From NCBI RefSeq assembly GCF_030219325.1, contig NZ_CP126625.1, forward strand, positions 918,857-982,856: a stretch of 64,000 nt of DNA, given 5' to 3'. This DNA comes from Geothrix sp. GTDB lineage: Bacteria; Acidobacteriota; Holophagae; Holophagales; Holophagaceae. Made by a program: the position numbers and the translations under genes. Below are positions 1-64,000 of this stretch, one piece after another (position 1 is the first letter of the stretch; every line of letters starts with the position of its first letter). The notes beneath the pieces were generated by a model. It was not told the DNA's origin. It worked only from the letters and a program-made list of their open reading frames with translations, and ran no database searches.

Positions 1-1
1 G

Positions 2-595
2 CTCGTGGCGCGGCACCAGCCCATCACCCTGGCCGCCATGGAGGGGCGCTTCGAGAGCGGTCCCCGGGCCGGGCTCACCCTCATCGGCCAGCCCAACGTG
101 GCCCAGCGGAAGATCGACAACCCGGTGCAGCTGCCCGCCGTGCTCAGCTTCATCGCCTACGGCACCTTCAGCAGCGACGTGAAGGGCCTGTCGTCCTTCC
201 CCGAGGACCAGTGGCCGCAGAACATCGAGCTGCTCTACTACAGCTTCCACATCATGGCGGGCCTGGGCACGCTCATGATCGCCGTGATGGGCCTGGCGGC
301 GCTCCTGCTCTGGCGGGGGCGCCTGGACGCGAACCGACCCATGCTCTGGGCGCTGATGCTGGCCTTCCCCTTCCCCTACATCGCCACCACGGCCGGCTGG
401 GCCGTGGCGGAGTTCGGCCGCCAGCCCTGGCTGATCCACGGGGTGCTCCGTACCAACCAGGGCGCCTCCCCCACGGTGCATGCGGGTCAGACGGCCTTCA
501 CGACGCTGGGCTTCGCCGGCATCTTCGTGGTGCTGAGCATCCTCTTCCTCTATCTCATCGGCCGGGAGCTCGCCCACGGCCCCGTGAAGCACTAG
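2..595 (+). CDS. cydA: Cytochrome bd ubiquinol oxidase subunit I, C-terminal part
   Basis: This is the C-terminal ~197 residues of the quinol-oxidising, haem-bearing subunit of cytochrome bd oxidase, an inner-membrane enzyme that reduces oxygen with high affinity. The gene runs in from the left edge, so the N-terminus and most haem ligands are not visible. The HQP..AAMEG stretch near the start and the GRQPW motif (~residues 136-140 of the visible part) are CydA signatures. Three hydrophobic segments are seen, near residues 80-102, 112-132 and 165-188. The stop lies 9 bases before cydB, which has its own AGGAG-like site, so the two form an operon. I am confident of the family; the Q-loop length class cannot be judged. 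Confidence 0.95.
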   Translation, partial: LVARHQPITLAAMEGRFESGPRAGLTLIGQPNVAQRKIDNPVQLPAVLSFIAYGTFSSDVKGLSSFPEDQWPQNIELLYYSFHIMAGLGTLMIAVMGLAALLLWRGRLDANRPMLWALMLAFPFPYIATTAGWAVAEFGRQPWLIHGVLRTNQGASPTVHAGQTAFTTLGFAGIFVVLSILFLYLIGRELAHGPVKH

Positions 596-604
596 GAGGC
601 CGCC

Positions 605-1651
605 ATGGAGCTGCTCTGGTTCTGGATGGTCGCCGTGATGTTCTCGATCTACGTGGTGATGGATGGCTTCGATTTCGGCGCGGGGGTCCTCCACCTGGCC
701 GTGGCGAAGACCAACGAGGAGCGCCGGGAGGTGCTGGGCGCCATCGGGCCCTTCTGGGATGGCAACGAGGTCTGGCTGCTGGCGGGCGGCGGCTCGCTCT
801 TCCTGGCCTTCCCCAAGGTGCTGGCCTCGGGCTTCTCCGGCTTCTACCTGGCCATGTGGGTGGTGGTCTGGTGCCTGATGCTGCGCGGCATCTCCATCGA
901 GTTCCGCTCCCATGTGCAGGATGGTCTCTGGCGCCACTTCTGGGACGGCACCTTCGCCCTCGCCAGCCTGCTGCTGCCCGTGCTCTTCGGCGCGGCCCTG
1001 GGCAACGTGCTGAGGGGCGTGCCGCTGGATGCCAGCGGCTACTTCTCCGTGCCCCTGTGGACCACCTTCCGGCTGGGCCCCCAGCCCGGCGTGCTGGACT
1101 GGTACACCGTGCTGATCGGCGTGTTCACCCTGGTGACCGTGACCGCCCACGGCGCGCTGTTCCTGGCCTGGAAGACCGAAGGGCCCGTGCATGAGCGGTC
1201 GCGCGCCCTGGCCGGGCCGCTTTGGGGACTCGTGCTGCTCCTGTGGGTGGTGGCCACCGGCGCCACCTCCGTGGTGAATCCGGGCATCTTCCGGGGGTTG
1301 GCCGGGTCCCCCCTGGCCTGGGGCTTCACGGCCCTCTTCGTCGGGGGGCTGGGCCTGGTCTCCCTGGGCCTGCGGCGGCAGAAGTTCCTGCTGGCCTTCC
1401 TGGGCTCGGGCGCCTTCATCCTGGGCATCCTCGCGGCCAGCGCCGCCAGCCTCTATCCCGTGATGCTCAAGTCCACCCTGGACCCGGCCTTCGACCTCAC
1501 GGCCCTGAACGCCAGCGTGGGCCATCACGGGCTCCGCACCGGCCTGGTCTGGTGGCTCCTCGGGTTCCCCCTGGCCATCGGCTATGCCGGGTTCCTGTTC
1601 CGCTTCCACCGAGGCAAGGTCAAGGCCGCGGCGGAAGGCGAGGGTTACTGA
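605..1651 (+). CDS. cydB: Cytochrome bd ubiquinol oxidase subunit II
   Basis: This 348-residue integral membrane subunit pairs with CydA to form cytochrome bd oxidase. The N-terminus has the family hallmark MDGFDFGAG (~residues 20-28), followed by the GPFWDGNEVW block (~48-57), both conserved in CydB. About eight hydrophobic segments are spread along the chain, and the length is normal for the family. The ATG at 605 follows a GGAGG-like site overlapping the end of cydA. No small CydX-like reading frame was recognised downstream. The enzyme suggests that the organism meets oxygen at low levels, in keeping with a microaerotolerant anaerobe. Confidence 0.96.
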   Translation: MELLWFWMVAVMFSIYVVMDGFDFGAGVLHLAVAKTNEERREVLGAIGPFWDGNEVWLLAGGGSLFLAFPKVLASGFSGFYLAMWVVVWCLMLRGISIEFRSHVQDGLWRHFWDGTFALASLLLPVLFGAALGNVLRGVPLDASGYFSVPLWTTFRLGPQPGVLDWYTVLIGVFTLVTVTAHGALFLAWKTEGPVHERSRALAGPLWGLVLLLWVVATGATSVVNPGIFRGLAGSPLAWGFTALFVGGLGLVSLGLRRQKFLLAFLGSGAFILGILAASAASLYPVMLKSTLDPAFDLTALNASVGHHGLRTGLVWWLLGFPLAIGYAGFLFRFHRGKVKAAAEGEGY

Positions 1652-1864
1652 GCCGAGGCAGCGAGCAGCCTGATCAAGCCAGGGCACGCCCCGGTCCGGG
1701 GAGTTCCGCCACGGCTCCGGGAAAAGGTTGCCCTCAGGGTCATCCTTCTGTGATTTCGGTATCATCCAGGCCCGGTGGGGGGAACAGGGACGGCAGTCTC
1801 TGCCACCATGCCCAGGGCTGGCAGCGGCCACCCACCCCCCTCCCGACCCCATCCCCCAGGCGTC

Positions 1865-2713
1865 ATGGCCCTCCTCACTGAAACCGATGCGGCCTACGGC
1901 GCTTTCCTGAAGGCACGCTGGGCCTCCCGCTCCCTGCGGCTCGGGAAGTACGCCGTCGCCGGGAATGGGGTCCTCCTCCTCTTCGACTGGGTGCTCACCC
2001 GTGCGCAGCCCGGCCCCCCGGAGCTGGCCACCCTCCTCGCCGTCCGGCTGGGCTGGATCCTGCTTCCGGTGGCGGGGATGCTGGGCGTGCGCGCCGCCGC
2101 CCGGGTCAACCTGCTGCCCCCCATGGTCATCACGCTGTCCCTGCTGTGGTGCTGGGGGAACGAGTGGGCCTACTTCAGGCTCGGCCTTGCCGGGACCGCC
2201 ATCCAGGCCATCGCCGTCATCGCCTTCTGCGTCACGGCGGCCACCTTCCTGCCCCTGCGGCTGCGGGGGCTGTTCGGCATGTTTGCAGCCATCGCCGCCG
2301 GCCATGTGGCGCTGAACATCCTCTGGCCCCAGGCCCGGCCGCTCAGCCAAAGGCTCTGGACGGACGCCGGGATGCTTGCCTTCGTCTCGGTGGAGCTCGT
2401 GCTCTTCCGGAACCTCGCGGTCAGTCAGCACCGGGGCCTGGCCTCACGGGCGGCCCTGGAGCGCACGCTGGCCGACCTCGAAGCCAGCCAGCGCGTGACC
2501 GAGGAGCACCTGCAGGAGAGGGTCCAGCAGGCATTGCAGGAGGTGAAGGTCCTCTCCGGGTTGCTGCCGATCTGCGCGTGGTGCAAGTGCGTGCGCGACG
2601 ACTCGGGCTACTGGGCGCGGATCGAGGCCTACGTCGCCGAGCATTCCGAGGCTTCGTTCACCCATTCGATCTGCCCGGAATGCGCCAAGAAGGCGTTGGC
2701 CGGGGAAGACTGA
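1865..2713 (+). CDS. Membrane protein with coiled coil and C-terminal CxxC...CPEC tail
   Basis: This 282-residue protein has about six hydrophobic segments (~residues 25-190), then a charged heptad-like stretch (~193-240). It ends in a short cysteine motif, LLPICAWCK..RDD.GYW (~242-262), closing with CPEC. The tail resembles one found at the ends of many two-component and PAS proteins, but no kinase, receiver or cyclase domain is present here. The four cysteines (CxxC plus CPEC) could hold a metal. The ATG at 1865 was chosen because residues become membrane-like soon after it; an in-frame GTG at 1775 would add a proline-rich leader of doubtful use. The function is unknown; a sensory or adaptor role is a guess. 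Confidence 0.75.
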   Translation: MALLTETDAAYGAFLKARWASRSLRLGKYAVAGNGVLLLFDWVLTRAQPGPPELATLLAVRLGWILLPVAGMLGVRAAARVNLLPPMVITLSLLWCWGNEWAYFRLGLAGTAIQAIAVIAFCVTAATFLPLRLRGLFGMFAAIAAGHVALNILWPQARPLSQRLWTDAGMLAFVSVELVLFRNLAVSQHRGLASRAALERTLADLEASQRVTEEHLQERVQQALQEVKVLSGLLPICAWCKCVRDDSGYWARIEAYVAEHSEASFTHSICPECAKKALAGED

Positions 2714-2734
2714 ACCGCGTGCCTCCGGGAGGGA

Positions 2735-3400
2735 TCAGGGGTGGGCCTGGTGCCTCGCCACGATCCAGTCCACCACCTGGTCGAGGCTCATGCCGCTGGA
2801 ATCGAGCTCGACCGCGTCCTCGGCCTTGCGCAGGGGCGAGGCGGCCCGGGTGCTGTCGGCCAGGTCGCGGCGCTGGAGATCCGCCAGCACGGCTCCGAAA
2901 TCCGGTGACTGGCCTTTGGCCTGCAGTTCCAGGAAACGGCGCTGGGCGCGGGCCTCGGGGCTGGCGGTGAGGAACACCTTGCAGCAGGCCTGCGTGAACA
3001 CCACGGTGCCGATGTCGCGGCCGTCCACCACCCAGCGGCCGCGGTTGCCGATGCGGCGCTGCTGGTCCACCAGCACCTCGCGCACCCGGGCATCGGCGCT
3101 CACGGGCGTGACCAGGAGCGTGACCTCCTGGCTGCGGATGGCCTCGCTGACATCCTCGCCCGCGAGATAGGTCCGGCCCTCGTTCAGCGAGAGGTCCAGG
3201 CCGGACAGCACGCCCTCGAGGGCAGGTCGATCCGTGAGCTCGATGCCAGCCCGGTGGATGGCCAGGGCGGCGGCCCGGTACATGGCGCCGGTATCGAGGT
3301 ACTGCCAGCCCAGGCGCGCGGCGGCCCGTTTGGCGGTGGTGGACTTCCCCACGCCAGACGGGCCGTCGATCGCGATCAGGGGAAGGGCGGAAGCGGTCAT
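2735..3400 (-). CDS. cmk: Cytidylate kinase
   Basis: The enzyme phosphorylates CMP and dCMP with ATP in pyrimidine nucleotide metabolism and is cytoplasmic. The 221-residue product has the P-loop GPSGVGKST at ~residues 13-21, the YLDTGAMYRA block that follows it, and the CMP-kinase signature DGRDIGTVVF near the middle. The length matches bacterial Cmk (about 225). The ATG at 3400 is preferred to an upstream ATG at 3439, because the upstream one would overlap the end of the cytochrome gene and add a non-conserved leader. It follows the cytochrome gene by 35 bases on the same strand. In many genomes cmk precedes rpsA, but that is not so here. Confidence 0.95.
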   Translation of the reverse strand: MTASALPLIAIDGPSGVGKSTTAKRAAARLGWQYLDTGAMYRAAALAIHRAGIELTDRPALEGVLSGLDLSLNEGRTYLAGEDVSEAIRSQEVTLLVTPVSADARVREVLVDQQRRIGNRGRWVVDGRDIGTVVFTQACCKVFLTASPEARAQRRFLELQAKGQSPDFGAVLADLQRRDLADSTRAASPLRKAEDAVELDSSGMSLDQVVDWIVARHQAHP

Positions 3401-3435
3401 GGCTTCAGTTTGAAGCCCCGCGTCCCGCCATTCCA

Positions 3436-4887
3436 TCACTTCATGCCGAAGTCCTTGAGGATCTTGGGATCCTTCTCGTCCTGGGCCAGGATCGTGTGGC
3501 AGGTGTCGCAGTCGCCCTTGATGCTGCGGCCATCGGCGGCAGTGTGGTTGCCGTCATGGCAGCGGAAGCAGCCCACGGATTCCTCATGCCCGATGTTGTT
3601 GGGGTGAGTGCCCCAGGTGATCTTCATCTCGGGGAAGACGTTGCGGAGGTAGATGGCCTTCACCACCTCGCCGGCCGTGTCCACCTGGGCCCGCTTCTGC
3701 TTGTAGATCTCGGGGTAGGTGGTGCGGTAGTACTCGGCCAGGGCCACGGGGATCTTGGCGGCAGCGGCCTTCTGGTCGGCGTAGTCGACCTTCAGCAGCT
3801 CCAGGGCCTGCTTCTTGAGGAAGGGCAGCTCGGCGCTCATGCGCTTCTCGGCCATGGCCTTGTCCAGGGCGCGATCGGGCAGCTGGAAGGCGTGCGTGGG
3901 CCGGTTGTGGCAGTCGATGCAGTCCATCTTGCGGACGGTCGCCTTGTCGACGGTCTCCTTCGGCAGCTTCTTGAAATCGTCGGTGACGTACTCGACCAAC
4001 TGCCCGTTGTCATCGCGGTAGGTGACCTTGGGGATCTCCTGGCGGCGCGCGTCGGTGGTGATGTAGCTGATGCGCTCCATGGCGTCGAGGTGGCGGCCGT
4101 GGATGCCCGTGGTGCCGTTGGGCGTGTGCCCGCCGATCTTCAGCAGCAGGATGCTGGTGGACGCCGTGTTGGCCTCGTCCTCGGCGAACTTGGTGCGGAC
4201 GATGAGCTTGTCGTTGGTGAACTTCTGGGGCCAGTGGCACTGCTCGCAGGTCTCGCGGGCGGGGCGCAGGTGCTCGACGGGGCTGGGGATGGGCCGGGAG
4301 AAGGTGCCGAAGGCCACGGCGAAGAGCTGCCGCGAACCGGAGATCTTGGCCCGCACCAGGGCGGGGGCGCCGTGGCCGATGTGGCACTGGGCGCAGCCCA
4401 CGCGGGAGTGGGGCGAGTCCAGGAAGGCCGTGTACTCGGGGCTCATGACCGTATGGCAGGTCAGGCCGCAGAACTGGTTGGAGTCCATGTACTCCACGCC
4501 CTTCAGGCCCGCCGTGCCCAGGATGGACACGTTGATGAACGTGAGCACGCCCACCACCGTCAGCAGGCGGCGCACGCCGGGCTGCTTGAAATCCACCGCC
4601 TGCAGGGGCAGGGGGGTCTCACCGGCGAGTTTCCGCTGGCGGCGCAGACGGATGATGCCCAGGGGGATCAGGGCCAGGCCCACCAGGAACAGGGCCGGCA
4701 GGATCAGGAAGAGGATGATGCCCATGTAGGGATGAATGGACCGGGGGCTGGTGATTTCCATGAACCAGAACCAGACCAGCACGAAGGCCGAACTGGTCGT
4801 CATGGCCGCGCCCGCCAGGGTCATCCAGTTGTTGCCCAGCTGGAAGGCCAGCCGGGTCAAGTCTCTGACGCGTTCCGTAAAGCTCAT
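3436..4887 (-). CDS. NapC/NirT-family multihaem c-type cytochrome, inner membrane
   Basis: This 483-residue protein is probably a quinol-oxidising, membrane-anchored cytochrome c facing the periplasm. Three hydrophobic segments (~22-44, 53-79, 107-126) precede the haem region. Five CXXCH motifs (CAQCH, CEQCH, CIDCH, CFRCH, CDTCH) follow a first motif CGLTCH with three residues between the cysteines (C140, CX3CH). The HTVMSPEYTAF..SPHSRVGCAQCHIG.GA block is typical of NapC/NirT proteins of metal-reducing bacteria. The arrangement of three membrane segments plus a NapC-like domain recalls ImcH-type cytochromes in extracellular electron transfer, but that role is inference. The ATG at 4887 has a strong GGAGGT site 6 bases upstream, so a start at 4920 is unlikely. 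Confidence 0.92.
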   Translation of the reverse strand: MSFTERVRDLTRLAFQLGNNWMTLAGAAMTTSSAFVLVWFWFMEITSPRSIHPYMGIILFLILPALFLVGLALIPLGIIRLRRQRKLAGETPLPLQAVDFKQPGVRRLLTVVGVLTFINVSILGTAGLKGVEYMDSNQFCGLTCHTVMSPEYTAFLDSPHSRVGCAQCHIGHGAPALVRAKISGSRQLFAVAFGTFSRPIPSPVEHLRPARETCEQCHWPQKFTNDKLIVRTKFAEDEANTASTSILLLKIGGHTPNGTTGIHGRHLDAMERISYITTDARRQEIPKVTYRDDNGQLVEYVTDDFKKLPKETVDKATVRKMDCIDCHNRPTHAFQLPDRALDKAMAEKRMSAELPFLKKQALELLKVDYADQKAAAAKIPVALAEYYRTTYPEIYKQKRAQVDTAGEVVKAIYLRNVFPEMKITWGTHPNNIGHEESVGCFRCHDGNHTAADGRSIKGDCDTCHTILAQDEKDPKILKDFGMK

Positions 4888-4922
4888 ATACCCACCTCCA
4901 AAACCAAGGGGCCAGACCATTG

Positions 4923-4943
4923 GACATTTGAGTATGAAATGTC
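4923..4943. promoter_or_regulatory. Palindrome upstream of the NapC/NirT cytochrome gene
   Basis: A perfect inverted repeat, GACATTT and AAATGTC separated by 7 bases, sits 36 bases upstream of the cytochrome start. It could be an operator or a hairpin in the leader. The surrounding 184-bp gap is much more AT-rich than the genes around it. No convincing sigma-70 promoter pair was found. Confidence 0.35.
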
Positions 4944-5071
4944 TCTCATTACCCTAATTTCCTCCTACTGCTCCTGCAAGGGCGAAACAGGGTGCTTTCC
5001 CATTCAAACCCTTTGCTATCAATGGACCTCGTTCCAGGTTGTGACAGATGTCCAGGCCTGTCCGGGGTGCC

Positions 5072-6760
5072 TCAGGAACCTTGCCGACCGAGCAGGTCGA
5101 GGAAGGAAGCCCCGTACTGCTGAAGCTTCTTCGGCCCCACGCCGCTGAGGGCTAAGAATTCGGCCTCCGTGGCGGGCTGGAAGCGCGCCATCTGCTGGAG
5201 GGTGGCGTCACTGAAGATCACGTAGGCGGGCACGCCCTTGGCATCGGCCAGGCGTTTCCGCAGGGCCTTCAGCTCCCGGTAGAGTGCCTCTTCGCCCTCC
5301 ACCGGCGCCTCCGTGAGCGGGGGCCGGGAGCCGCGCGGCGAGCCGCGCTTGGCCTTGCCGGGGGAAGGCGCGGTTCGCAGCGGGTCGTCGCCGCTGCAGA
5401 CGTCGCAGGAGGACCCGCAGGCATCCATCCGCTCGCCGAAGTGGGCGAGCAGGGCCTGATGCCGGCAGAACGTGGCCTCGGCGAGGCGGAAGAGGTCCCG
5501 GGTCTGCCGCTGCTGGGCCTGGGCCAGGGAGGCCTCCAGGCCGTCCGTGAACCGGTCATAGCTGAGCACGTCGCCCCAGCCGTAGAACATCACGCAGTCG
5601 GCATCGGCCCCGTCGCGGCCTGCGCGGCCGATCTCCTGGTACCAGCCCTCCACGCTCTTGGGCATGTCGCGGTGGATGACGTAGCGGATGTTGCTCTTGT
5701 CGATGCCCATGCCGAAGGCGACCGTGGCCACGATGACGTCCACGTCGTCGCGCTGGAACGCCTCCTGGGCCGCGGAGCGGGCCGTGGGGTCCATGCCCGC
5801 ATGGTAGGCGGTCGCGCGGATGCCCTCGCCGGAGAGGAAGGCCGCGGTGGCCTCCACCGCCTTCCGCGACAGGCAGTAGATGATGCCGCTGTCCCCGCGC
5901 CGGGCCAGGACGAGGCGCAGCAGCGCTTCACGCACCGGGGGCAGGCCTTCCGCCCCTTTGCGGTAGGCGCTGATGCGGAGGTTGGATCGGAAGAAGGAAC
6001 CCTGCACCTCCACGGGGTTCCGCATCTCCAGCTGGGCGGCGATGTCGCGGCGGACTTCGGGCGTGGCGGTGGCCGTGAGGGCCAGCACGGGCACCTCCGG
6101 GAAGCGCTGCTTCAGGCCGGCGAGGGTCCGGTAGGCGGGGCGGAAATCGTGCCCCCAGTGGCTGATGCAGTGGGCCTCGTCCACGGCGATGAGGCGCAGG
6201 TCCACCTCGCGCAGCAGGTCGGCCAGGTAGAGCTCGAGGCCCTCTGGCGCGGCGTAGACCAGCTCCAGCTCGCCGTTCTTCAGGGCGCGAATGCGCTCGC
6301 GCCGGGCCTCGGCGTCCAGGCTGGAGTTCAGGAAGGTGGCGCGGAGTCCGGCTTCCGTGAGGGCATCGACCTGATCCTTCATGAGCGCGATGAGGGGGGA
6401 GACCACGAGCGTCACGCCGCCCAGCAGCCGCGCGGGCAGCTGGTAGGTGAGGGACTTCCCGGCTCCGGTGGGCATGATGCCCACCACGTCGCGGCCCGAG
6501 AGGACGGCCTCGATGATGGTGCGCTGGCCCGGACGGAAGGCGTCGTAGCCGAAGGTGGCCTTGAGGGCCGATTCCAGGTCAGGGGACGCCTCCAGGTCCG
6601 AGGCCAGGCGTTTCAGCGCGGCGATGGCCTCCGTGTCGAAGGCCGTGGGCTCGGTCTTGTAGCGGGCCCGGAGGCTCCGCAGCCCTTCCCGGCATTCCAC
6701 GCGCGCGCCCTGCGCGAGCAGGGCGCGGAGCCTCTCAATTTCGTCCGGAACCCGCCCCAA
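5072..6760 (-). CDS. recQ: ATP-dependent DNA helicase RecQ, short form
   Basis: This 562-residue 3'-5' helicase acts in recombination and replication-fork repair. Walker A (MPTGAGKS, ~96-103), DEAH (~194-197) and LTATATP (motif III) are seen, with the RecQ zinc cysteines FC...ACGSSCDVC ending near 455. The HRDC domain fills ~490-560. Only about 33 residues separate the zinc site from HRDC, so the RQC winged-helix domain of E. coli RecQ is missing. An extra ~60 residues precede the helicase core. The start is TTG at 6760, immediately after the in-frame stop of hisC; no other start precedes the conserved core, so translation is probably coupled. Confidence 0.92.
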
Positions 6761-7888
6761 TCAGCAGCCGCCGTCGAGCAGGGGGCCGGCGGCGTTCCAG
6801 AAGGCCTGCATCTCCTCGGGCCTGCCGAAGGACACGCGGATGTGGTTGGGCAGGGCGTAGCCGTGCATGGGACGCACGATCACGCCGCGCTGCAGCAGCT
6901 CCTTGAACAGATCCGTGGCCTGGAAGGCGCTCTCCAGCAGGATGAAGTTGCCGCTCGTGCCCGAGAGCTGGCAGCGGTGCTTTGCGGCCTCCTGGACGAA
7001 GGCGGCGCGGGCCTCGACGTTCTTCTGGCGCGAGAAGGCCTCGAAGGCCAGGTCCTGCACGGCGACTTCCGCCGCGGCCTGGGCCAGGTGGTTGGTGTTG
7101 AAGGGGCTGCGCACCCGCTCGAGGAGGCCCATCAGCTCCTTCGAGCCGAGGCCGTAGCCGATGCGCATGGCGGCCAGGGCGTGGATCTTGGAGAAGGTGT
7201 GGAGCACCAGCAGGTTGGGACGCTGATCCAGGTAGGCGGCGGCATCCGGGTAATCGGCGGGATCCTCGTACTCGGCGTAGGCCTGATCCACCACCAGCAC
7301 GATGTCCTCGCGCAGGTCGCGCACCAGCCGCTCGATGGCAGCGCGCTCGAGGCGGATGCCCGTGGGGTTGTTGGGGTGGCCCAGGTAGACGAGACGGGTG
7401 TCCTCGGCCACCGAGCGCAGGAGGTCGTCCACGTCCAGTTCCGTGGCAGAGGCCCGGGATTCGATGACGCGGCCGCCGGCGGTCTGGGTGGCGATGCCGT
7501 AGATGGCGAAGCTGTGCTTGGGGATGACGGCGCTGCCGCCGCCCAGGAAGGCCGCCTTGGCGACCATCTCCAGGATCTCGCTGCTGCCGTTGCCCAGGAC
7601 CACGCGGTCCACCGCCAGGCCCTTGCGATCGGCGATGCGCTTGCGCAGGTAGTAGCCGTCGCTGACCGGGTACAGGCCCAGGCCCTCGAACTCGGAGCCG
7701 GCGATCACGGAGGCCACGCGTGCCTTCACGGCCTCGGTGGGCCCCCAGGGGTTCTCGTTGGAGGCGATCTTGACGATGCGGGTGAGGCCCAGCTCCCGCT
7801 GGACTTCCTGGATGGGCTTGCCGGGCACGTAGAGGGGGATGCCGGAGAGGCGCTCGAAACCGGGAATGCTGGAGAGGCTCGCCGTCAT
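6761..7888 (-). CDS. hisC: Histidinol-phosphate aminotransferase (class I/II, PLP)
   Basis: This 375-residue PLP enzyme is predicted to transaminate imidazole-acetol phosphate to histidinol phosphate in histidine synthesis. The family pattern is clear: IASNENPWGP near residue 45, GNGSSEIL, GHPNNPTG, DQAYAEY, and the PLP-lysine block TFSKIHALAAMRIGYG. The C-terminal RVSFGRPEEM matches the HisC arginine region. The start overlaps the clpP stop (TGATG); an ATG three bases earlier is equally possible. HisC-like enzymes can also act on aromatic amino acids, and no other his genes are nearby, so the exact substrate is less certain than the family. Confidence 0.88.
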   Translation of the reverse strand: MTASLSSIPGFERLSGIPLYVPGKPIQEVQRELGLTRIVKIASNENPWGPTEAVKARVASVIAGSEFEGLGLYPVSDGYYLRKRIADRKGLAVDRVVLGNGSSEILEMVAKAAFLGGGSAVIPKHSFAIYGIATQTAGGRVIESRASATELDVDDLLRSVAEDTRLVYLGHPNNPTGIRLERAAIERLVRDLREDIVLVVDQAYAEYEDPADYPDAAAYLDQRPNLLVLHTFSKIHALAAMRIGYGLGSKELMGLLERVRSPFNTNHLAQAAAEVAVQDLAFEAFSRQKNVEARAAFVQEAAKHRCQLSGTSGNFILLESAFQATDLFKELLQRGVIVRPMHGYALPNHIRVSFGRPEEMQAFWNAAGPLLDGGC

Positions 7889-8484
7889 CATGCGGGCCGC
7901 TCGGAGAGGACCTTGTCCACGATGCCGTACTCCAGGGCCTCTTCGGCGCTCATGAAGAAGTCGCGGTCCATGTCCTTCATGACCTTCTTCAGGGGCTGGC
8001 CCGTGTGCTTGGCGAAGGTGGCGGCCAGGTTGTCCTTCAGGCGCTGGATCTCCTTGAAGGTGATCTCGATCTCGGTGGCCTGGCCCTGGGCGCCGCCCGA
8101 CGGCTGGTGGATCATGATGCGGGCGTTGGGCAGGGCGAAGCGCTTGCCCTTGGTGCCCGCCGACAGCAGGTGGGCGCCCATGGAGGCGCACTGGCCGATG
8201 CAGTAGGTGACGATGTCGTTCTTCACGAACTGCATCGTGTCGTAGATGGCCAGGCCCGCGGTCACGCTGCCGCCGGGGCTGTTGATGTAGATCTGGATGT
8301 CCTTGTCCGGGTCCTCGCTCTCGAGGAAGAGCATCTGGGCCACGATGGCATTGGCCACGTTGTCGTCGATGGCGGTGCCCAGGAAGATGATGTTGTCCTT
8401 CAGCAGCCGGGAGTAGATGTCGTAGCTGCGCTCGCCGCGGGGCGTCTGCTCGATGACGATGGGGGGATAGTAGCTGCTGGGCAT
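7888..8484 (-). CDS. clpP: ATP-dependent Clp protease proteolytic subunit
   Basis: ClpP forms the barrel-shaped serine peptidase that degrades proteins fed by Clp ATPases. The 198-residue product has INSPGGSV (~68-74), the catalytic serine in [10 protein letters not shown] (S101), the catalytic histidine in MIHQPSGG (H126) and the aspartate in DRDFFMSA (~D175). The length is standard. The ATG at 8484 starts MPSSYYPP, where family similarity begins; upstream in-frame codons are arginine-rich and unrelated. It lies downstream of tig, the common tig-clpP order, but clpX is absent and hisC follows instead. Confidence 0.97.
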
Positions 8485-8514
8485 GGGCCCTCCGGCTGAT
8501 GGATCAGAATAGCA

Positions 8515-8538
8515 AGAAGGCGCCGGATGGCGCCTTCT
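8515..8538 (-). terminator. Hairpin between tig and clpP
   Basis: A perfect 10-bp stem (AGAAGGCGCC and its complement) closes a GGAT loop in the 72-bp gap between tig and clpP. On the minus strand it is followed by a mixed T-containing stretch without a clear T-run. It may be a weak terminator or attenuator separating the two genes. Confidence 0.55.
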
Positions 8539-8556
8539 CCGTGAAACGGGCACAGA

Positions 8557-10170
8557 CTACTTCTTGGCGGCGGGCTTCTTGGTCTTGGGTTTCTCCTCGG
8601 CCTCGGGTTCCTTGGCCTTGGCGGCCTTCTTGGCGGGCTTTTCCTCGGCCTCGGGCACGTCCTTGGGCGCAGCCTTCTTTGCCACCTTCTTGACGGGCTT
8701 CTCCTCGGCCTCGTGGTCGTGTCCGTGGTCACAGTCGGGGCCGTGGACGTGCTCGGTGGCGGGCGCCACGATGGCGGGCTCGCCGCCCTCCTGACCTTCC
8801 AGGTCGCCACCCTCCAGCCCGCCCGCGTCGAAGCGGTTCACGGGGATGCCGGCCTCGCGCTTGCGCTCCAGCTCGACCAGGGCCTCGAAGGCGGCCTTGT
8901 CGAGCAATTCCTCCGCGACCTTGGCGGTGGTCAGCAGGTGGTCGAAGATGCGGTCCGTGCGCAGGCGGCCCTTGATCTCAGTGGCGTTGCCACGCTTCTC
9001 CAGCTCGGCCTTGAAGGCGTCGAAGGGCTGCTGGACCTGGTTCTCGGCCATGAACTGGCGGATCTCGGCGTCGATGTCCGCTTCGGGGACTTCGATGGAC
9101 TCGGCGTTGCCGATGGCCTGCAGGAGGTAGCCGCTGCGGACGGCCCGCTCGGCGTCGCTCAGGCGGTACTGGCGGTAGGCCTGCCAGTTCACCTTCTTGG
9201 GGTCCATGCCCTGGCGACTCACGTGCTGGGCGAATTCCTGGCAGTAGTCGTCCAGTTGCAGGCCCACCATGGAGCGGGGCACTTCGAAGGGCGCGGCGTC
9301 CAGCAGGGTGTCGAGCATGGTCGCGTGGAGCCGGGCCACGGCATCGCGCTCGGCGGCCTCTTCCAGGTCCTTCCGCACGGCGGCCTTGAGGGCCTCCAGG
9401 TTCTCGAAGGCGCCCATGTCCTTCGCGAACTCGTCGTTCAGCTCGGGCACTTCCTTGGTGCGGAGGTCCTTCACCTGAACGTCATAGGCGAGGCTCTTGC
9501 CGGCCAGGACTTTGTTGGCGTCATCATCCGGGTGGGTCAGGGTGAAGGTCTTCTTCTCGTCCACCTTCATGCCGACCAGCTCGGCATCGAAGGGTCGGGT
9601 GGCGTCGATCTCGAGCACCTGATCCTGGTAGGTCTGGGCCTTGAGGCCCTGGGGCTTCACCCGGATGTCGCAGGTGGCGATGAGGCCGGTGGCCACGGCG
9701 CCGTCCTCGACCGGCAGGAACTTGGTGGCGCGCTGGCGCAGGCCTTCCAGGTGTTCCTGGACGGTGGCCTCGTCGATGGCGCGCTTCTTCTTGGTCAGGG
9801 CCATGGTCTTGTAGTCGGGCAGGGTGACTTCCGGAGCCACGTCGAACTGGGCGCGGAAGACGGCATCGGCGCCCTCCTTCAGGTCCAGCTTCTCCAGGGA
9901 GGGGTGGGAGATGGGCAGGGCACCCGCTTCCTGGGCGGCCTTCCAGAAGTGCTTCTCCACCAGCTGCTGGGCCACGTCCGACTGGATCTCGCGGGCGTAC
10001 TTCTGCATGAGGACCGGGCGCGGCGCCTTGCCGGGGCGGAAGCCCGGGATGCGGACCTTCGGGGCGATCTTGGCGACCACGTCGTTGAAGGTGGCGCTCA
10101 CCTCGGCGGCGGGCACCGTCACTTCGACGGCCTTGCGGGTGGGGGAATTGTGGTGGAGGGTGGCGGACAT
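8557..10170 (-). CDS. tig: Trigger factor with histidine- and lysine-rich C-terminal tail
   Basis: Trigger factor is the ribosome-bound chaperone that folds nascent chains. The 537-residue protein starts with the ribosome-binding domain, including the signature GFRPGKAP (~44-51). The PPIase-like and C-terminal substrate-binding regions follow in the usual order. The last 64 residues (~474-537) are unusual: a histidine/cysteine patch (HVHGPDCDHGHDH) followed by a low-complexity Lys/Ala/Glu/Pro stretch that repeats AEEKP. E. coli Tig is 432 residues, so this tail accounts for most of the extra length. The ATG at 10168-10170 has a GGAG site 6 bases before it; an upstream ATG at 10206 would only add a non-conserved leader. 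Confidence 0.95.
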   Translation of the reverse strand: MSATLHHNSPTRKAVEVTVPAAEVSATFNDVVAKIAPKVRIPGFRPGKAPRPVLMQKYAREIQSDVAQQLVEKHFWKAAQEAGALPISHPSLEKLDLKEGADAVFRAQFDVAPEVTLPDYKTMALTKKKRAIDEATVQEHLEGLRQRATKFLPVEDGAVATGLIATCDIRVKPQGLKAQTYQDQVLEIDATRPFDAELVGMKVDEKKTFTLTHPDDDANKVLAGKSLAYDVQVKDLRTKEVPELNDEFAKDMGAFENLEALKAAVRKDLEEAAERDAVARLHATMLDTLLDAAPFEVPRSMVGLQLDDYCQEFAQHVSRQGMDPKKVNWQAYRQYRLSDAERAVRSGYLLQAIGNAESIEVPEADIDAEIRQFMAENQVQQPFDAFKAELEKRGNATEIKGRLRTDRIFDHLLTTAKVAEELLDKAAFEALVELERKREAGIPVNRFDAGGLEGGDLEGQEGGEPAIVAPATEHVHGPDCDHGHDHEAEEKPVKKVAKKAAPKDVPEAEEKPAKKAAKAKEPEAEEKPKTKKPAAKK

Positions 10171-10221
10171 GGGTGCTCCGTGATGCGGTAAATGCCTGGG
10201 AATCATTCAGCTTTTGTCTAA

Positions 10222-10250
10222 CACCAAAATCGCCGCAGGCGATTTTGGTG
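10222..10250. repeat. Perfect 13-bp palindrome with GCA loop overlapping the tRNA-Leu 3' end
   Basis: The arms CACCAAAATCGCC and its exact complement flank a GCA triloop. The right arm includes the last 5 bases of tRNA-Leu (the discriminator region and CCA). It could act as the tRNA terminator on the minus strand, although no T-run follows. Two other intergenic palindromes in the window share the GCA/TGC triloop. Confidence 0.7.
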
Positions 10251-10330
10251 CGAACGGTCGGACTCGAACCGACACGGTGTGAACCGCTGGAACCTAAATC
10301 CAGTGCGTCTACCAGTTCCGCCACGCTCGC
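10246..10330 (-). tRNA. tRNA-Leu (anticodon TAG)
   Basis: On the minus strand a full cloverleaf can be drawn. The acceptor stem GCGAGCG pairs with CGTTCGC, followed by discriminator A and an encoded CCA. The anticodon stem CTGGA/TCCAG holds the loop TTTAGGT, giving anticodon TAG (reads CUA). A longer variable arm follows, as in class II leucine tRNAs, then a normal T-arm containing GGTTCGAGTCC. The length is 85 nt with CCA. It lies 22 bases downstream of tRNA-Arg on the same strand, so the two are probably co-transcribed. Confidence 0.95.
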
Positions 10331-10352
10331 AAAAGCCGAATTGTCAAAGGGG

Positions 10353-10429
10353 TGGTGCGCCCAGAGCGACTCGAACGCCCGACCCTCAGGTTCGAAGCCT
10401 GATGCTCTATCCAGCTGAGCTATGGGCGC
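10353..10429 (-). tRNA. tRNA-Arg (anticodon TCG)
   Basis: On the minus strand the acceptor GCGCCCA pairs with TGGGCGC, followed by A and an encoded CCA. The D-arm contains AGCTCAGCTGGATAGAGC, and the anticodon stem TCAGG/CCTGA holds the loop CTTCGAA, so the anticodon is TCG (reads CGA). The T-arm contains GCGTTCGAGTCGC. The length is 77 nt. Its 5' end and upstream promoter region are repeated 169 bp further upstream. Confidence 0.95.
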
Positions 10430-10456
10430 GCACCGAATCCCCTAGTCTACCTGGAA
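10424..10456. repeat. 33-bp direct repeat, copy 1 (tRNA-Arg 5' end plus promoter)
   Basis: This segment covers the first 6 bases of tRNA-Arg and 27 bases upstream. It is repeated exactly at 10593-10625. On the minus strand it contains TAGACT at 10449-10444, a good -10 box about 15 bases before the tRNA 5' end. Confidence 0.85.
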
Positions 10457-10735
10457 CGTCCGGTCGCATCGACCCCAGGGTTGGCTGGATAGAGCGCCGG
10501 ATGCTGAAGGCTCTATCCAGCTTCGCCCGTGGCCTATCGGACGCGCCGTCTGGCGCGTCCTCCCGCTCGCCTTGCTCGCGGAGGCCGGAGCCGGGCGCGC
10601 ACCGAATCCCCTAGTCTACCTGGAAAGGCCGGTGGCTTCGAGCCTGAACGACCGCCGGACCGCGGAATGGCCTGCGGGGCAGGCCAATGGAGCGAGGATC
10701 CGGCGAGGAGTTCATGCCACCTGCCACCAGCGCCC
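10457..10735. other. Non-coding gap with tRNA remnants and palindromes
   Basis: No gene is supported here. The gap holds a 12-bp inverted pair (10484-10495 and 10510-10521) whose right arm matches the D-arm sequence of the adjacent tRNA-Arg. It also holds a perfect 9-bp hairpin with a GTCT loop (10539-10560), the second copy of the tRNA-Arg 5' end and promoter (10593-10625), and an 8-bp hairpin (10668-10686) that may end the minus-strand gene to its right. The layout looks like a partial tRNA duplication interrupted by palindromic sequence. Confidence 0.7.
10593..10625. repeat. 33-bp direct repeat, copy 2 (tRNA-Arg 5' end plus promoter)
   Basis: Exact copy of 10424-10456. It retains the first bases of the tRNA-Arg acceptor stem and the TAGACT -10 box on the minus strand (10618-10613), but not the rest of the tRNA. 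It may act as a second, upstream promoter for the two tRNAs or be a silent remnant. Confidence 0.85.
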
Positions 10736-11695
10736 TCAATCCAGCAGGCACCAGGCATCTTCGGCCCCGTGGCGCCTGAGCCCGGCCAGGGCCGCACCAT
10801 CCAGGCCCATGCGCCGGGCGGCCAGAGCTTCCGTATCCAGGTCGCAGGGGATGACGCCGGGATCGTCGGTGCCCAGGGCGCAGCGGACGCCGAGGCTCAG
10901 CATCCGGGGCAGGGGGTGGGGGTCCACGTCGGCGGCCAGGGCCCGGTTCGAGCTGGGGCAGATGTCCACGGGAATTCGCCGTTCGGCCAGCAGGTCGAGC
11001 GTGGCGTCATCCGCACGAATGCCGTGGACGATGCGCGAGACGCCGCCGTCCAGGATGGCCTCGCGCACGTTCACCCCGTGGCCGTTCTCGCCCGCGTGGG
11101 CGGCGATGCGCAGGCCCGCCGCCCGGGCCCGGTCGAAGACGGGGGCCCAGTCCCGGAAGGGGCAACCCTCCAGCCCCCCGGTGGAAAAGCCCCTCACGAA
11201 GGGGGGCAGTTCCGGCAGCACCAGGTCGAGGACCGCGTGGCCATGCCCGGGCCCGAAGTGGTTCACCGCGTCCACCACTACGCAGCCGCGAACCCCCAGC
11301 GCCTCCGCCTCGGACAGTCCCGCTTCCATTCCGCGCCAGAACTCAGGGAGGGAGATCTGCCCGCGATGGACGACGAGGAAGTGCGGGGAGGCCCACAGGT
11401 CGAAGCCGCTGCCACCGCAGGCCCGGGTGCGCCGCGCCACGGCCAGGACGGCCTCGCGCAGGGCGCTGCGGCTGTCCAGCAGGGCGGCCCCGAAGAGGAA
11501 GGCCTCGATGAAGCCTTCGAAGGGCAGGGCCTGTCCGGACCAGAGGGCTTCCAGGCTGGCGGGCAGGGGCAGACCCCGGCGCTGCGCTTCGCCGCTGACC
11601 CATGAAGGATCCAGCCCGCCTTCGAGGTGGGTGTGGCGGTCGATGAGGGGCGGGACAGACGGATCGTGCATCCCGCTTCTCCCAAACCAGGTCAT
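10736..11695 (-). CDS. Adenosine deaminase-family amidohydrolase
   Basis: This 319-residue cytoplasmic zinc hydrolase is likely to deaminate adenosine or a related purine nucleoside. The family metal and active-site motifs are in order: DRHTHLEGG near residue 20 (two zinc histidines), HAGEN (~220; active-site glutamate), RIVHGIRA (~245), DICPSSN, and LGTDDPGV (zinc aspartate). It is slightly short for the family (about 330-345). The start is the ATG at 11695 with GAGGG upstream; an ATG at 11671 with GGGAG is also plausible. Sequence alone does not separate adenosine deaminase from aminofutalosine or adenine deaminases of this superfamily. Confidence 0.85.
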   Translation of the reverse strand: MTWFGRSGMHDPSVPPLIDRHTHLEGGLDPSWVSGEAQRRGLPLPASLEALWSGQALPFEGFIEAFLFGAALLDSRSALREAVLAVARRTRACGGSGFDLWASPHFLVVHRGQISLPEFWRGMEAGLSEAEALGVRGCVVVDAVNHFGPGHGHAVLDLVLPELPPFVRGFSTGGLEGCPFRDWAPVFDRARAAGLRIAAHAGENGHGVNVREAILDGGVSRIVHGIRADDATLDLLAERRIPVDICPSSNRALAADVDPHPLPRMLSLGVRCALGTDDPGVIPCDLDTEALAARRMGLDGAALAGLRRHGAEDAWCLLD

Positions 11696-11708
11696 GTTCT
11701 TTCCCTCA

Positions 11709-11729
11709 CGGGCAAGCGCAGCTTGCCCG
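11709..11729. repeat. Perfect 9-bp palindrome with GCA loop
   Basis: The arms CGGGCAAGC and GCTTGCCCG enclose a GCA triloop, between the stop of the FYDLN-acid gene and the start of the deaminase gene. It may be a terminator or a short interspersed palindrome like those at 10222 and 23387. Confidence 0.65.
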
Positions 11730-11730
11730 C

Positions 11731-12024
11731 CTATTCGTCGTAGTCGTCCATGCGCAGGTCGCCGGGATCGAAGCCCTCGCCACGGCCCCGCTCGATGGCG
11801 ACGCCGCTCTCGGTGAACGTCTCCTCCAGGCTCTCCGCCTCGGGTTCCGCGGCGAAGTCGTCCTCGATGACGTGGACGCTCTTCTCCTTCTTCACGGCCT
11901 TCGGTTTGGCCGGCGCCGTCTTCTGGTTGGCCCCGCACTTCGGGCAGATGGCCTCCGGCTTCCCGAAGTCATAGAACTTCGCCGCGCACTGGAAACATGT
12001 GAATTTCTTGCCAAGATCTGCCAT
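11731..12024 (-). CDS. FYDLN-acid family protein (TIGR02300-like)
   Basis: A 97-residue acidic protein of unknown function. The N-terminus has a zinc-ribbon-like pair of CxxC motifs (CFQC and CPKC, ~10-30) surrounding the family motif KFYDFGKPEAICPKCG. A lysine/proline linker follows, then a long acidic tail. This matches the small FYDLN-acid family common in Proteobacteria, where no function is established. The ATG at 12024 begins MADLGKKFTC as in the family. It lies 36 bp upstream of the deaminase gene on the same strand. Confidence 0.88.
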   Translation of the reverse strand: MADLGKKFTCFQCAAKFYDFGKPEAICPKCGANQKTAPAKPKAVKKEKSVHVIEDDFAAEPEAESLEETFTESGVAIERGRGEGFDPGDLRMDDYDE

Positions 12025-12103
12025 TGCCCGTCCCCGTCCAAACCCAAAGGAACAAGGTTCTACCAGATCCTGGCCCGGTTGTCATCCCTTGTGATCGGCA
12101 ATC

Positions 12104-13138
12104 CTAGGCCCAGGGGGCGGCACCCAGCTTCGTGGCATCGCCATCGCACAGTTGCTGGATGACGGTGTTGGTGAAAATCCGGTATCGAATTTCGACGCCC
12201 TCGCCGAAGCGCTCCACAAAGGTGGCGCGGCTCCTTTCGAGCTCGTCCCGGAGCTGACCATAGAGGTTCCCCTTGGTGTGGGCCATGGCGACCTTGGCGG
12301 GGAAGTAGAGTTCCACGTCGCCCACCAGCACGCGGGCCAGCCGCTCAGCCGCGGCGCGGGTCCGGGGATCCAGTTCGACGGGGGCGGCCGGTTCGATCGG
12401 CTCAGGCACGACCTGGGTGGGGGCGCTGGGGTGGACTTCCCGTGGTGGCTGGGGAGGGTGTTCCTCCTCCTTGCCGGAGGCCAGGGCGGCCAGCATGGCG
12501 GAGGCCACCAGGACCAGCGCACGCACCTGTTCCGGGTGGTCCAGCTTGGGGCGGAGGCCGCTGTCCACCAGAACCAGGGCCACGGCCCGCTTCTTGTGCC
12601 GGAGGGGGAAGATGGCGGCGTCGGAGGCTTCGAAGCCGCTGATGGCCCCGAGCAGGGCCGCGTAGCCCGCTCCCTTGCGACGGATGGCCCGGGTGGAGCC
12701 GTGGATCAGGGCCTCGAGTTCTTCGGGGGGCACGATGGCGCCGGGCTTCCGGGGGGCCTCGCCCTCGAAGCCCCGGTGGGCGTAGAGGGAGGCCAGCCCC
12801 TGCTTGAGGATGAACAGGGCGCTGCGTTCGGCCAGGGGGCCCAGGGCATCCAGCAGCCGCTTGAGCAGGTCGCTCTGGCTGGCGGCCTCCTCGAGCAGAT
12901 CCAGGCCCGGTGCCAGGTCCGGAATCTGCGGCCCGGCTGGGGGGAGGGTCCCGGCGGAGGAACCGCCGTCCCGAAGCTGGGCGAGGAGGGCCTCGTCGGG
13001 ATGGAAGTTCCCCAGGGCGTTCTGCCAAGTGGCCATCACTTCCTCAAGGAGGGTCTGGTTCTGCTGATTGAGCCAGGCTTCCAGGCGGGTCCTGAGGGCG
13101 TCGTTCTGGGGCTGATCCACGGGGCGGGAGTCGCTCAT
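12104..13138 (-). CDS. Hypothetical protein with GAF-like middle and conserved helical C-terminus
   Basis: This 344-residue soluble protein is not a named family to me. The N-terminal ~45 residues look helical. The middle (~75-215) has a GAF-like pattern (ERSALFILKQG, then hydrophobic strands). A proline-rich linker follows (~220-250), then a charged helical segment (~255-330) beginning RAAAERLARVLVGDVELYFP. That segment resembles a C-terminal module seen in several acidobacterial and myxobacterial signalling proteins. The ATG at 13138 was preferred to a TTG at 13165. The gene is divergent from the STAS gene, sharing a 113-bp promoter region, which hints at a link to that signalling module. 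Confidence 0.65.
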   Translation of the reverse strand: MSDSRPVDQPQNDALRTRLEAWLNQQNQTLLEEVMATWQNALGNFHPDEALLAQLRDGGSSAGTLPPAGPQIPDLAPGLDLLEEAASQSDLLKRLLDALGPLAERSALFILKQGLASLYAHRGFEGEAPRKPGAIVPPEELEALIHGSTRAIRRKGAGYAALLGAISGFEASDAAIFPLRHKKRAVALVLVDSGLRPKLDHPEQVRALVLVASAMLAALASGKEEEHPPQPPREVHPSAPTQVVPEPIEPAAPVELDPRTRAAAERLARVLVGDVELYFPAKVAMAHTKGNLYGQLRDELERSRATFVERFGEGVEIRYRIFTNTVIQQLCDGDATKLGAAPWA

Positions 13139-13251
13139 CAGGGGCTCGAGGAAAGTTGGACTCAAGGGTATCCCATTCCTGGCCTTTTCCCGTCTGCTGG
13201 CAATTGAACCCGTGAACCGTTAGGATGGCCCAGGTTCCTTGGAGTTGTCGG

Positions 13252-13611
13252 ATGGCGGATCTTTCCATTGCGGTGAGGCAGGTCGGTGAGGTGGCGGTGC
13301 TTCTGCCCGCTGGATTCATCAATGCCCACACCGTCCGGGAGTTCGAGGAGGCCCTGGAAGGACTGGTCCAGGACGGCCGCTACACGATCCTGCTCAACTG
13401 CAAGGACCTCAGCTACATCAGCTCGGCTGGCCTGGGCGCCATCATGGGGCTGATCGAGACCGTGCGGGAGCACGGGGGCGACATCCTGCTCTCCAACCTC
13501 CAGGAGAACGTCTTCGCCATTTTCGACACCCTTGGATTCACCCAGCTCTACCGGGTGTTCGTCGACGAGGACCAGGCCATGGCGGCGGCTGCGCCGGAGC
13601 GGAAGGGCTGA
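13252..13611 (+). CDS. Anti-sigma factor antagonist (STAS domain)
   Basis: A 119-residue single STAS domain protein of the SpoIIAA/RsbV type. In partner switching such proteins bind an anti-sigma kinase when unphosphorylated and release its target. The LSYISSAGLGAIMG stretch (~57-70) contains the usual phosphorylatable serine next to SAGLG. The ATG at 13252 has GGAG nine bases upstream and fits the domain start; an in-frame ATG at 13225 adds residues that look unrelated. The next gene, the matching ATPase, starts 2 bases after the stop, and a SpoIIE phosphatase follows, so the three form one operon. Confidence 0.92.
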   Translation: MADLSIAVRQVGEVAVLLPAGFINAHTVREFEEALEGLVQDGRYTILLNCKDLSYISSAGLGAIMGLIETVREHGGDILLSNLQENVFAIFDTLGFTQLYRVFVDEDQAMAAAAPERKG

Positions 13612-13613
13612 GG

Positions 13614-14051
13614 GTGGCGGCCAAGATGGACCACGCCCAGTTCAAGCTCGTCATCCCGAGCCAGACCCGCTATCTGAACCTGGTGACGGGCCTGGCCAAG
13701 CGGGCCTCGCTGGTGGCCGGACTCGACGACGCCACCGCCGCCAAGGTGAGCATCGCCGTGGATGAGGCGGTGACCAACGTGATCCTCCACGCCTACGGCG
13801 GTGAGGGCGAGCACAGCGTGGAGCTGGAGCTGCGCTTCACCGAGCAGGCCCTGGAGATCCACATCTGGCACTCGGGCCGGGGCATCCGCGGCGATCAGCT
13901 GGTGCTGCCGGATCCCAAGGAATACATCAAGCACCCCCGCAAGGGCGGCCTGGGGCTCCTGCTCATGAGCCGGTTCATGGATGAGGTGCAGTTCAAGGCG
14001 GACGAGGTCTCCGGTCGCAACGAGTGCTGCCTGATCAAGAAGATCAGCTGA
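13614..14051 (+). CDS. Anti-sigma regulatory factor-type HATPase (RsbW/SpoIIAB-like)
   Basis: A 145-residue GHKL ATPase predicted to phosphorylate the STAS protein encoded just upstream and to hold its target when the STAS protein is inactive. The N-box VDEAVTNVILHAY (~43-55) and the G-boxes GRGIRGD and GGLGLLLM are clear. No sigma factor is encoded nearby, so the target could be another enzyme or response pathway. The start is GTG at 13614, two bases after the STAS stop; an ATG at 13626 is possible. Confidence 0.9.
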   Translation: MAAKMDHAQFKLVIPSQTRYLNLVTGLAKRASLVAGLDDATAAKVSIAVDEAVTNVILHAYGGEGEHSVELELRFTEQALEIHIWHSGRGIRGDQLVLPDPKEYIKHPRKGGLGLLLMSRFMDEVQFKADEVSGRNECCLIKKIS

Positions 14052-14070
14052 ACCACCTGGTTCACCCGAC

Positions 14071-15639
14071 ATGCCCACCAATCCTTTCGACCGCCTCCGC
14101 CACCTGGCGCTGAAGATCCCCGAGGGCGCGCAGGAGCTTCTGCCCCTCATCGACTTCCTGGAGGCCTTTCCGCAGCAGGGCAGCGAAGAGGACCTGGTGC
14201 ACCTGGTGGGCGTCACCGCCATGGGGATCGCCAAGGCCGGCCAGGGCGGGCTCTGGGATGGGGGCAAGTGGCTGTTCCTGCGGGGTGCCGCACCGGCCTT
14301 CCCGACCCACCCGGGGGAAGACTGGCAGGTGCGCCCCTGGATGTACGGCGATGAGTGCTACGGCCACCTGGTCCTGCGTGTCGGCGGTCTGCCGGAAGCG
14401 GTGCCTCTATTGCTGTCCATCAGCGCACCCCTCCTGGCCTGGCGCCGGGCCGAGGCCTGGCGCAGTTCCCAGAACCAGGCCCTGGCCCTGCAGCTGTCCC
14501 GGCTCAACACGGTCTTCGAGCTGACCCGCAACCTGGGCGTGGTGGAGACTCGGCGCGACCTGGTGCGCCTCATGGCCAACACCCTCATGGGTGAGTTCCG
14601 CATCATGCGGCTGCTGGTGGTGGACCCCCAGGGGCAGGTGCTCCATGCCAAGGGCCTGGGGACCGTCCCCGAGTCGCTCGAGGGCGAACAGCTCCAGCAC
14701 GTGGTGGAGGCCCGGGGGCTGGTCCACGCCATCGAGCTGGTGGACCAGACCCACAGCCACGGCTTCGCCTATGCGGCGGAACCCGCCGTGGGCGTGCTGT
14801 CCGAGGACGACCTGGTCTTCCTGCGCACCCTGCTGAACCTGACCTCCTCGCAGCTGTCCAGCCTCGAGCTGCGGGAGGCGAGGATCCAGGCCGAGCGCAT
14901 GGAGAAGGACCTGGACTTGGCGCGCAACATCCAGCGCAGCCTGCTGCCCAAGACCCTGCCCGAGCCGGCCGGGTGGCAGTGCGCGGCGGCCAACCTGCCC
15001 TACCAGGCTGTTGGGGGCGACCTCTACGACCTGTGGATGGCCCGGGACGAGGGCAATGGCGATCGCCTGCACCTCGCCGTGGGGGACATCTCGGGCAAGG
15101 GTCTGCCCGCATCGCTCATGATGACCCAGCTCTCGGCCTTCCTCCGCGCCATGGCGGACCACCGGGTGCCGGATTGGGGGCGCCTGGCGGAACGGGTGAA
15201 CCGCCGGATGAACGACGTGCGCGACCGGAACCGCTACACCACGCTGTTTGCGGGCAGCCTGAACCCGTCGAACGGCGACCTCCGCTACGTGAACGGAGGC
15301 CACAATCCTCCGCTCCTGGTGCGAGCGAACCGGGAGGTGGTGCGGCTCTCCCCCACGGGGCCCATGGTGGGGCTCCTGCCCGGCGTCACCTTCGCCGAAG
15401 GGCGGGCGCACATGGACCGGGGCGATGTCCTGGTGATCTTCACGGACGGCGTGGTCGAGGCCGAGAACGCCGCCGGCGAGGAACTGGGCGACGGCCCCCT
15501 GGCGGACGTGGTCCTGCGCCGGCCGGAGGCGGGGGCGGACGAGCTGTTCGAAGCCCTGCTGGTGGAGGCCTTCCAGCACCTGGGTGAGGGCAAGTTCCGG
15601 GATGACGTGACGCTCGTCGTCATCAAGCGCATGGGCTGA
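14071..15639 (+). CDS. GAF-containing SpoIIE-type PP2C phosphatase (RsbU-like)
   Basis: This 522-residue protein is probably the signal-responsive phosphatase that reactivates the STAS antagonist. The N-terminal half (~1-275) is GAF-like and cytoplasmic. A short helical linker contains ARNIQRSLLPK (~287-297), the usual entry to SpoIIE domains. The catalytic domain has metal-binding aspartates in VGGDLYD, GDISGKG, FTDGVVEAE and RDDVTLVV. There is no membrane segment, so the input signal is probably cytosolic. It starts 19 bases after the ATPase stop. Confidence 0.93.
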   Translation: MPTNPFDRLRHLALKIPEGAQELLPLIDFLEAFPQQGSEEDLVHLVGVTAMGIAKAGQGGLWDGGKWLFLRGAAPAFPTHPGEDWQVRPWMYGDECYGHLVLRVGGLPEAVPLLLSISAPLLAWRRAEAWRSSQNQALALQLSRLNTVFELTRNLGVVETRRDLVRLMANTLMGEFRIMRLLVVDPQGQVLHAKGLGTVPESLEGEQLQHVVEARGLVHAIELVDQTHSHGFAYAAEPAVGVLSEDDLVFLRTLLNLTSSQLSSLELREARIQAERMEKDLDLARNIQRSLLPKTLPEPAGWQCAAANLPYQAVGGDLYDLWMARDEGNGDRLHLAVGDISGKGLPASLMMTQLSAFLRAMADHRVPDWGRLAERVNRRMNDVRDRNRYTTLFAGSLNPSNGDLRYVNGGHNPPLLVRANREVVRLSPTGPMVGLLPGVTFAEGRAHMDRGDVLVIFTDGVVEAENAAGEELGDGPLADVVLRRPEAGADELFEALLVEAFQHLGEGKFRDDVTLVVIKRMG

Positions 15640-15684
15640 ACGGTTCTTGAAGCGTTTCGTATCCTGGTACCTGGAGGCCATCGC

Positions 15685-16524
15685 ATGAACCAGACCAAGA
15701 CCCTTCTCATCATCGTGGCCATGACCGGCCTGCTGGTGTGGATTGGCGGGATGATCGGCGGGGAATCCGGCATGGCCCTGGCCCTGGCCCTCGGCTTGGT
15801 CATGAACGGCGTGAGCTACTTCTTCTCCGACAAGATCGTGCTGGCCAGCTACGGCGCCCAGCCCGTCAGCCAGGCCCAGGCCCCCGAACTGCACGCCATC
15901 GTGGCGAACCTGGCCCAGCGGGCGGGCCTGCCCATGCCGCGCATTGCGATCATCCCGGAGGACACTCCGAACGCCTTCGCCACGGGGAGGAACCCGGAAC
16001 ACGCGGTGGTGGCGGTGACGGAGGGAATCATGCGCATCCTCAGCCGTCCCGAGCTGGAGGCCGTCATCGGCCATGAACTGGGCCACGTCAAGCACCGGGA
16101 CATCCTCATCGGCAGCCTGGCGGCGGTGCTGGCCCAGGCCATCATGTTCCTGTCCCGGTTTGCCGGGATCTTCGGGGCCCGGGACGAGGAGGGCCGCTCC
16201 AACCCCATCGCCAGCATCGCCATCATGATCCTGGGCCCGCTGGCCGCCTTCATGCTGCAGATGGCCGTGAGCCGTTCGCGGGAATACATGGCCGACGAGT
16301 ACAGCGCCCACCTGACGGGCCGTCCCGACATGCTGGCCTCCGCCCTGGAGCGCCTGCAGGCCTACAACCAGCAGCTGCCCATGCAGTCCGCCGAACCGGC
16401 CACGGCGCACATGATGATCGTGAATCCGCTGAGCGGGGGCGGCCTCATGAGCCTCTTCTCCACCCACCCCCCCATGGCGGTCCGGGTGGAGCGCCTGCGG
16501 CGCATGCCCATCGAGGCGAGATAA
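15685..16524 (+). CDS. htpX: Zinc metalloprotease HtpX homologue (M48)
   Basis: This 279-residue inner-membrane protease degrades misfolded membrane proteins. Two N-terminal hydrophobic segments (~6-25 and 30-48) precede the zinc motif HELGH (~130), and two more hydrophobic stretches (~145-165, 178-200) follow. The third zinc ligand is in SREYMADEYSA (~210). The length and segment order match HtpX. The ATG at 15685 has GGAGG 8 bases upstream. It stands between the phosphatase and the kinase on the same strand; a stress-response link with them is plausible but unproven. Confidence 0.95.
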   Translation: MNQTKTLLIIVAMTGLLVWIGGMIGGESGMALALALGLVMNGVSYFFSDKIVLASYGAQPVSQAQAPELHAIVANLAQRAGLPMPRIAIIPEDTPNAFATGRNPEHAVVAVTEGIMRILSRPELEAVIGHELGHVKHRDILIGSLAAVLAQAIMFLSRFAGIFGARDEEGRSNPIASIAIMILGPLAAFMLQMAVSRSREYMADEYSAHLTGRPDMLASALERLQAYNQQLPMQSAEPATAHMMIVNPLSGGGLMSLFSTHPPMAVRVERLRRMPIEAR

Positions 16525-16566
16525 GCCCGAACTGAAAGGTCCCACCGATTCGGCCGATAGAGCCCC

Positions 16567-18591
16567 ATGCGGGACCGGTTGGGCAAATTCGAGGTGGTGC
16601 GCCTGCTGGGCAAGGGGGCCATGGGCGAGGTCTACCTGGGCCGGGATCCGAAGTTGGGGAGGGACGTGGCCCTGAAGGTCATCTCGGCCGGCACCGCCTT
16701 CGGCGATGAGGCCCAGGCCCGGTTCGAGCGGGAGGCCCGGGCGGCGGCCCTGCTGAACCACCCCCACGTCGTCACCATCTACGAGTTCGGGGAAGACGAG
16801 GGCATGCACTACCTGGCCATGGAGTTCCTGGATGGCCATGAACTGGAGGCCCTGATCCGCGAGGGGAAGACCCCCAAGGCGGACCTGCTGGAGGTCCTGG
16901 CCCAGGTCTGCGACGGGCTGGGTTATGCCCATGGCCGGAGCGTGATCCACCGGGACATCAAGCCCGCGAACGTCCTGGTCACCCGGCAGGGCAAGCGCCT
17001 CCACGCCAAGCTCATGGATTTCGGCGTGGCCCACATGGGCCCCTCGGGCCTGACCCAGTCCGGCGTCTGGATGGGCACGGTGAGCTACATGGCCCCCGAG
17101 TATCTGGATACGGGCAGGGCCACGGCCAGTTCCGACATCTTCGCCCTCGGGGTGATCCTGTACGAGATCCTGTCGGGCGGCCGCAAGCCCTTCCACGGCG
17201 AGAGCACCACCTCGGTGCTCAACTGCATTCTCCGCCATGCCCCCGAACCGATCCGTCCCGCGGACCTCAAGGACGTGCCGGGACGCCTGATCGCCGTGGT
17301 GGACCGGGCCCTGGCGAAGCGGCCGGAAGATCGCTATCCGGATGCGGAGAGCCTCGGAGGTGCCATCCGGGAGGGGCTGAGCGGGCCCGTGGAGGCTCCG
17401 ATGGCCGCCGCGGTTCCCGCGCCCGCTCCGGTGCGCCCCGAGCCCGAAGGGTCGGGGCACCGCATCCGGGTCGGCAAGGGCGGGCAGGGCCAGTGCCTGA
17501 GCCTGAAGGTGGCGCTGCGGCAGGCCAAGGCGGGAAGCGAGATCCTGGTGCTGCCCGGGGTGTACCGGGAATCCCTGGTGGTGGACAAGGATGTGGCCAT
17601 CCTGGCCCTGGGCGAGCCCGGCGAGGTGATCATCCAGGCCAGCTCCGGCCCCGCCCTGATCATCCAGACCCAGGCGGTCACCCTGCGCGGGCTCACGCTC
17701 CAGGGGCCCGCGGGAGAGGCGGTCCTGAAGGTCAAGTCCGGATCCGCCCGGGTGGAAGGGGGCAGGATCCTGGGTTTCCAGGATGCGGGCGTGGAGGTGG
17801 ACTCCGGGGCCCAGGTCTCCCTCGAGGAGGTGGTCATCGGGCCGGGAGCAGGCACGGCCCTGCGGGTCGGCGGGCGTGGTCAGGCGACCCTGGTGGGGTC
17901 CACCCTCCAGGGTGAGGCGGGCGGGGTGGAGGTTGAAGGCGAGGGCCGCGTCCAGCTCACCGGCTGCCGCCTGGTGGACAGCCGCTTCGCGGGCCTGCTG
18001 GCCCTCGAGCACAGCCAGGTGGTCGCGGAATCCTCGGATATCGGAAATCACGCCTGTGCCGGGGTGCATGTCCTGGCCGGGGCCAACGTGGTGCTGCGCC
18101 AATGCCGGGTGGCCGGGAACGCGGGCTTCGGAGTGTCGGTCATGGACCGGGGCCTGGCCACCATGGAGGGCTGCCAGGTGCAGGCCAATGGCGGTGCCGG
18201 GCTGCTCATCCATCGCGGGGCCACCGTCCAGGCCCGGAACTGCGCCTTCTCGGAAGGCCGGTCGCTGGGCGTGGATTGCGCCGAAGGCGGCCAGGGGGTC
18301 CTGGATGCCTGCGAGATCGCGGGCAATGCCGGGGCCGGCGTCCAGGTGGAACCCGGGGGCAGCCTGCTGCTGGTCCGCTGCAGCCTCAATGAGGGACGGG
18401 ACACGGGGCTCCTGCTCATGGAGGACTCCGATGTCACCCTGGAGGAGTGCGTGGTCCGCCGCAATGCCAGAGGCGGTGTCCTGCTGGCCAGGGATGCCGC
18501 GGATCCGGTCATGCGGGGTGGCAATCGCATCGAGGACGGCTTCCACCGCGTGGATGCCGGGGGCAACCTGGTGAAGGTGACCCCGATCTAG
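16567..18591 (+). CDS. Ser/Thr protein kinase fused to a right-handed beta-helix domain
   Basis: A 674-residue two-part protein. Residues ~5-270 form a complete Hanks-type kinase: glycine loop LGKGAMGEV (~14-22), VALKV lysine, HRDIKPAN catalytic loop, DFG in MDFGVAH, and MAPEY. A short Ala/Pro linker (~275-300) leads to ~370 residues of short repeats rich in G, V and paired hydrophobics (e.g. VEGGRILGFQDAGVEV, LEECVVRRNARGGVLLA). These have the pattern of pectate-lyase/NosD-like parallel beta-helices. Unlike PknB-type kinases there is no membrane segment, so the helix would be cytosolic. Its role is unknown; a binding surface for carbohydrate or substrate is a guess. Confidence 0.9.
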   Translation: MRDRLGKFEVVRLLGKGAMGEVYLGRDPKLGRDVALKVISAGTAFGDEAQARFEREARAAALLNHPHVVTIYEFGEDEGMHYLAMEFLDGHELEALIREGKTPKADLLEVLAQVCDGLGYAHGRSVIHRDIKPANVLVTRQGKRLHAKLMDFGVAHMGPSGLTQSGVWMGTVSYMAPEYLDTGRATASSDIFALGVILYEILSGGRKPFHGESTTSVLNCILRHAPEPIRPADLKDVPGRLIAVVDRALAKRPEDRYPDAESLGGAIREGLSGPVEAPMAAAVPAPAPVRPEPEGSGHRIRVGKGGQGQCLSLKVALRQAKAGSEILVLPGVYRESLVVDKDVAILALGEPGEVIIQASSGPALIIQTQAVTLRGLTLQGPAGEAVLKVKSGSARVEGGRILGFQDAGVEVDSGAQVSLEEVVIGPGAGTALRVGGRGQATLVGSTLQGEAGGVEVEGEGRVQLTGCRLVDSRFAGLLALEHSQVVAESSDIGNHACAGVHVLAGANVVLRQCRVAGNAGFGVSVMDRGLATMEGCQVQANGGAGLLIHRGATVQARNCAFSEGRSLGVDCAEGGQGVLDACEIAGNAGAGVQVEPGGSLLLVRCSLNEGRDTGLLLMEDSDVTLEECVVRRNARGGVLLARDAADPVMRGGNRIEDGFHRVDAGGNLVKVTPI

Positions 18592-18610
18592 GCCGGACCT
18601 CCGGGCAGTC

Positions 18611-19864
18611 CTATTCCAGTCCCGCCAACTCGTCCAGGAGGGCCAGCCAGGAGGCATCCCCGGGTGCAGGCCAGGCCATGGGGCGGATGAGCGGGTCGCC
18701 CGTTTCGGGCGGTACCGCGCCCTTGGCCATCAGGGCAACCGACCACTCCCGGGCGCTTCCCAGCTCGCGCTGGAGGTCCTGGATCTGTCCCAGCGAGGCG
18801 GCGTCCCCAGCGCCGGTCCCCACGAGCAGGAGGGGGCAGCTGGAGTGGCGGTCCATCCGGAGCACCGCGAGGGCCTGTTCGAGGGTTCCGGCGGCCTCTT
18901 GACGGACATAGCCGGCAGTGGAGAGGGCCTGGGCCACCAGATCCCGCTCAGGCCCCGCTTCCATGGCCAGGACCAGACGGGTGGAGCGCCGTCCCAGCAG
19001 TCTGAGGGCGTCCGGGGACTGGGCGCCCGCAGGGGCGGTCCGGGCGGCGGGTTCCTTGGCGAGGGCGGGGCTTCGGGGGCCTGAGGGGCGGGGGGGTTCG
19101 GCGGATTGGCTGGCGGGTGTCCGCAGCATGCGCTCGCGGATGTCCAGGACCACCCGGAGCTCCCGGAGCTCGGCTTCCCGGAGATCCAGGAACTGGAGCC
19201 CCAGGATGATGCCACCGTCGCGCTCCAGGGCGTTGGCCAGGATGCCGCGGGCCTCGAAGAGAGGGAGGTTCGGCAGGTCCCGGACCTTGAGCAGGGGAAT
19301 GGACTTGCCCCGTTCGAAGAAACCCAGACCGGGCGTGATCCGCAGGTGGTCATCCAGCCGCAGGACCCGATCCACCCGGAAGGCCAGGCCTCCCTCGGAC
19401 AGGTTGACGAGGGGACCCGAGATGCCGTGACCGGGAATGGCTCCGTCCTGGGCCACGACGTAGGCCTTCTCCCTGGGCCTGAAGGGGTAGCGCTTGTGCT
19501 GCCGACGGTCGGCGGGAGCCATCCTGGCGGGGATGCTGAACCGGTACAGGAGGTAGTTCTCACGGCCCAGGAAGGTTGTGGGGGCCCAGTAGCGCTGGTC
19601 CCCCAGCAGGAAGACCATGTCGAAGACCGCGCCGGCCGCCAGTTCGTGGGGGAGGGGCCGGATGAGCTTGAGGTGGATGCAGCCCTTTTTAAGGTCGACG
19701 TGCTGGACCTGGGAAGAGTAGGGAAGGGTGTGGGTCCCTTCCACCTTGATGGGGAACTCCGTCTCCTGGGCGAGGAGGTCCTGCATGGACTGGCGGATCA
19801 GGACCGGGTCCTCCAGAGGAGTACCGCGCCCCGTCCAGTTGCTGACGTTTCCCAGGTCCATCAT
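18611..19864 (-). CDS. PilZ-domain protein with degenerate receiver-like C-terminus
   Basis: A 417-residue protein probably responding to cyclic di-GMP. The N-terminal ~120 residues have a YcgR-like beta fold pattern. The PilZ domain follows with the c-di-GMP motifs RRQHKRYPFR (RxxxR, ~120-130) and NLSEGG (N-x-S-x-x-G, ~155-160). An Ala/Pro-rich linker (~245-290) leads to a C-terminal ~120 residues resembling a response-regulator receiver (LVLAMEAGPERDLVAQALSTAG) but without the usual acidic pair and phospho-aspartate context. Two adjacent ATGs (19864, 19861) follow GGAAGG. A surface or motility control role is inferred. Confidence 0.82.
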   Translation of the reverse strand: MMDLGNVSNWTGRGTPLEDPVLIRQSMQDLLAQETEFPIKVEGTHTLPYSSQVQHVDLKKGCIHLKLIRPLPHELAAGAVFDMVFLLGDQRYWAPTTFLGRENYLLYRFSIPARMAPADRRQHKRYPFRPREKAYVVAQDGAIPGHGISGPLVNLSEGGLAFRVDRVLRLDDHLRITPGLGFFERGKSIPLLKVRDLPNLPLFEARGILANALERDGGIILGLQFLDLREAELRELRVVLDIRERMLRTPASQSAEPPRPSGPRSPALAKEPAARTAPAGAQSPDALRLLGRRSTRLVLAMEAGPERDLVAQALSTAGYVRQEAAGTLEQALAVLRMDRHSSCPLLLVGTGAGDAASLGQIQDLQRELGSAREWSVALMAKGAVPPETGDPLIRPMAWPAPGDASWLALLDELAGLE

Positions 19865-19923
19865 GCCGCCTTCCCCCAAGGCATCGGGCCGGGGGGCGGG
19901 AGAATTGAATCCTAGGAGCGAAT

Positions 19924-21024
19924 CTAGACGTTGAACAGGAAGTTCATCAGGTCGCCGTCCTTCACCACGTAGTCCTTGCCCTCGGTCCGCATCTTCCCAG
20001 CGTCCTTGGCGCCCTGTTCACCGCCATACTGGATGAAGTCCTCGTAGGCGATGACCTGGGCCCGGATGAAGCCCTTTTCGAAGTCGGTGTGGATGACTCC
20101 GGCGGCCTGGGGGGCCGTGTCGCCCTTGTGGATGGTCCAGGCGCGGACTTCCTTCACGCCGGCGGTGAAGTAGGTCTGGAGCCCCAGCAGATCATAGCTG
20201 GCGTGGATGAGCACGTTCAGGCCCGGCTCGGTCAGGCCCGCCTCTTCGAGGAACATGGGGCGGTCCTCTTCCGGCAGGTCCTGGATCTCAGCCTCGAGCT
20301 TGGAGCAGATGGGGATGCAGGGGGCGTCGCGCTCGGCGGCCAGGGCCTGGAGCCTCACGTAGTGGGGATTGCCTCCGGGGTTCCGGATGTCCTCCTCCCC
20401 GATGTTGCCCACAAAGAGGGTGGGCTTGAGGGTGAGCAGGCCATAGGACTTGACCAGGGCCTTGTCTTCGGCCGAGAGGCCCAGGGTCCGCGCCCACTTG
20501 CCATCGTTCAGGGTGGCGTACAGCGGCTCCAGCACCGCCACCAGGGCAAGGGACTCCTTGTTGCCGGTCTTGGCGATCTTGCGGTGGCGCTCCAGGCCCT
20601 TCTCGATGGCGTCGAGGTCCTTGATGACCAGTTCGGTCTCGATGATGCTCAGGTCCCGTTCCGGGTTCACGCCACCCTCGACGTGGGTGACGTTGCCGTC
20701 CTCGAAGCACCGGACCACCTGCACGATGGCATCCGTCTCCCGGATGTGGCCCAGGAAGGCGTTGCCCAGGCCCTCGCCCTTGCTGGCGCCCCGGACCAGG
20801 CCGGCGATGTCCACGAATTCCTGGGCGGCGGGCAGGATGCGCTGGGGGTTCACGATCTTCGCCAGGGGCGCCAGGCGCGGATCTGGCACGTCCACCACGC
20901 CCGTGTTGGGCTCGATGGTGCAGAAGGGGTAGTTGGCCGAAGCCGCGCCCGCACGGGTGAGAGCGTTGAAAAGGGTGGATTTTCCCACATTGGGCAGACC
21001 CACGATGCCACAGGCGACAGCCAT
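19924..21024 (-). CDS. ychF: Redox-regulated ATPase/GTPase YchF (Obg family)
   Basis: A 366-residue P-loop protein of the universally conserved Obg-like ATPase family, which binds ribosomes and responds to oxidative stress. The G1 motif GLPNVGKST (~8-16) starts close to the N-terminus. [19 protein letters not shown] carries G3, and the C-terminal TGS-type region with [10 protein letters not shown]-like sequence ends the protein. The length equals E. coli YchF (363). The ATG at 21024 has a GGAGG site; the upstream in-frame extension lacks similarity. Confidence 0.96.
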
Positions 21025-21154
21025 TCCATCCTCCAAGCCCTCCAGTATCCCAGACAAGACTTGTGACGAAAAGAAAGGCTTCCGGCACTTGCGCGGAGCC
21101 CCCCGGCGCCATACTCTCCCCGCCAAGGTCACAGGGAACCGAAGGGGAGGCAGC

Positions 21155-21391
21155 ATGATCGTGAGGGCGGAATGGCCGGGTTACGTGGTGGACGTCCTCG
21201 TCCGCCCCGGCCAGGAAGTGGAGGAGGACGAGCCCCTGATGATCCTCGAGGGCACCGATTCCTCCCGCACCTCCTTCTATATCAATGCGCCTGAGGGTGG
21301 CAAAGTCCGCGAGATCCTCATCGAGGAGGGTGACTTCGCCTATGAGGATGACGATCTGGTGGTGATCGGGGACTCGGACCGGGACGAATAG
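21155..21391 (+). CDS. Small biotinyl/lipoyl-like domain protein lacking the lysine
   Basis: A 78-residue single domain with the fold pattern of biotin carboxyl carrier proteins ([27 protein letters not shown]...). At the tip of the hairpin, where a carrier has MKM, this protein has LEGTDSSRT, so there is no lysine for biotin or lipoate. It has a strong GGGGAGG site before ATG 21155. It sits 43 bases upstream of an intact biotinyl-domain gene of similar size. It may be a structural or regulatory paralogue. Confidence 0.75.
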
Positions 21392-21434
21392 CTGATCGAA
21401 ACGCTACACTGGCCTTCTCCTCATGAGGTGGCAG

Positions 21435-21647
21435 ATGGCAGTGGTGCGGGCCGAGATGGCTGGGAAGGTCCTGGAGGTCTGCGTCGCCGAGGGTGACGCG
21501 GTGGGCGAGGACCAGGACCTGGTCATCATCGAGTCGATGAAAATGCAGATCCCCGTGGGCAGCCCGGAGGAGGGCACGGTCAAGAAGGTCTTCGTGGTCC
21601 CCGAGCAGTTCCTGAACGAAGGGGATCCCATCGTCGAGTTGAGCTGA
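21435..21647 (+). CDS. Biotin carboxyl carrier domain protein
   Basis: A 70-residue stand-alone biotinyl domain. The hairpin motif ESMKMQIP (~35-42) contains the lysine normally biotinylated. Such small carriers serve acyl-CoA carboxylases, but no biotin carboxylase is encoded nearby; a carboxyltransferase lies 27 kb away at 48413. The ATG at 21435 has AGGTGG just upstream; an ATG at 21423 is less likely. Its stop overlaps the start of the hydratase gene (TGATG), indicating an operon and a possible role in leucine-type acyl-CoA breakdown. Confidence 0.88.
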   Translation: MAVVRAEMAGKVLEVCVAEGDAVGEDQDLVIIESMKMQIPVGSPEEGTVKKVFVVPEQFLNEGDPIVELS

Positions 21648-22432
21648 TGGACGTCCGCCTGGAGTATCTGGGTGGTCTGGATGCCGGCATCGTCCTGCTC
21701 GGCCTCGACCGGCCCGCCGCGAAGAATGCGCTAGGGCGCCAGCTCCTCCGGGAATTCCTGGAGGCGCTGAGGGTCCTCGCCGCCGATGCTGCGGTCCGCG
21801 TGGTGGTCGTCCACAGTCTGGTCCCCGGCGTGTTCTGCGCCGGGGCTGACTTGAAAGAGCGGGCGGAGATGTCCGCCGCGGAGGCCGCAGGCTTCGTCCA
21901 GGGCATCCGGGCCTGCTTCTCCGACCTGGAGCGGTTGCCCATGCCCGTGATCGCGGCCCTGGAGGGCGCCGCCTTCGGCGGGGGGCTGGAACTGGCCCTG
22001 GCCGCCGATCTCCGCGTGGCGGGGGCCGAGGCGAAGATGGGGCTGGTCGAGACGGCCCTGGCCATCATTCCCGGCGGAGGGGGCACCCAGCGCCTGCCGC
22101 GCCTCATCGGAGTGGCCCGGGCCAAGGAACTGATCTTCACCGCCCGGCGCTTCGGCGCGGAGGAGGCCGGTCGGCTTGGCCTCGTGAACTGCGTGGTACC
22201 CGCCGGGCAGGCCCTGGAAGCAGCGCTGGGCCTGGCGCGGGAGATCCTCCCGAACGGTCCCGTCGCCCTCCGCATGGCCAAGCAGGCCGTCAGCCAGGGC
22301 CTGGACCTGGACTTGGCTTCGGGGCTCGCCCTGGAGGAGGCCTGCTATGCCCAGGTCATCCCCACCCAGGATCGGCTGGAGGGGCTGGCCGCCTTCCGCG
22401 AGAAACGCAAACCCCAGTACAAGGGCGAATGA
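21647..22432 (+). CDS. Enoyl-CoA hydratase, AUH/methylglutaconyl-CoA hydratase type
   Basis: A 261-residue crotonase-fold enzyme. DRPAAKNALGRQLL near the start, FCAGADLKER (oxyanion region, ~62-71), AAFGGGLELALAADLRVA and the catalytic-glutamate area ETALAIIPGGGGTQRLPR are as in enoyl-CoA hydratases. The C-terminal CYAQVIPTQDRLEGLAAF.EKR.PQYKGE closely follows the AUH subgroup that hydrates 3-methylglutaconyl-CoA in leucine breakdown. The biotinyl-domain gene directly upstream fits, since methylcrotonyl-CoA carboxylase acts one step earlier. The substrate is inferred. Confidence 0.85.
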   Translation: MDVRLEYLGGLDAGIVLLGLDRPAAKNALGRQLLREFLEALRVLAADAAVRVVVVHSLVPGVFCAGADLKERAEMSAAEAAGFVQGIRACFSDLERLPMPVIAALEGAAFGGGLELALAADLRVAGAEAKMGLVETALAIIPGGGGTQRLPRLIGVARAKELIFTARRFGAEEAGRLGLVNCVVPAGQALEAALGLAREILPNGPVALRMAKQAVSQGLDLDLASGLALEEACYAQVIPTQDRLEGLAAFREKRKPQYKGE

Positions 22433-23370
22433 TGAGCCACTCGCACGGCCCCACGACCACCGGACGGCTGGCCCTCAGCTCGCTGATCTTCGGCCTGAAC
22501 TTCCTCGTCCAGGGGGTTGGGGGCCTGTGGACGGGATCGCTGGGGCTGGTGTCCGACAGCCTGGAGAACCTGAACGACGCGGTGGTGAACCTGCTCGCCC
22601 TGGGCAGCATCCGGCTGGCCAACCGGCGCGAGCCCTGCGACCGGTGGACCTACGGCTGGCACCGGATCGAGATCTTCAACACCCTGCTGGGCGTCCTGCT
22701 CCTGGTGATCCTCGCGGGCGCCGTGCTGTTCGAGGCCTGGAACCGGGTCCAGCACCCGGTCTCCATCAAGCTGGGCTGGGCCATCGGGTTCTCCCTGGCG
22801 GGGCTGCTGCTGAACCTGGCGGCCACCTTCGTGCTCATTCCCGCCGGCGGGTCTGGCCAGGAGCGGGACCTGAATCTGCGGAGCGCCTACCTGCACGCTC
22901 TGGGGGACAGCCTGGCCAACGTGGCGGTGGTGGTGGGCATGGTGGTGATCCGCTTCACCGGCTGGAAGTGGGTGGATCCCCTCCTGGCCGCAGGCATCGC
23001 GGCGGTGATCCTGCGCGGCGCCTTCCTGCTGCTGCGGGACGCCGTGGGCATCCTCATGCACCACGCCGCCTTCGATCAGGAGGAGGCCAAGGCCGAACTG
23101 CTCCGGCTGCCGGGCGTCACGGGCATCGAGGATCTCCGCTCCTGGCGGGTCTGCAGCCACCTGACGGTCTGCACCGCCCACGTCATCGTGGAGGCCGAGC
23201 GGCTGGAGGACACGGAAGTCCACCAGCAGCGCATCGAGCACCTGCTGGCAGAGCGCTTCGGCGTGCGCCACCTCACCCTCCATTTCGAGACCAGGGCCAT
23301 GGCCGACCGCCATCAGCACCGCTTCGTGCACGAGCATGAAGCGGAAGGGTATGAGCATCATCACGAGTGA
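22432..23370 (+). CDS. Cation diffusion facilitator family transporter
   Basis: A 312-residue inner-membrane metal exporter of the CDF/CzcD type. Five to six hydrophobic segments occupy ~10-205, and a cytoplasmic metal-binding domain fills ~215-295. Both ends are histidine-rich (MSHSHG and a C-terminal HQH..HEHE..EHHH region). The second-helix site reads SDSLENLNDA, with E where many zinc CDFs have H; the fifth-helix HALGD is normal. The start overlaps the hydratase stop (two adjacent ATGs, 22429 and 22432). The substrate is probably Zn or another divalent metal, but the altered site makes this uncertain. Confidence 0.88.
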   Translation: MSHSHGPTTTGRLALSSLIFGLNFLVQGVGGLWTGSLGLVSDSLENLNDAVVNLLALGSIRLANRREPCDRWTYGWHRIEIFNTLLGVLLLVILAGAVLFEAWNRVQHPVSIKLGWAIGFSLAGLLLNLAATFVLIPAGGSGQERDLNLRSAYLHALGDSLANVAVVVGMVVIRFTGWKWVDPLLAAGIAAVILRGAFLLLRDAVGILMHHAAFDQEEAKAELLRLPGVTGIEDLRSWRVCSHLTVCTAHVIVEAERLEDTEVHQQRIEHLLAERFGVRHLTLHFETRAMADRHQHRFVHEHEAEGYEHHHE

Positions 23371-23386
23371 GGCCCCAGGCTTCCGT

Positions 23387-23407
23387 CGCGCGGGCTGCGC
23401 CCGCGCG
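23387..23407. repeat. Perfect 9-bp palindrome with TGC loop
   Basis: The arms CGCGCGGGC and GCCCGCGCG enclose TGC (GCA on the other strand). It lies between the CDF gene and the terminator at 23417. It is the third palindrome in the window with this triloop (others at 10222 and 11709). Confidence 0.6.
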
Positions 23408-23410
23408 TAG

Positions 23411-23443
23411 AAAAAAATGCGGCCCGAAGGCCGCATCCTTTTT
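23411..23443. terminator. Bidirectional intrinsic terminator between the CDF and SPFH genes
   Basis: An A-run precedes a perfect 8-bp stem (ATGCGGCC/GGCCGCAT, 23417-23424 and 23429-23436) with a CGAA loop, followed by CCTTTTT. It has the A- and T-tracts expected on both strands and separates two convergent genes. Confidence 0.9.
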
Positions 23444-23456
23444 CACTGAGGACGGA

Positions 23457-24497
23457 TCAACCCATCCCATGCTTCTTCATGATGGCGGCCCGCTGGGTGT
23501 CGAACTCGACCTGGTTGATGAGCTGGCTGTCGAAGAGGTCCTTCAGCTCCGTCAGCTCTTCCTTCAGCGACTTCGTGGGAGCCGCGGCGGCGGGGGCGCT
23601 GCCCGCAGGGAAGCCCTGCTGGCCCATCTGCTGCTGGGCGCCGGCCATCTGCTGGCCCATCATGTTGCCCATGCCGAAGCCCACGCCCATGCCCATGCCC
23701 AGTCCGGCCACGCCGCCCTGGTTCTGGGCCGCGAGGGGGATGCTGTCGGCCACCTGCATCTGCGTGTAGGCACCCATGACGGGGGCCATCATGCCCACGC
23801 CCGTGCGCTTGTCCATCATGGCTTCCACTTCCTCGGGGAGGCTGATGTTCTCCACGAAGAACTTGGACAGCTCCAGGCCCATGGTCTTGAACTCTTCCTG
23901 CAGCTTCTGCTTCACGAAATCGGAGATCTCGTCGTACTTCGCGGCCAGGTCGAGGGCGGGGATCTTGGCTTCGCCCAGGGCATCCGTGAAGCGGCTCATG
24001 ATGGTCTTGCGCAGCTGCTCGGAGATGTCGGGCACCGTGTACACGCCGTTGGTGCCCACCAGCTGGCGCAGGAAGGTGGCACTGTCCACCACCTTGATGG
24101 AGTAGATGCCGAAGGCCCGGATGCGCAGCATGCCGAAGTCGGCGTCACGCATCATGATGGGGTTCGAGGTGCCCCACTTCAGGTCGTTGTAGAGTTTGGT
24201 GGAGATGAAGTAGACATCGCTCTTGAAGGGGCTCTCGAAGCCGTACTTCCAGCCCTTCAGGGTGGCGAGGATGGGCAGGTTCTGGGTGGTCAGCCGGTGG
24301 GTGCCGGGCTTGAACACGTCCGCCATCTGGCCTTCGTTGACGAAGACGGCCTCCTGGCTTTCACGCACCACCAGCTGGCCGCCGTTCTGAATCTCCTGGC
24401 CCCGCATGGGGAAGCGCCAAGCCAGCGTGTCCGTGGAATCATCCAGCCATTCGAGGATGTCGAGGAATTGGGCTTTGCCCCAGTCCATCAGACCCAT
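23457..24497 (-). CDS. SPFH/Band 7 domain protein with C-terminal SHOCT-like segment
   Basis: A 346-residue protein of the YdjI-like SPFH family (virion core protein-like), thought to form membrane-associated scaffolds. The SPFH domain spans ~20-235. A glycine/methionine/glutamine-rich low-complexity stretch (~265-310) follows. The end (~318-346) is a SHOCT-like helical pair (LKDLFDSQLINQVEFDTQRAAIMKK). No clear membrane helix is visible. The ATG at 24497 (MGLMDWGK) has GGAG ten bases upstream; the longer start at 24518 has no such support. It is the last gene of its strand before the bidirectional terminator. Confidence 0.88.
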   Translation of the reverse strand: MGLMDWGKAQFLDILEWLDDSTDTLAWRFPMRGQEIQNGGQLVVRESQEAVFVNEGQMADVFKPGTHRLTTQNLPILATLKGWKYGFESPFKSDVYFISTKLYNDLKWGTSNPIMMRDADFGMLRIRAFGIYSIKVVDSATFLRQLVGTNGVYTVPDISEQLRKTIMSRFTDALGEAKIPALDLAAKYDEISDFVKQKLQEEFKTMGLELSKFFVENISLPEEVEAMMDKRTGVGMMAPVMGAYTQMQVADSIPLAAQNQGGVAGLGMGMGVGFGMGNMMGQQMAGAQQQMGQQGFPAGSAPAAAAPTKSLKEELTELKDLFDSQLINQVEFDTQRAAIMKKHGMG

Positions 24498-24613
24498 GGG
24501 TTGTTCTCCTAGTGGCATTGGCCACGGCTACGATTCTAGGCCGGTTGGCAAGCCGGCCAGGGCGGTCGGAGGGAAAAACCGGTGAACGGTCGGATCGGAT
24601 CGGGGAGCCGTCG

Positions 24614-24961
24614 TCAGCGCGTTCCCTTGACCATGCGCACGGGGTCTTCGGACTTGCCCTTGCCACCGGGCTGGTCGATGCGCGTCTTGCTGTGGACCAT
24701 GCGGGTGTCCGAGTCGATGATGCAGCGCCAGCCTTTGGCCTCCTTCGGCGTGCGGACATCCACTTCCCAGCCACCGGAGGCCCCGTTCAGGGGGATGCGG
24801 CGGGCCGTGACCGCCTTGCCACCGGTGTCCTGCTCGGCGATGGCCTTGGCCTCCTTGGCGGACTTGATGGGGCCGGACGCGTGCTTTTTCGATTTGGTGG
24901 TCCCGGCCGAAAGGACGATTGCGGGAACGAGCAAGGCCAAGGCCAGTGAACGCGAGTGCAT
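24614..24961 (-). CDS. Secreted PepSY-like protein
   Basis: A 115-residue exported protein. The first ~20 residues (MHSRSLALALLVPAIVLSAG) form a signal peptide. The rest carries a PepSY-like pattern: helix AKEAKAIAEQDTGGKAVTARRIPL, then strands GGWEVDVRTPKEAKGWRCIIDSDTRMVHSKTRI. Such domains often inhibit proteases or act as periplasmic adaptors. The ATG at 24961 was chosen because the signal peptide starts there; the longer frame adds cysteine/proline-rich residues. Confidence 0.75.
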   Translation of the reverse strand: MHSRSLALALLVPAIVLSAGTTKSKKHASGPIKSAKEAKAIAEQDTGGKAVTARRIPLNGASGGWEVDVRTPKEAKGWRCIIDSDTRMVHSKTRIDQPGGKGKSEDPVRMVKGTR

Positions 24962-25013
24962 GGGGACTCCGGGGGATGGCAGGATTCTAGCCTCGGCCCG
25001 GGGGCACTGGCAA

Positions 25014-26069
25014 TCAGGCGCGGTAGAGCGCGGCACCCCAGTGGAGGCCGGAACCCAGGGCGGTGAACACCAGGTTCATGCCGGGCTTGATCAGGCCCTG
25101 CTGGCGGCACTCGTGGAACAGGATGGGCAGCGTGGCGGCTGTGGTGTTGCCCCAGCGCTCGACGTTGTGGGGCACCTTCTCGGGGGGCAGCCCCAGGGCC
25201 TTCTGCACGCCCTCGATGATGCGAAGGTTGGCCTGGTGGATGAGCAGCAGGTCCAGGTCCTCCACGGCCAGGCCCGAGAGGGCGCAAACCTCCCGGACGG
25301 CCTGGGGCATCAGGGTCACGGCGGTCCTGAAGACCTCCTTGCCGGACATGACCGGGACCGTCTCCCCGGCGTCGATCTGCTCGTGCGACACGAAGGGCCT
25401 CCGCTTGAAGCTGGCGCCCGGCATCATCAACACGCCGGCCGCGGTGCCGTCCGTGTGGAGCCGGATGGGGCCCAGGCCCGCCTCCCCGTCGCGGGCCTCG
25501 ATCACCACGGCCCCCGCGCCATCGCCGAAGAGCACGGTCCGGTCCCGGATGGCGGTGTTGGCGGCCCGCTCGGCTTCCGTGACCTCCCGGGTGGAGAGCC
25601 CGATGACCGTGTCCCAGCCCAGGTGCCAGGGCATGAAGGGGGAGTGCACTTCGGCGCCCACGAGGAGGACGCGCCGGTAGCGGCCGCTCTGGAGGACGAG
25701 GTCCGCCAGCTCCAGCCCGTAGAGGAAGCCGCTGCACTGCTGCCGGATGTCGAAGGTGGGGATGTCCCGCAGGCCCAGGGCCGCCTGCAGGAGGGGGCCA
25801 TTGCCCGGCAGCACGTGATCCGGGGTCATGGTCGCGAAGATCACCGCGTCGATGTCGGTGGGCGTCAGACCGGCATCCGCGATGGCGTTCCGGGCGGCGA
25901 TCGCGCCCAGGTCGCTCGAACCCTGGCCCGGTTCTGCATAGCGCCGCTCCTGGATGCCGCTGCGCACGCGGATCCACTCGTCCGAGGTATCCATGAGCTT
26001 CGACAGCGCCTCGTTCGTGACGAGGTGTGGGGGCACGCCGATGCCCGTTCCAGTGATGACGCTTCGCAT
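25014..26069 (-). CDS. fabH: 3-oxoacyl-ACP synthase III family protein
   Basis: A 351-residue thiolase-fold enzyme that starts fatty-acid synthesis by joining acetyl-CoA to malonyl-ACP. The catalytic cysteine is in IRQQCSGFLYG (~115), the histidine in LLIHQANLRII and the asparagine in ERWGNTTAATLP, completing the Cys-His-Asn triad. It is longer than E. coli FabH (317), with an insert around residue 200. The gene stands alone rather than in a fab operon, so it could be a paralogue with a special primer (branched-chain or other). The ATG at 26069 gives MRSVITGTGIG, the usual N-terminus. Confidence 0.9.
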   Translation of the reverse strand: MRSVITGTGIGVPPHLVTNEALSKLMDTSDEWIRVRSGIQERRYAEPGQGSSDLGAIAARNAIADAGLTPTDIDAVIFATMTPDHVLPGNGPLLQAALGLRDIPTFDIRQQCSGFLYGLELADLVLQSGRYRRVLLVGAEVHSPFMPWHLGWDTVIGLSTREVTEAERAANTAIRDRTVLFGDGAGAVVIEARDGEAGLGPIRLHTDGTAAGVLMMPGASFKRRPFVSHEQIDAGETVPVMSGKEVFRTAVTLMPQAVREVCALSGLAVEDLDLLLIHQANLRIIEGVQKALGLPPEKVPHNVERWGNTTAATLPILFHECRQQGLIKPGMNLVFTALGSGLHWGAALYRA

Positions 26070-26189
26070 GGGGCTCCTGTCGGTGGCAGTCGGTCAGGAT
26101 AGCGGGAACCTGGGCGATGAACAGCGCGGTCGTGACTCAAGCCTCACGGTCCGGGGATCAGGTGCGAGGGCGTCGGGTTCCGGTCCCGG

Positions 26190-26609
26190 TCAGCTGCCGG
26201 GCCTGTCCCGAACGTAATCGGCCAGGGCCATGTCCTGCTGCAGGATGTGGTCCCTGAGCCAGGTGGAAAGCATGGGCACCAGTTCGCCAGGGACCCGGTC
26301 ATCGCCCAGGTTGAAACGCGCCTTCAGTTTCCGCAGCTGGTCGAGGAGGCGGGCATGCTCCCAGGCATGGGCCTCCGCGCCGGGGAAGCCGCACCGGGCC
26401 ATGAAGGCGTCTTCACCCTCGAAATGGACCCCGATGTACCTTTCCAGAAAGGCGAGGATGGCGTTCATCTCGTCCTTTGACGGCCCTTCCCGGGTGGATT
26501 CCACCAGCATGCGCAGGATCCTGAAGAGCCCCTGGTGGTGGGCGTCGATGCTGGGGATATCCGTCGCATATCGCGAGCGCCACGTCGGGCTTGCCGTGCG
26601 ATTCGTCAT
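26190..26609 (-). CDS. Bacteriohemerythrin
   Basis: A 139-residue single-domain oxygen-binding di-iron protein. The ligand pattern is present: H in IDAHHQGLF (~22-30), HFEGEDAFM (~63-71), HAWEHARLL (~80-90) and the C-terminal HILQQDMALADY. This corresponds to the H...HxxxE...HxxxH...HxxxxD arrangement. The protein may store or deliver O2 or sense it. The ATG at 26609 gives the expected ~20-residue leader. It lies 70 bases downstream of the response regulator gene, and a 20-bp tandem repeat (26665-26684) sits between them, possibly its operator. Confidence 0.92.
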   Translation of the reverse strand: MTNRTASPTWRSRYATDIPSIDAHHQGLFRILRMLVESTREGPSKDEMNAILAFLERYIGVHFEGEDAFMARCGFPGAEAHAWEHARLLDQLRKLKARFNLGDDRVPGELVPMLSTWLRDHILQQDMALADYVRDRPGS

Positions 26610-26664
26610 AGAGGGTCCGGCCTATCCCATGGAGCGTCCAGATTGGGACTGCGCGGCCTGGAAT

Positions 26665-26684
26665 CGTGCTCACACTTTCTTACA
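26665..26684 (-). promoter_or_regulatory. Tandem 10-bp direct repeat upstream of bacteriohemerythrin (putative operator)
   Basis: Read on the minus strand the site is TGTAAGAAAG followed directly by TGTGAGCACG. It is 55 bases upstream of the hemerythrin start and overlaps the end of the response regulator gene. Fifteen of sixteen core bases match the site at 27715-27734. Only a poor -10 candidate is seen at the expected distance. Confidence 0.5.
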
Positions 26685-27459
26685 GTCCGGACGGTGCCTG
26701 GGCCTCCCCCGGGGCAGCCACCTCATCGGCGCTGCTGAGGAAGGCATAGCCCCTTCCATGGCGGGCCCGCACGGGCAATGGCTCCCCCGGGCTTACCTTC
26801 AGGACCTTGGTCCGGAGCCGGCTGAGCATGGTCTCCATCCGGCGCATGGCATAGACATCCGGAATCTGCTCAAGGGCCCGGGAGAGGACGTCCCGGTCGA
26901 CCACCACGCCAGGCTGAGCGAGCAGGGGGGTCAGGAAGCGCTGCTCGTTGTCCGTCAGGGACACGTCGGCTCCGGAAGGGGTGACCAGCCGGGCGCGAAG
27001 GGGATCCAGCCGCCATCCTGCGGGAGGATCGGCCGGCCGGTGCAGTTTGAGCCTGCGGTGGAGGCTTCCCAGTGCCGAAGCGAGTTCCCGGATGTCCGCG
27101 GGCTTGGCGAAGTAGAGGTCGGCCCCGCAATCCAGGCCCAGCACCCGGTCGTGGGTCTCGTCCCGGGCGGTGAGCATGACGATGCCCAGGTGGGGGCGTT
27201 CTTGGCGCAGGCGCGTGGCGATGGAATAGCCGTCCTCTCCGGGAAGCCCGATGTCGAGGATGACGATGTCGACCGGATGGGCCTTCAGGTGCGCCTCCAG
27301 CTCAATGCCGTCGCAGACGCCCACGGCCTTGATCCCAACCCGGCCCAGTCCCGAGAGGATGTATTTCCTCATCACGGCCTGGTCCTCGCAGGCGACGACC
27401 CGGATCCCCCTGACCGGATTCCCGGGGGCCCTCCCGTCGATTGCCTGGACATCGTTCAT
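26680..27459 (-). CDS. OmpR/PhoB-type response regulator
   Basis: A 259-residue DNA-binding response regulator. The receiver (~18-135) has an acidic patch CEDQ, the phospho-aspartate in DIVILDIGLPGEDGY (~69), T/A in MLTAR and lysine in YFAKP. The C-terminal winged helix (~150-240) ends in the usual RGRGYAF-like hairpin (RHGRGYAFL). No partner histidine kinase is adjacent, so it is an orphan in this window. It is flanked by two copies of a 10-bp-period tandem repeat, the spacing usual for OmpR-family sites, upstream of bacteriohemerythrin and of the giant surface protein. The ATG at 27459 fits the domain. Confidence 0.92.
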   Translation of the reverse strand: MNDVQAIDGRAPGNPVRGIRVVACEDQAVMRKYILSGLGRVGIKAVGVCDGIELEAHLKAHPVDIVILDIGLPGEDGYSIATRLRQERPHLGIVMLTARDETHDRVLGLDCGADLYFAKPADIRELASALGSLHRRLKLHRPADPPAGWRLDPLRARLVTPSGADVSLTDNEQRFLTPLLAQPGVVVDRDVLSRALEQIPDVYAMRRMETMLSRLRTKVLKVSPGEPLPVRARHGRGYAFLSSADEVAAPGEAQAPSGL

Positions 27460-27816
27460 GCAGCCTTGCCCTCAAGCGGTTCATTCACTCCGGAGACAAC
27501 CATGTACAGGGACACCATAGGCTGCCTTGGCCCCAACGCCTCGCACGAGGGTATCAAGTCCGCAGGAAGGCCGTGGCCCGGGGGTCGCTTACCGAGGCGG
27601 CCTCGCCGGCCGGATATGTCAATTTTCCACCTCAAGCGCTGAATGCACCTTGGGAATGAATACGACTCCGGCGGATTACATTTATCGGCATGCATGTCCT
27701 TGCACTGAAGCACATGTGAGAAAGTGTGAGAAAAAGAGGATGTGTTTATCCCGAATAATGACAAGGCCCTTTATTCCTTTGATTCACAGGGCTGGTCTGT
27801 CTATCCGGGAGTCCTC
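27460..27816. other. Intergenic control region between the response regulator and the giant surface protein
   Basis: A 357-bp divergent gap without a supported gene. The right half (27640-27800) is AT-rich. It holds the tandem repeat at 27715-27734 and a good -10 box (AATAAT) at 27754-27759. No clear promoter was found for the minus-strand regulator. Confidence 0.6.
27715..27759 (+). promoter_or_regulatory. Putative activator-dependent promoter of the giant surface protein
   Basis: Two adjacent 10-bp repeats, TGTGAGAAAG and TGTGAGAAAA (27715-27734), are followed 19 bases later by AATAAT (27754-27759; five of six match the -10 consensus). A -35 placed 17 bases before the -10 (27731-27736) would fall at the end of the repeats and does not look like a -35 box. 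This is the layout of promoters where an OmpR-type activator replaces the -35 element. The gene starts 57 bases after the -10. Confidence 0.5.
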
Positions 27817-30800
27817 ATGCGTCACCACTCCAAGCTCATGCTCGCACTGGCGATGTCCGTCCTCGCCCTGGGCCCGATGGCCTGCACGAGTTCGTCCTGG
27901 TGCGCCGACTGCGAGCAGGCGACCGCCATTCTCGGACTGAACTACCAACCGGTGAATACCTACACCGTGGGCACGGCCATCCCGGTCAATCCGCCGAATC
28001 CTTCCGGTGGCACCCCCCGGATCTACACGGTCGACTCCGGGATCCTCCCTCCCGGCCTCAGCCTGGACCCGGCCACCGGGCGCATCACCGGAACACCCAC
28101 GGCGGCCGGCGTCTACACCCTGACCATCCGTGGCGCCAACAGTGCCAACAGCGCCTCCCAGACCATCCAGATCACGGTGGTTCCTGCCCAGCCCCTGGGC
28201 CTCGGCTATGCGACGCCGCAGGTCTTCCCGGCGGCTTCGGCCATCGCCATGCAGAATCCGGTGCTGGCCCAGGCCACGCCCGGCCTCGCCACGATCTATG
28301 CGATCACCGCCGGGAGCCTGCCAGCGGGCCTGACCCTGAACGCGGACGGCACCATCAGCGGCACGCCGACCGCGCCCGGAGTCTTCCCCTTCACCGTCAC
28401 CGCGACCAACGGGACCCGGACCGCCACCGCCTCGGCCACCTACACCGTGACGCCCGCCGGCAGCCTGGGCCTGACCTACGCCACGCCCAAGGTCTTCGGA
28501 GCCGGGCTTGCCATCACCGCCCAGGGTGCGGCCCTCCTGAATCCGACCCCGGGCGTTCCCACCACCTATGCCGTCACCACCGGAGCCCTTCCGGCCGGAC
28601 TTGCCCTCAGTGCCACCAACGGCGATATCACCGGGACGCCGACCGCGCCTGGCGTCTTTCCTTTCACGGTGACCGCCACCAACGGCACCCGCACGGCGGC
28701 CTCGAGCCCCGCGTACACCGTGACTCCCGCGGCGGCACTCGCGCTGGCCTATGCGACGCCCCAGACCTTCACCTCCGGCACGGCCATCGGCACCCAGGTG
28801 GCCACCCTCTCCAATCCCACGCCAGGGGTGGTCACGACCTATGCCCTGACCGGGGGGACCTTCCCTCCGGGCCTGAGTCTGGACCCGGCGACTGGTGGCA
28901 TCACCGGCACCCCCACCACGCCCGGTGTGTACACCTTCACGGCCACGGCCACCAATGGCACCCGGAATGCTAGTGCCACGGCCACCTACACGGTGGTGCC
29001 GGTGGGCGCGCTAGGTCTCGATTACACCTCGCCCCAGACCTTCACGGCCGGGTCGGCCATCGCCACCCAGATGCCCTCGGTCACGAACCCCACGCCTGGA
29101 TTGACGACGACCTTCGCCGTGACCAGTGACGCCCTGCCTGGTGGTCTGACCCTGAATCCGGACGGCACCATCACCGGCACCCCAACGACGCCGGGCGTGT
29201 ACGCCTTCACCGTCACGGCCACCAATGGCGCCCGCACGGCCACTTCGAGTCCCACCTACACGGTGACGCCTGCCGCGGCCCTGGCTGTCGACTACTCCAC
29301 CCCCCAGACCTTCACCGCCGGGACGGCCATCGCCGCCCAGGCGCCCGTCCTCTCCAATCCGACACCGGGCGTGGCCACGACCTACGCCGTGACCGCCGGC
29401 ACGCTGCCGGTGGGCCTGACCTTGAATGCCGATGGCACCATCACCGGCACACCCATCGCCCCCGGCGTCTACGGATTCACGGTCACGGCCACCAACGGGA
29501 CCCGCACCGCCACTTCGAGCCCCAGCTACACGGTGGTCCCCGCTGCGGCCCTGACCGTCGACTATTCCACCCCCCAGACCTTCACCACCGGGACGGCCAT
29601 TGCCACCCAGGCGCCCGTCCTCGCCAATCCCACGTCCAACGTGGCCACGACCTATGCCGTGACCGCCGGCGCGCTGCCGGATGGCCTGACTTTGAACGCC
29701 GATGGCACCATCACCGGCACGCCGACGGCGCCCGGTGTCTATGCTTTCACCATCACGGCCACCAACGGCACCCGTGTCGCCACCTCCTCGCCGACCTACA
29801 CCGTGACGCCCGCGGCGGCGCTTGCACTCACCTACGCGACGCCCCAGACCTACCCGGTCGGAACGGCCATCACCACCCAGGCCGCAGGGCTCGGAAACGC
29901 CACGCCTGGCTTGAACACCACCTATGTCTTGACCAGCGGTTCACTGCCTGCCGGACTCACGCTGGACGCGGGCACCGGCAACATCCTGGGTACTCCGACG
30001 GCTCCGGGAGTCTACACCTTCACCATCACGGCCACGAACGGTGGTCGCAGCGCGCTGTCCAATGCCACCACCTACACGGTGAACCCCGCCTCGAACCTGA
30101 CCGTGGGCTACGCTTCGCCCCAGACCTTCCCGGTGGGCTCGGCCATCGCCACCCAGAACCCGACCCTGGCAAACGCCAACCCGGGCCTGACGACGACCTA
30201 TGCCATCTCCAGCGGCAGCCTGCCCGCAGGTCTGACCCTGAACAGTGACGGCACCATCACCGGCACGCCCACCACTGCTGGCGTCTACACCTTCGTCATC
30301 ACGGCCACCAACGGCACCCGGACCCCCGCCGTGTCGGGCACCGTCACCTACACGGTGAACCCCGCGTCGAACCTGACCGTGAGCTATGTCTCACCCCGGA
30401 CCTTCCCGGTGGGGTCGGCGATCGGCACTCAGAGCCCGACCCTGGCAAACGCCAACCCGGGTCTGACGACGACCTATGTCATCTCCAGCGGCAGCCTGCC
30501 TGCAGGTCTGACCCTGAACAGTGACGGCACCATCACCGGCACACCCACCACCGCTGGCGTCTACACCTTCGCCATCACGGCCACCAACGGCACCCGGACC
30601 CCCGCCGTGTCGGGCACCGTCACCTACACGGTGAATCCGGCTTCGAACCTGACCGTGGGCTACGCTTCGCCCCAGACCTTCCCGGTGGGCTCGGCCATCG
30701 CCACCCAGAACCCGACCCTGGCAAACGCCAACCCGGGCCTGACGACGACCTATGCCATCTCCAGCGGCAGCCTGCCCGCAGGTCTGACCCTGAACAGTGA

Positions 30801-33800
30801 CGGCACCATCACCGGCACGCCCACCACTGCTGGCGTCTACACCTTCGTCATCACGGCCACCAACGGCACCCGGACCCCCGCCGTGTCGGGCACCGTCACC
30901 TACACGGTGAACCCCGCGTCGAACCTGACCGTGAGCTATGTCTCACCCCGGACCTTCCCGGTGGGGTCGGCGATCGGCACTCAGAGCCCGACCCTGGCAA
31001 ACGCCAACCCGGGTCTGACGACGACCTATGTCATCTCCAGCGGCAGCCTGCCTGCAGGTCTGACCCTGAACAGTGACGGCACCATCACCGGCACACCCAC
31101 CACCGCTGGCGTCTACACCTTCGCCATCACGGCCACGAATGGCACCCGGACGCCCGCCGTGTCCAACACGGTGACCTACACCGTTCCTGCGCTGGCGCCC
31201 ACCGCCCTGAACTACACCTCCCCGATCACGTACACTGCCAGCCTCGCCATCGCGAACAACAACCCGAATCCCACCGGGGGCGCGCCCACGGCCTACAGCA
31301 TCGCGGGGGGCAGCCTGCCTGCGGGGCTCAGCCTGGACCCCGCGACCGGGGTCATCAGCGGCACCCCGACGGTCGGTGGCAGCTTCTCCGTCACCATCAG
31401 CGGCAGCAACTCGACCGGAGGTACCAGCCAGACCCTCAGCATCACCGTGCTGGCCTATCCCACGGCGAACCTGTCCAGCAATCCCTCGACCGTGCCCATC
31501 GGCCAGTCCTCCAGCCTCACGGTCCTCTTCACGGGCAGCGCGAGCGGCACCGCCCTCCTCACGGGGGACGGAATCGTCACGCCGCTGACCGTGACCTCGG
31601 GGACCTCGGTGCCCACGGGCATCGTGAACGTGCCCGGCACGCTCCGGACCTACACCCTGACCGTGACGAACGCCCAGGGCTACACGGCCACGTCCCAGAC
31701 CACGGTGCAGTGGATTCCGGTCCCCCTGGACACCTGGACGGTGACCCTCCCCACCACGGGTGGCGGGCCCCTGACGCCCGGCTCGGGGAACCTCCTCCAG
31801 GGCCAGATCGCCATCACTGTGCCCGACCAGGGTCAGAGCCTCTGTGGTGACGTCACGCTCACCGTGAACAAGGAGGCCTCTCTGCCCGGGGCCATCGTCG
31901 CGGCGGCCCGGGACTACTCCCACACCTTCAACATCGCTTCGAACCTGGGCTATCCCTTCCGGGTGCCCATCACCATCACCCTGGCCTACGATCCCACCCT
32001 GGCCAGCCCGAGCCTGACTGGCACCGACCTGCCGATGGCCTTCTACTGGGACCCCAGCTACAGCAAGTGGGTGGCCACGGGGCTGAAGGCTGTGGACACC
32101 ACCGCCCACACGGTGACGTTCACGACCCTGCTCCCCGGTCGCTACGCGGTCCTGGGCGTCCCGAGCCTGGCCGTCGCCACCCAGAACCTGGGCTTCGCCA
32201 GCGGCACGGATGACTGGCGCCAGAACAACCCCTCCGTCTATGACCTCCCGGGCGGTGCCAGCCTCGGCATGAGCTCCTTCGCCTCCTGGTTCTTCCCCTT
32301 CGGGAAACCGGCCAATGGCGGCACCGGCCTGTTCAACCAGTTCCCGACGGTGGGTGATGCCAATGCCGCGGCCCTCATCAGTCGCCTGGCCAACGGCACC
32401 ATGGACAGCTGGGAGGCCCTCTGGAACCAGGGCACCTACACCCTGACGGACCGCCAGACGGGTCTGGCCCTGCTGACGGGCCTCATGGTCACCGGCCAGC
32501 CCCAGGTCTTCCTCATGAGTGACGCCCGTCCGGCCATCAACAATGGTCTGGCGACCGCGGTCTACGGGTACGACAACGCGACCGGCCGGTTCAAGGTGAT
32601 GGATCCCAACTACCCCGGGAACGCCCTCACCATCGCCTGGTCCGCGGGTTCCGGCTTCTCGTCCTACGATCGCGCCGCCGGCTACAGCCCCGCCCTGGCG
32701 AAATACGCCTTCGAGGGCCAGACCAGCGTCCACCGGCTGGCGGACTATGACCGGGTTCTCTCCGGGGCGGCCACGAGCTTCCCCGCCGCCACCTTCGCCA
32801 CGATCAATGTCACCAACGTGGCCGAAGTCCCCAGCCCGAACCTCGCCCAGGACGTGGTGGTGACCAGCGCCAACAACGTCACCGTGAGCGGCACTGTCAC
32901 CAATGGCGACGAGGCCGCCAGCCACATCTACTGGAGCCAGAACGGCAGCGCGCCCCGCACCGCCGTGCCCCTGGTCGGCAATGCCTTCACCTTCACCATC
33001 CCGGCCCTGGCAGACCCCTACGCCACCACCGTGACTCTGGAAACCACCTCGACCCCCTGTGATCCCAGCTTCTCCCACTCCGGCTTCGCGAAGTTCGTGG
33101 TGAAGCAGTCCAGCCTCACCCCCTGGTTCACGAACTCCTGCTTCGAGAACGGGCAGGCGAATCCCGCGCCCTGGGTGCTGGAGCAGGGATTCAACGGCTC
33201 CAGCGTCGCGGCCGTCCCCTACCCGACGCCCCAGACCTTCAGCACCACCACCGGGCAGATGAATTCGTACTCCATCAGCTGGAACCAGGCCGCGGTGGAC
33301 AGCGCCCTGGTCCACAGCGCGGCGCACGCGGCCGATGCCAACGTTCCGGCCATCGCCTCGGTGCTGGACGGCGACTACAGCTTCATGGTGAACAACCCCG
33401 CCAACGGGGCCCACATCAGCCGGATGTACGAAACCATCACCGTGCCGACCACCGTGGCCAACCCCAAGCTCACCTTCTACTGGGCCGCCGCCATGCAGAG
33501 CGCGGGCCACGTCCCGGCCCAGCTGCCCTACGTGGACATCCTGGTGCAGGACGTGACGAACAACTATGAAGTCCTCTACTTCGTCCACCACTATCCGCCC
33601 AGCACGGTCGGAGCGACGACGTACACCGATGGTTATCCCGGCTGGATCGCGGGCAATGGCACCGGCGCCAACCAGTGGTACGGCATCAACTGGCAGAAAG
33701 TCGGTCTGAACCTCGGCGCCAGCCGCCAGGGCCACCAGCTGAAGATCACGGTCATGGCCGCCGACTGCAACCAGGGCGGGCATGGCGGCTACGCCTACAT

Positions 33801-33822
33801 CGACAACATCGGCTGCAACTAG
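27817..33822 (+). CDS. Giant exported Ig-repeat (He_PIG-like) surface protein
   Basis: A 2001-residue exported protein. The N-terminus MRHHSKLMLALAMSVLALG..AC is a signal peptide, possibly a lipoprotein one. Residues ~38-1185 contain thirteen Ig-like repeats of about 88-92 residues, each with a GxLPxGLxLxxxxGxIxGTPTxxGVYxFTxxATNG pattern typical of He_PIG cadherin-like domains. Repeats 9-10 are duplicated as 11-12. Then come another Ig-like unit, a ZU5-like stretch, and a domain at ~1455-1640 with papain-like landmarks but no catalytic residues. A C-terminal beta-rich domain follows (~1765-2001). The ATG at 27817 has GGGAG upstream. An OmpA-family gene follows 30 bases later, suggesting a surface-adhesion unit. 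Confidence 0.88.
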   Translation: MRHHSKLMLALAMSVLALGPMACTSSSWCADCEQATAILGLNYQPVNTYTVGTAIPVNPPNPSGGTPRIYTVDSGILPPGLSLDPATGRITGTPTAAGVYTLTIRGANSANSASQTIQITVVPAQPLGLGYATPQVFPAASAIAMQNPVLAQATPGLATIYAITAGSLPAGLTLNADGTISGTPTAPGVFPFTVTATNGTRTATASATYTVTPAGSLGLTYATPKVFGAGLAITAQGAALLNPTPGVPTTYAVTTGALPAGLALSATNGDITGTPTAPGVFPFTVTATNGTRTAASSPAYTVTPAAALALAYATPQTFTSGTAIGTQVATLSNPTPGVVTTYALTGGTFPPGLSLDPATGGITGTPTTPGVYTFTATATNGTRNASATATYTVVPVGALGLDYTSPQTFTAGSAIATQMPSVTNPTPGLTTTFAVTSDALPGGLTLNPDGTITGTPTTPGVYAFTVTATNGARTATSSPTYTVTPAAALAVDYSTPQTFTAGTAIAAQAPVLSNPTPGVATTYAVTAGTLPVGLTLNADGTITGTPIAPGVYGFTVTATNGTRTATSSPSYTVVPAAALTVDYSTPQTFTTGTAIATQAPVLANPTSNVATTYAVTAGALPDGLTLNADGTITGTPTAPGVYAFTITATNGTRVATSSPTYTVTPAAALALTYATPQTYPVGTAITTQAAGLGNATPGLNTTYVLTSGSLPAGLTLDAGTGNILGTPTAPGVYTFTITATNGGRSALSNATTYTVNPASNLTVGYASPQTFPVGSAIATQNPTLANANPGLTTTYAISSGSLPAGLTLNSDGTITGTPTTAGVYTFVITATNGTRTPAVSGTVTYTVNPASNLTVSYVSPRTFPVGSAIGTQSPTLANANPGLTTTYVISSGSLPAGLTLNSDGTITGTPTTAGVYTFAITATNGTRTPAVSGTVTYTVNPASNLTVGYASPQTFPVGSAIATQNPTLANANPGLTTTYAISSGSLPAGLTLNSDGTITGTPTTAGVYTFVITATNGTRTPAVSGTVTYTVNPASNLTVSYVSPRTFPVGSAIGTQSPTLANANPGLTTTYVISSGSLPAGLTLNSDGTITGTPTTAGVYTFAITATNGTRTPAVSNTVTYTVPALAPTALNYTSPITYTASLAIANNNPNPTGGAPTAYSIAGGSLPAGLSLDPATGVISGTPTVGGSFSVTISGSNSTGGTSQTLSITVLAYPTANLSSNPSTVPIGQSSSLTVLFTGSASGTALLTGDGIVTPLTVTSGTSVPTGIVNVPGTLRTYTLTVTNAQGYTATSQTTVQWIPVPLDTWTVTLPTTGGGPLTPGSGNLLQGQIAITVPDQGQSLCGDVTLTVNKEASLPGAIVAAARDYSHTFNIASNLGYPFRVPITITLAYDPTLASPSLTGTDLPMAFYWDPSYSKWVATGLKAVDTTAHTVTFTTLLPGRYAVLGVPSLAVATQNLGFASGTDDWRQNNPSVYDLPGGASLGMSSFASWFFPFGKPANGGTGLFNQFPTVGDANAAALISRLANGTMDSWEALWNQGTYTLTDRQTGLALLTGLMVTGQPQVFLMSDARPAINNGLATAVYGYDNATGRFKVMDPNYPGNALTIAWSAGSGFSSYDRAAGYSPALAKYAFEGQTSVHRLADYDRVLSGAATSFPAATFATINVTNVAEVPSPNLAQDVVVTSANNVTVSGTVTNGDEAASHIYWSQNGSAPRTAVPLVGNAFTFTIPALADPYATTVTLETTSTPCDPSFSHSGFAKFVVKQSSLTPWFTNSCFENGQANPAPWVLEQGFNGSSVAAVPYPTPQTFSTTTGQMNSYSISWNQAAVDSALVHSAAHAADANVPAIASVLDGDYSFMVNNPANGAHISRMYETITVPTTVANPKLTFYWAAAMQSAGHVPAQLPYVDILVQDVTNNYEVLYFVHHYPPSTVGATTYTDGYPGWIAGNGTGANQWYGINWQKVGLNLGASRQGHQLKITVMAADCNQGGHGGYAYIDNIGCN
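30091..31136 (+). repeat. Tandem 552-bp duplication within the giant gene
   Basis: Bases 30091-30642 and 30643 onward are in-frame copies of a two-domain unit. The second copy is identical to the first for about 494 bases (through 31136) and then diverges at 31137. Each unit encodes two 92-residue Ig-like repeats that differ from one another, so the duplicated block is the pair. Near-identity implies a recent duplication. Confidence 0.92.
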
Positions 33823-33852
33823 CACCGGGTTCGGATTTTCTTTGGAGTTGTC

Positions 33853-35028
33853 ATGCGCACTGCCGTCTCGACGCTGATGCTTGCCCTTGCCGCCAACCTA
33901 AGCGCTGCCGGCCCAGTCGCGCCCGCCCAGGAGTTCAACTGGGTCCAGGGCCAGCTGGCCTACCTGTCCCAGCAGAACTCCGCCTGCATGAAGGACTCCC
34001 CGGGCTTCGGCCTGGGGGGCGGCCAGTGGTTCATGCCCCGGTGGGGCTGGGAGGCCACCTTCCTCCACGGTCGCCTCGAGCCGACCAGCCGGCTCTGGAA
34101 GGCCAATGAGGATCACCTTGATGCCACGGCGCTGTTCCGTCCCCTGCTGGATACGGGGCGGTGGATCCCCTTCCTGCGGGCCGGCGTCGGGGCCTCCCGG
34201 CTGCAGAATCCGCTATCCCTGAGCGGGGCCACCACCACCCGCCTGAACCTCCTTGCCGCGGCGGGCACCCAGGTGATCCTCAGCCCGCGGGCCCTGGGCA
34301 CCCTGGAACTGCGCACCACCACGGTGGAAAGCTCCACCCGGAGACAGGAACTCGCCGCGCTGGTCGGGCTGGGCTACCGTTGGGGCGGCAAGGCTCCGGC
34401 TGCTCCGGCACCGGTGGTTGCTCCCGCTCCCGAATCAAAGCCGACGCCTGCGCCGGTTCCGCCGCCCACCGCTCCCGAGCCGGTGGTCGTGCCGCCCCCT
34501 GCACCCGCACCGGCACCCGCTGCTCCTCCTCCGCCCCCGGTCCCTGAACCAGTGCCAGCTCCTCTGCCCGTCAAGTTCGTTCTCGGGGATGCCGTCCTGC
34601 ATTTCGCCAACAACGGCTCGGAGTTGAGTCCGGAGGGCATGGAAGCCGTCCAGGCGGTCGCCCGGCAGCTGCAGGCCTACCCCGGTGCCTACACCCTGAT
34701 GGTCAGTGGCCACACCTCCAGCCTGGGCGGCAACGCCCACAACCAGGCGCTGAGCAAGCGCCGCGCCGAGGCCGTGGCCAGGCTCCTGGCCGGGGCCGGC
34801 ATTCCCGCGGATCGCATCTTCACCGTGGGGCGCGGGCCGGATGTCCCCATCGCCGACAACAAGACCCGGGAAGGCCAGAGCCGGAACCGCCGCGTGGAGA
34901 TCGACGTCAAGACCACCGAGGCCGTGGAGAGGGTCCACAAGGCCACCGGCATCGTGGATCTTCCCGTCCAGCCGAAGGCGCCTGCCAAGGCGGGCAAGGC
35001 CCGGCCAAAGCCTCAACCAAAGCACTGA
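33853..35028 (+). CDS. OmpA-family outer-membrane protein with proline-rich linker
   Basis: A 391-residue exported protein. A signal peptide (~1-19) precedes a beta-barrel-like N-terminal region (~25-180) with alternating strand patterns. A Pro/Ala/Val-rich linker (~183-238) leads to an OmpA peptidoglycan-binding domain (~240-355). That domain has LHFANNGSELSPEGM, SGHTSSLGGNAHNQALSKRRAEAV, and the final RNRRVEI. A Lys/Pro-rich tail ends the chain. It anchors outer membrane to wall and may present or secure the giant Ig-repeat protein encoded 30 bases upstream. The ATG at 33853 has GGAG nine bases before it. Confidence 0.92.
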   Translation: MRTAVSTLMLALAANLSAAGPVAPAQEFNWVQGQLAYLSQQNSACMKDSPGFGLGGGQWFMPRWGWEATFLHGRLEPTSRLWKANEDHLDATALFRPLLDTGRWIPFLRAGVGASRLQNPLSLSGATTTRLNLLAAAGTQVILSPRALGTLELRTTTVESSTRRQELAALVGLGYRWGGKAPAAPAPVVAPAPESKPTPAPVPPPTAPEPVVVPPPAPAPAPAAPPPPPVPEPVPAPLPVKFVLGDAVLHFANNGSELSPEGMEAVQAVARQLQAYPGAYTLMVSGHTSSLGGNAHNQALSKRRAEAVARLLAGAGIPADRIFTVGRGPDVPIADNKTREGQSRNRRVEIDVKTTEAVERVHKATGIVDLPVQPKAPAKAGKARPKPQPKH

Positions 35029-35036
35029 ACGCCGTT

Positions 35037-35073
35037 CTGGATCTCCCCCAGGGAAAGCCCGGGGGAGATCCAG
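35037..35073. terminator. Hairpin between convergent OmpA-family and formyltransferase genes
   Basis: A perfect 13-bp stem (CTGGATCTCCCCC and its complement) with an 11-base loop fills the 46-bp gap between two convergent genes. No T-run follows, so termination efficiency is uncertain, but the position and stability fit a shared terminator. Confidence 0.75.
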
Positions 35074-35074
35074 G

Positions 35075-36001
35075 TCAGCTGCCGGAGCCGGGAATGCCCA
35101 GCTCTCCGAGCCACCGGGCCTGTTCGGAGGGGCGCTCCACCCTCAGGCCACGGACCTTGAGGGTGTGCAGGCGCAGGGCCCCATCCGCAAACCCGAGCAG
35201 CAGGCCCTCCGGGGTGAGGCGGTAGCACCCCGGAGGGCAGGGTTCTCCCGTCGGCAGGGCCCAGGCGACCTTCGCCGTGCCCAGGGGGGTCTCCAGGAAG
35301 GCATTGGGCCAGGGATCCGCCACGGCCCGGATCTGGTTGAAGGCTTCCGCTGCGGTCATGGCGAAGTCCAGCCGGGAGTCGGCCGGCTTGCGACCGCCAA
35401 AGTAGGTGGAGGGGCCGAGGGTCTTCTGGTCGATGCGCGGGCAGGAACCGTCCACCAGGCCGGGGATGGCATCCCGCACGAGGTCCCTACCGGCGGCGGC
35501 GGCCTTGTCCGTGAGGCTGAGGGCGGTCTCGTCCCAGGCGATGGGCAGGCGCGCCTGGGCCACGATGAAGCCATCGTCGGGCTTGGGAGTCATGGCGTGG
35601 AGGGTGACGCCGGTCTCGAGTTCGCCCTTCACCAGCACCCAGTTGATGGGTGCCCGGCCCCGGTACTTCGGCAGCAGGCTGCCGTGCAGGTTGTAGGCGC
35701 CGAGGCGCGGAATTTCCAGGAAGCGGGCCTGGATCATCTCCCGGAAGTAGAAGCTGAAGAGGAAATCCGGACGAAGTTCCCGGATGGCGTCGTACACCGA
35801 GTCTTCGTTGAACCCCGGGGCCATGGTCACGGGAATGCCCTGGGCTGCGGCCAGCACAGCGGGCGGAGTGAACCACAGCTCGTCTGGTCCCTGGGGATAG
35901 GTGTAGAGGCCGACCACGTCTACGCCCGCCTCCAGCAGCCCTTCCAGGGCCGCGGTCCCCACGCTGGAGTAGGCACATACCACGGCGGTCGGCTTGGACA
36001 T
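35075..36001 (-). CDS. ArnA-like formyltransferase (stand-alone)
   Basis: A 308-residue enzyme of the 10-formyltetrahydrofolate formyltransferase family. NLHGSLLPKYRGRAPINWVLVKGE (~103-126) contains the catalytic Asn and His, and KPDDGFIVAQ (~139-148) the Asp. The wording follows the N-terminal domain of ArnA, which formylates UDP-4-amino-4-deoxy-L-arabinose, more closely than Met-tRNA formyltransferase. The dehydrogenase half of ArnA is absent. It may formylate an amino sugar of the cell envelope; the substrate is unknown. The ATG at 36001 has GAGGG upstream, and no sugar-nucleotide genes adjoin it. Confidence 0.85.
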   Translation of the reverse strand: MSKPTAVVCAYSSVGTAALEGLLEAGVDVVGLYTYPQGPDELWFTPPAVLAAAQGIPVTMAPGFNEDSVYDAIRELRPDFLFSFYFREMIQARFLEIPRLGAYNLHGSLLPKYRGRAPINWVLVKGELETGVTLHAMTPKPDDGFIVAQARLPIAWDETALSLTDKAAAAGRDLVRDAIPGLVDGSCPRIDQKTLGPSTYFGGRKPADSRLDFAMTAAEAFNQIRAVADPWPNAFLETPLGTAKVAWALPTGEPCPPGCYRLTPEGLLLGFADGALRLHTLKVRGLRVERPSEQARWLGELGIPGSGS

Positions 36002-36082
36002 GTTTTTCCCTCGGAACTTCTCCAGGATCGCATAATCGGTTGAATCCCCTGTCCGTAGACCTATGTTGTGTCGGGAGCCCCC

Positions 36083-37141
36083 GTGCGCCTTCGACCCCTA
36101 TCCCTCCTGTTCTGCGCAACCCTCCTGGTCGCTGGGGGGGATCCCTTCGAGGCACCGCCAGAGCTGAAGACCTTCGCCCAGAAGCAGACCATCGGCCACA
36201 TGGGGGTCGCCACCAAGGTCAGCTACCTGCTCAGATCCTTCTTCGCGGCCCCGGAGGATGGCGGGCTGGGGATCACCTACGACAACGCCTACACCCGCAC
36301 CCCCATGGAAGCCTGGCGGGACCGCAAGGCCAACTGCCTGACTCTGACGGCGCTCTATGTGGCGGCCTGCAAGTCCATCGGCCTCGAGGCCAGGTACGGG
36401 GAATCGCTGAGGGTCAGCCGCTGGCGGCGGGTGGGTACCACGGTGCGCTACGAGCGGCATGTGGTGGCCGTCGTTCCGGCCGGCACCATTGGGCAGGAAC
36501 TCGTCGCCGATTTCCTTCCGGAAATCAGGAAGGACACTCAGCTCATCGTGCCGCTGGAGCCCAAGCGCGTGCTGGCCCTGTTCTACAGCAACCGCGCCGT
36601 CGAGCTGATGGCCGAGCCCCGCCCGGATGAGGCCCTGGCGTCTGCCCACCGGTCCATCGAGATGGACCCGAACCTGGGTGTGGGTTGGAACATCCTGGGG
36701 GTGGTGCAGCGGAGCCTCGGCCAGGACGCCGAAGCCGAGAAATCCTTCCTGAAGGCCATCGGGGCCGATCCCAAGGATGGGGCCCCCTGCGGCAACCTGG
36801 AGAACCTCCTGAGGGCGCAGGGCCGGGAGGCGGAGGCACAGGTCTACCGGGACCGGGGCATGGAGGTTCGGAAGCGGGATCCCTTCTTCAACGCCTTCCT
36901 GGCGGAAGAGGCCCTGCAGGACAGCCACTGGGAGGAAGCGGACAAGCGCATCAAACAGGCGATCAGGCTGCTACCCCAGGAGCCGGACTTCTACCTGATC
37001 CAGGCACGCCTGGCCCTGGCCCAGGGGCAGCGGAAAGACGCCATCAAGGCCCTGGAGAAGGCGCGCAAGTGGGCCATGCCCGAGATGCAGGCCCGCTACG
37101 ACACCAAGCTGGCGCTGCTCAAGGGAGAAACGCCCAGCTAG
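36083..37141 (+). CDS. Exported transglutaminase-like TPR protein
   Basis: A 352-residue exported protein. A short signal peptide (~1-18) is followed by a transglutaminase-like region with the cysteine in KANCLTLTALYVAACKSIGLEARY and a histidine in ERHVVAVVP. This combination occurs in bacterial proteins thought to be inactive or specialised peptidases. The second half (~165-350) is a TPR array. The start is GTG at 36083, with GGGAG in front; an in-frame GTG at 36068 would add five residues. Its stop overlaps by four bases (CTAG) the stop of the convergent TPR gene. Confidence 0.8.
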   Translation: MRLRPLSLLFCATLLVAGGDPFEAPPELKTFAQKQTIGHMGVATKVSYLLRSFFAAPEDGGLGITYDNAYTRTPMEAWRDRKANCLTLTALYVAACKSIGLEARYGESLRVSRWRRVGTTVRYERHVVAVVPAGTIGQELVADFLPEIRKDTQLIVPLEPKRVLALFYSNRAVELMAEPRPDEALASAHRSIEMDPNLGVGWNILGVVQRSLGQDAEAEKSFLKAIGADPKDGAPCGNLENLLRAQGREAEAQVYRDRGMEVRKRDPFFNAFLAEEALQDSHWEEADKRIKQAIRLLPQEPDFYLIQARLALAQGQRKDAIKALEKARKWAMPEMQARYDTKLALLKGETPS

Positions 37142-38844
37142 TTCGCCTCCAATTCCGCGAGACGGGTCTGGGCATCCACGCTGTCCGGATGGTGCATCAG
37201 GCATTCCCGGAGGTAGCGGCGGGCTCCCTCCAGGTCCTCCAGTTCCCGGCGCGCTTCGGCCAGGTGGATGAGCGCCTCCTCGGCCTGGGGATCCACATGG
37301 AGGGCCTGCCGCCAATGGCCCTCCGCCCGATCCCAGTCGCCGAGCTCGGCGCAGGCGTGGCCCGCATCCAGCAGGAAGCGCAGCCCATGCGGATCCATGC
37401 GCACCGCCCGTTCCAGGTCCATCCGCGCCGGGAGCGGATCTCCCAGGTGGGCGCGGGCCAGGCCCCGCAGATGCCAGAAGGCGGGGCGCTCCCGACAGGG
37501 CTCCGCCAGCCCGTCCAGGTAGGGCAGCAGCGCCTCCCAGGCCGCCATGCCGGCCAGGCAATCCGCCTGCAGCAGCAGGAGGTCCACGTCCCCGGGCTGT
37601 TCCTTGAGCAGAGCCAGCACCTCCGCGTAGGCGGCCTCGTACCCGCCCTCGGCGACCAGGATCTGCAGCCTCAAGGGCGGGTGGTGGTCCCCCTGCTGGT
37701 CGAAGGGGACCTGATCCAGCAGCTCCTTTGCGAAGGCCGGGCGATCCTCCCACCAGAAGGCGAACTCCGCGCGGCGGAGGTGCCATTCCTGACGGAAGGA
37801 GCCGCCCTCCTCGCCTTCCGGGATGGTGTCCCAGGCCCGCTCGAGGGTCAGCAGGGCATCCCCGTCCCGGTGCAGCTCCAGGGCGATCTGGTAGCGCTCC
37901 ATCCAGAGACGGAAGGCGCCGGGCAGGCTGCCGATGGCACTCTCGATCACCTTCCAGGCACCTTCCCGGTCCCCCAGCTGGCGGCGGGAGACCGTCTCTG
38001 CCAGCCAGTGCAGGGGCTGGGTGCGCCGTTCCGCGGGCAGGTTCTGGACCAGCGCGAGGGCCTCCGCGTAGCGGCCATTCCGGAGCAGGTGCATGCCAGC
38101 GGCGCCCCGGTCCCAGGGCAGCCGGGGATCCCCATGGCGGGACATGAGGACCCCCAGCGCCTGCTCAGCCATGTCCTCCCGGCCATGCTGGAGACCGGCC
38201 AGCATGAGGTCCTCCAGGATGAGGGGATCGTCCCAGGAGAGGGGCAGGGCCTCCTCGAAATGGACCCAGGCCCGGTGCAGGGTCTCTGGCTCAGCCACCC
38301 GGAGCAGCAGGATGCCCTGCAGGTGCCGGAGCCGGCCCATGTGCGGGGCGAGCGCCATGAGGCGCGCACCCCAGGCCAGCCTCTGGAAGGACGGAGTGCC
38401 CGGGACTTTCCGGAAGGCCCGGGAAACCAGGGCCCTCCTCCAGAGCGGCAGGCGGGCAAGCTGCGCCTCCAGCGCCTCCAGCCAGGCCAGGTCCCGGTGG
38501 CCGAGGGAGAGGTGGAGGGCACTCCTCAGCTGGAGGATCCGGTAGCCAAGCTCACCCCGGTTCCATCCGGAGGTCCCCAGCGCCTGGAGCACCTCGTAGG
38601 GATGATCCCCCTGGGCCCAGCGCCGTTCGGCCCGATGGAGCCGGGGCCGGTCGATCCACTGGGCCCGGGCGTTGAGTCCGATCCAGGCGCCCAAGCCCAT
38701 GGTCCCGAGGACTAGGGCCAGGGCCGGCAGGGGGGTGAGGCCTTCGGGAGGCGCAGTGAGCAGGGCCATGCCCGCGATGGCGGCCACGGATAGCACCGCG
38801 GCCAGCGTGGTTCGGAGCAGCCAGGATCGTCCGGATTCCGTCAT
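37138..38844 (-). CDS. Membrane-anchored TPR protein
   Basis: A 568-residue protein with two N-terminal hydrophobic segments (~8-30, 38-58), followed by a long cytoplasmic or periplasmic array of tetratricopeptide repeats (~70-565). The last repeats (RMDLERAVRMDPHGLRFLLDAGHACAELGDW...) are the clearest. No enzymatic motif was seen. Its likely role is scaffolding of membrane complexes; no partner is evident. The ATG at 38844 (MTESGRS) places the membrane segment properly; an ATG at 38874 adds a basic leader. Confidence 0.8.
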   Translation of the reverse strand: MTESGRSWLLRTTLAAVLSVAAIAGMALLTAPPEGLTPLPALALVLGTMGLGAWIGLNARAQWIDRPRLHRAERRWAQGDHPYEVLQALGTSGWNRGELGYRILQLRSALHLSLGHRDLAWLEALEAQLARLPLWRRALVSRAFRKVPGTPSFQRLAWGARLMALAPHMGRLRHLQGILLLRVAEPETLHRAWVHFEEALPLSWDDPLILEDLMLAGLQHGREDMAEQALGVLMSRHGDPRLPWDRGAAGMHLLRNGRYAEALALVQNLPAERRTQPLHWLAETVSRRQLGDREGAWKVIESAIGSLPGAFRLWMERYQIALELHRDGDALLTLERAWDTIPEGEEGGSFRQEWHLRRAEFAFWWEDRPAFAKELLDQVPFDQQGDHHPPLRLQILVAEGGYEAAYAEVLALLKEQPGDVDLLLLQADCLAGMAAWEALLPYLDGLAEPCRERPAFWHLRGLARAHLGDPLPARMDLERAVRMDPHGLRFLLDAGHACAELGDWDRAEGHWRQALHVDPQAEEALIHLAEARRELEDLEGARRYLRECLMHHPDSVDAQTRLAELEAN

Positions 38845-38946
38845 GGATCGAGTATGAGCCCGTCCCCGGGGCATCAGGCATCCCGATCCCGCCCTGCATC
38901 CAACGAGCCCCGGGAGAATCGGGACCTGTGTCCTGGCGCAGGCGGA

Positions 38947-39150
38947 TCAGACCTTGCTGACGTTGGCGGCCTGGGGTCCTTTGGGACCCTGGACCACCTC
39001 GAAGCTGACGCGCTGCTTCTCCTCCAGCGAGCGAAAGCCCTTGGTTTGTACGGCGGAGTAGTGGACGAAGACATCGGCCCCACCCTCATCCGGGGTGATG
39101 AAGCCGAAGCCCTTCTCGGCGTTGAACCACTTCACGGTACCTTCGGACAT
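38947..39150 (-). CDS. Cold-shock protein (CspA family)
   Basis: A 67-residue single cold-shock domain that binds single-stranded RNA/DNA and acts as an RNA chaperone. Both RNA-binding motifs are present: KGFGFI (RNP1, ~13-18) and VFVHYSAV (RNP2). The start is the ATG at 39150. A well-formed promoter at 39317-39345 predicts a leader of roughly 160 nt, as in cold-induced csp mRNAs, where the leader controls translation by temperature. Confidence 0.96.
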
Positions 39151-39316
39151 GACTGTCTTCCTGGGGGCATGGCCCCGCTTGCCTGGGGGTTGATCGCGCG
39201 CTCCGCACCAGGCATGCGGACCACGGGGGCTTGAGCTCCGGAGAAAACAGGGATCCCCGACGGGAGTCCCCCCTCTTCACGGCTCTGAGGCTGATAAAGA
39301 TGGCTGGTTGGAAGGG

Positions 39317-39345
39317 ATTCTAGGGTGGGGGTTGACGGGCTTCAA
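39317..39345 (-). promoter_or_regulatory. Sigma-70-type promoter of the cold-shock gene
   Basis: On the minus strand TTGAAG (39345-39340) and TAGAAT (39322-39317) are separated by exactly 17 bases. Transcription would start near 39309, giving a ~160-nt untranslated leader before the csp ATG at 39150. Confidence 0.75.
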
Positions 39346-39415
39346 GGGACAAAATGGGGTGTAGTTGCGGATCCAGGCATTACCACCAGCAGGACGGGGC
39401 ACCCGGTCCAGCGAA

Positions 39416-40447
39416 CTACCTGGCAAGTTCCCGAATGGCCCACTCCGCACCCTGGACCACCTGCGCCATCCTCCGGTAGTCGAGCTTCTCAGGCGTATCG
39501 CCTTCGGTGTGGTAGTCCCGATTCCGGTTGAAGGCGGTGTCCGTGATCATGACGGCGTGGTAGCCGCGATCCCAGTACGGGTGGTGGTCGGAGAAATCGA
39601 CCCCAGGGATCCAGCGGGGACCGCTGAGGGAGCGGACCGGGAGCAGCGTGGCGGCCTGCATCGCGGACTTTATCCTGCGAGTCAGGCTGATATCGGAGAA
39701 CCGCCCGACGATCGCAATGAAGTTGCCTCGGTCGGGGTACAGGAAGCTCAGCGGGAAGGGGATGTGCTGCGTATCCGGCCCGTCCTCGAAGCGGCCGATC
39801 ATCTCCAGGGAGATCATGGCCCGGACCTCGGCCTTCTCGGTGGCCAGGCTCCTGGCGTGATGGGCGCTCCCCATGTCCTGGGTGCGGAAGAAGGGGGGTT
39901 CTTCCAGCGTGTAGGCCACCAGGTCCACGCGGCAGGCTGGCGGGTTCGATCCAAGGCGACGCGCCAATTCCAGGATCCCGGCGACGCCGCTGGCGTTGTC
40001 ATCGGCCGCCGGGAGGTCACCGCAGGCATCGTAGTGGGCCCCGACCACGAGGCGCGGCCCGGATTCGGGACCGAAAGTGACGCCATAGTTCGTGTAGGTG
40101 CGACCCCGAGCCTCGAAGGTCTGCTTCCAGGCCCTGCCGCCCGATTGTTGGAAGGCCCCCTCGATGTATGCCCCAGCCTTCGCCAGCCCAGCCGGACTGC
40201 TCCAATCTCTCGGACGGCACTCCACGGCCAGGAATCGGACATGGGACTCCAACCTCTGCGGGTCCACTGTCCAGGCATTTTCACCGGTCCTGCGGGTGAG
40301 CACCGGTTGGGTAACGACACAGGAGATGGAGCCACTCAGTGCCACCAAGGCGATGCCCATTGCCGTCGCCAGTCGTCTCCTGAACCGCCGAGAGGCTGCG
40401 CGGTAGGTCGCGAGGAAATCGTCATTCATGGGGTTTGGTGTGTTCAT
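39416..40447 (-). CDS. M28-family zinc peptidase, membrane-anchored
   Basis: A 343-residue exported aminopeptidase-like protein. A basic N-terminus and hydrophobic segment (~22-40) ending near LSGSISC could be a signal anchor or lipoprotein signal. The M28 metal ligands are seen in VVGAHYDA (His, Asp), LPAADDNASG (bridging Asp), YTLEEPPF (catalytic and metal Glu), MISLEMIG and FSDHHPYW (His). It may release amino acids from peptides outside the cytoplasm. The ATG at 40447 has GGGA upstream; ATG 40429 is an alternative. It lies 265 bp upstream of csp, in its own unit. Confidence 0.88.
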   Translation of the reverse strand: MNTPNPMNDDFLATYRAASRRFRRRLATAMGIALVALSGSISCVVTQPVLTRRTGENAWTVDPQRLESHVRFLAVECRPRDWSSPAGLAKAGAYIEGAFQQSGGRAWKQTFEARGRTYTNYGVTFGPESGPRLVVGAHYDACGDLPAADDNASGVAGILELARRLGSNPPACRVDLVAYTLEEPPFFRTQDMGSAHHARSLATEKAEVRAMISLEMIGRFEDGPDTQHIPFPLSFLYPDRGNFIAIVGRFSDISLTRRIKSAMQAATLLPVRSLSGPRWIPGVDFSDHHPYWDRGYHAVMITDTAFNRNRDYHTEGDTPEKLDYRRMAQVVQGAEWAIRELAR

Positions 40448-40643
40448 GAGCGATCCCTGGGAACAGTGGTCTCGATCTCTTGAATGCGGCTTGTCCAAAA
40501 TTTTGATCAATCTTCCTGCTGGATCTGCTTCGACGGGGAGCGTGGCCAACCTGGTGGTTTGAACGAATCAGCGGGTCCCCACTCGGAACCCACCATTCAG
40601 GCGCATTCCGAGTAACCCGCGAGGGTCGTCCGTTCTCTTCCGA

Positions 40644-41789
40644 TCAATTCCCCTGCTGGATCTCTTTCGCGATGACCAGGCGTTGTATCTGGTTCGTTCC
40701 TTCATAGATCTGCAGCAGCTTGGCGTCGCGCATGCACTTCTCGACGAGGTAGTCGCGGCTGTAGCCGTTGCCGCCGAGGATCTGGACGGCATCGGTGCTG
40801 ACTTCCATGGCGGTGTCGGTGGCGAAGGTCTTGGCGATGGCGCTCTGCTTGGAGTTCCTGATGCCGTTGTCGGTGAGCCAGGCGGCCTGCCAGGTGAGCA
40901 GGCGGCTGGCCTCGATCTTCTTGGCCATGTCCGCCAGCATGAAGCTGATGGCCTGGTTGGCGAAGATGGGCTGGCCGAACTGGACGCGGGTCTTCGCGTA
41001 GTCTAGGGCGATCTCGAAGGCGGCCCGCGCCACGCCCACGCCCCCGGCGGCCACGGCGGCGCGGGTCTGGTCCAGGGTCTTCATGGCGATGATGAAGCCC
41101 ATGCCCTCCTTGCCGAGGATGTTCTCGGCGGGCACTTCGGCGTCGTTGAAGTAGAGCTCCACCTGGTTCGATGCGCGCTGGCCCATCTTGTCCATGGCCT
41201 TGCCCACCACCAGGCCCGGGGTGTCGCGGGGCACGATGATGCAGCTGGTGCCCCGGGCGCCCTTGCTGGGATCGGTGCTGGCGAAGAGGGCGTACCAGTC
41301 GGCATAGCCGCCGTTGGTGCAGTAGCACTTGGTGCCGTTGACGATGTACTTGTCGCCCTTCTTCTCGGCGCGGCAGCTCATGCCGCCAGCATCGGAACCG
41401 GCATTGGGCTCGGAGAGGGAGAAGGCCGCGAACTTGGGCTCCTCGGCCAGCATGCCCAGCCACTTCTTCTTCTGCTCGGGGCTCCCGGCGACCAGCACGG
41501 GGGTCATGGCCAGGCCGTTGGCCATGATGGAGGTGTAGAGGCCGGCACAGCCCCAGGCCAGTTCCTCGCAGACGATGGCCTCATCCACCTGGCTGGCGCC
41601 GGGCCCGCCACAGTCCTCGGGCACCAGGGCCTGCAGGTAGCCCTGGTCCCAGGCGGCCTTGTAGACGTCCACGGCCCACTCCCCGGTCTCGTCGTACTTG
41701 CGGGCCACGGGGCGCATGATCTTCTCGGCGAAGGTGTGGGCCCGTTCTTTCTCGGCCAGCTGTTCGGGGGAAAGGGTGAAACCAAGCAT
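40644..41789 (-). CDS. Acyl-CoA dehydrogenase
   Basis: A 381-residue FAD enzyme that makes enoyl-CoA from acyl-CoA. The N-terminal helical domain is followed by FSLSEPNAGSDAGG (substrate and FAD region, ~130-143), and the C-terminal catalytic glutamate lies in YEGTNQIQR (~366-374). The length and order are normal. The chain-length preference cannot be read; short-branched substrates would fit with the AUH-like hydratase at 21647, but the two are far apart. The ATG at 41789 has AGAGG upstream. It is divergent from the aminotransferase gene, with 164 bases between. Confidence 0.93.
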   Translation of the reverse strand: MLGFTLSPEQLAEKERAHTFAEKIMRPVARKYDETGEWAVDVYKAAWDQGYLQALVPEDCGGPGASQVDEAIVCEELAWGCAGLYTSIMANGLAMTPVLVAGSPEQKKKWLGMLAEEPKFAAFSLSEPNAGSDAGGMSCRAEKKGDKYIVNGTKCYCTNGGYADWYALFASTDPSKGARGTSCIIVPRDTPGLVVGKAMDKMGQRASNQVELYFNDAEVPAENILGKEGMGFIIAMKTLDQTRAAVAAGGVGVARAAFEIALDYAKTRVQFGQPIFANQAISFMLADMAKKIEASRLLTWQAAWLTDNGIRNSKQSAIAKTFATDTAMEVSTDAVQILGGNGYSRDYLVEKCMRDAKLLQIYEGTNQIQRLVIAKEIQQGN

Positions 41790-41953
41790 GCATGCCTCTT
41801 CAGGAAAAGGTGGGGAGGTGGCGATGGGGGAGGATCGGGACCCCCAGTCTAGCTTCCACGCCTCTCTGCGCCCAAGGCCGGTGTCCCTGACGCCGAGTAG
41901 GATGACGTCGGTCACATGGCGATCCGAGGGTAAACTTAGCGGTTGGAGTGCCC

Positions 41954-43309
41954 ATGACCATCCGATTATCCGACCTGGGGAAGGCCGTCCTCGACACCGA
42001 GTACGCGGTGCGGGGGCCCATCGTGGCCCGGGCGGCCGAGCTTGAGAAGCTGGGGCGCGAGATCATCTACTGCAACATCGGCAACCCGCAGTCGCTGGGG
42101 CAGAAGGCGCTGACCTGGAATCGCCAGATCCTGGCCCTCTGCGAGTATCCGGAGCTCATGGAGCGGGCCCCGGGGGCCTTCCCGCCCGACGCGGTCGAGA
42201 CCGCGAAGGCCATCCTCGCGGGAACTAAATACGGGCTCGGCGCCTACAGCGAGAGCCGCGGGGTGCGCTTCATCCGCGAGGCCGTGGCCGAGTTCATTCT
42301 CGAGCGCGACCACATCGGCGTGGATCCGGATGCCATCTTCCTGACCGACGGCGCCAGCAAGGGCGTGCAGACCATCCTGCGCCTGCTCATCGGCGGCCCC
42401 GGGGACGGCATCATGGTGCCCATCCCCCAGTACCCGCTCTATTCGGCCACCATCACGCTCTACGAAGGGCGCATGGTCCCCTACTTCCTGGATGAGGCCA
42501 ACGGCTGGAAGCTGAGCCGCCCCATGCTGGAGGCCTCGCTCGCGCAGGCGAAGGCCGAGGGCACGGCGGTGAAGGCCATCTGCGTCATCAACCCCGGCAA
42601 CCCCACTGGGGCGGTGCTCGACGAGGCCAACATTGCGATGATCATCGAGTTCGCGCAGGCCCACGGGCTCTCGATCCTGGCCGACGAGGTCTACCAGGAG
42701 AACATCTACCTGGCCGGCGACGAATTCACCTCCTTCGCGAAGGTGCTGCACCAGCTGGAGGCGAAGGACGTCTCCCTCTTCAGCTTCCACTCCTGCTCCA
42801 AGGGCTTCCTGGGCGAGTGCGGCGTGCGGGGCGGCTACTTCGAGTACCGGAACGTGCCCGACGAGGTGGCGGCGCAGATCCTGAAGCTCCAGAGCGTGAG
42901 CCTCTGCGCCAACCTGGCGGGCCAGGCCGCGACCTACGCCATGGTGCGGCCGCCGAAACCCGGCATGCCCTCCCATGCCCAGTATGCTGCGGAGCGGGGC
43001 GCCATCCTCGACACGCTCAAGCAGCGGGCCATCCTGCTGGCCGAGGGCCTGAACCGCGTGGAGGGCATCTCCTGCAACGTCATCGCGGGGGCCATGTACG
43101 CCTTCCCCAGCATCGTGCTGCCTCCCGGCCGGACCGACTTCGACTATGCCCTGGCCCTGCTGGAGCAGACGGGGATCTGTGTGGTGCCGGGCTCGGGCTT
43201 CGGCCAGGCCACAGGCACCGCCCACTTCCGCACCACCATCCTGCCGCCGACGGAGAAGATCCAGAAGGTGGTGCAGGCCCTTGGCGAATTCCACCGGAAC
43301 TACCGTTGA
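41954..43309 (+). CDS. Alanine aminotransferase-like class I aminotransferase (eukaryotic-type ALT)
   Basis: A 451-residue PLP enzyme. NIGNPQSLGQ near the start, INPGNPTGAVL, SILADEVYQENIY, and the lysine block FHSCSKGFLGECGVRGGYFE are characteristic of the alanine aminotransferase subgroup also found in eukaryotes, as is TAHFRTTILPPTEKI at the C-terminus. It probably interconverts alanine and pyruvate using glutamate. The ATG at 41954 has GGAG five bases upstream. It is followed by an SDR gene 17 bases on, so the two may be one unit. Confidence 0.88.
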   Translation: MTIRLSDLGKAVLDTEYAVRGPIVARAAELEKLGREIIYCNIGNPQSLGQKALTWNRQILALCEYPELMERAPGAFPPDAVETAKAILAGTKYGLGAYSESRGVRFIREAVAEFILERDHIGVDPDAIFLTDGASKGVQTILRLLIGGPGDGIMVPIPQYPLYSATITLYEGRMVPYFLDEANGWKLSRPMLEASLAQAKAEGTAVKAICVINPGNPTGAVLDEANIAMIIEFAQAHGLSILADEVYQENIYLAGDEFTSFAKVLHQLEAKDVSLFSFHSCSKGFLGECGVRGGYFEYRNVPDEVAAQILKLQSVSLCANLAGQAATYAMVRPPKPGMPSHAQYAAERGAILDTLKQRAILLAEGLNRVEGISCNVIAGAMYAFPSIVLPPGRTDFDYALALLEQTGICVVPGSGFGQATGTAHFRTTILPPTEKIQKVVQALGEFHRNYR

Positions 43310-43326
43310 CCCTTTCAGGAGTCCCC

Positions 43327-44094
43327 ATGCGTCCCGAGCATCCCATCGTCCTCATCACCGGCGCGTCCAGTGGCTTCGGTGCGGCCATGGCGCGCCTCCT
43401 GGCTGCCCAGGGCTGTCACCTGGCCCTGGGCGCCCGCCGCATCGAGCGCGTGCAGGCCCTGGCCGACGAGCTGGTGAAGGCCCACGGCATCAAGGCCTTC
43501 GCGGGCGCGGTGGATACCCGCGAGACGGCCAGCGTGAACGCCTTCGTCGAGGCGGCGGCCTCGGCCCTGGGCGGCCTGCACGTGCTCGTCGCCAATGCGG
43601 GTCTGGCCAGCGGCACCTACAAGATGTGGGAGACGCCGGACGAGGACCTCGAGGCCATGATGCGGACCAACATCGAAGGCGTGGTGAAGACCATCCGCGC
43701 GGGCATCCCCCACCTCCGCAAGGCAGGCTGGGGCCACGTGTTCTTCATCGGCTCCACGGCCGGCCACCAGCCCTACGAGGGAGGCAGCGTCTACTGCGCC
43801 TCGAAGTTCGGCGTGAAGGCCATGGCCCACAGCCTGCGCCTGGAGCTGAACGGCGAGCAGATCCGCGTGACCTCCGTGGATCCCGGCATGGCCGAGACGG
43901 AATTCTCGGACGTCCGCCTGAAGGATGGCGACAAGGCCAAGGCCGTCTACAAGGGCGTGAAGCCCCTCAGTGCGAACGATGTGGCCGAGTGCGTGCGGTG
44001 GTGCCTGATTCTGCCCGACCACGTGAACATCGACGAGATGCTCGTGAAGTGTCTCGACCAGGCCAGCGTGCACAAGCTGCATCGCAGGGCCTGA
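43327..44094 (+). CDS. SDR-family oxidoreductase (YdfG-like)
   Basis: A 255-residue NAD(P)-dependent short-chain dehydrogenase. TGASSGFGAAMA (~11-22) binds the nucleotide, VLVANAGLA is the NAG motif, and the catalytic Ser is in FIGSTAG and Tyr-Lys in VYCASKFG (YxxxK). The sequence resembles YdfG-type enzymes that oxidise serine or 3-hydroxypropionate; the substrate is inferred only. AGGAG precedes ATG 43327. Its stop adjoins the stop of the convergent MFS gene with no gap. Confidence 0.9.
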   Translation: MRPEHPIVLITGASSGFGAAMARLLAAQGCHLALGARRIERVQALADELVKAHGIKAFAGAVDTRETASVNAFVEAAASALGGLHVLVANAGLASGTYKMWETPDEDLEAMMRTNIEGVVKTIRAGIPHLRKAGWGHVFFIGSTAGHQPYEGGSVYCASKFGVKAMAHSLRLELNGEQIRVTSVDPGMAETEFSDVRLKDGDKAKAVYKGVKPLSANDVAECVRWCLILPDHVNIDEMLVKCLDQASVHKLHRRA

Positions 44095-45240
44095 TCAGTT
44101 CCGGCTCATCCTCAGCGCCAGCGGCAGCGCCGCGAGCATGGCCAGCGCGCCCAGGCCCCAGCCCAGTCGGTAGCCGTGGTGGCCGATGACCCAGCCGAGG
44201 CTGAAGCTGCCGAGGCCGATGCCCGCGTCGAAGGCGAAGAGCAGGGCGCCGAAGGCCGAGCCGCGCCGCTGGGGATCGACCGATTCCAGGAGCTTCGCAT
44301 TGAGGAGGGTGTGCAGCATGCTGTACCCGGCGCCGTACAGCAGGGCCGCGGCGATGTGCCGCGCCATGCCGCCGGGTAGCAGCGCCAGCAGGGCCAGGCC
44401 GGTGAAGGCGCCCACCAGCATGCCGGGCAGCTTGCGGATGGGGCGCTTCCCGAAACCCCGCCGCAACATGGCGATCCGCATGAGCACCATGCCCACGGCC
44501 ATGAAGGAGAGGAAGGCCGAGGGCAGGGCCATTCCCAGGGCCAGACCCTCCTGGGCCGTGTAGCTGCCGAGGGCGCCGTAGCCCAGGGCCACGCAGAACA
44601 GGATCAGGCAGGGCGTGAGGACGGCGGCGTTCGGCCACTTGAAGCCCTCCGCCCGGCCGTGGGGGTGGTCCGCGGGCAGGGTGGTGCCCAGAAGGCCCAG
44701 CAGGATGAAGAGGGCGGCCAGGTACCAGCCGATGGGCGCGAACCCCCCGTGCTGGAAGATCCACAGGCCCAGCAGCGGCCCCACGATGACGCCGCCCGGG
44801 CTGGCCAGACCGTAGAGGCTGAGGCCATCGGCCCGGCGGTCCTCCGGCAGCACGTGGGCCAGCGAGGCCATGGTGGCCGTAAGCAGGCCCGACCAGACGA
44901 TGCCATGCGGAAAGGCCAGCAGGTAGAAGCCCCATCGCGAGGTCAGCAGGGCGTAGGCGCCCAGGAAGCAGGCGTAGAGCAGGGCGCAGATGACCACCAG
45001 CCGCCGGTGGCCCACCCGGTCACCCAGGGGGCCCGTGAAGAGTGCTCCGATGGCACTGCCTGCGGTGAAGAGGCTCATGAAGCGGCCGCTCTCGGCTAGG
45101 CTCGCGCCCAGCTCCCGCAGGCGCAGCGGCACTGTGGGGAAGAGCTGGAAGGCGGCAAAAAAGGTGACGAAGGTGAGCGCCCAGACCAGGGCAAAGCTGC
45201 GGGTGATGAGCCGCGTTCTGGGTACCGAAAGATCCGTCAT
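44095..45240 (-). CDS. MFS transporter (second of a tandem pair)
   Basis: A 381-residue integral membrane transporter with about twelve hydrophobic segments and the MFS loop motif GPLGDRVGHRR (~70-80). It is clearly related to the MFS gene immediately upstream: both share LRLRELGASLAESGRF-like, LGDR.G.RR and FLPGGMARH-like blocks. The substrate is unknown. The ATG at 45240 overlaps the stop of the upstream gene by 4 bases. The pair may act together or have arisen by tandem duplication. Confidence 0.88.
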   Translation of the reverse strand: MTDLSVPRTRLITRSFALVWALTFVTFFAAFQLFPTVPLRLRELGASLAESGRFMSLFTAGSAIGALFTGPLGDRVGHRRLVVICALLYACFLGAYALLTSRWGFYLLAFPHGIVWSGLLTATMASLAHVLPEDRRADGLSLYGLASPGGVIVGPLLGLWIFQHGGFAPIGWYLAALFILLGLLGTTLPADHPHGRAEGFKWPNAAVLTPCLILFCVALGYGALGSYTAQEGLALGMALPSAFLSFMAVGMVLMRIAMLRRGFGKRPIRKLPGMLVGAFTGLALLALLPGGMARHIAAALLYGAGYSMLHTLLNAKLLESVDPQRRGSAFGALLFAFDAGIGLGSFSLGWVIGHHGYRLGWGLGALAMLAALPLALRMSRN

Positions 45241-46439
45241 CCCTCCAGGATGCCAGAGGGGACCGGCTCGGTTGTCATGGCGGCGCTCTTCCGGACGATG
45301 CGGCGGGCCACGGGGATGGAGAGGGCCATCAGGGTCGCCCCGATGGCCCAGCCCCACCGGAAATTGAGATGCTCCATGACCCAGCCCAGGCCCAGGGCGC
45401 CGAGAGCCGTGGCCGCGTCGAAGGCGAAGAAGAGGGCGCCCACCGCGGCTCCGGTGCGCTGGGGTGGCGTGGTGGCGAAGATGTTCATGATCAGCAGGGT
45501 GTGGACCATGCCGTAGCCCGCGCCGTAGATGAGTCCGGAGAGCAGGTGCCGGGCCATGCCGCCCGGCAGGAAGGCCAGCAGGCCATAGCCGGAGGCGGCC
45601 AGGGCGATCATGTACGGCAGCAGGGCCACGGGGCGCCGCCCCATGCCCGTCAGCCCCAGCAGGCCCCGGATGGCCATCATGCCCAGGGCGAAGCAGGTGA
45701 GAAAGGTCGAGGGCCAGGCCATTCCCAGCGCCTTCGCCTCCTGGGCGCTGTACGGGGGCATGGGGCCGAAGCCCAGGCCCACCAGCATCATCACGGCCAC
45801 CGTCCCCCACACGGCCCGGTCGGGCCACTGGAACAGCGCCGTGGCCTGGATCTCGCGCGGGGCCTCCCGGGGCAGGGCGCCGATGAGCCCGTGCAGCACC
45901 GCGAACACGCCCGCCAGCAGGATCAGCATCCAGGCGAAGCCCAGGTGCGGCATCAGCCACAGGCCCACCAGGGGACCCACGGCCACCCCGCCGGGCCCGG
46001 TCAGGCCGAAGAACGACAGCCCCTGGGCCCGGTGTTCGAGGGGCAGGATGCCGCCCACCTTGGCGATGGAGGCGGTTCGCAGCGCCGACCAGAGCACGCC
46101 GTGGAGGGGCGCGAGCAGGTAGAACACCCAGCGCACCTTGAGGAAGCCGTACACCACCAGGATGGCCACCAGGGCCAGCGAGGCCACGCGCAGCACCCGT
46201 CGCTGCCCGAGCCGGTCGCCCAGGGGCCCCGTGAACAGCGAGCCGAAGCCCGAGCCCAGCATGAAAGCCGTCTGGAACCGCCCGCTCTCGGCGAGACTCG
46301 CGCCCAGGTCGCGCAGGTGCAGGGGCACCACCGGGAAGAGCTGGTACCCGGCCGCGAACACGAGGAAGTAGAACGCGCACAGGATGACGAAAGGCGCCGT
46401 CAGGAACCCGCTGCGCCTCGATGTCTCCGCGTCCGCCAT
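45237..46439 (-). CDS. MFS transporter (first of a tandem pair)
   Basis: A 400-residue integral membrane protein with about twelve hydrophobic segments and the same MFS motifs as its neighbour (GPLGDRLGQRR ~72-82; LPGGMARHLLSGLIYGAGYGMVHTLL in the second half). A basic C-terminus ends RRIVRKSAAMTTEPVPSG. The substrate is not apparent. Its start is ATG 46439, 41 bases from the divergent Kelch-like gene. The two paralogues are co-transcribed with a 4-base overlap. Confidence 0.88.
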   Translation of the reverse strand: MADAETSRRSGFLTAPFVILCAFYFLVFAAGYQLFPVVPLHLRDLGASLAESGRFQTAFMLGSGFGSLFTGPLGDRLGQRRVLRVASLALVAILVVYGFLKVRWVFYLLAPLHGVLWSALRTASIAKVGGILPLEHRAQGLSFFGLTGPGGVAVGPLVGLWLMPHLGFAWMLILLAGVFAVLHGLIGALPREAPREIQATALFQWPDRAVWGTVAVMMLVGLGFGPMPPYSAQEAKALGMAWPSTFLTCFALGMMAIRGLLGLTGMGRRPVALLPYMIALAASGYGLLAFLPGGMARHLLSGLIYGAGYGMVHTLLIMNIFATTPPQRTGAAVGALFFAFDAATALGALGLGWVMEHLNFRWGWAIGATLMALSIPVARRIVRKSAAMTTEPVPSGILEG

Positions 46440-46480
46440 CGTTTCAGGATCGCATATGCTGGAGGCCCATCGAGGCCTTC

Positions 46481-48352
46481 ATGCGGATCATCTGCCTGCT
46501 CTTCGCAATGTTGCAAGGTCTCATGGCGCAGCCGTTGACGATGCTGCCGAAGCAGGCCCTGGTGCCCTGCGGGCAGACGCTGCAGCTGCGGATCCCCGGA
46601 CAGGACCCCAAGGCGTTCCGCTGGCAGGCGGACCGCGGAACGGTCGACGAGTCCGGCCTGTTCACGGCCCCCGGGCAGTACGGCCCCTGCCGGATCAACG
46701 CCACCGACTGGCAGGATGTCAACCGCACCGTCTCCGTCGAGATCCGGGCCGTGGAGATCCGCCTGCAGTCCAGCCCCGAACTGGTGCTCAAGCCCCGCGA
46801 GGAGGGACGCATCCAGGTGGAACTGGCCTTTCGGGGCGGGGAGCTGGACCGAAAACTGCTGTGGGCCTACGGAAAGCGCCAGTCCGAAGACGACGCGGCC
46901 GGGGCGGCCCCGCCCATGCCCCACGAGGGCCGGGTGGACGCCACGGGCTGGGTCCGCGCTCCTTCCGAGGAGGGTGTCTATCCGGTGGAGATCGTTCTCG
47001 CGACCGACCCCCGCATCCGCACCGTCACGCTCCTCCGGGTGTTTCGGCCCCGGCCGGGGCGGGTGAACCCGCAAGGAGATCCCGTCTCGGTGCGGGTGCA
47101 GCCGGACAAATCCGAATGCAGGGCCGGAGAGCATCAGTCCTTCAGTGCCACGGTCATCGGGGCGGACCTGGAGCTGGTGGCCTGGAGCATCGCCGCAGGG
47201 CCGAAGGATGGCGAGCTCGATCCGCAGGGTGTCTTCCGGACACCACAACCGGGCAAATACAGGATCCGGGCCACCAGCATCGCCTATCCCGAGTGCTGGG
47301 CCGAGGCCGAGGTGACAGTCGAGTCCTCGGTGAAGTCGGTGAAAGAGGAAGAAGCGACCAAGGCCAACCGCCTGGGCATCACCATTGTTCCCGGGCCCCG
47401 GCAGACCTACGTGATCCTGGGCGGCTGGGACGGCGAGCAGATATCCGGCGAGGTGCTCCTGCACGATTCCATGGCCGGCACTTTCCAGCCCTGCGGGGCC
47501 CTGCAGGTCCCCCGGGCCCGGTCCCTGGCGGTCCCACTTTCCGACGGCACCGTCCTGGTGGTGGGCGGAATCGGGGGGAAGGGCAGCACACCGTTGCGCG
47601 ACGCGGAGCGCCTGGATCCGGAGCGCAAGGTGTCCTGGCGCGTGGGCGCCCCGAAGTGGTTCCACATCGGAGGCCTCCTGCAGCCGCTGCCCGGGGGCAG
47701 CGCCCTGCTGCTGGGGGGGCACGAACCCCAGGGCCAGCCCTGTGGCGCCGAGGTGTTCGACCCGGCCACCGCCGCCTTCCGGACCGTGGACGAACGGCCC
47801 TGGCCCGTCCACGCGGCCTCGGTCCGGCTCAAGGATGGCCGAGTGCTGATCCTTGGCGGTGAACTGAACCAGAAGCCCGTCGCGGTGCTGTGGAGCTTCG
47901 ATCCGGGCAAGGGCACCTTCACGCCCTTCGGCAAGCTCGCGCAGGCCCGTTCCCGCTTCACGGCGACCCTGCTGTGGGACGAGAAGGAACTGGTGGCGAT
48001 CGGCGGCAGGGGCGCCCAGGGCGCGCTGGCCACGGCCGAGCGCATCGACCTCGCCAAGGGACTTTCGAGTCCCGCGGGGAGGATGCCCGCCCCGCGGGAG
48101 CGTCATGCGGCGATCCTCATTCCCACCGGTCAGATCCTCGTCTTCGGCGGGGGCGACGGCCCGCGGGCCTCGAAGACGATGGAGGATTGGAATCCCGATT
48201 CCGGCACCTTCCAGGTCCGGAGCCAGATGGGCATCGGGGTCTGGTTGCCCGTGTTGTTCCTCAACCTCGATGGCGGCGTGTTCGTCCAGGGGCTGCCCGA
48301 GGACAACCTGGCCAAGAACCCGCTGCCCGGCATCTGGCGCCTCTGGGACTGA
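46481..48352 (+). CDS. Exported protein with Ig-like and Kelch-like repeats
   Basis: A 623-residue secreted protein. A signal peptide (~1-18) is followed by two Ig-like units of the FxWxAxxGTVDExGLFTAP... type (~20-115 and ~205-285). The second half (~300-620) has Kelch-like repeats (VPLSDGTVLVVGGIGGKG, RLKDGRVLILGGE, ILIPTGQILVFGGG), suggesting a beta-propeller. Such proteins often act in adhesion or extracellular binding; no enzymatic site was seen. ATG 46481 has GAGG upstream; an in-frame start at 46421 adds a leader that does not look like a signal. Confidence 0.82.
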   Translation: MRIICLLFAMLQGLMAQPLTMLPKQALVPCGQTLQLRIPGQDPKAFRWQADRGTVDESGLFTAPGQYGPCRINATDWQDVNRTVSVEIRAVEIRLQSSPELVLKPREEGRIQVELAFRGGELDRKLLWAYGKRQSEDDAAGAAPPMPHEGRVDATGWVRAPSEEGVYPVEIVLATDPRIRTVTLLRVFRPRPGRVNPQGDPVSVRVQPDKSECRAGEHQSFSATVIGADLELVAWSIAAGPKDGELDPQGVFRTPQPGKYRIRATSIAYPECWAEAEVTVESSVKSVKEEEATKANRLGITIVPGPRQTYVILGGWDGEQISGEVLLHDSMAGTFQPCGALQVPRARSLAVPLSDGTVLVVGGIGGKGSTPLRDAERLDPERKVSWRVGAPKWFHIGGLLQPLPGGSALLLGGHEPQGQPCGAEVFDPATAAFRTVDERPWPVHAASVRLKDGRVLILGGELNQKPVAVLWSFDPGKGTFTPFGKLAQARSRFTATLLWDEKELVAIGGRGAQGALATAERIDLAKGLSSPAGRMPAPRERHAAILIPTGQILVFGGGDGPRASKTMEDWNPDSGTFQVRSQMGIGVWLPVLFLNLDGGVFVQGLPEDNLAKNPLPGIWRLWD

Positions 48353-48412
48353 CCCTCGGCCGGGATCTCCGGGCCATGAGAAGCTGAAGCCACCCCATCC
48401 AAGGCAGGCATC

Positions 48413-49936
48413 ATGCAACTCGACCAGTTCCGATCCGAATCCGAACGCATCAAGAAGGGCGGCGCCGCCAAGGCCCATGAGAAGAACGCCGAGGCCGGCA
48501 AGCTCTTCGCCCGCGAGCGCATCCGCCTGCTGGTGGACGAAGGCAGTTTCGTGGAGGACGGCCTTTTCGCCAACGCCCTGCACAAGGACCTGCCCGCCGA
48601 CGGCGTCATCACGGGCACGGCCACGGTGGATGGGCGTCCGGTGGCGCTCATGGCCAATGACAGCACCATCAAGGCCGGCAGCTGGGGCGCCCGCACGGTG
48701 GAAAAGATCATTCGCATCCAGGAAGTGGCCATGCGCCTGAAGGTCCCCATGCTCTACCTGGTGGACAGCGCCGGGGCGCGCATCACTGACCAGCTCGACA
48801 TGTTCCCGGGTCGACGCCACGCCGGCACGATCTTCCACATGGAGGTGGCGCTGTCGGGCCTGGTGCCCCAGGTCTGCCTGCTCTTCGGGCCCTCGGCCGC
48901 GGGCGGCGCCTACATCCCCGCCTTCTGCGATGTCGTGATCATGGTGGAGGGCAACGCGAGCATGTACCTGGGCTCGCCCCGCATGGCGGAGATGGTCATC
49001 GGGGAGAAGATCTCGCTGGAAGACCTCGGCGGCGCCCGCATGCACTGCTCCGTGAGCGGCTGCGGCGACTTCCTCTGCAAGACCGAGCAGGAGGCCATCG
49101 CCCTGTGCCGGCAGTACCTGGGATTCTTCCCCCAGCACTGCGAGGACGCGCTACCGACCGCCGAACCCAAGCCCGTATCCGCCAAGGCGAAGGACCTGAC
49201 CACACTGGTGCCGACGGACATCATGGCCCCCTTCCAGATGAAGGACTTCATCGAAGGCCTGGTGGATGAGGGCAGCTTCCTCGAGGTGAAGAAGCTCTTT
49301 GCGGGGGAAATCATCACGGGTCTGGCGCGGCTGGACGGCAAGCCCGTGGGCATCCTGGCCAACCAGCCCCGCGTGAAGGGCGGCGTGCTCTTCGTGGACA
49401 GCGCGGACAAGGCCACGCGGTTCATGACCCTCTGCGACGCTTTTGGCATTCCCCTCGTGTTCCTCAGCGACGTGCCGGGCTTCATGATCGGCAGCGCCGT
49501 GGAGAAGCAGGGCATCATCCGCCACGGGGCCAAGATGATCAGCGCCATGGCCAGCTGCAGCACGCCGCGCATCTGCGTGGTGGTGCGCAAGGCCTACGGT
49601 GCGGGCCTCTATGCCATGAGCGGCCCGGGTTTCGACCCCGACGCCACCCTTGCCCTGCCCACGGCCAGCATCGCAGTCATGGGCGCCGAGGCTGCGGTGA
49701 ACGCCGTCTTCGCCAACAAGATCGCCGAGAAGCCCGAGGAGGAGCGCGCGGCCTACGTCCAGCAGCTGCGCGACGAGTACAACGAGGACATCAACCTGAA
49801 GAAGCTGGGGGCGGATCTGCACGTGGATGCCATCGTGGATCCCGCGGACCTGCGCGGCGAACTCGTCACCCGGCTGGCCCGCGCCCGCCGCCGGGAGGTC
49901 TGGCCCGCCAAGCGCCGCCCGGTTACGCCGGTCTGA
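48413..49936 (+). CDS. Acyl-CoA carboxylase carboxyltransferase subunit
   Basis: A 507-residue crotonase-fold carboxyltransferase that moves CO2 from biotin to an acyl-CoA. GxSGG-like loops are replaced by the family versions LVDSAGARI..QLDMFPGRRHAGTIF and GPSAAGGAYIPAF in the first half, and LSDVPGFMIGSAVEKQGIIRHGAKM and VRKAYGAGLYAMSGPGFDPD in the second. The length and pattern fit propionyl- or methylcrotonyl-CoA carboxylase beta subunits (about 510-535). The biotin carboxylase is not in the window, and a biotin carrier is 27 kb away. The substrate cannot be assigned. Confidence 0.9.
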   Translation: MQLDQFRSESERIKKGGAAKAHEKNAEAGKLFARERIRLLVDEGSFVEDGLFANALHKDLPADGVITGTATVDGRPVALMANDSTIKAGSWGARTVEKIIRIQEVAMRLKVPMLYLVDSAGARITDQLDMFPGRRHAGTIFHMEVALSGLVPQVCLLFGPSAAGGAYIPAFCDVVIMVEGNASMYLGSPRMAEMVIGEKISLEDLGGARMHCSVSGCGDFLCKTEQEAIALCRQYLGFFPQHCEDALPTAEPKPVSAKAKDLTTLVPTDIMAPFQMKDFIEGLVDEGSFLEVKKLFAGEIITGLARLDGKPVGILANQPRVKGGVLFVDSADKATRFMTLCDAFGIPLVFLSDVPGFMIGSAVEKQGIIRHGAKMISAMASCSTPRICVVVRKAYGAGLYAMSGPGFDPDATLALPTASIAVMGAEAAVNAVFANKIAEKPEEERAAYVQQLRDEYNEDINLKKLGADLHVDAIVDPADLRGELVTRLARARRREVWPAKRRPVTPV

Positions 49937-50002
49937 GGCCTGGGCATTGACCCCTGGCCGGCGGCCGGGCGCATAATGACCCCCTTGAGTCCTGGAGCGA
50001 CC

Positions 50003-50554
50003 ATGCGTGCCCTGAAGCCCCTCCTCGTAGCCTCTGCGGCCCTCCTGGTCGGCTGCGGGTTCAACGACATCAGCGTGTCCATCGCCCCGCGGGAGGCCAC
50101 GGTGAATGCCAATGCCCAGTTCCAGTTCACGGCCGGTGTGGGCAGCGCGGGGAACAAGACCGTGTCGTGGTCGGCCTCGGATGGAACGGTGACGGACAAG
50201 GGCCTCTTCACGGCTCCTGAGGTCGGGGGCGTCTGCTACGTGACGGCGACCAGCTCCGCCGACCCCAGCAAGAGCGCCGTGGCCACGGTCATGGTGGTGG
50301 CCCCCGTGGCGGTCACCCCCAGCCAGGTCACCATCGTCCCCGGAGGCACTCAGACCTTCACCGCCGTCATCACGGCCACCGGGGACACGAACGTGACCTG
50401 GTCCGTGCTGGATGGCGCGGCCGGAGGCACCATCACCGCCACGGGCGACTACACGGCCCCGGCCGTAGCGGGCACCTATCGCGTGGTGGCCACCAGCGTG
50501 GCGGATCCCACGGTGTTCGGCATCGCCATCGTGAAGGTGGATCCGGCCATCTGA
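50003..50554 (+). CDS. Ig-like (Big_2-type) lipoprotein
   Basis: A 183-residue lipoprotein. The signal ends in LLVGC (lipobox at ~residues 14-18). Two Ig-like units follow (~20-100, 105-183) with the pattern VTWSxxDGxxTxxGxYTAPxxxGTYxVxATSxADPT, related to those in the Kelch-like protein at 46481. It is probably surface-exposed. ATG 50003 has GGAG six bases upstream; an in-frame start at 49976 lacks such support. Confidence 0.85.
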   Translation: MRALKPLLVASAALLVGCGFNDISVSIAPREATVNANAQFQFTAGVGSAGNKTVSWSASDGTVTDKGLFTAPEVGGVCYVTATSSADPSKSAVATVMVVAPVAVTPSQVTIVPGGTQTFTAVITATGDTNVTWSVLDGAAGGTITATGDYTAPAVAGTYRVVATSVADPTVFGIAIVKVDPAI

Positions 50555-50597
50555 TCCGCTGGCCGGAGGGTTGAATCACGCATTCCAGGAGGCAGGC

Positions 50598-51119
50598 ATG
50601 TTCCGTCGCGTGGAGGACTTCAAGACCATCTGGCAGCAGGAGGCTGAGAAGACCCTGGCGGTCTTCGGGGCCATTCCTGACGCCGCGGCCCACCAGGCGG
50701 TGGACTCCCAGCACCGCGACCTGCGGCGCATCGCCTGGCATCTGGTGGAGACCGTCCTGGAGCTGCCGCAGAACCTGGGCCTCAAGGTGAAGGGGCCTGT
50801 CGGGCTGGGTCCCGATGGCTTCATCGCCACGCCACCGCCGCCCACCATGGCCGAGATCGCCGCCACCTACCGCGCCGTGAGCGATTCCCTGCTGGATCAC
50901 ATGGGCAGCTGGAGCAACACCGAGCTGGGCCGCAACTTCACCCTCTACGGGGAGACCTGGACCGGCGCCTTCGCCCTGTATGTCCTCGTCAGCCACCAGA
51001 CCCACCACCGCGGCCAGATGACCGTCCTCCTGCGCCAGGCGGGCCTGCACGTGCCCAGCACCTATGGCCCCACCAAGGAGGGCTGGGCGGAGTTCGGGCT
51101 CGAAGCTCCTCGCGTCTGA
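50598..51119 (+). CDS. DinB-family protein
   Basis: A 173-residue four-helix-bundle protein of the DinB/YfiT superfamily. The metal-binding histidines are in IAWHLVE (~53) and HQTHHRGQM (~137-145). Members are often thiol-dependent transferases or damage-induced proteins. The substrate is unknown. AGGAGG lies 7 bases before ATG 50598. It is followed by a hydrolase gene 41 bases downstream. Confidence 0.88.
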   Translation: MFRRVEDFKTIWQQEAEKTLAVFGAIPDAAAHQAVDSQHRDLRRIAWHLVETVLELPQNLGLKVKGPVGLGPDGFIATPPPPTMAEIAATYRAVSDSLLDHMGSWSNTELGRNFTLYGETWTGAFALYVLVSHQTHHRGQMTVLLRQAGLHVPSTYGPTKEGWAEFGLEAPRV

Positions 51120-51160
51120 GTCGGTAGGGCTATGCTGGGTGGCCATGCTCTGGAGGCCCC

Positions 51161-51973
51161 ATGCCCTGCCGTGCCCTGCTGCTTTGCCTCGCCACGCTCT
51201 GCCTGCAGGCGGGATCGCCCCCGTTCCAAAAGGCCGGCAAGGGCCCCGGCATCCTGCTGATCCACGGCTTCGGCGGGAACAAGGAGGTCTGGGCCGGGGT
51301 GGCTGCCGAGCTGGCCCAGGACCATACGGTGCTGAGCGTGGACCTTCCCGGCAGTGGGGGGACACCGGGCCCGGTGGTGGTGGAGGGGCGCGCAGACTTT
51401 GGGGCCGTGGCGAAGGATCTGGCCGCCCTGGTCCGCAAAGAGGGACTCGCTCCCTGCCTGGTGGTGGGCCATTCCATGGGCGGCCCCATCGCCGCGCGGG
51501 CGGCGCTTGAGGACCCCGGGGCCTTCCGGGGCCTGATCCTGGTGGACAGCTTCCTGGGCGCCCTTCCGGCGGCCTACATGGAACCCACCATCACGGGCCT
51601 GGAGGCGGACCCCGCCCTGACCCTTGCGGTGTTCATGGGCCACGTCAGCGCCGGGCCCGCGCAGAACGAGCGGGTGGTGGCCGAGGCCCTGCGCGTGCCC
51701 GTGGCGGTCCTGCAGGCCTACCTGCGGGGCATGACGCTGGATCCACTGGCGGCCCGGCAGGGCGAGCTGCGCCTTCCGGTCCTGCAACTGGCGGCGGGCC
51801 GCCGCGAAACCGATCCGGCCCGGGAGGCCGCGACCCTCGCCCAGTTCGGCTTCAAGGGGCTGCCGGCCTTCCGCATGATCCACTTTCCCGGCGCCAGGCA
51901 CTGGATCATGTGGGACGCGCCCGAAGCCTTCCTGGTCGCCGTCCGCGCCTTCGAGGCCGGGCTGGGGCGCTGA
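51161..51973 (+). CDS. Exported alpha/beta hydrolase
   Basis: A 270-residue alpha/beta hydrolase with an N-terminal signal peptide (~1-17). The oxyanion region HGFGGNKEVW (~35-44), nucleophile elbow GHSMGG (~103-108) and catalytic histidine in GARHWIMWD (~247) are present; the aspartate is probably near VLVDSFLG. It is probably an esterase or lipase acting in the periplasm. The ATG at 51161 is the only convenient start for the signal. Confidence 0.85.
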   Translation: MPCRALLLCLATLCLQAGSPPFQKAGKGPGILLIHGFGGNKEVWAGVAAELAQDHTVLSVDLPGSGGTPGPVVVEGRADFGAVAKDLAALVRKEGLAPCLVVGHSMGGPIAARAALEDPGAFRGLILVDSFLGALPAAYMEPTITGLEADPALTLAVFMGHVSAGPAQNERVVAEALRVPVAVLQAYLRGMTLDPLAARQGELRLPVLQLAAGRRETDPAREAATLAQFGFKGLPAFRMIHFPGARHWIMWDAPEAFLVAVRAFEAGLGR

Positions 51974-51994
51974 AGACCACCAGCGCCCCGCCAC

Positions 51995-53971
51995 CTAGAA
52001 CCGGAACCGCGCCTCCGCAGAGTAGCTGGGCCCCGCGGCGGGATAGCCGTCGATGATCGAGGCATCGTTCTGGCCTTCCCGCGCCCGGGCCACCCACGCG
52101 GCGGCATCGGTGGTGGGCTGGAGCAGGTGCTCGCCGCGCAGAACAATAGTCCAATGCCTGCCTGCCTTCACCGTGGTGGACATGCCGACATCCCGATAGA
52201 CCACCTGGGTGGCGCGGACCGTGGGCGGCAGGCCGTTGGCCCGGGCGCCACCGCCTTCGCTGTCCCCGGCCGCAGCGTACTGGTGGCCCTGCAGCGTGTA
52301 GTGGACCTCGGCCCGCACCCGGCTCCAGCCCATGAAGCCCTTCAGGCCGTGGGAGGAGAAGGGGCGCCGCTGGGAGGCCAGGGTGCTGAGCGCCTGACCC
52401 TCGGGGGCGTTGAGGTCCCGGGCCTCCTGGGCCCGGACGAAGCCTTCGAGCCCGGCTTTCTGCGCCGTGCGCCAGCCGAAGGCGGCCTCGGTGCCCCGCA
52501 CCCGCACCCGATCCTGGTTCGCGTAGGACTGGCCGTCGAAGGCGAGGAGGTCCTTGCCCGACTGCTGCTGGCTTTCGAGCCGGCCGTACCAGTTGCCCTG
52601 GCCCCAGCCGAGCCCGATCTGCACGAAGGTGGATTGCTCCATGCGGAGCGGCGCGGCGGTGGGCACCAGGCTGTTGCGCAGCTGCTGGAGTACCGTGGGG
52701 GCCGTGCGTGCCCCGCCCAGGGCAGAGTAGATCCGCAGGCCGTGGGCCAGCTCCTGGTTGAGGCCCAGGCGCAGCATGTGGCCCGAGGCGTCGAGCACCT
52801 CCGTATCGGTGCCGCCGACCAGAAGGGACTGCCGGTCCCGGGTGCCTCGCGCCGTTCCCAGGAGGCGCAGGCCCGGCCTGGGCTCGAAGCGCCACTCGAC
52901 GCCGAGTCCCAGCTGGCGGCCCTTGGCGGAGCCCAGCACCAGCGGGTTCTCGTCCCCGTCCTGGCGGACCTCCTGGCCCTCGAGACGCAGGCTGAGGTCC
53001 GAGCGGGCCCCGGTCGCCCAGTGCAGGGACGACTGGAAGCGGGTCTCGCGGCCTTCGAATGGGCTGGGCTGGGAGGTGCCCTGCGGAGCCTGCTCGTGCC
53101 GGAACCGGGCGAGACCGAGCGTGGTCTCCAGCTGCAATCCCGGTACCAGGTCCCAGTCCACGCGGAGCTGGCCGGCGTCGCTGCGCTGGCGGCTTTCGCG
53201 GGCCGCATCGTAGACGCGGGTGGTCTCGGTGACCTGCTGGTAGGGCTCGGGCACACCGAAGAAGGTGCCCCGCCAGGCCAGGGTCCAGAGGGCGGAGCCC
53301 CACTTCTGGCCCAGCCCCAGGAAGTTGGTGACCATGCGGAAGGGGCGGTCCGTTTCGGTGGTCTGTTTCTCCTGGGCGCTGAGGTTGCCCCCGCTCAGGT
53401 AGCCACCCTCCCAGGCGAAGCCCGGCGAGGTGGTGCTCTGGCCCTGGCCGTTGCTGCCGCCGAGACCGCCGAGGTCGCCCGACAGGCCCGGTTTATCGGG
53501 CCGCCCCGTGAACAGGGCGATGGCGCCGCCCTGGCTGCCAGAGGCGGTGATCACTTCGATGCGCGTGATCCCCAGCAGGGGCACCTCGTTGAGGTTCTGG
53601 CCCAGCCGGCCCGGATCCATGCGTGGAACACCATCCATCAGCACCACCGTGTCCTGGGGGCGGCCGCCACCCAGGTAGCTGCGTGAGGGCAGGCCGGGGC
53701 CGCCCTGGCTCTGGACCTGGGAGGGCAGCTCGCGCAGGAGGAATTCCCCCAGGGTGCGGGCGCCGGAGCGCTGGATGTCGTCCTCATCGAAGACCCGCAC
53801 CTGACCCGGCGTCCGGCTCAGGGCCACGGGGCGCGACTCTGCCGCCCAGGACTCCAGGGGCTTCCTGGCATCGGGATCCACCGGAGGTGCCTGCTCCTGG
53901 GCAGCGAGGGCCAGGGACAGGGTGGAAAGCAGCAGGCGCGCGACGGTCGTTGCCGCGGTCAGGACAGTCAT
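51995..53971 (-). CDS. TonB-dependent receptor-like outer-membrane protein
   Basis: A 658-residue protein with a signal peptide (~1-24), a plug-like domain (~45-150: VRVFDEDDIQRSGARTLGEFLLRELP, VVLMDGVPRMDP, ITRIEVITASGSQGGAIAL) and a ~22-strand beta-barrel to the C-terminal phenylalanine (ARFRF). No TonB box was identified with confidence. It probably imports a chelated metal or small organic compound across the outer membrane. ATG 53971 gives the signal; a longer start at 54004 has no support. Confidence 0.88.
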   Translation of the reverse strand: MTVLTAATTVARLLLSTLSLALAAQEQAPPVDPDARKPLESWAAESRPVALSRTPGQVRVFDEDDIQRSGARTLGEFLLRELPSQVQSQGGPGLPSRSYLGGGRPQDTVVLMDGVPRMDPGRLGQNLNEVPLLGITRIEVITASGSQGGAIALFTGRPDKPGLSGDLGGLGGSNGQGQSTTSPGFAWEGGYLSGGNLSAQEKQTTETDRPFRMVTNFLGLGQKWGSALWTLAWRGTFFGVPEPYQQVTETTRVYDAARESRQRSDAGQLRVDWDLVPGLQLETTLGLARFRHEQAPQGTSQPSPFEGRETRFQSSLHWATGARSDLSLRLEGQEVRQDGDENPLVLGSAKGRQLGLGVEWRFEPRPGLRLLGTARGTRDRQSLLVGGTDTEVLDASGHMLRLGLNQELAHGLRIYSALGGARTAPTVLQQLRNSLVPTAAPLRMEQSTFVQIGLGWGQGNWYGRLESQQQSGKDLLAFDGQSYANQDRVRVRGTEAAFGWRTAQKAGLEGFVRAQEARDLNAPEGQALSTLASQRRPFSSHGLKGFMGWSRVRAEVHYTLQGHQYAAAGDSEGGGARANGLPPTVRATQVVYRDVGMSTTVKAGRHWTIVLRGEHLLQPTTDAAAWVARAREGQNDASIIDGYPAAGPSYSAEARFRF

Positions 53972-54130
53972 GGGGGCTCCGGGATCAGGCTGGGGTTCCC
54001 CCATTGAAGCAGGGCCGGGGTATCCCGGTGCGGCGAATGGGGCCTCGACGACCAGGTGGGGCCTTGCCTAAACCTCATGGGGATTGGCATCGTAAGGTGA
54101 TATGCACACCCAACCGTGAGGAGGATCCGT

Positions 54131-56767
54131 ATGCCTTGTCGTTCGCGCATGACCGCGCTCCTGTCCCTGCTCTGCCTGAGCCTGGCGGCCCAGACGGCAC
54201 CCAATGGAGGCAAGGCGCCCTCCGCTCCCGCCACGCCGCCGCCGGTCGCCCCGGTTCCGGGAGCCCTGAAGCCCTTCGCCGAGGTCATCAAGGACGCCAA
54301 GGAACAGAAGGGCCTCTTCACCCTCTGGACCAAGGAGGACAAGGTCTGGATCGAGGTGAAGCCCGACCAGCTCGATGCGCCCTTCTTCTTCGCCATCAGC
54401 AGCACCCGGGGCACGGGAGAGCGGGGACTCTACGGCGGCATGATGGACGACAGCTTCCTCGCCAGCTTCCGCCGCGTGGGGAACACCCTGCAGATGCTGG
54501 CCAAGAACACCACCTTCATGGCCCCGGCCGGCACGCCGGCAGCGCGGGCCGTGGCCGAGGGCTTCACGGACAGCCTGCTCGCCAGCGCCCCCGTGCTCAG
54601 CCAGCCCCACCCGGAGCGGAAGTCCTTCCTGGTGGAAGCCAACGCCCTGCTGCTGAGGGACATTCCCATGGGGGCCACGCGGCTGGAGGCCACCTATCGC
54701 CAGCCCTATGGTTTCGATCCGTCCAACAGCTTCTTCGAGAAGGTTCGCAGCACCGAGGACCAGGCCGCCTTCCGCGTCCAGGCCCACTACAGCCTGCAGC
54801 GCATCATGCTGCCGCCCCTGATGATGCCGGGCGCCCCGCCCATGCCCTCCGTGCCACCTCCGGGCACGCTGGAGGACATGCGCAGCCTCTTCCTGGGCTG
54901 GCACTTCTCGTTCGCCAAGCTGCCCGAGCAGCCCATGGCGCCCCGCCTCGCGGATGACCGGGTCGGCTACTTCACCTCCACCCGCTGGGACTTCGGCGAC
55001 GACACCCGCGTCGATCCCCAGGTCCACTACGTCCACCGCTGGCGCCTGGAGAAGAAGGATCCCGCCGCGGCGCTGTCCGAGCCCAAGCAGCCCATCGTGT
55101 TCTGGCTGGACCGCAACATCCCGGAGAAGTACCGGCCGGCCATCACCGAAGGCGTGCTCATCTGGAACAAGGCCTTCGAGAAGCAGGGCTTCAAGGATGC
55201 CGTGCAGGTGAAGGTGCAGCCTGAGGACGCCGATTGGGACACTCACGATGCCCGCCACGCCTCCCTGCGCTGGCTCACGGGCACCGACATCGGCTTCGCC
55301 ATCGGGCCCAGCCAGGTGGATCCCCGCACCGGCGAGATCCTCGACGCGGACATCGGCATCGGCGAAGTCTGGGCCCGGGGCACCCGCACCGACGCCCGCG
55401 AGGTCCTGCCGCCCAAGGCCCAGGAGGGCTTCGCCTTCCGGCACGACCACGACCTCTGCGTCTATGCGGCGGAGGCCCACCAGGAGATGGGCTTCGCGCT
55501 GGACCTGCTGGAGTCCCGCGGGGAGATCGCCCCCGGCAGCCCCGAGGAGGATGCCTACGTGGCCGCGGTGCTCAAGGACGTGATCACCCACGAGGTGGGC
55601 CACACCCTGGGCCTGCGCCACAACTTCCGGGCCTCGACCATCCACTCCCTGGAGCAGATCTCGAACCCCGAGTTCACCAAGGTCAACGGCCTGACCGGCT
55701 CGGTCATGGACTACAACGCCCTGAACCTCGCCCTCAAGGGCCAGCCCCAGGGTGAGTACGTGATGAGCACGCTCGGGCCCTACGACCACTGGGCCATCGA
55801 GTACGGCTACAAGACCCTGGCCCCGGCCGATGAGAAGGCCGGCCTGGCCAAGATCGCCGCGCGCAGCTCGGAGCCGCAGCTGGCCTACGGCACCGATGAG
55901 GAGGCCCTGGGCTTCATGGGCCTCGAGGGCATGGACCCCGAAGTGAACCGCCGGGATCTGGGCTCGGATCCGCTGGCCTTCTACCAGAAGCGTCTGAGCC
56001 TCTCGAAGGAACTGTGGGAGCGCCTGCAGGCCAAGACCCTCCCGGATGGCGAAGGCTACCAGTCCCTGCGCCGGGGCCTGCTCCGCGCACTGGGCCAGGT
56101 GGGCCTCTCGGCCAACCTGAGCGCCAAGTACATCGGCGGCGTGGTCCACCTGCGTGATCACGCGGGCTCCGGTCGGGCGCCCTTCACGCCCGTTCCCGCG
56201 GCGCGTCAGCGCCAGGCCCTGAAGCTGCTGGAAACCGGGATCTTCTCGGTGGAGGCCTTCAAATTCAAGCCCGAGTTTCTGGCCCGGCTCACCACGGACC
56301 GGTTCAACGGTCCGCTGAATGCCGATCCCTCCCCCGCCCAGTGGGTGCTCCGCACCCAGACCCAGGTGCTGGCCCAGGTCTTCCACCCGGCCGTGGCCCA
56401 GCGGATCCTCGACATGCCGGACAAACTGGCGAACCCCAAGGAGGCCTTCCGCCTCTCCGAACTCTACGACACGCTGCAGACCGCCATCTGGAGTGAGCTG
56501 AAGAGCGGGCGCGAGGTCTCCGTGATGCGCCGCAACCTCCAGCGGGAGCACCTCCGCCAGCTGAGCGGCCAGGTCATCCGGGCCAATCCGCTCACCCCCG
56601 CGGATTCCCGGGCCCTGGCCCGGGAGGCCCTGCGCTCCCTGCAGGCCCAGCTCAAGGCCGCCCCGGCCAAGCCCGGCTTCAGCAAGGAGACCAGGGCCCA
56701 CTTCGCCGACTGCCTCGCCGTCGTCGATGAAAGCCTCAAGGCCAGCCTGCAGCGCATGTCGCTCTAG
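54131..56767 (+). CDS. Large exported zinc metalloprotease (metzincin-like, DUF5117 type)
   Basis: An 878-residue exported protein. A signal peptide (~1-20) precedes ~250 residues of a DUF5117-like region. The zinc motif HEVGHTLGLRHNF (HExxHxxGxxH, ~490) is followed by the Met-turn SVMDY (~525), as in metzincins. The C-terminal ~300 residues are helical. Such proteins are common in Acidobacteriota and Bacteroidetes and are annotated as zinc-dependent metalloproteases of unknown substrate. ATG 54131 has GAGGAGG upstream; an ATG at 54149 is another option. Confidence 0.9.
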   Translation: MPCRSRMTALLSLLCLSLAAQTAPNGGKAPSAPATPPPVAPVPGALKPFAEVIKDAKEQKGLFTLWTKEDKVWIEVKPDQLDAPFFFAISSTRGTGERGLYGGMMDDSFLASFRRVGNTLQMLAKNTTFMAPAGTPAARAVAEGFTDSLLASAPVLSQPHPERKSFLVEANALLLRDIPMGATRLEATYRQPYGFDPSNSFFEKVRSTEDQAAFRVQAHYSLQRIMLPPLMMPGAPPMPSVPPPGTLEDMRSLFLGWHFSFAKLPEQPMAPRLADDRVGYFTSTRWDFGDDTRVDPQVHYVHRWRLEKKDPAAALSEPKQPIVFWLDRNIPEKYRPAITEGVLIWNKAFEKQGFKDAVQVKVQPEDADWDTHDARHASLRWLTGTDIGFAIGPSQVDPRTGEILDADIGIGEVWARGTRTDAREVLPPKAQEGFAFRHDHDLCVYAAEAHQEMGFALDLLESRGEIAPGSPEEDAYVAAVLKDVITHEVGHTLGLRHNFRASTIHSLEQISNPEFTKVNGLTGSVMDYNALNLALKGQPQGEYVMSTLGPYDHWAIEYGYKTLAPADEKAGLAKIAARSSEPQLAYGTDEEALGFMGLEGMDPEVNRRDLGSDPLAFYQKRLSLSKELWERLQAKTLPDGEGYQSLRRGLLRALGQVGLSANLSAKYIGGVVHLRDHAGSGRAPFTPVPAARQRQALKLLETGIFSVEAFKFKPEFLARLTTDRFNGPLNADPSPAQWVLRTQTQVLAQVFHPAVAQRILDMPDKLANPKEAFRLSELYDTLQTAIWSELKSGREVSVMRRNLQREHLRQLSGQVIRANPLTPADSRALAREALRSLQAQLKAAPAKPGFSKETRAHFADCLAVVDESLKASLQRMSL

Positions 56768-56783
56768 GGCCTTCCGTACACAC

Positions 56784-56815
56784 AACGCCCCGGGAGGAAT
56801 TCCTTCCGGGGCGTT
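56784..56815. terminator. Hairpin terminator between metalloprotease and beta-barrel genes
   Basis: The arms AACGCCCCGG and CCGGGGCGTT (56784-56793, 56806-56815) surround a partly self-complementary GAGGAATTCCTT. It lies between two convergent genes and probably ends both transcripts. Confidence 0.8.
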
Positions 56816-56826
56816 GGCTTAGCACC

Positions 56827-57357
56827 TCAGAACCGGAACACCACCGCGCCCTGCAGGAGCGTGCTGTCGTAGGTGCGGTTGATGCTGCTCACCAGCACCC
56901 GCGCCTCGGCGCCGAGGTTGCGCGTGAACTGCCAGCCGGCGCCGGCGGTGATGCCGAGCTTGGTGGTGTGGGAACGGATGGAGCCCAGGGCGGATTCCTG
57001 CTCGGAGAACCAGCGTACCGCGCCCAGGCCCCCCACCAGATAGAAACCCTGGTCCCGGTCCTCCACGTGGTACAGGTGATCGAAGGCGAGGTTGTAGTTG
57101 CTCACCTGGGTCTTCACGCCGTTCACCGCGGGGCCCTGGCCCCAGACGTTCCAGTCGAAGCGGGTGCGGCTGGTGTGGTGCAGCCCGCGGCGGTGCAGCC
57201 CGTGGATGCCCAGGCCGAAGCCCTGCTTGCCATCCATGGCGGTCTTCAGGTCCTGGGTGGGCTGGTTCAGCGTCACCTGGCCCTGCACATCGAAGTTTCC
57301 CGCGGCCAGGGGCAGGCCGAAGGCGAGGGCGCAGAGCGCCGGGAGTCGAGCACGCAT
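56827..57357 (-). CDS. Small outer-membrane beta-barrel protein
   Basis: A 176-residue exported protein with a signal peptide (~1-20). The remaining ~155 residues alternate in the manner of an eight-stranded barrel, ending VVFRF with the terminal phenylalanine recognised by the BAM machinery. It shows a general OmpW/OmpX-like pattern but no family was recognised. The ATG at 57357 begins MRARLPALCALAFGLPLAAG. Nothing in the neighbourhood reveals its job. Confidence 0.8.
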   Translation of the reverse strand: MRARLPALCALAFGLPLAAGNFDVQGQVTLNQPTQDLKTAMDGKQGFGLGIHGLHRRGLHHTSRTRFDWNVWGQGPAVNGVKTQVSNYNLAFDHLYHVEDRDQGFYLVGGLGAVRWFSEQESALGSIRSHTTKLGITAGAGWQFTRNLGAEARVLVSSINRTYDSTLLQGAVVFRF

Positions 57358-57532
57358 GATGCCTCCATGGGGGAAAGGTCTGACGGGTGGGATATGCCAG
57401 GGCTGTGCCAGGGGTTCAGGCGCTTTGAATTCCAGTGCGTTTCATGAATCCAGCGCACACCGACGTTGCACCCGCGCACAGGCCCGCGCCACGCGGCGTC
57501 GATCTGCAACGCACTCCGGAGTTCCTACGCTC

Positions 57533-57967
57533 TCAGCGCTCCAGGATGAAGGTCACGGGCCCGTCGTTCACCAGCTCCACCTCCATGTGCTCCTGGAAGA
57601 AACCGGATTTCACGCGGGGGTAGTGGGCCTTGAGCAGGTCCAGAAACTTCCGGAAGAGCACCCGGGCGGCCTCGGGGTTCATGGCCTGATCGAAGGAGGG
57701 CCGCCGGCCCCTGGCGATGCTGCCAGCCAGGGTGAACTGGCTGATGGCGAGAATCTCGCCGCCCACCTCCTGCAGGCCGAGGTTCATCTTTCCATCTGCG
57801 TCCTCGAAGATGCGCAGGGTGGCGAGCTTGGCAGCGGCCCAGGCGCAGGTCTCCTCGGTGTCCCCGGTCTCCAGGCCCACCAGCACCAGCAGGCCGGGGC
57901 CAATGGTGGCCTCCAGGTCCCCGCTCCGCACGGAGGCCCGCTGCACGCGCTGGATGACGGCTTTCAT
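57533..57967 (-). CDS. dtd: D-aminoacyl-tRNA deacylase
   Basis: A 144-residue enzyme that removes D-amino acids wrongly attached to tRNA. The start MKAVIQRVQRASV, the middle motif SQFTLAG (~78-84) and the C-terminal NDGPVTF (~133-139; usually N-x-G-P-V-T) are the active-site signatures. The length equals E. coli Dtd (145). ATG 57967 has GGAGG nine bases upstream; a much longer in-frame extension upstream shows no family similarity and was rejected. Confidence 0.96.
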   Translation of the reverse strand: MKAVIQRVQRASVRSGDLEATIGPGLLVLVGLETGDTEETCAWAAAKLATLRIFEDADGKMNLGLQEVGGEILAISQFTLAGSIARGRRPSFDQAMNPEAARVLFRKFLDLLKAHYPRVKSGFFQEHMEVELVNDGPVTFILER

Positions 57968-58129
57968 GGGCAGGTCCCTCCACCCATGACAGTGCCACAG
58001 ATGGCCGGGCGGATCCCAGACCCCGCGCCAGGTCCGCAGCGTGGCGGCGGGTAGGGCCGGCACCAAGGTAAGCTGGACCGGCAAGCGGCGTCCCTCCTCA
58101 ACCCGCGCGTGCATGCAGGAGCCCCCTCG

Positions 58130-58702
58130 ATGAGTGCCACCGTCCCTGGATTTGGTCAGCTTCTCCTGGCGGCCGCGGCCTGTGTTCAGGTCGCCTCCGC
58201 CAGTGAGCCCCGGCTCCGGGTCAGCTCGGAGGTCTGCAAGCCTGCAGACGTGGTCCTGATCAACCAGGACGGCCAGAAGGTCAGGCTCAAGCAGATCCTG
58301 GAATCGGGGGATCCCGTCGTCCTGAATTTCATCTACGGCCACTGCACCACCATCTGCCCGACCCTCTCGGCGGGGTACGCCACCCTCCAGGGCAGGCTCG
58401 GCGCCAGTTCGGGGAAGGTCCACCTCATCTCCATCACCATCGATCCCGACCGCGACACGCCGAAGGCCCTGAAGGACTACATGCGACGGTTCCGGGCCAG
58501 GCCTGGCTGGGACTGCCTCACGGGGAGCCGCAGGGACATCGATGCGGCCATGCACGGCATGAACACCTTCATCCCGGACCTGTCGTCCATGGTTCCAATC
58601 ACCATGATCCGCCCCGCCGGTTCGGAGCAGTGGGTCCGGATCTTCGGTCTGATGAGTTCTTCCGAGTTCATCGAGCAGTGCCGGAGGACCGGCATCCTGT
58701 GA
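58130..58702 (+). CDS. SCO1/SenC-like exported thioredoxin-fold protein
   Basis: A 190-residue exported protein of the SCO1/SenC family, copper chaperones or thiol oxidoreductases for haem-copper proteins. A signal peptide (~1-24) precedes the thioredoxin-like fold. The copper/thiol motif CTTICP (CxxxCP) lies in NFIYGHCTTICPTLS (~64-78), and SITIDPDRDTP follows. The C-terminal His that normally completes the copper site is not seen; the aligned place reads DLSSMVPITMI. AGGAG precedes ATG 58130. It is convergent with, and next to, the octahaem cytochrome, which may need copper. Confidence 0.85.
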   Translation: MSATVPGFGQLLLAAAACVQVASASEPRLRVSSEVCKPADVVLINQDGQKVRLKQILESGDPVVLNFIYGHCTTICPTLSAGYATLQGRLGASSGKVHLISITIDPDRDTPKALKDYMRRFRARPGWDCLTGSRRDIDAAMHGMNTFIPDLSSMVPITMIRPAGSEQWVRIFGLMSSSEFIEQCRRTGIL

Positions 58703-58748
58703 GGGTTCATGCGGGACGGGCTTGACGAATGATCGGGCCCTGGAAACG

Positions 58749-58774
58749 GCAACCCCCGGTCGCCCGGGGGTTGC
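58749..58774. terminator. Hairpin between SCO1-like and octahaem cytochrome genes
   Basis: A perfect 11-bp stem (GCAACCCCCGG and complement) with a TCGC loop, in the 96-bp gap between two convergent genes. The high GC content makes it stable, although no T-run follows. Confidence 0.8.
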
Positions 58775-58798
58775 GTGCTTCCAGTTGATGCGAACTGA

Positions 58799-60859
58799 TC
58801 AACCCTTGTTCGTGCCGCCGGCCTTGGCGGAAGCCAGGGTGCTTCCCTTCAGGAAGGCCTGGGCCCCCTGGACGAGCACCTTCGCCTCCTGCACCTTGTC
58901 CGCGGTGAGCGTGGGGGCATGGACGCCCCAGGAGCCGTCCTTCTTGATCGTGGCGACGATCTCGCGGGCCTGGTTGACCATCACCTGGACCTGGGCCTTC
59001 TCGGCCTTGCCGAGCTGGCTCTTGGCCAGGGCGGGCCCCAGCTCCTTGAGGGCGGCCTCGACTTCGGCCAGCCCCGACTTCACGGGGTTCTGCCAGGTCA
59101 TGACCTTGTCGTAGACCATCTTCTGGTTGGTGAAGAGCAGGTCCTTCGGCATGGAGGACATGGCCGGGCTGTGGCAGCCGCCCGCGGCGGCCAGGGCGGA
59201 GTCACCCCAGCTGGTGCGACCGCAGGACCACATGAGGTCGATGTAGGGCTTGCCGTCCTTTTTGGTGAGACGCCAGGCGCCTTCGCGGTAGTTCCGGTCC
59301 TTGCCTTCGGGCGGGTTGAGGGTCTTCGCCGCAGGATCGACGAGGATCTTCCAGATGTGGGAGGCCCGCTGCGCATCGAACCCACCATAGTCCGGGTACT
59401 GGATGGAGCCGAAGTTCTCGCAGCTCCCCATCGCGGGCATGTGGCAGCTGGCGCAGCTGTTGGCCCCGTGGATCTCATTCTTGGCGAAGAAGGCGGCCTG
59501 GGTGGCGTGGCAGTCCTGGCACTTCTTCCTCAGGGCCGGGACTGTGACGGACTCGCGCCAGTCGTTCTGGGTCACTTCATGGGGGTCGTGGCAGGTGCCG
59601 CAACCCATGCCGTGTTCCTTGTGAGAGGTGTAGTAGGACTGAGAGCCTTCGGTGCCGCAGGAGGGATGGAGGCTCTTGAAATAAGCCGAGAACTGATGCT
59701 TGGGATCCTTCTTCGCCTCGTCCGAGTTCCAGGCGAAGCGCTGGTGGCAGCGCTCGCAATTGGAGGGCAAGCCGGCCCCGCGTGCGCCGACCAGGTGGGC
59801 GCCGGCACCGTGGCATTCCTCGCAGGAAATGCCCTTGTTGATGGTGTGCTTGCGGAGTTCCGCCGGCTTGCCGAGGGCGGCGAAGAGCTCGTTCTGGTTC
59901 TTGAAGTCGAACTTGAAGGAGTGGCAGACCTCGCAGTACGAACTGGCCGGCTGGAAGAGCATGCTCTTCTGGTTTTTGGCCCCGTAGGAGGAGAAGCCCC
60001 AGATCTTCGACCCGTTGTCTCCGAAGCCCTTCAGGTCGGTGGGGAAACCCGGGACGTAGGCGGCGATCTTCTTCGTCATCTCGGGCGTGATGGATTCGGC
60101 CCAGGTCCGGCTGTGCTGGTTGCCGCCGGCCACCAGGGTGCCGGTGCCGTCCTTCAGCAGACCACCCTCGATGTGGTAGGTCCCGCGGACGAGCCAGGGA
60201 TCCAGGAAACCGTACTTGGTGCGGGGCGTCCCGATGACGGCGAAGATCGAGTCGGCGGTGATGCCCGGCGGGAGGACGGAGACGTCCTTGGTGCCGTAGA
60301 GCCCCTTGTTCAAGTCCTTGCCCGGGATCTCATCCATCTCGTCGGGAAAGCGGACCACCTTGGCGTGGCGGGAGCGGGACCATTTCTCGTACTGGACCGG
60401 GTGGCACTCGCCGCACTTCTTCGCACCGACGAACTTGTTGGGGAAGTCGAGAATGGATTCCATCCCAAGGCGGTAGGTGATGGCGGCGTGCCGGTTGTTC
60501 TCCTCGGCGAACTTCTTGCCTCCCCCGAACTCGACGAACTCCTCCTCGCGGTCACTGATCTGGTACTTGCCGACGAGGCGGCTGTTCTTCTCGTAGGTCG
60601 TGAAGAGCGGGTGGTTCTTCTTCAGGAAGTCGTGGAAGGCCTTCTCCTGTTCCACGTAGCCCTCGAGCGTGCGGGGGCCCTCCTCGGTCGCCTCCTTGGC
60701 GGCAGGCTTCGCCGCTGGGGTCTTGCGGGCGGCCATGGTCCCGGCGGTCGCCGGTTTGGCCGGAGCCTGGGCGGGGCCAGGCTTCTCGGTCGCATGCAGG
60801 CCCACGAGAAGGGCCAGGCCACCCATGATCACCATGAGTCTTCCCCACTTCCACTTCAC
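58799..60859 (-). CDS. Octahaem c-type cytochrome, MccA/SirA sulfite reductase-like
   Basis: A 686-residue exported cytochrome. A basic N-terminus and hydrophobic stretch (~6-22) form a signal peptide or anchor, followed by an Ala/Pro/Lys linker (~25-60). Seven CXXCH motifs start at C149, C309, C346, C368, C420, C447 and C469. A further C546-X15-C562-H563 gives an eighth site. Exactly two cysteines, C401 and C480, belong to no haem motif. CX15CH plus seven CXXCH is the signature of MccA/SirA dissimilatory sulfite reductases, whose active site also holds Cu(I) on two cysteines. The GTG start (60859) follows GGAGGTGGGTT; an ATG at 60919 lacks a ribosome site. No mccB-D or dedicated haem lyase genes are seen here. 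Confidence 0.88.
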   Translation of the reverse strand: MKWKWGRLMVIMGGLALLVGLHATEKPGPAQAPAKPATAGTMAARKTPAAKPAAKEATEEGPRTLEGYVEQEKAFHDFLKKNHPLFTTYEKNSRLVGKYQISDREEEFVEFGGGKKFAEENNRHAAITYRLGMESILDFPNKFVGAKKCGECHPVQYEKWSRSRHAKVVRFPDEMDEIPGKDLNKGLYGTKDVSVLPPGITADSIFAVIGTPRTKYGFLDPWLVRGTYHIEGGLLKDGTGTLVAGGNQHSRTWAESITPEMTKKIAAYVPGFPTDLKGFGDNGSKIWGFSSYGAKNQKSMLFQPASSYCEVCHSFKFDFKNQNELFAALGKPAELRKHTINKGISCEECHGAGAHLVGARGAGLPSNCERCHQRFAWNSDEAKKDPKHQFSAYFKSLHPSCGTEGSQSYYTSHKEHGMGCGTCHDPHEVTQNDWRESVTVPALRKKCQDCHATQAAFFAKNEIHGANSCASCHMPAMGSCENFGSIQYPDYGGFDAQRASHIWKILVDPAAKTLNPPEGKDRNYREGAWRLTKKDGKPYIDLMWSCGRTSWGDSALAAAGGCHSPAMSSMPKDLLFTNQKMVYDKVMTWQNPVKSGLAEVEAALKELGPALAKSQLGKAEKAQVQVMVNQAREIVATIKKDGSWGVHAPTLTADKVQEAKVLVQGAQAFLKGSTLASAKAGGTNKG

Positions 60860-61199
60860 AACCCACCTCCGGATATGGCCGGCCACAAGCTCCCTGCCGG
60901 GTCGAATGAGAAAAGACATTCCAACCGCTGCGATGATCCGATTGATGATCGCAAGATCGTTTAAAAGGTAGGTTCAAAAATAAACAACCATGAGGTAATC
61001 TTTAGTGATCTTGTGCACATTCCCGGCGAGAGCAGGTGCGGCCAGGCAATGCCGCCGCTCCGGTTCCAGCGGACCCGACCCGCACGCAGGGCCCGGGCCT
61101 TCCGGTGGCCAGCCTGGCTGATCTGGACATCTGGTCGCGGGGGCCGGCTCCGAGCCCGATGTCAGGGTCTATCCGCCGGGGGCCGATGAACAAACCAGC
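60860..61199. other. Divergent intergenic region between octahaem cytochrome and hybrid kinase
   Basis: A 340-bp gap with an AT-rich centre (60920-61020). A direct repeat GATGATC at 60932-60938 and 60944-60950 is seen, and on the minus strand TTGTTT is followed 17 bases later by TTAAAC, a possible weak promoter for the cytochrome. The right third is GC-rich and carries only short frames. No RNA gene was recognised. Confidence 0.55.
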
Positions 61200-63527
<2,328 letters not shown>

Positions 63528-63669
63528 TCCGCCGGGCCCCATGACCGCTGGTCCCCCCAGGGCGACCGCTGGGCCGCCGGTCTGTTCCGCACGGGCCTTC
63601 TGCTCAACAGTGGGCGCAAATCGGCGTAACCTCTTCTCCTCGCCCCATCTTTCTCAAGGAGTCCCCCCC

Positions 63670-64000
63670 ATGAACCCTGTGTCCATGTCCCGCCTTCTCT
63701 GGCCGGGTCTCGCGCTGGTCCTGGCGCTGCCCCTGGCCGCCGGGGGCGCCGAAGCCCCGGCTCCCAAAGGAGCCAAAGCCGTCGCCGTGGAAGCCAAGCA
63801 GAACCAGCTTCCACCCCTCATCGACCGGGACAAGTTCTTCGGGAACCCCGTGATCGCCGGAGCCCAGCTCTCGCCGGATGGCAAGTGGATCGCCTTCCTC
63901 AAGCCCTACAAGGAGACGCGCAACGTCTGGGTGAAGAAGGTGGGTGAGCCCTACAGCAAGGGCCGGCTCATCACGGCGGATCCCAAGCGCCCCATCCCGG
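63670..64000 (+). CDS. S9-family prolyl oligopeptidase-like peptidase, N-terminal part
   Basis: The frame opens at ATG 63670 and runs off the right edge, so only ~110 residues are seen. A signal peptide (~1-25, ...[13 protein letters not shown]) is followed by an Ala/Lys linker. The next segment, [38 protein letters not shown], is the usual start of the beta-propeller of S9 peptidases in Acidobacteriota. AAGGAG precedes the ATG. The catalytic domain lies outside the window. Confidence 0.8.

Follow-up and report, generated by a model that had tools for sequence, protein, structure and literature searches.

The window, by which we mean the whole 64,000-nucleotide stretch of Geothrix sp. DNA analysed here, encodes on its minus strand an octahaem cytochrome c for which a sequence-only reading had proposed an MccA/SirA-type sulfite reductase. 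The question raised by this locus is whether that identity is correct and, if so, how the haem at its unusual CX15CH motif could be attached in a genome where no dedicated lyase is found. The gene and its critical sites are:

58799..60919, minus strand: mccA/sirA homologue, a 706-aa octahaem cytochrome c (alignment to MccA, motif set, purifying selection)
59171..59224, minus strand: CX15CH motif (C546..C562-H563), putative catalytic haem site, aligned to the CX15CH of MccA
59657..59659, minus strand: spare cysteine C401, aligned to MccA chain residue C411
59420..59422, minus strand: spare cysteine C480, aligned to MccA chain residue C507

The minus-strand frame is open from 58799 to 60859, corresponding to 686 aa from a GTG at 60859, and the full open reading frame begins at an ATG at 60919 to give 706 aa. 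Residue numbers (C401, C480, C546 etc.) are those of the earlier reading, counted from 60859. The N-terminus has a hydrophobic signal-like segment, LMVIMGGLALLVGLHA, followed by a Pro/Ala-rich linker and then the haem domain; we take the 706-aa protein to be secreted. Reading the translated frame bore out the motif set originally described, with seven CXXCH motifs, one CX15CH (C546-X15-C562-H563) and exactly two cysteines, C401 and C480, lying outside the haem motifs. Chance and a frame artefact were both rejected as the origin of this pattern; the protein was shuffled 20,000 times without once giving seven CXXCH motifs, and the frame is open. The mccA codons are under purifying selection, with dN/dS of 0.13-0.23 when the window copy is compared with its congeners and of 0.12-0.24 over all pairs of congeneric copies. 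The AlphaFold2 model of the cytochrome is poor (mean pLDDT 51).

The best match among solved structures is Wolinella MccA (PDB 4rkm; phmmer E 1e-198), with 50% identity across 629 residues. All 16 haem cysteines and all eight haem histidines align with those of MccA, and the CX15CH coincides with its CX15CH, as it does with that of the Shewanella proteins. Other multihaem families can be discounted, the next PDB matches being found only at E 0.06. C401 and C480 fall on C411 and C507 of the MccA chain, and the Shewanella proteins agree. The published Cu(I) ligands of MccA are Cys399 and Cys495, which have the same spacing of 96 as chain C411 and C507, so that the suggestion that the two spare cysteines lie on the copper ligands is upheld. 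The residues that presumably line the active site of MccA correspond to Y129, K215, Y292, R374 and K395, and these also align. The ten positions checked (C546, C562, H563, C401, C480, Y129, K215, Y292, R374 and K395) are identical in all of 21 sequences spanning Acidobacteriota, Geobacteraceae, Anaeromyxobacter, Shewanella, Leminorella, Duodenibacillus and Campylobacterota. Membership of the MccA/SirA family is secure, because it is indicated by the MccA alignment, by the retention of haem, copper and active-site positions and by purifying selection alike. Sulfite reductase activity is predicted from that membership.

We note two variations within the family. In many homologues (e.g. L009, L011-L019, L024 and L061) the cysteine that comes first in the copper site closes a CPxC sequence, which is absent from the window copy (HPSC) and from Wolinella (GPGC). 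The MccA homologue of Campylobacter aviculae (L014:1423-3258) has CX17CH in place of CX15CH, and adjoins a CcsA1-like lyase and a rhodanese-multihaem-cytochrome fusion.

The gene is rare and patchily distributed. Among 396 genomes sampled across the phylum the window genome, a single contig of 3.73 Mb, was the only one with an mccA match; a full search of the family found the gene in 6 of 77 genomes, all of one genus, where it is present in 6 of 47 species. Identity to the window protein is 77-84% for the Holophagaceae MAGs and 68-71% for Geobacteraceae and Anaeromyxobacter, and these three groups form one clade in the tree (support 100/100). No plasmid-borne homologues of mccA were found. The homologues of this orphan clade (L008-L012, L024, L060 and L061) have 69-84% identity and a common branch, and none has an adjoining lyase or MccD; they differ in their other neighbours, which may be SCO1 alone, SCO1 and NosL, a set of PPIase, rhodanese, SCO1 and molybdopterin enzyme, or none of these. 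One congeneric MAG copy (L060:9251-11356, genome G407) has an in-frame TGA within a haem motif (CEE*H), and is either a pseudogene or the product of an assembly error.

Stretches of 8-22 kb around the orphan-clade genes contained no haem lyase and no MccD/SirD beside mccA. Outside this clade, each homologue whose flanks could be read is accompanied by a lyase of SirE or CcsA1 type. The loci of Campylobacterota and of Shewanella and Duodenibacillus have varying sets of MccB, MccC and MccD together with a CcsA1- or SirE-type lyase; the lyase is of SirE type in Leminorella and of CcsA1 type in Campylobacter aviculae.

Nor is a dedicated lyase encoded elsewhere in the window genome. Genome-wide counts rest on family searches, in which PF01578 covers CcsA, CcmF, NrfE and CcmC. 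These found one Cytochrom_C_asm (PF01578) protein with one ResB adjoining it (L062), both of housekeeping type, and no dedicated CcsA1/SirE-like lyase in the complete genome. A lyase of that kind, the absence of which the sequence-only reading had named as counting against its proposal, is therefore missing. Congeners lacking MccA have a CcsA with 80-84% identity to this one, but its identity to the CcsA1 proteins of Sulfurospirillum or Helicobacteraceae is only ~24%. Four CcsA types occur across 47 genomes of the genus, that of the window being near-universal, and none tracks mccA; co-inheritance of a lyase with mccA within the genus was thus rejected. The absence of the lyase is too weak to overturn the identity of the enzyme, given 50% identity to MccA and retention of all the catalytic residues checked. 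What it puts in doubt is whether a dedicated lyase is needed in every case, as the rule has it.

The genome has a second unusual haem motif. A pentahaem NrfA was rejected as its nitrite reductase, the match in this genome being an octahaem enzyme:

G000:C1, about 22661-24376 (L100:4661-6376): octahaem nitrite reductase

This matches 8rv0 with E 4e-242, and has seven CXXCH motifs and one CMQCK (CXXCK). Nine congeners that were checked have a pentahaem-type NrfA in place of the octahaem enzyme; the haem motifs were read for two of these and are all CXXCH.

In Wolinella, three lyases divide the attachment of haem to CXXCH, CXXCK and CX15CH motifs; to our knowledge, studies of maturation within the MccA family have been confined to organisms that have a dedicated lyase. 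Such a lyase is required for the CX15CH haem of Wolinella MccA (PMC6976685, PMC10663686), and a review from 2023 states that CXXCK and CX15CH come with dedicated machines (PMC10663686). Where PMC12285233 cites Kern 2010, engineered CXXCK motifs alone are described as not hemylated by NrfI. The CcmF of Shewanella is thought to handle both CXXCH and CXXCK (PMC12285233), a partial precedent for the action of one synthase. Most simply, CXXCH, CXXCK and CX15CH are probably all handled here by one ResB-CcsA pair, a System II synthase, because it is the sole haem-attachment machine in a genome encoding all three. With some reserve we favour the wider proposal that, since a single pair could do this, the dedicated lyases found in Wolinella, E. 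coli and Shewanella would be lineage-specific additions and no chemical necessity.

Two other explanations bear on the CX15CH haem. The enzyme might be an MccA-type sulfite reductase with this haem attached by a lyase of unrecognised kind, not by ResB-CcsA. We consider this unlikely. In both systems studied a dedicated lyase is standard, but the genome-wide search for the CcsA/CcmF/NrfE/CcmC family gave one protein, with ResB also found once. In nearly all other carriers of mccA the same search did pick up lyases, of System I or System II. Slightly less likely again is a haem bound non-covalently or through one cysteine, leaving a cytochrome that has seven haems or is only partly matured and shows little activity as a sulfite reductase. 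Such a product would be in keeping with a genome lacking a dedicated lyase and with the congener copy interrupted in a haem motif; yet invariance of C546, C562 and H563 in 21 of 21 sequences and purifying selection on the gene are not expected of an unused site.

The mcc/sir accessory genes had been described as absent from the neighbourhood, and this stands for the lyase and MccD. They are not wholly absent, however, because the following gene adjoins:

58109..58702, plus strand: SCO1/SenC-family thioredoxin-fold protein (PF02630, E 2e-20)

It is convergent with mccA, from whose 3′ end 96 bp separate it. SCO1 adjoins mccA in four of six congeneric carriers, the other two loci having no adjoining SCO1. 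The two genes are convergent in the window, L010 and L060; in L008 SCO1 is downstream on the same strand and is followed by NosL. That congener is the one with NosL beside mccA; the window genome has a single NosL, encoded elsewhere. In Shewanella, copper handling is represented in the cluster by NosL/NosD-like genes. SCO1 is also near mccA in the Geobacteraceae locus L012, where a NarJ-like chaperone and a molybdopterin oxidoreductase with its Fe-S subunit are found too (L012:11993-16433), an arrangement that suggests a combined sulfur-oxyanion reduction cluster.

The SCO1-like protein is a probable partner of MccA, acting in copper insertion or thiol reduction. Alignment indicates that these proteins keep CX3CP, with MVP or no His at the position where Sco proteins carry a copper-binding His. 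The protein may act in thiol reduction or as a copper donor of an unusual kind; since the usual copper-binding His is apparently missing, it may do the former and not the latter.

No MccC/MccD (SirC/SirD) quinol dehydrogenase genes lie near the window mccA. The sequence-only reading had proposed a search of the genome for an NrfD-like quinol dehydrogenase; five NrfD-family proteins are encoded elsewhere, all in other contexts. A candidate quinol dehydrogenase is present within the window:

3436..4920, minus strand: NapC/NirT-type multihaem cytochrome (five CXXCH and one CX3CH), the only one in the genome above cut-off

It could be linked to MccA. Its CX3CH sits where NrfH-type proteins have their first haem motif, and is possibly a further unusual motif for the single synthase. 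One of the five NrfD-containing sets adjoins a PhsA-like molybdoenzyme, which could yield sulfite from thiosulfate. DsrAB was not found in the window genome, where the sole sirohaem sulfite reductase is assimilatory.

With no MccCD partner encoded close by, a different physiological substrate (e.g. nitrite, hydroxylamine or another sulfur oxyanion), or a role in detoxification instead of respiration, has to be weighed. The multihaem reductases of this superfamily are versatile; OcwA accepts nitrite and hydroxylamine as substrates and does not reduce sulfite (PMC6703420). We nevertheless regard this as improbable; all the copper-site residues and the active-site residues that we ascribe to MccA are kept, and nitrite is already covered by the octahaem nitrite reductase.

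Our preferred explanation, to which we assign a probability of about 0.8, is a periplasmic MccA/SirA-type sulfite reductase of an orphan lineage, matured by the single ResB-CcsA, fed by a general quinol dehydrogenase and assisted by the SCO1-like partner. Sulfite would be reduced to sulfide at the CX15CH-bound haem together with Cu(I) held by C401 and C480. Electrons would probably be delivered by an inner-membrane quinol dehydrogenase of a general kind, either the NapC/NirT multihaem protein or an NrfD-type complex, and the PhsA-like enzyme of the same genome could supply the sulfite. All eight haems, that of CX15CH included, would probably be attached by the housekeeping ResB-CcsA, and the CXXCK of the nitrite reductase would need to be handled by that pair too. 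The SCO1/SenC-like protein would aid copper loading or cysteine reduction. The orphan lineage would thus work with neither an adjoining MccCD module nor an adjoining CX15CH lyase. We infer activity, copper binding, electron route and single-synthase maturation of the window MccA from sequence.

The enzyme itself is an expected member of its family; the surprise is a complete genome that has two unusual haem motifs and no dedicated lyase. What is new is the context, i.e. the orphan clade, the lyase-free flanks and the one-synthase genome, drawn from one complete genome and from homology. This runs against the stated dedicated-lyase rule, and because a complete genome combines one synthase with both unusual motifs, lyase specificity becomes directly testable. 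A possible sulfite-reducing route is added for the Holophagaceae, and an MccA lineage is found with no usual quinol dehydrogenase alongside.

The window protein shares with Wolinella MccA (4rkm/4rkn) the seven CXXCH motifs and CX15CH, the copper-site cysteines and the residues ascribed to the active site. It differs in lacking C212 of the Wolinella protein, and its gene has no adjoining mccBCD or ccsA1, with the SCO1-like gene there instead. The SirA-type proteins of Shewanella (L016-L018) are 53-56% identical to it and have the identical motif set. They have an extra Cys three residues ahead of the first copper cysteine (CPSC), where the window protein has HPSC. The Shewanella clusters, unlike the window, include rhodanese, FKBP, SirG, NosL and a SirE (CcmF-type) lyase, and sometimes SirCD.
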